Shown piece after piece: positions 1 to 10,685 of a DNA stretch of 10,685 nt. Under the pieces are notes generated by a model. The model worked only from the letters and a program-made list of their open reading frames with translations, was not told the DNA's origin and did not search any database. The translations under genes were made by a program, and so were the position numbers. Source of the stretch: Candidatus Lindowiibacteriota bacterium (lineage in GTDB: Bacteria; Lindowbacteria; 2-12-FULL-62-27); NCBI GenBank assembly GCA_023249255.1, contig JAHFCY010000106.1, forward strand, positions 1 through 10,685. Reading direction: 5' to 3'. The first letter of the stretch is position 1. The number at the start of each line of letters is the position of its first letter.

Positions 1-990
1 GATCCGAACGGCGGGATGGACGGCCTCCTCAACCGGCTGCTCCTTTCCTATTTTACATACGGCGCGTTCGCCGGCGAGATCGTCGTCAATAATACCCGGA
101 CGGACATATCGGCGCTGGCACCCATTCCGGTTCGGACCATTCGGTTCGGATACAGAGTCTCCAAGGAAATGCGGGGCATTCCCGCCAATGCGCCGCTCCA
201 GGCATTTCAAGTAGTGCCGGGCCAACGCGAGCCGATCGAACTCAACCCGGAGACGTTTATCTATTACGCGCTCGACCCCGACGAGGACAACCCGTATGGC
301 CGGTCGCTCATCAATGCGCTTCCCGAATACGTCCACTGGCAGAGGCAGGTGATTCCCGCGATGGCCCGGGCTCAACTCAATGCGGCGTGGCCGCGGATGC
401 ATTTCGTCTACCGGCCGGATCCGCAGAAACGCGGGGAGACCGATGACGAATACAAACAGCGGATCGACGGGAATTTTAGTCAGCTTGTGGACCTCGTCGA
501 AAATCTGGACATCGACACCAACCTGGTGACTTACAGCAACGTCGACATGCAATACAAACAGGCGGCGAACCCGACGGAGCGGTTTTATGAAAAACTTCGG
601 GCGCTGGAGGAACAAATCATCACGGGGATGCACCTCGTGCCGATGCTCGTCGGCAGAAGCTACGGGCCGAGCGGGACCTGGGCCGAGGCTCAGGCGCGGC
701 TCATGGAACGGGCGGCGATCTCGGCACAGCTTGGGATCAAACGGATGATCGAACGGGTGTACGACCTCGCGCTGAAATTATGGGGATTTCCGGAGTACCG
801 GACGGAAGTCAATTTCCACCGGACGAATCTGCAGGAGTCGTTGAAAGAGGCGCAGGCGGAGAAGATGACGCTGGACACCGGAGTCCAAATGCGGGACACG
901 GGGTTGATCAATCAGGATCAGCTCGCGGCGCGGATGGGGCTGGGGGCGGCCGACCAAGTGCGGCCGAATCGTTCAAAAAAACAGAAATAA
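1..990 (+). CDS. Phage portal protein, C-terminal part (5' end outside the window)
   Basis: The reading frame is open from base 1, so the gene begins upstream; the ATG at 16 is probably internal. About 329 residues are visible, whereas portal proteins are usually around 400-550 residues. Portal proteins form the dodecameric ring at the capsid vertex through which the terminase packages DNA. Supporting features are the NPYGRSLINALPEYVHW segment, typical of portal proteins just before the long helix; the later LVPMLVGRSYGPSGTWAEAQ segment, matching the region where portals often read 'G...S...E'; and a C-terminal LINQDQLAARMGLG, like the N/D-E-R-LGL motif that ends many portals. The tail is basic (NRSKKQK). 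The following phage gene is a prohead protease, which agrees with this call. The TAA stop is one base from the stop of the converging - strand cassette. The exact portal subfamily cannot be assigned from this fragment. Confidence 0.85.
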   Translation, partial: DPNGGMDGLLNRLLLSYFTYGAFAGEIVVNNTRTDISALAPIPVRTIRFGYRVSKEMRGIPANAPLQAFQVVPGQREPIELNPETFIYYALDPDEDNPYGRSLINALPEYVHWQRQVIPAMARAQLNAAWPRMHFVYRPDPQKRGETDDEYKQRIDGNFSQLVDLVENLDIDTNLVTYSNVDMQYKQAANPTERFYEKLRALEEQIITGMHLVPMLVGRSYGPSGTWAEAQARLMERAAISAQLGIKRMIERVYDLALKLWGFPEYRTEVNFHRTNLQESLKEAQAEKMTLDTGVQMRDTGLINQDQLAARMGLGAADQVRPNRSKKQK

Positions 991-991
991 A

Positions 992-1459
992 TCAGGCGGC
1001 CTGCTTAAAAACGACGTCGACCGGGCAATCCAGCGCGGCCAGGAGGCGGATCATCTGGTCGATGGTTTTGTGGGTGAAGGTCTGATCGAGGAGACGGTAG
1101 AGCTGGACGGGGGACGTATGGAGCCGGCGGGAGACTTCGCGTTTGCTGATCCCTCGCTCCTCTAAAAGTTTTTTGGCTTTCAAGGACAGTTTATACAGGA
1201 GCATTTCGCGAAGATAGTCGGAATCCTTGTTGTAGTCGAACACCTGATCCAGGAGGATCGTATCCTCTTTACCGGACGCCAGCATGTAGGTGAATCCTTC
1301 GCCACCGACCTCTGTGTCTGCATGGACATCGGCAATACCATCCTCCGCCGACGGTTTCACCCGGAGCCGGGAATAGGGATACTCAAGCCGCCGGGAGGCG
1401 GCAGTAACTATCTCGAAACATTTTTTTCTATTGTTCGCGAAAACTTTCTTGATTTTCAT
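992..1459 (-). CDS. HTH-domain antitoxin-like protein, second gene of a toxin-antitoxin-like pair
   Basis: This is a 155-residue protein starting MKIKKVFANN. The frame is open for another 30 residues upstream, but ATG 1459 is the likely start: it is preceded by a good AGGAAGG ribosome binding site and forms an ATGA overlap with the stop of the upstream gene. Residues about 10-75 form a beta-rich N-terminal domain that I do not recognise by name. Residues about 93-145 (KLLEERGISKREVSRRLHTS onward) look like a Cro/XRE-type helix-turn-helix followed by a C-terminal helix ending in DCPVDVVFKQ. The arrangement recalls HigA-like antitoxins that bind both partner and operator. I recall proteins of this layout in Deltaproteobacteria beside DUF4160 genes; that is memory, not a search. 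The gene lies antisense inside a phage head operon and stops one base from the portal stop. It may repress its own operon from the AT-rich region near 1660-1705. An alternative is a plain regulator without antitoxin function. Confidence 0.72.
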   Translation of the reverse strand: MKIKKVFANNRKKCFEIVTAASRRLEYPYSRLRVKPSAEDGIADVHADTEVGGEGFTYMLASGKEDTILLDQVFDYNKDSDYLREMLLYKLSLKAKKLLEERGISKREVSRRLHTSPVQLYRLLDQTFTHKTIDQMIRLLAALDCPVDVVFKQAA

Positions 1460-1647
1460 AATAGCCCTTCCTTTCTGAGAGTCTCGATCATTTTCCTCAA
1501 CTTTTTTGTGATCTTGCCCTTGATCGCCACGTTTTCGTCCAGGTCCCACTTCAAAACGAGTTTCCCATCCCTATAAACGTGGACGTGGTGGCCATGGTCG
1601 CCCACCCAACTCAAGAAAATGTAATTCCCCCTCCGTATCTTGCCCAC
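1456..1647 (-). CDS. DUF4160-type small protein, putative toxin partner
   Basis: This is a 63-residue protein. The only reasonable start is GTG at 1647; the frame is closed by a TAG further upstream and contains no ATG there. No clear Shine-Dalgarno precedes it. The sequence has the DUF4160 pattern: a short strand ending in NYIFLSW, a histidine cluster HGHHVHV at residues 18-24, then YRDGKLVLKWDLDE and a basic C-terminal helix (KITKKLRKMIETLRKEG). DUF4160 proteins are usually about 70-90 residues and commonly sit beside a DUF2442 or HTH gene, where they are predicted toxins; the biochemical activity is not established. The stop overlaps the start of the HTH gene (ATGA), so the two are likely translationally coupled, toxin-like gene first as in higBA. 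The toxin role is inference from this pairing. Confidence 0.72.
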   Translation of the reverse strand: MGKIRRGNYIFLSWVGDHGHHVHVYRDGKLVLKWDLDENVAIKGKITKKLRKMIETLRKEGLL

Positions 1648-1717
1648 ACGGGAAGCGTACCAAATATGTAACTATTTGTCGAATTGTCCGAAAAAATAAT
1701 TCTTGACATCCCGCCAA
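1648..1717 (-). promoter_or_regulatory. Candidate promoter/operator region of the toxin-antitoxin-like cassette
   Basis: This is the only AT-rich non-coding patch in a GC-rich window, and it separates the divergent cassette and protease genes. It contains the inverted repeat CAAATA-N6-TATTTG at 1661-1678, ending 14 bases upstream of the GTG start, and a short direct repeat TTGTC-GAA-TTGTC at 1676-1688. On the - strand a weak -10-like CATATT (1663-1668) overlaps the inverted repeat, so a repressor bound there would block transcription. The -35 match is poor. An operator for the HTH protein is inference from position and symmetry only. Confidence 0.35.
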
Positions 1718-2884
1718 ATGTCACGCATTGCACCGCGCATGAAGACGGACACGGGCGTGGATTTCCGGTTTCATACGGGGCAGGTCGAAATTTTCACCAA
1801 GCAGGATGAGCTGGGGAATGAGATGCGGTTCCTGCGCGGGGTGGCGTCGGACGACAAGATCGACCGGCACGGGGAGCGGTTCAGCAAGAATGCGCTGGCG
1901 AGGATGGCGGAGACGGCGAAGGCGAACCTCACGCTGTTCGGAGATCATTTTCATTCCTGGGAAAATACGCTCGGCCGGGCGGTCGAGGCGGCGGTCAATC
2001 CACAAGGACAATTCGAGGTTGTGTTTCAGCTTGAGAACGAGGAGGCCCAGCCGAAGATCCGGCAGCTTTGGGCGAAACTCATGGGCAAGACCAAGCTGGC
2101 GCTGTCGGTTGGCGGGCGGATTCTCAAGACGTTCATCGAGGACGCCGGCGGACAGCAGGTGCGGGTGCTGGATGACATTGAACTTTTGGAAGTGTCGATC
2201 GTCGGGATCCCGGCGAACCCGCGGACTTGGGTGGAGGCGATTGTGAAGTCGATGGAAGAGCCGGGAGAAAAACAAAATCGGGAGGAAAAAATGGATGAAA
2301 TTCAGACGCTGAAGGCGGAGATCGAGCGGTTGACCGCGCGCGCAGGCGAGCTTGAGAAGGAGGCTTTGCAAGTCACAACCGAGCGCAACCGGTTGAAGGA
2401 TCAGGTCGGGAAACTGGAAGGCGACATTCAGGAGAAGGATGCGGCGCTGGCGAAGATTCGCGAGAAAGCGGATGGCCTTCAGGCCGAGTTCGACCGGCTG
2501 TCCAACGCGCTCAATGAAATGCAGGCGGCTTATGATGACCTGCGCGCGAAATACGAACAAGCACAGCCGGCGGTCATGGCGGGAAAGAAATACCGCGATG
2601 ACCTGGCATTTGAGGCGCACCGGCTCGCGGGGCTTGTCGAGGGGAACGGATTCAATTCGGACAACACGAAGACGAAGCTTGCGGCGCTGTCGATCGACGA
2701 TCTCAAGAAAGAAATCGACGGACTGCGAAAGCGCGTGGACGAGAAGTTTCCGGCGGCCGGTCAGTCTATCCATGCGCCGTTTGACGGCCAACACGCCGGC
2801 GACGATCGGCAGGCGAAAGTGCGCGACATGCTGAACGAGGGCGCGCCATTATTCCAAGATAGGAGAGTGAATTCTGATGGCTAA
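1718..2884 (+). CDS. Prohead protease (S78/HK97 type) fused to a scaffold-like coiled coil
   Basis: This protein matures the procapsid by cleaving scaffold and capsid proteins. The start is uncertain: TTG 1703, ATG 1718 and ATG 1739 are all in frame and none has a clear ribosome binding site; 1718 is used here. Counting from TTG 1703, the protease domain spans about residues 20-180. The catalytic histidine lies in FGDHFHSWENTLGRA (H82 or H84), the serine in KLALSVGGRI (S135), and a conserved acidic residue in LLEVSIVGIPANP (E163), matching the His-Ser-Glu pattern of HK97-type proteases. Residues about 190-290 are a long charged coiled coil with heptad leucines. The remainder (about 290-393) is charged and probably scaffold, with a hydrophilic C terminus. 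Protease-scaffold fusions are known in tailed phages. The gene overlaps the decoration gene by eight bases, suggesting coupled translation. No catalytic residue appears lost. Confidence 0.85.
   Translation: MSRIAPRMKTDTGVDFRFHTGQVEIFTKQDELGNEMRFLRGVASDDKIDRHGERFSKNALARMAETAKANLTLFGDHFHSWENTLGRAVEAAVNPQGQFEVVFQLENEEAQPKIRQLWAKLMGKTKLALSVGGRILKTFIEDAGGQQVRVLDDIELLEVSIVGIPANPRTWVEAIVKSMEEPGEKQNREEKMDEIQTLKAEIERLTARAGELEKEALQVTTERNRLKDQVGKLEGDIQEKDAALAKIREKADGLQAEFDRLSNALNEMQAAYDDLRAKYEQAQPAVMAGKKYRDDLAFEAHRLAGLVEGNGFNSDNTKTKLAALSIDDLKKEIDGLRKRVDEKFPAAGQSIHAPFDGQHAGDDRQAKVRDMLNEGAPLFQDRRVNSDG
2281..2293 (+). promoter_or_regulatory. Internal ribosome binding site and start codon for a nested scaffold
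   Basis: GGAGG at 2281-2285 is followed by five adenines and an in-frame ATG at 2291. This is a near-ideal Shine-Dalgarno and spacing inside the protease gene, stronger than anything in front of the gene's own start. It lies exactly at the boundary between the protease domain and the coiled coil. Confidence 0.6.
2291..2884 (+). CDS. Predicted nested in-frame scaffolding protein
   Basis: An in-frame internal start at ATG 2291 would yield a 197-residue protein identical to the C-terminal half of the protease. It would begin MDEIQTLKAEIERL, a regular heptad coiled coil running to about residue 93, followed by a charged C-terminal region. Scaffolding proteins guide capsid assembly and are needed in far greater amounts than the protease. 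In phage lambda the scaffold Nu3 is made from an internal start inside protease gene C in the same frame. The strong internal ribosome binding site supports the same arrangement here. Independent production of the short form is inferred, not shown. Confidence 0.5.
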   Translation: MDEIQTLKAEIERLTARAGELEKEALQVTTERNRLKDQVGKLEGDIQEKDAALAKIREKADGLQAEFDRLSNALNEMQAAYDDLRAKYEQAQPAVMAGKKYRDDLAFEAHRLAGLVEGNGFNSDNTKTKLAALSIDDLKKEIDGLRKRVDEKFPAAGQSIHAPFDGQHAGDDRQAKVRDMLNEGAPLFQDRRVNSDG

Positions 2885-3242
2885 AGTCGGAGGTCCTTTG
2901 CGCGGCAGTCCGGTCGTCACAGCGACGGCGCCGAACGCGGGGACGGTGAATTTATCGGAAGGACAGGCAGTGTCGTTCAACGGGAACTATACCGTCGTGA
3001 ATAGCCTGGATGGGACGGAAGTTCACGGGCAAGTGCTGGACAAGCTGGTGAACAAGGACGGCGCGCTGACGGCGGTCGTCATGAACGGGGTGCTTCGGTT
3101 TTCCTATGTGGGCGCGGCACCGGTGGTGGGCCAGTCAATCGCGGGAAGCGCGACGGCCGGCAAGGTCAAAGCGGCGGCCACGGGCCGATGGCTTGTGATT
3201 GCGGTGGACACGGCGAGCACGACCGTGGACGTAGAAAGGTAG
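2877..3242 (+). CDS. Putative capsid decoration / cement protein
   Basis: This is a 121-residue protein between protease/scaffold and major capsid genes, the usual place for a head decoration protein such as lambda gpD or a DUF2190-type capsid cement. It is rich in Gly, Ala, Val and Thr and is predicted all-beta, with repeated short strands (GTVNLSEGQAVSFNGNYTVV; ALTAVVMNGVLRFSYVG; AAPVVGQSIAGSATAGKVKA). The pattern 'VVMNGVLRF-Y-GA--VVGQSI' resembles the DUF2190 pattern of a central 'G-a-G--v' core and a C-terminal 'A---a---V-V' strand. There is no signal peptide or membrane segment. An AGGAG at 2861-2865 lies 11 bases before the ATG, and the start overlaps the protease stop by eight bases. 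The stop is TAG, and the next gene begins nine bases later in the same reading frame. The family call is by composition and position. Confidence 0.6.
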   Translation: MAKVGGPLRGSPVVTATAPNAGTVNLSEGQAVSFNGNYTVVNSLDGTEVHGQVLDKLVNKDGALTAVVMNGVLRFSYVGAAPVVGQSIAGSATAGKVKAAATGRWLVIAVDTASTTVDVER

Positions 3243-3251
3243 GTCGGCGAC

Positions 3252-3878
3252 ATGAAAACAACGGAACTGATGGAAAAGATGGTCGACAAGATTGAGTTTT
3301 TCACGCAGGACGCCGGGGCGCTCAAGGATCTTCGGGGCGAGCCACTGTATTTCGAACTGAACCGGGTCGGGGCGACGTACGGGGAATATTTCAAGGTCAC
3401 GGGGACGAACATCCGGGACTACTGCCGGGACCAGTTCAAGATCGATCTGCCGAACTGCACGATCGAGAAGTTTTTCTCGTCCGACCCGAACGCCAAGTGG
3501 CTGTTTCCGGACGTCGTGCGCGAGGGCGTGCTGTCGGGCCTGCGGCACCGGCCGATTCACAATCGTCTCGTCGCGAGCGAGGAAACGGCGGACGGCAACT
3601 CGTATCAGGTGCCGTACGTCGACGAGAAAGAAAACGAGGCCGAGGAAGAGACCCGCGACGTGGCCGAAGGCGCGGACATTCCGGAGAGCGAGATCAAATA
3701 CGGCGACCGGATCGTCGTCATCGGCAAGAAGGGGCGAGGGATCATCGCATCCTACGAGGCGATGCGCCGGATGAAGATCGACATGCTCCGTGTCCACCTC
3801 GAACGGATCGGGCAGAGGGTCGGAATCCAGCTCGACAACCGCTGTGGCGATATCCTGCGGCTGGGCAATTCAGCCTAG
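3252..3878 (+). CDS. Major capsid protein (HK97-fold type), N-terminal part up to an in-frame TAG
   Basis: This is 208 residues preceded by a GGTAGG-like ribosome binding site. It corresponds to the N-terminal arm, E-loop and spine helix of an HK97-fold capsid protein. The segment WLFPDVVREGVLSGLRHRP (residues about 83-101) and the acidic region with EGADIPESEI (139-148) followed by VIGKKGRGIIASYEAMRRMK match the layout in which the E-loop leads into the long spine helix, here about residues 166-202. The frame then meets TAG at 3876-3878, right after the spine helix. Sequence 3' of the TAG continues in the same frame with the missing A- and P-domain parts, so the 208-residue product alone would not be a complete capsid subunit. 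Possible causes are a nonsense mutation, a sequencing error, readthrough or amber recoding. The whole frame 3252-4298 would encode 348 residues, a normal size for the family. Confidence 0.75.
   Translation: MKTTELMEKMVDKIEFFTQDAGALKDLRGEPLYFELNRVGATYGEYFKVTGTNIRDYCRDQFKIDLPNCTIEKFFSSDPNAKWLFPDVVREGVLSGLRHRPIHNRLVASEETADGNSYQVPYVDEKENEAEEETRDVAEGADIPESEIKYGDRIVVIGKKGRGIIASYEAMRRMKIDMLRVHLERIGQRVGIQLDNRCGDILRLGNSA
3876..3878 (+). other. In-frame TAG interrupting the major capsid gene
   Basis: The codons read GGC AAT TCA GCC TAG TCC GCG CCG AGC. Upstream is the end of the spine helix; downstream is SAPSAIAVITPGALTYEDL, the usual entry into the A domain. No frame change is needed to join the halves. 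In relatives as I recall them this loop often reads NGDGN; here it reads RLGNSA before the TAG, so the loop may also carry a small deletion. The base after TAG is T, which is not a classic leaky context. Confidence 0.8.
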
Positions 3879-3938
3879 TCCGCGCCGAGCGCAATTGCAG
3901 TCATCACGCCGGGCGCCCTCACGTACGAGGACCTGACC

Positions 3939-4298
3939 ATGGGTTTCGTCGAACTCATGGACAACCGCAACTTCACGCCGACCAACATTCTCTGCAGCGC
4001 AACGACCAAGCGGAAAATCCTCAACATGCCGGAATTCAAGGACCCGCTCGTGTTTGATTTTTCGCGGACGGGCAAGACTCCAAGTCCGCTGGGCCTGACG
4101 CTGGACGCGCTCCGGAGCCAGCCGGACAATCAGGTGACGATCCTGGACAAATCGTTCGCGATCGTGAAGGTCACCGAAAACGACGTGACGGTGGAGAGCG
4201 ACAAGCTCATCAGCAAACAGTGGGACCGGTCGTACGTCACGCTGAATGTGGATTTTGCGGTTTTGTACAAGGAGGCGCGGGTGGTAATTCAGATTTAA
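3939..4298 (+). CDS. Major capsid protein, C-terminal part (same frame, after the TAG)
   Basis: The frame is open from 3879 to TAA 4298; the first ATG is at 3939, giving 119 residues if translated separately. GAGG at 3927-3930 lies eight bases before this ATG, so internal initiation is possible, though the match may be chance. The protein carries the C-terminal half of an HK97-fold capsid subunit: helix EDLTMGFVELMDNRNFTPTN (starting before the ATG), then the common ILCSATTKRKILNMPEFKDP segment, an SPLG turn, and the closing strands FAIVKVTENDVTVE and YVTLNVDFAVLYKEARVV, which resemble P-domain strands at the end of such proteins. The C terminus looks natural. The TAA overlaps the addA stop on the opposite strand by four bases. 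Most likely this is the second half of one broken or read-through gene, not an independent gene. Confidence 0.7.
   Translation: MGFVELMDNRNFTPTNILCSATTKRKILNMPEFKDPLVFDFSRTGKTPSPLGLTLDALRSQPDNQVTILDKSFAIVKVTENDVTVESDKLISKQWDRSYVTLNVDFAVLYKEARVVIQI
4295..4298. other. Tail-to-tail stop codon overlap between phage capsid and addA
   Basis: The + strand TAA at 4296-4298 and the - strand TAA at 4295-4297 share bases, so the phage block and the repair block meet without any intergenic DNA. I see no terminator hairpin, tRNA, repeat or integrase at the boundary. Confidence 0.8.
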
Positions 4299-7200
4299 CG
4301 AACGGAATCTTTCGCAGCGTTAATTTCGACAAGCACGCCGGTGGCTGTATACAAAAGGCCGGAACGGATAGGCCGTGGTCTGAAAATCTTTGTGTCGGTC
4401 AGTATGCTGGCGTAGCTTTGGAGTTGTTTCATGTATACAGGCGATGGGCTGGGATCCCGGCCTTTCGGCGGGACGTCGGTTTTGTAATCGATCACCCATA
4501 TCTCTTTTTCGCCGATGCACAGAAGGTCAATGTAGCCGATGTCGAGATAGCCGTCGGGACGGATGGCGGATACGGGGTACTCAGAGAATTTATCGCCATG
4601 AATCTTTGATACCGCCGACCATGCACGCTCGACATCGGCGACGGCCTCGGCGAGGTGGGTGGTCAATTGACATTCCGCCGCACATCGGGAGACGATTTCT
4701 TGACCCGTACCGGCTGCGCCGTTGGCCAGCATCTGCAAGGCGCGATGCACCGTGAGGCCGAAAACGGCGCCGAATCGGCCTTCGGATTTGTCTCGGCGGA
4801 ATTTCTCGGACGAATCCTCTTCGGTCTCGATTTCCATTCGCGCGGTCGCGGTGATTGCCCGCGGCGCGGCTTCCGGGCGAATCGCCGTCACGAGGCTTTT
4901 TTTCCATTTCTTCTCGCACGGGTCCGCGGAAATGGCGGGGGCCGGCCGAAACAGTGGCTGCTCTTTCGACGATCCGGCCCACGACGGAATTCTGCCGGGA
5001 GTGAATGCGCCAATGGTCTGGACGGTCTTCGCACATTCCGACATCAGCGGTTTGTAAAGAAATTTGTCCGACGCGGAAGCAGGCCGGCACAGCACGAGCA
5101 AATCCCGCGCGCGCGTGACCGCGACGTACGCCTTGCGAATCATTTCCGCATCTCCAAACGATTTGTCCCTTTCACGGAGAGCCGCGCCGGCCGGGACTTC
5201 GCCTTTCACTTCGGTCAGCCGGATAACTGCTTCCGGTGTGCCCTTCGCCACGCTTGCCATCCAGGATTTCGAATCACTGTGTGTTTTTTCCTGAAAGACA
5301 TCGGCCAGAATAACGACTGGATATTCAAGGCCCTTGGCCTGATACACCGTCGTGAATCGTACAATGTCGTCACTCACGGGTTCCGGCGCATCCATTTGAG
5401 GCGGGCCATCGATCCATTCACGCAGATCCAACGTTACTGCATCAAAGTCCAGTCCACTCCGCGATCTCATGTCCAAAATATTCAGTAATTCCTGAATTTT
5501 CGCCAGTGTCTGCGCGCCATTGGGACTGCCCAAAACAGTGGCGACACATCGCGTGCGATCCAACAGGTCGCGCGCGGTTTCGAAGGCCGGACGCTGAAGA
5601 CGGCGGAACCGGAGGTCGCTCAGAACCTCCTGCGCTTGCTGAAAAGCCTTTGACTCACCGGCGACATCGTCCATCGAGAGGATCCAAAACGGCGGGCGAA
5701 AATATTGGGCGAGCGCCGGGCCGTCGGCGGAATCGGCAATCGCGCGAAGCGCCAAAATAATGGCCCGGACGGCGGGGTCTCTGGCGAACACAGAACCGCC
5801 GCGTGCGGCGTAGGGGATTCCAAATCTGTCAAATTCGGCAAAAATCCGGTTCCAAGACGTCGTCGTCAGACTCAAAACCGCAACGTCCCGCCATCGCATC
5901 GGCCGCGTGCTATCCGTTTCCTGGTCACGCACCCGGAATCCGGAAGTTTTAAGATGCAGAACATACCGGGCGAGCGATTCGGCTTCGATGGATCGCCATG
6001 CGTCAACTTTCAATTTATCGTCTCCGTTACCTGCGATGGGGATCAGATGGACGGCGGGTCCGTTGCCGGCTGCACTTTCCGTCAGCGCCTCATAAAAAAC
6101 CGCCCCGTTTTCCGGATCAAAAATTTTTCCGTTCTCGACCTTGCCCATGATTTTCTCGAATCGCTCATTGACAAAGTTGACCAGCGGCGCGACGCTTCGG
6201 AAATTCGTTGTGAGAGAACGCGTCAGCGCCCCGTTTTTCTCAAGCCATTCCCGGAATTTTTCGTACGCCGATATGTCAGCGCGCCGGAATCTGTAAATCG
6301 ACTGTTTCGCGTCGCCGACAATGGTGACCGACCCCGGCCGTGGTTTGCCGCCTGCTTTGACGCTGACCAACAAACGGACGATATCTGCCTGAACCGGATC
6401 GGTATCCTGGAATTCGTCGACAAAAATGTGATCAAACATGCCGGAATAGAATACCCGATGTTCTTCCTTGCGCAAAACATCGCGGAGTTTGAGAAGCAAG
6501 TCCAGCTGGTCGACAACCTCATGTTCGCGTTTGACCCGTTCGTATATGGCACATACCGCCGGACCCAGCCGGGCCAGCCTGGCGCACATCCATTGCATGA
6601 CCGGCGTGGAAATTCCCGGGATGCTCGATTCCTTCAGACTTTTTTTCAGCTCCCAACCCGCCTCATCATTCAAAAAATCTCTTTCCTTTTGCAAAGTCTC
6701 AAATCCGGATTCACCGAGCAGTCGAACGGCGCGCAGGATGGATATGCCGTCTTTGGCGGCCACGACTCGATCCAGATCGAAAGACAGTCCCTGAAGAAGC
6801 CGAAAACCGGGAGAGGTTGGATCTAGAATACGGATGGATTTGGCGGCCACGCGCGCCATTTTCCTGATCTCGCTGAAATCCGGCGCAGACGGCGATTTAA
6901 AATCCGGCTGGACGTCGCGGCTTTCGATCATGGATTCAACCAGTGAATCCAAGCCATGTGTTTTCGCGAATGACCCGCCCGACGTTTCAAGCGCATAACC
7001 CGCCAAGATGTAATCATTCAGAGTATTTTCGAGTTCTTTCGCCAGCCCGGAATTCATACTTGCCGCCTCCGTCATGTTGCGTTCTTTCGCCGCCCGGCAA
7101 AGAATCTCAAACGTGATGGAGACCAACTCGCCCGTGTTTTCCTCTATGCCGTATGCGGGACTGAGTTCGGCCTCCGTGGGCCGCAATTTCAACAAGCGGT

Positions 7201-7537
7201 CGGCAAAACTGTGAATGGTGCCGATAAACGCGTTGTCGATGCCTGATAGCGCGTCCTGCAACAAAGCGCGATCATCCGGTTTGAGTTTGCCGCTTTCGAG
7301 TTCAGCCAATATTTTTTCCAGAATGCGATATCGGAGTTCTCCGGCAGCGCGGCGCGTGAACGTGACCGCCGCCAGCCGGTGGATGGGTGCGGGATTGCGG
7401 GAGTCCGCCGGCGCCAGCAGATTCAGAAACCTGTCGACGATGATCGCCGTCTTGCCGGTGCCCGCGCCCGCGTCGATGACAACATTTTGTTTCCGTTCTG
7501 CGCGGATTTCTTCACGCGCTTTCTCGTCAGCCAGCAT
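4295..7537 (-). CDS. addA: AddA-type (RecB-like) ATP-dependent helicase-nuclease subunit
   Basis: This is the SF1A helicase and 3'-strand nuclease subunit of an AddAB-type complex that resects double-strand breaks for RecA loading. ATG 7537 (1080 residues) is chosen because a GGGG stretch precedes it and it overlaps addB by 11 bases; TTG 7573 would add 12 residues. Residue numbers here count from TTG 7573. Helicase motifs in order: Walker A AGAGTGKT 35-42; Ia AAVTFTRRAAGEL 68-80; GTIHSFADRLL 118-128; Walker B VDEFQD 385-390; III VGDAKQSIYRFR 419-430; IV TTNFRS 455-460; V QAKGLEYPVVIL 745-756; VI AYVAVTRARDLLVL 815-828. The C-terminal PD-(D/E)XK nuclease has H943 in FGLTVHRAL, D1016 in GYIDLL, D1029 and K1031 in VIDYKTD, and Q1050/Y1054 in KQLQSY. 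All motifs are intact and the length fits AddA (about 1,000-1,250). It follows addB and ends tail to tail on the phage capsid gene. Confidence 0.92.
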   Translation of the reverse strand: MLADEKAREEIRAERKQNVVIDAGAGTGKTAIIVDRFLNLLAPADSRNPAPIHRLAAVTFTRRAAGELRYRILEKILAELESGKLKPDDRALLQDALSGIDNAFIGTIHSFADRLLKLRPTEAELSPAYGIEENTGELVSITFEILCRAAKERNMTEAASMNSGLAKELENTLNDYILAGYALETSGGSFAKTHGLDSLVESMIESRDVQPDFKSPSAPDFSEIRKMARVAAKSIRILDPTSPGFRLLQGLSFDLDRVVAAKDGISILRAVRLLGESGFETLQKERDFLNDEAGWELKKSLKESSIPGISTPVMQWMCARLARLGPAVCAIYERVKREHEVVDQLDLLLKLRDVLRKEEHRVFYSGMFDHIFVDEFQDTDPVQADIVRLLVSVKAGGKPRPGSVTIVGDAKQSIYRFRRADISAYEKFREWLEKNGALTRSLTTNFRSVAPLVNFVNERFEKIMGKVENGKIFDPENGAVFYEALTESAAGNGPAVHLIPIAGNGDDKLKVDAWRSIEAESLARYVLHLKTSGFRVRDQETDSTRPMRWRDVAVLSLTTTSWNRIFAEFDRFGIPYAARGGSVFARDPAVRAIILALRAIADSADGPALAQYFRPPFWILSMDDVAGESKAFQQAQEVLSDLRFRRLQRPAFETARDLLDRTRCVATVLGSPNGAQTLAKIQELLNILDMRSRSGLDFDAVTLDLREWIDGPPQMDAPEPVSDDIVRFTTVYQAKGLEYPVVILADVFQEKTHSDSKSWMASVAKGTPEAVIRLTEVKGEVPAGAALRERDKSFGDAEMIRKAYVAVTRARDLLVLCRPASASDKFLYKPLMSECAKTVQTIGAFTPGRIPSWAGSSKEQPLFRPAPAISADPCEKKWKKSLVTAIRPEAAPRAITATARMEIETEEDSSEKFRRDKSEGRFGAVFGLTVHRALQMLANGAAGTGQEIVSRCAAECQLTTHLAEAVADVERAWSAVSKIHGDKFSEYPVSAIRPDGYLDIGYIDLLCIGEKEIWVIDYKTDVPPKGRDPSPSPVYMKQLQSYASILTDTKIFRPRPIRSGLLYTATGVLVEINAAKDSVR

Positions 7538-10500
7538 GTTTGGCGCCCCGCTTTTTGGGTTTGCCGCTGTCAAATGTTTTTTCCGGTGGTTTCCTCAAGG
7601 CAAAAAATTTCGCTGCCGCGCCGCCGCCCGCCTTCATTTTTTCTTCCGCCAACACCCGATTATCTCCGCAGACCGGCTTGAACGGACAGCGCTCACAGTC
7701 CTTCTTATTTACCGTGTGCGGAAATGTTCCCTCCTTGAGAAGGCCGGCGGCCAATTCCAGCCACTCTTTGCCATGTTTCAGCAGGACGTCAAAATCGCCG
7801 CCGATATATGATCGTTCAACGGGAACCTGAGAGGACACATACATGTAACCGGCGCCGACCGGAGGGGGAACGCCCATGTCCGCGGCTGTTTTACCAAGGG
7901 CCAGAGCATAGACCGCCAATTGTATATCCAATACAGGGTCAGGCGGGTCGTCCTGTTTTCGGAAATGCGGTTTGCCGGTTTTGAAATCCCGCACAAATGA
8001 TTTTCCGCCAACCACATCGATGCGATCCATGATTCCTTTAACCAACAGGCCGGACAGATTCAGATCTCCGGCGACTCCGAACGATTTTTCGATGCCGCCT
8101 ATACGGACCATCGGTTTACGATTCCATTCAAACCGGATAACGGATTCGACATCGCGTTCAAGCCGTTCGCGCTGAGCTGACCGATTGTTTTCGCCAACGA
8201 GAGGGTAAAAGCGGACAAGCGCGGCGAATTGCAGGCAGGCTTCCACTTTGGCCGCATCAAGCCATTGATCCAGCGATTTATGGCTCTTGTAGAAATCACC
8301 GCCACACTTTTTAAAAAAGGATTCCATCACGGCATGAAAAAGACTTCCGTATGTCATCGCATCCAGATTATTGATGTCCGGCAATTCGGATGGCTCGCCC
8401 CAGCCGATCACTTTTTCAAAGAGGTACCGGCGCGGACATTCCATCATCGTGCGAAGCGCCGTGGCGGACAGCGGCTTTTCTTCCAACCGGGCGGATCGCA
8501 AAAATCCGTCGAGAGGTCCGGGGTTTGGCGCGGCGGCCTTTGCCAGAAACTCCGCGATATCTTTGGAGTCGGACCGGGGGATCAGCATTTTGAAATACCC
8601 ATCGCGCGCAATTCTGCCGGGGCCAAAATAATCCCGACGAACGGCGGAGGATCGCAAATATTTTGGATCGAATTTCACCGTTTCGGCGTTCGGACGGCGC
8701 AACGCCGCCGCAATTTCCAAAAAAAGGCTGGACGGTTCATGGACCGTGCCGTCCAGCGTCTGGCGGGGCGCGCTGAAAATGATGCTCTCCTTCGCGTGGC
8801 TGACGATCCGATGAATGTTCTGTATGGAAGCAAGCGGCTGATGCGCTGCCAGACGAATGGGGTGATTCAGGAGCAATCGGTCCGCATCCGGCAGAAGCGG
8901 GTCATCCGAGGCGGCGCCGCCGACCGATCCCTCTGCCAATCCCATGATACGGACGGCGTCAAATGGAATTCCCGCGGCCTTGTCCGGCGTGCCAATAAAT
9001 ATTCTCGCCTCGCCAAATCGGCCGACAGAGCGTCTTAGAGAGCGGATCTGGCGATGGATGACAGCAAGAGCGTCGTTCCCTGTTCGATTCAGGGAAAGAA
9101 AAGGTATGATCGAATCATCGAGATCGTTGAACACGCCCGCATTGTCGAAGACAACCGTAAAATTTTTCCAAAATGATTTCATTGCCGGCCACAGGCGATC
9201 CAATGATTCTCCTCGTGAGACCATTTCCGCGAGATTCACCAATGAGCGCACGGCCGGGAGAACCGCTTTCATCGGGTCCAGATAGCGTTTCGCGTTCCTG
9301 ACCTCGCGCTCGAGTTTTTCGGATGCATCCGTCAATTTGACCAATTCCTCCAGATGGGCAATGCGGCGTTCGAACCCGGTCACCCATTCCGCAGCTCCCT
9401 CCGGCCGGGCCGGCGACCCACCGAGAGTTCCGCAGACCCAGACGATTTCCATCGAATCCGATAATGTCAGATGCCGGTTCTCGAACTTTCCGACCGGCTT
9501 GTCAAACTGCAGAAACGGGAGAACTCGGAAAAACTCATCGACGCGCAGGCCATTTTGGAGCGCGAGGATCAGCGCCTGAAATCGCTGGCCGATTTGAATG
9601 TCCGTGACGGGCAGACCGCCGGCGACATGAACAGGCGGGTCATCTGCGGGCCAGGGCAGACGCGCGAGGCGGCTGTAGAGCATCCCTGACAGTGGATCGC
9701 TTTCGGGAACAATGATAGCGATTCGTTCGAGACGAGTACCCCCGGTAACACAGTCACAGACCCAATCGACCGCGGCGGCGATTTCCTCGGCAAGGCTGCC
9801 ATGCAATTCAGCATGCACCGTGCGGTCAGGACCCTTTGAAACCGGCCGGCCCTTTCGGCCCAGTTCGTCCGGGGCGGCAAAAAGATATTTTTTCAGGATA
9901 CAAAGTTCGGTGGTCTCGGAAGCTGGCGGATTTCGGCTTTCAGGCGCGAGGCCTCGAAGCCGCGCTGCCATTTGCTTCAATCTCTCTTCTTCCTCCAAAC
10001 GGCGCGGGTTAGCCGTCAGAAACGCTGCGTCGAGATTCGGAACAGCCGAGAGAAATTCCAATTCGGATTCATCGGGATGGCGCAGAAGACATGCGAAAAC
10101 CCGTCCTGCCGGACGTGCCACGACCTTGGCCGCGTCGCGGAGTATCTTGTGTCGGTCGGCGTAGGGATGATTGAGGGAGTCGAGAACAGCCGCAAGGTCG
10201 AGGAATCTGCCGCGGGATATCTGATCCGTCGCCGACTTGGCCGCGGCCCGGAGGGCGGCGCTGTCTACGCCGGCGGCGCGCAGGTCGTCAAACGTTCGGG
10301 CGAATGCATCCGCGAATCCGGCGCCGGTACGAAGCTGTTCGATGTCGAAGTATTTCAATTTGCCTTGAAGCGCGTGCCCGTCAAAAAGTTCCTCCAGCAT
10401 GACAGGCTCAACGTTTTCAGCGCCGGGCAGCGCCGGTTTGCCGGCGAGAAGCAGGATATCCGCGGCAAACCGGACCGGCCGCATGAAGCGCGTGCCGATC

Positions 10501-10661
10501 AGGAGACTGCGCCAATCGGGATTGGACGCGATCTCGCGGCGGAACGCGTGGGTGATCCGCTCCGCGGGAACAAGAACGGTTCGTTCCGCTGATGGGGACT
10601 TCAGAGAAATATCAGCCCATATACGGACAATTTCCTCGAACGCGTTTGAAAGGTACAGCAT
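7527..10661 (-). CDS. addB: AddB-type nuclease subunit with iron-sulfur cluster
   Basis: This is the 1044-residue partner of AddA; it would cut the 5' strand and, in AddAB complexes, scan for the recombination hotspot. ATG 10661 has an AAAGGA ribosome binding site seven bases upstream. The C-terminal RecB-type nuclease is complete: C742 in MMECPRRYLFEKVIG, H776 in YGSLFHAVMESF, D879 in KGIMDRID, D892 and K894 in VRDFKTGK, and Q914/Y918 in DIQLAVYAL. C989, C992 and C998 (DCERCPFKPVC) complete with C742 the four-cysteine 4Fe-4S staple of AddB and related nucleases. The N-terminal 700 residues are the inactive helicase-like region; I see no Walker A there, unlike Bacillus AddB, so ATPase activity is probably confined to AddA. 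The region GRFGEARIFIGTPDKAAGIPF and VRIMGLAEGSV (about 547-580) matches the motif V-like segment of AddB/RecC-type proteins. The last codons are basic (KPKKRGAKHAG) and overlap the start of addA, indicating an operon. Confidence 0.9.
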   Translation of the reverse strand: MLYLSNAFEEIVRIWADISLKSPSAERTVLVPAERITHAFRREIASNPDWRSLLIGTRFMRPVRFAADILLLAGKPALPGAENVEPVMLEELFDGHALQGKLKYFDIEQLRTGAGFADAFARTFDDLRAAGVDSAALRAAAKSATDQISRGRFLDLAAVLDSLNHPYADRHKILRDAAKVVARPAGRVFACLLRHPDESELEFLSAVPNLDAAFLTANPRRLEEEERLKQMAARLRGLAPESRNPPASETTELCILKKYLFAAPDELGRKGRPVSKGPDRTVHAELHGSLAEEIAAAVDWVCDCVTGGTRLERIAIIVPESDPLSGMLYSRLARLPWPADDPPVHVAGGLPVTDIQIGQRFQALILALQNGLRVDEFFRVLPFLQFDKPVGKFENRHLTLSDSMEIVWVCGTLGGSPARPEGAAEWVTGFERRIAHLEELVKLTDASEKLEREVRNAKRYLDPMKAVLPAVRSLVNLAEMVSRGESLDRLWPAMKSFWKNFTVVFDNAGVFNDLDDSIIPFLSLNRTGNDALAVIHRQIRSLRRSVGRFGEARIFIGTPDKAAGIPFDAVRIMGLAEGSVGGAASDDPLLPDADRLLLNHPIRLAAHQPLASIQNIHRIVSHAKESIIFSAPRQTLDGTVHEPSSLFLEIAAALRRPNAETVKFDPKYLRSSAVRRDYFGPGRIARDGYFKMLIPRSDSKDIAEFLAKAAAPNPGPLDGFLRSARLEEKPLSATALRTMMECPRRYLFEKVIGWGEPSELPDINNLDAMTYGSLFHAVMESFFKKCGGDFYKSHKSLDQWLDAAKVEACLQFAALVRFYPLVGENNRSAQRERLERDVESVIRFEWNRKPMVRIGGIEKSFGVAGDLNLSGLLVKGIMDRIDVVGGKSFVRDFKTGKPHFRKQDDPPDPVLDIQLAVYALALGKTAADMGVPPPVGAGYMYVSSQVPVERSYIGGDFDVLLKHGKEWLELAAGLLKEGTFPHTVNKKDCERCPFKPVCGDNRVLAEEKMKAGGGAAAKFFALRKPPEKTFDSGKPKKRGAKHAG

Positions 10662-10685
10662 GTCAGAATCCTTTCATTGCTGTGG

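Follow-up and report, generated by a model that had tools for sequence, protein, structure and literature searches.

The major capsid gene of a phage-like element in the genome of a Candidatus Lindowiibacteriota member, an uncultured bacterium of groundwater type, is interrupted by one in-frame TAG codon. The element is probably resident and has no other capsid gene, and the TAG is most likely a nonsense mutation of recent origin. The window, as the whole analysed stretch of 10,685 nucleotides is called here, is the complete contig C31 of a draft genome (MAG) of 366 contigs and 3.35 Mb that is 88.7% complete and 3.9% contaminated. Its features are collected in Table 1. Such a stop would be a common event early in the decay of a resident phage, unless it is a base-calling error, and a special reading of the genetic code is not supported.

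Table 1. Features of the 10,685-nucleotide window and the matches that identify them
Feature	Coordinates	Strand	Evidence
Portal protein gene, 5' end cut by contig end	1..990	+	phrog_3753 portal E 4.4e-39; Portal_Mu E 5.7e-7
HTH gene	992..1549	-	HTH_26 E 6.5e-6
DUF4160-like small protein, putative toxin partner, overlaps HTH ORF	1456..1647	-	DUF4160 E 0.0045
Head maturation protease, coiled-coil scaffold tail, intact, no internal stop	1703..2884	+	Peptidase_S78 E 1.7e-8; phrog_80 E 4.8e-15
Small virion/decoration protein, intact, TAG as normal stop	2877..3242	+	phrog_4588 E 1e-18; same end in three relatives
Major capsid gene, N-terminal part to TAG (208 aa)	3252..3878	+	phrog_3922 E 4.8e-29
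Premature in-frame TAG, codon 209	3876..3878	+	Glu codon in three close relatives
Major capsid gene, C-terminal part (139 aa), natural TAA	3879..4298	+	phrog_3922 C-terminal part E 6.9e-15
addA-type helicase-nuclease, convergent with capsid gene	4295..7573	-	UvrD-helicase E 4.4e-45, PDDEXK_1; 68% identical gene in G001:C35
addB-type nuclease	7527..10661	-	PDDEXK_1 E 9e-33; homologous gene beside addA in G001:C35

Translation of the capsid region (3252-4298) yielded 348 codons with a single internal TAG and a natural TAA at positions 4296-4298, which confirmed that the two halves lie in the same frame without a frameshift. Residues 1-208 and residues 210-348, each searched alone, match their own part of the phrog_3922 profile (major head protein), and the split frame is therefore a true capsid gene and not a chance ORF. 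The part downstream of the TAG is protein-like up to its natural C terminus, as the original prediction had stated. The read-through sequence matches profile positions 71-357 of 362 (E 2.6e-47), and Pfam Phage_capsid_4 (PF25209) also matches. An AlphaFold model of the read-through protein was built with 27 aligned sequences (pLDDT 80, pTM 0.75), and its best match among solved structures is HK97 Head II (PDB 2ft1, E 5e-13). In this model codon 209 is placed just past a long helix (176-204) and ahead of a strand (213-216) and a further helix (225-238), which agrees with the location proposed for the break, a loop that connects the spine helix to the A domain. Membership of the HK97-fold phrog_3922 family is supported by a profile match over most of the length and by an HK97 fold with spine helix, P and A domains; a single continuous coding sequence, the third feature considered, is lacking due to the TAG.

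Intact capsid genes of the same length were found in three close relatives. They are 94% identical in a groundwater MAG (G002, JACQOF010000030), 93% identical in Candidatus Lindowbacteria RIFCSPLOWO2_12_FULL_62_27 (G001, contig MFPR01000017), both of the same family as the genome of the window, and 84% identical in a contig labelled Acidobacteria (L004). Alignment of these sequences, which had been proposed as a means of identifying the residue replaced by the stop, returned glutamate and not glutamine at codon 209 in all three. More distant homologues (22 IMG/VR viral contigs, 23-34% identity) are all continuous; they were recovered by an alignment-based scan, as a scan with the single capsid sequence returned no relatives from IMG/VR. 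In nine of the 22 the motif S-E-S-A-P is present, which is similar to T-E-S-A-P in the two closest relatives. No viral contig matched when the same locus was searched with any base allowed at the first codon position. In the genome of the window the capsid gene is single-copy, with no second copy detected elsewhere.

The age of the stop was estimated from the substitutions that have accumulated in the gene. Both halves of the capsid gene, as well as the capsid genes of the relatives, are under purifying selection (pairwise dN/dS of 0.06-0.11 between window and relatives). Lineage-private changes were counted by parsimony with L004 as the sole outgroup, and seven replacement and 31 silent changes are private to the lineage of the window, compared with eight and 30 private to the two intact relatives (Fisher p = 1). 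Without constraint since the stop, replacements would be expected 2.4-3.2 times as fast as silent changes. As both halves are still conserved to this degree, the stop is either very recent or not real. A simple model gave a median of 4% for the share of the branch spent inactive, with a 95% upper limit of 13%, a rough figure that depends on parsimony counts and one outgroup. On the lineage of the window the C-terminal half carries six replacement and 13 silent changes and the N-terminal half one and 18, a difference that is not significant (p = 0.09).

In the sequence of events proposed here, the single-copy capsid gene of an integrated phage-like element would have gained one nonsense mutation at codon 209 very recently. 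Translation would most likely end after 208 residues, and the product would lack the A domain and the second half of the P domain. No shell subunit would then be made, and the element would be unable to form its own heads. The remainder of the gene would then still look functional only for lack of time to decay. We infer that the truncated product has no function and that loss of the capsid is tolerated by the host because the element is resident. The element was judged resident since it adjoins addAB and since the element of the same type in a relative has an integrase beside tRNA-Thr. A capsid gene had been thought a surprising place for a stop, an assessment that does not hold if, as is probable, the element is integrated; its contig also carries host-type genes. 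Known integrated or decaying prophages with pseudogenised structural genes offer a close likeness: phage head genes lie beside host-type genes, an integrase is found next to a tRNA in G002, and a remnant of the capsid gene, about 60 codons from the C-terminal end, is present in G001 on a contig (C35) other than that of the intact copy. The element of the window differs from them in that only one lesion was found, its genes are still under purifying selection and decay has barely begun. Internal stops were absent from portal, protease, decoration, X, Y and TerL genes in the genome of the window (with portal and TerL truncated by the ends of their contigs), which speaks against decay, and the claim of decay rests on a single base. 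The stop itself is of little weight; it shows the capsid gene of a prophage when inactivation has only just begun.

A rival explanation is an assembly, base-calling or strain-consensus artefact, in which most cells would have a sense codon and the contig would show an error or a minority base. Such an artefact is rather unlikely, though its probability is far from negligible. It is favoured by the draft state of the MAG, by the full conservation of both capsid halves and by the absence of any other detected lesion. In addition, contigs C245 and C128 of the same assembly (end of L038 and start of L037) share a 242-bp overlap inside TerL that is only 97% identical, and this points to more than one element variant in the assembled population. 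On the other hand, consensus errors from short reads are rare per base, and local misassembly is not indicated because the 2.6 kb surrounding the stop align collinearly with two relatives. The preferred reading remains a recent nonsense mutation. Among the four options that the original prediction had left side by side, recency is favoured, a sequencing error retains a smaller share of the likelihood, and a suppressed or read-through codon is opposed by the tRNA, PylS and terminator data presented below.

Functional suppression, recoding or programmed read-through of the TAG, either as in code-15 phages or via pyrrolysine, was found to be very improbable. Both capsid halves are conserved and in frame, and TAG recoding in structural genes does exist among phages (PMC10607447); the TAG-recoding crAss-like, Lak and phAss-1 phages share with the window an in-frame TAG in a late structural gene. 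However, phAss-1 has TAG in 41 ORFs together with three suppressor tRNA genes (PMC10607447), while here one TAG was detected, a suppressor was not found and TAG serves as a normal terminator. A suppressor tRNA had been suggested as a check, and a CUA anticodon was absent from all 39 tRNA candidates in the genome of the window (88.7% complete, with the element partly assembled). One candidate without an ARAGORN call (C290:39054-39126; L093 55-127) aligns in Rfam with a loop of CUUCUAA and the anticodon UCU; reading CUA would require a shifted, broken stem. This tRNA-like sequence has two acceptor-stem mismatches, is degenerate and could be a remnant of an integration site. The best match of a tRNA-Sec family search was a tRNA-Ser(TGA) gene, and PylS was not detected above cutoff in the genome of the window, with only sub-threshold matches as in most control genomes.

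The use of TAG elsewhere in the element also argues against recoding. TAG is the normal terminator of gene X and of the decoration gene, which lies directly upstream of the capsid gene and in the same frame. Efficient read-through would therefore fuse the decoration protein to the capsid, and translation of the whole window with code 15 indeed opens the capsid gene but creates this fusion as well. None of three hallmarks of code 15 (in-frame TAG in many genes, a CUA suppressor tRNA and avoidance of TAG as terminator) was observed; the other element genes that were checked have no internal TAG, and the relatives encode glutamate instead of glutamine at codon 209. A reading frame that is conserved on either side of a stop is not evidence for read-through.

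Two separate functional genes, one for a product of 208 residues and one for a second product that would be re-initiated downstream at ATG 3939, can be dismissed as extremely improbable even though 119 codons are open from this ATG and GAGG lies 8 bases ahead of it: all 25 homologous ORFs examined are continuous with none ending at codon 209 before a separate second gene (the pattern that would have contradicted the original prediction), the split point falls inside one HK97 fold, and the same internal Met is kept within the intact gene in two of the three close relatives, so that the ATG is a by-product of conserved residues.

The genes of the window follow the standard order of HK97-fold capsid systems (portal, protease, decoration, capsid). 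The capsid gene of the window is set apart by its stop, every homologue examined being continuous. The portal protein shares 90-91% amino acid identity with its relatives (dN/dS about 0.1). The description of an otherwise intact head operon had to be amended, as the contig start cuts the portal gene and two minus-strand ORFs (992-1647) separate it from the protease gene. These ORFs encode the HTH and DUF4160-like proteins and form a putative inserted toxin-antitoxin-like pair; the DUF4160 match scores 17.6 bits, which is under the curated cutoff of 23. In the relatives the gap between portal and protease contains other genes or none, and G002 has an unrelated gene of 251 residues there. At the other end the capsid gene is directly followed by addAB, and its stop overlaps the end of the convergent addA gene. 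No meaningful repeats that would mark an insert were detected in the window. The addAB-type pair (4295-10661) adjoins the capsid gene here and lies about 4 kb from the capsid remnant in G001 (C35; L040 15034-19999, L041 3-1415). A second, more distant AddA-like gene is present in both genomes.

Comparison of the genomes gave the element order small protein, TerS, portal, insert, protease, decoration, capsid, insert, X, Y, TerL and lysis genes, the latter comprising an amidase (by inspection) and a holin (phrog_3427). In the genome of the window the element is split over contigs C31, C262, C245 and C128. The head genes are collinear across three genera though pushed apart by inserts, and G001 and G002 both retain the order and orientation of the genes. 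In G001 (C17; L032-L034, about 15150-41600) the gap between portal and protease spans 26 kb and includes T2SSE/T2SSF genes (type II secretion-like) and a signal peptidase, and in G002 (C146; L035 6745-19244) the gap between capsid and X contains 12.5 kb of unrelated genes, including a peptide ABC transporter. A 133-bp direct repeat with 86% identity lies near both ends of the latter block (L035 6949-7081 and 18443-18575). The far side of the G002 element carries an exonuclease, an anti-restriction protein, a RepA_C protein and the integrase next to tRNA-Thr. Directly upstream of X in the genome of the window (C245; L038 6669-13637), genes for an SNF2 helicase (ZacC/PDC-M27C/DrmD-like) and a PLD-like protein of the ZacB/DrmC type look like a defence system in the slot between capsid and X.

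The inserts could be cargo of a phage-derived element, or they could reflect fragmentation of old prophages by later chromosomal insertions. In its boldest form, which we consider quite doubtful, the cargo interpretation holds that cargo lands in the head operon of a mobile phage-derived element of this bacterial family. The element would then represent a new type of phage-like element that bears cargo and may lack a tail, and the TAG copy would be one that has just lost head formation. In this reading the inserted blocks (addAB, SNF2-type and PLD-like defence genes, a peptide transporter, secretion genes) measure 0.7 to 26 kb and occupy two slots, one from portal to protease and one from capsid to the gene that follows it. 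The head genes remain collinear and under selection, and a tail module is not recognised. Two tail families were sought: sheath matches were absent from three genomes, and tape-measure matches from the window's own genome. Distant relatives such as L100 and L108 are found on contigs of 74-76 kb with contiguous genes beyond the capsid that appear tail-like by inspection only. This phage-like element of Candidatus Lindowbacteria and relatives, with head genes spread by long inserts yet conserved, is more useful than the stop. If the inserts are carried as cargo, they would illustrate the way in which repair and defence genes are transferred in an uncultured lineage.

The element resembles capsid-forming PICI satellites and gene transfer agents in its head genes, for which no tail module was recognised with the two tail families sought, and in its putative cargo genes, and the capsid model is also a fold match to the capsid of the cf-PICI EcCI2. 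The element differs from both in having holin and TerL genes, very long inserts and no known helper dependence. Between the same genomes, synonymous divergence was lower for the capsid (dS 0.34-0.54) and portal (dS 0.42-0.59) genes than for rpoB (dS 0.82-1.06), and the element has therefore probably moved between lineages. As this is not the pattern of simple vertical inheritance, a gene transfer agent passed on by vertical descent is disfavoured. X and Y of the window's genome are closer to L004 than to G001, and the element is therefore mosaic. The RepA_C plasmid replication protein beside the element integrase in G002 (L036 17391-18158) has a counterpart (38%) in the genome of the window, on contig C93 (L043 8433-9362), and the same contig contains a second copy of a 137-residue element protein.
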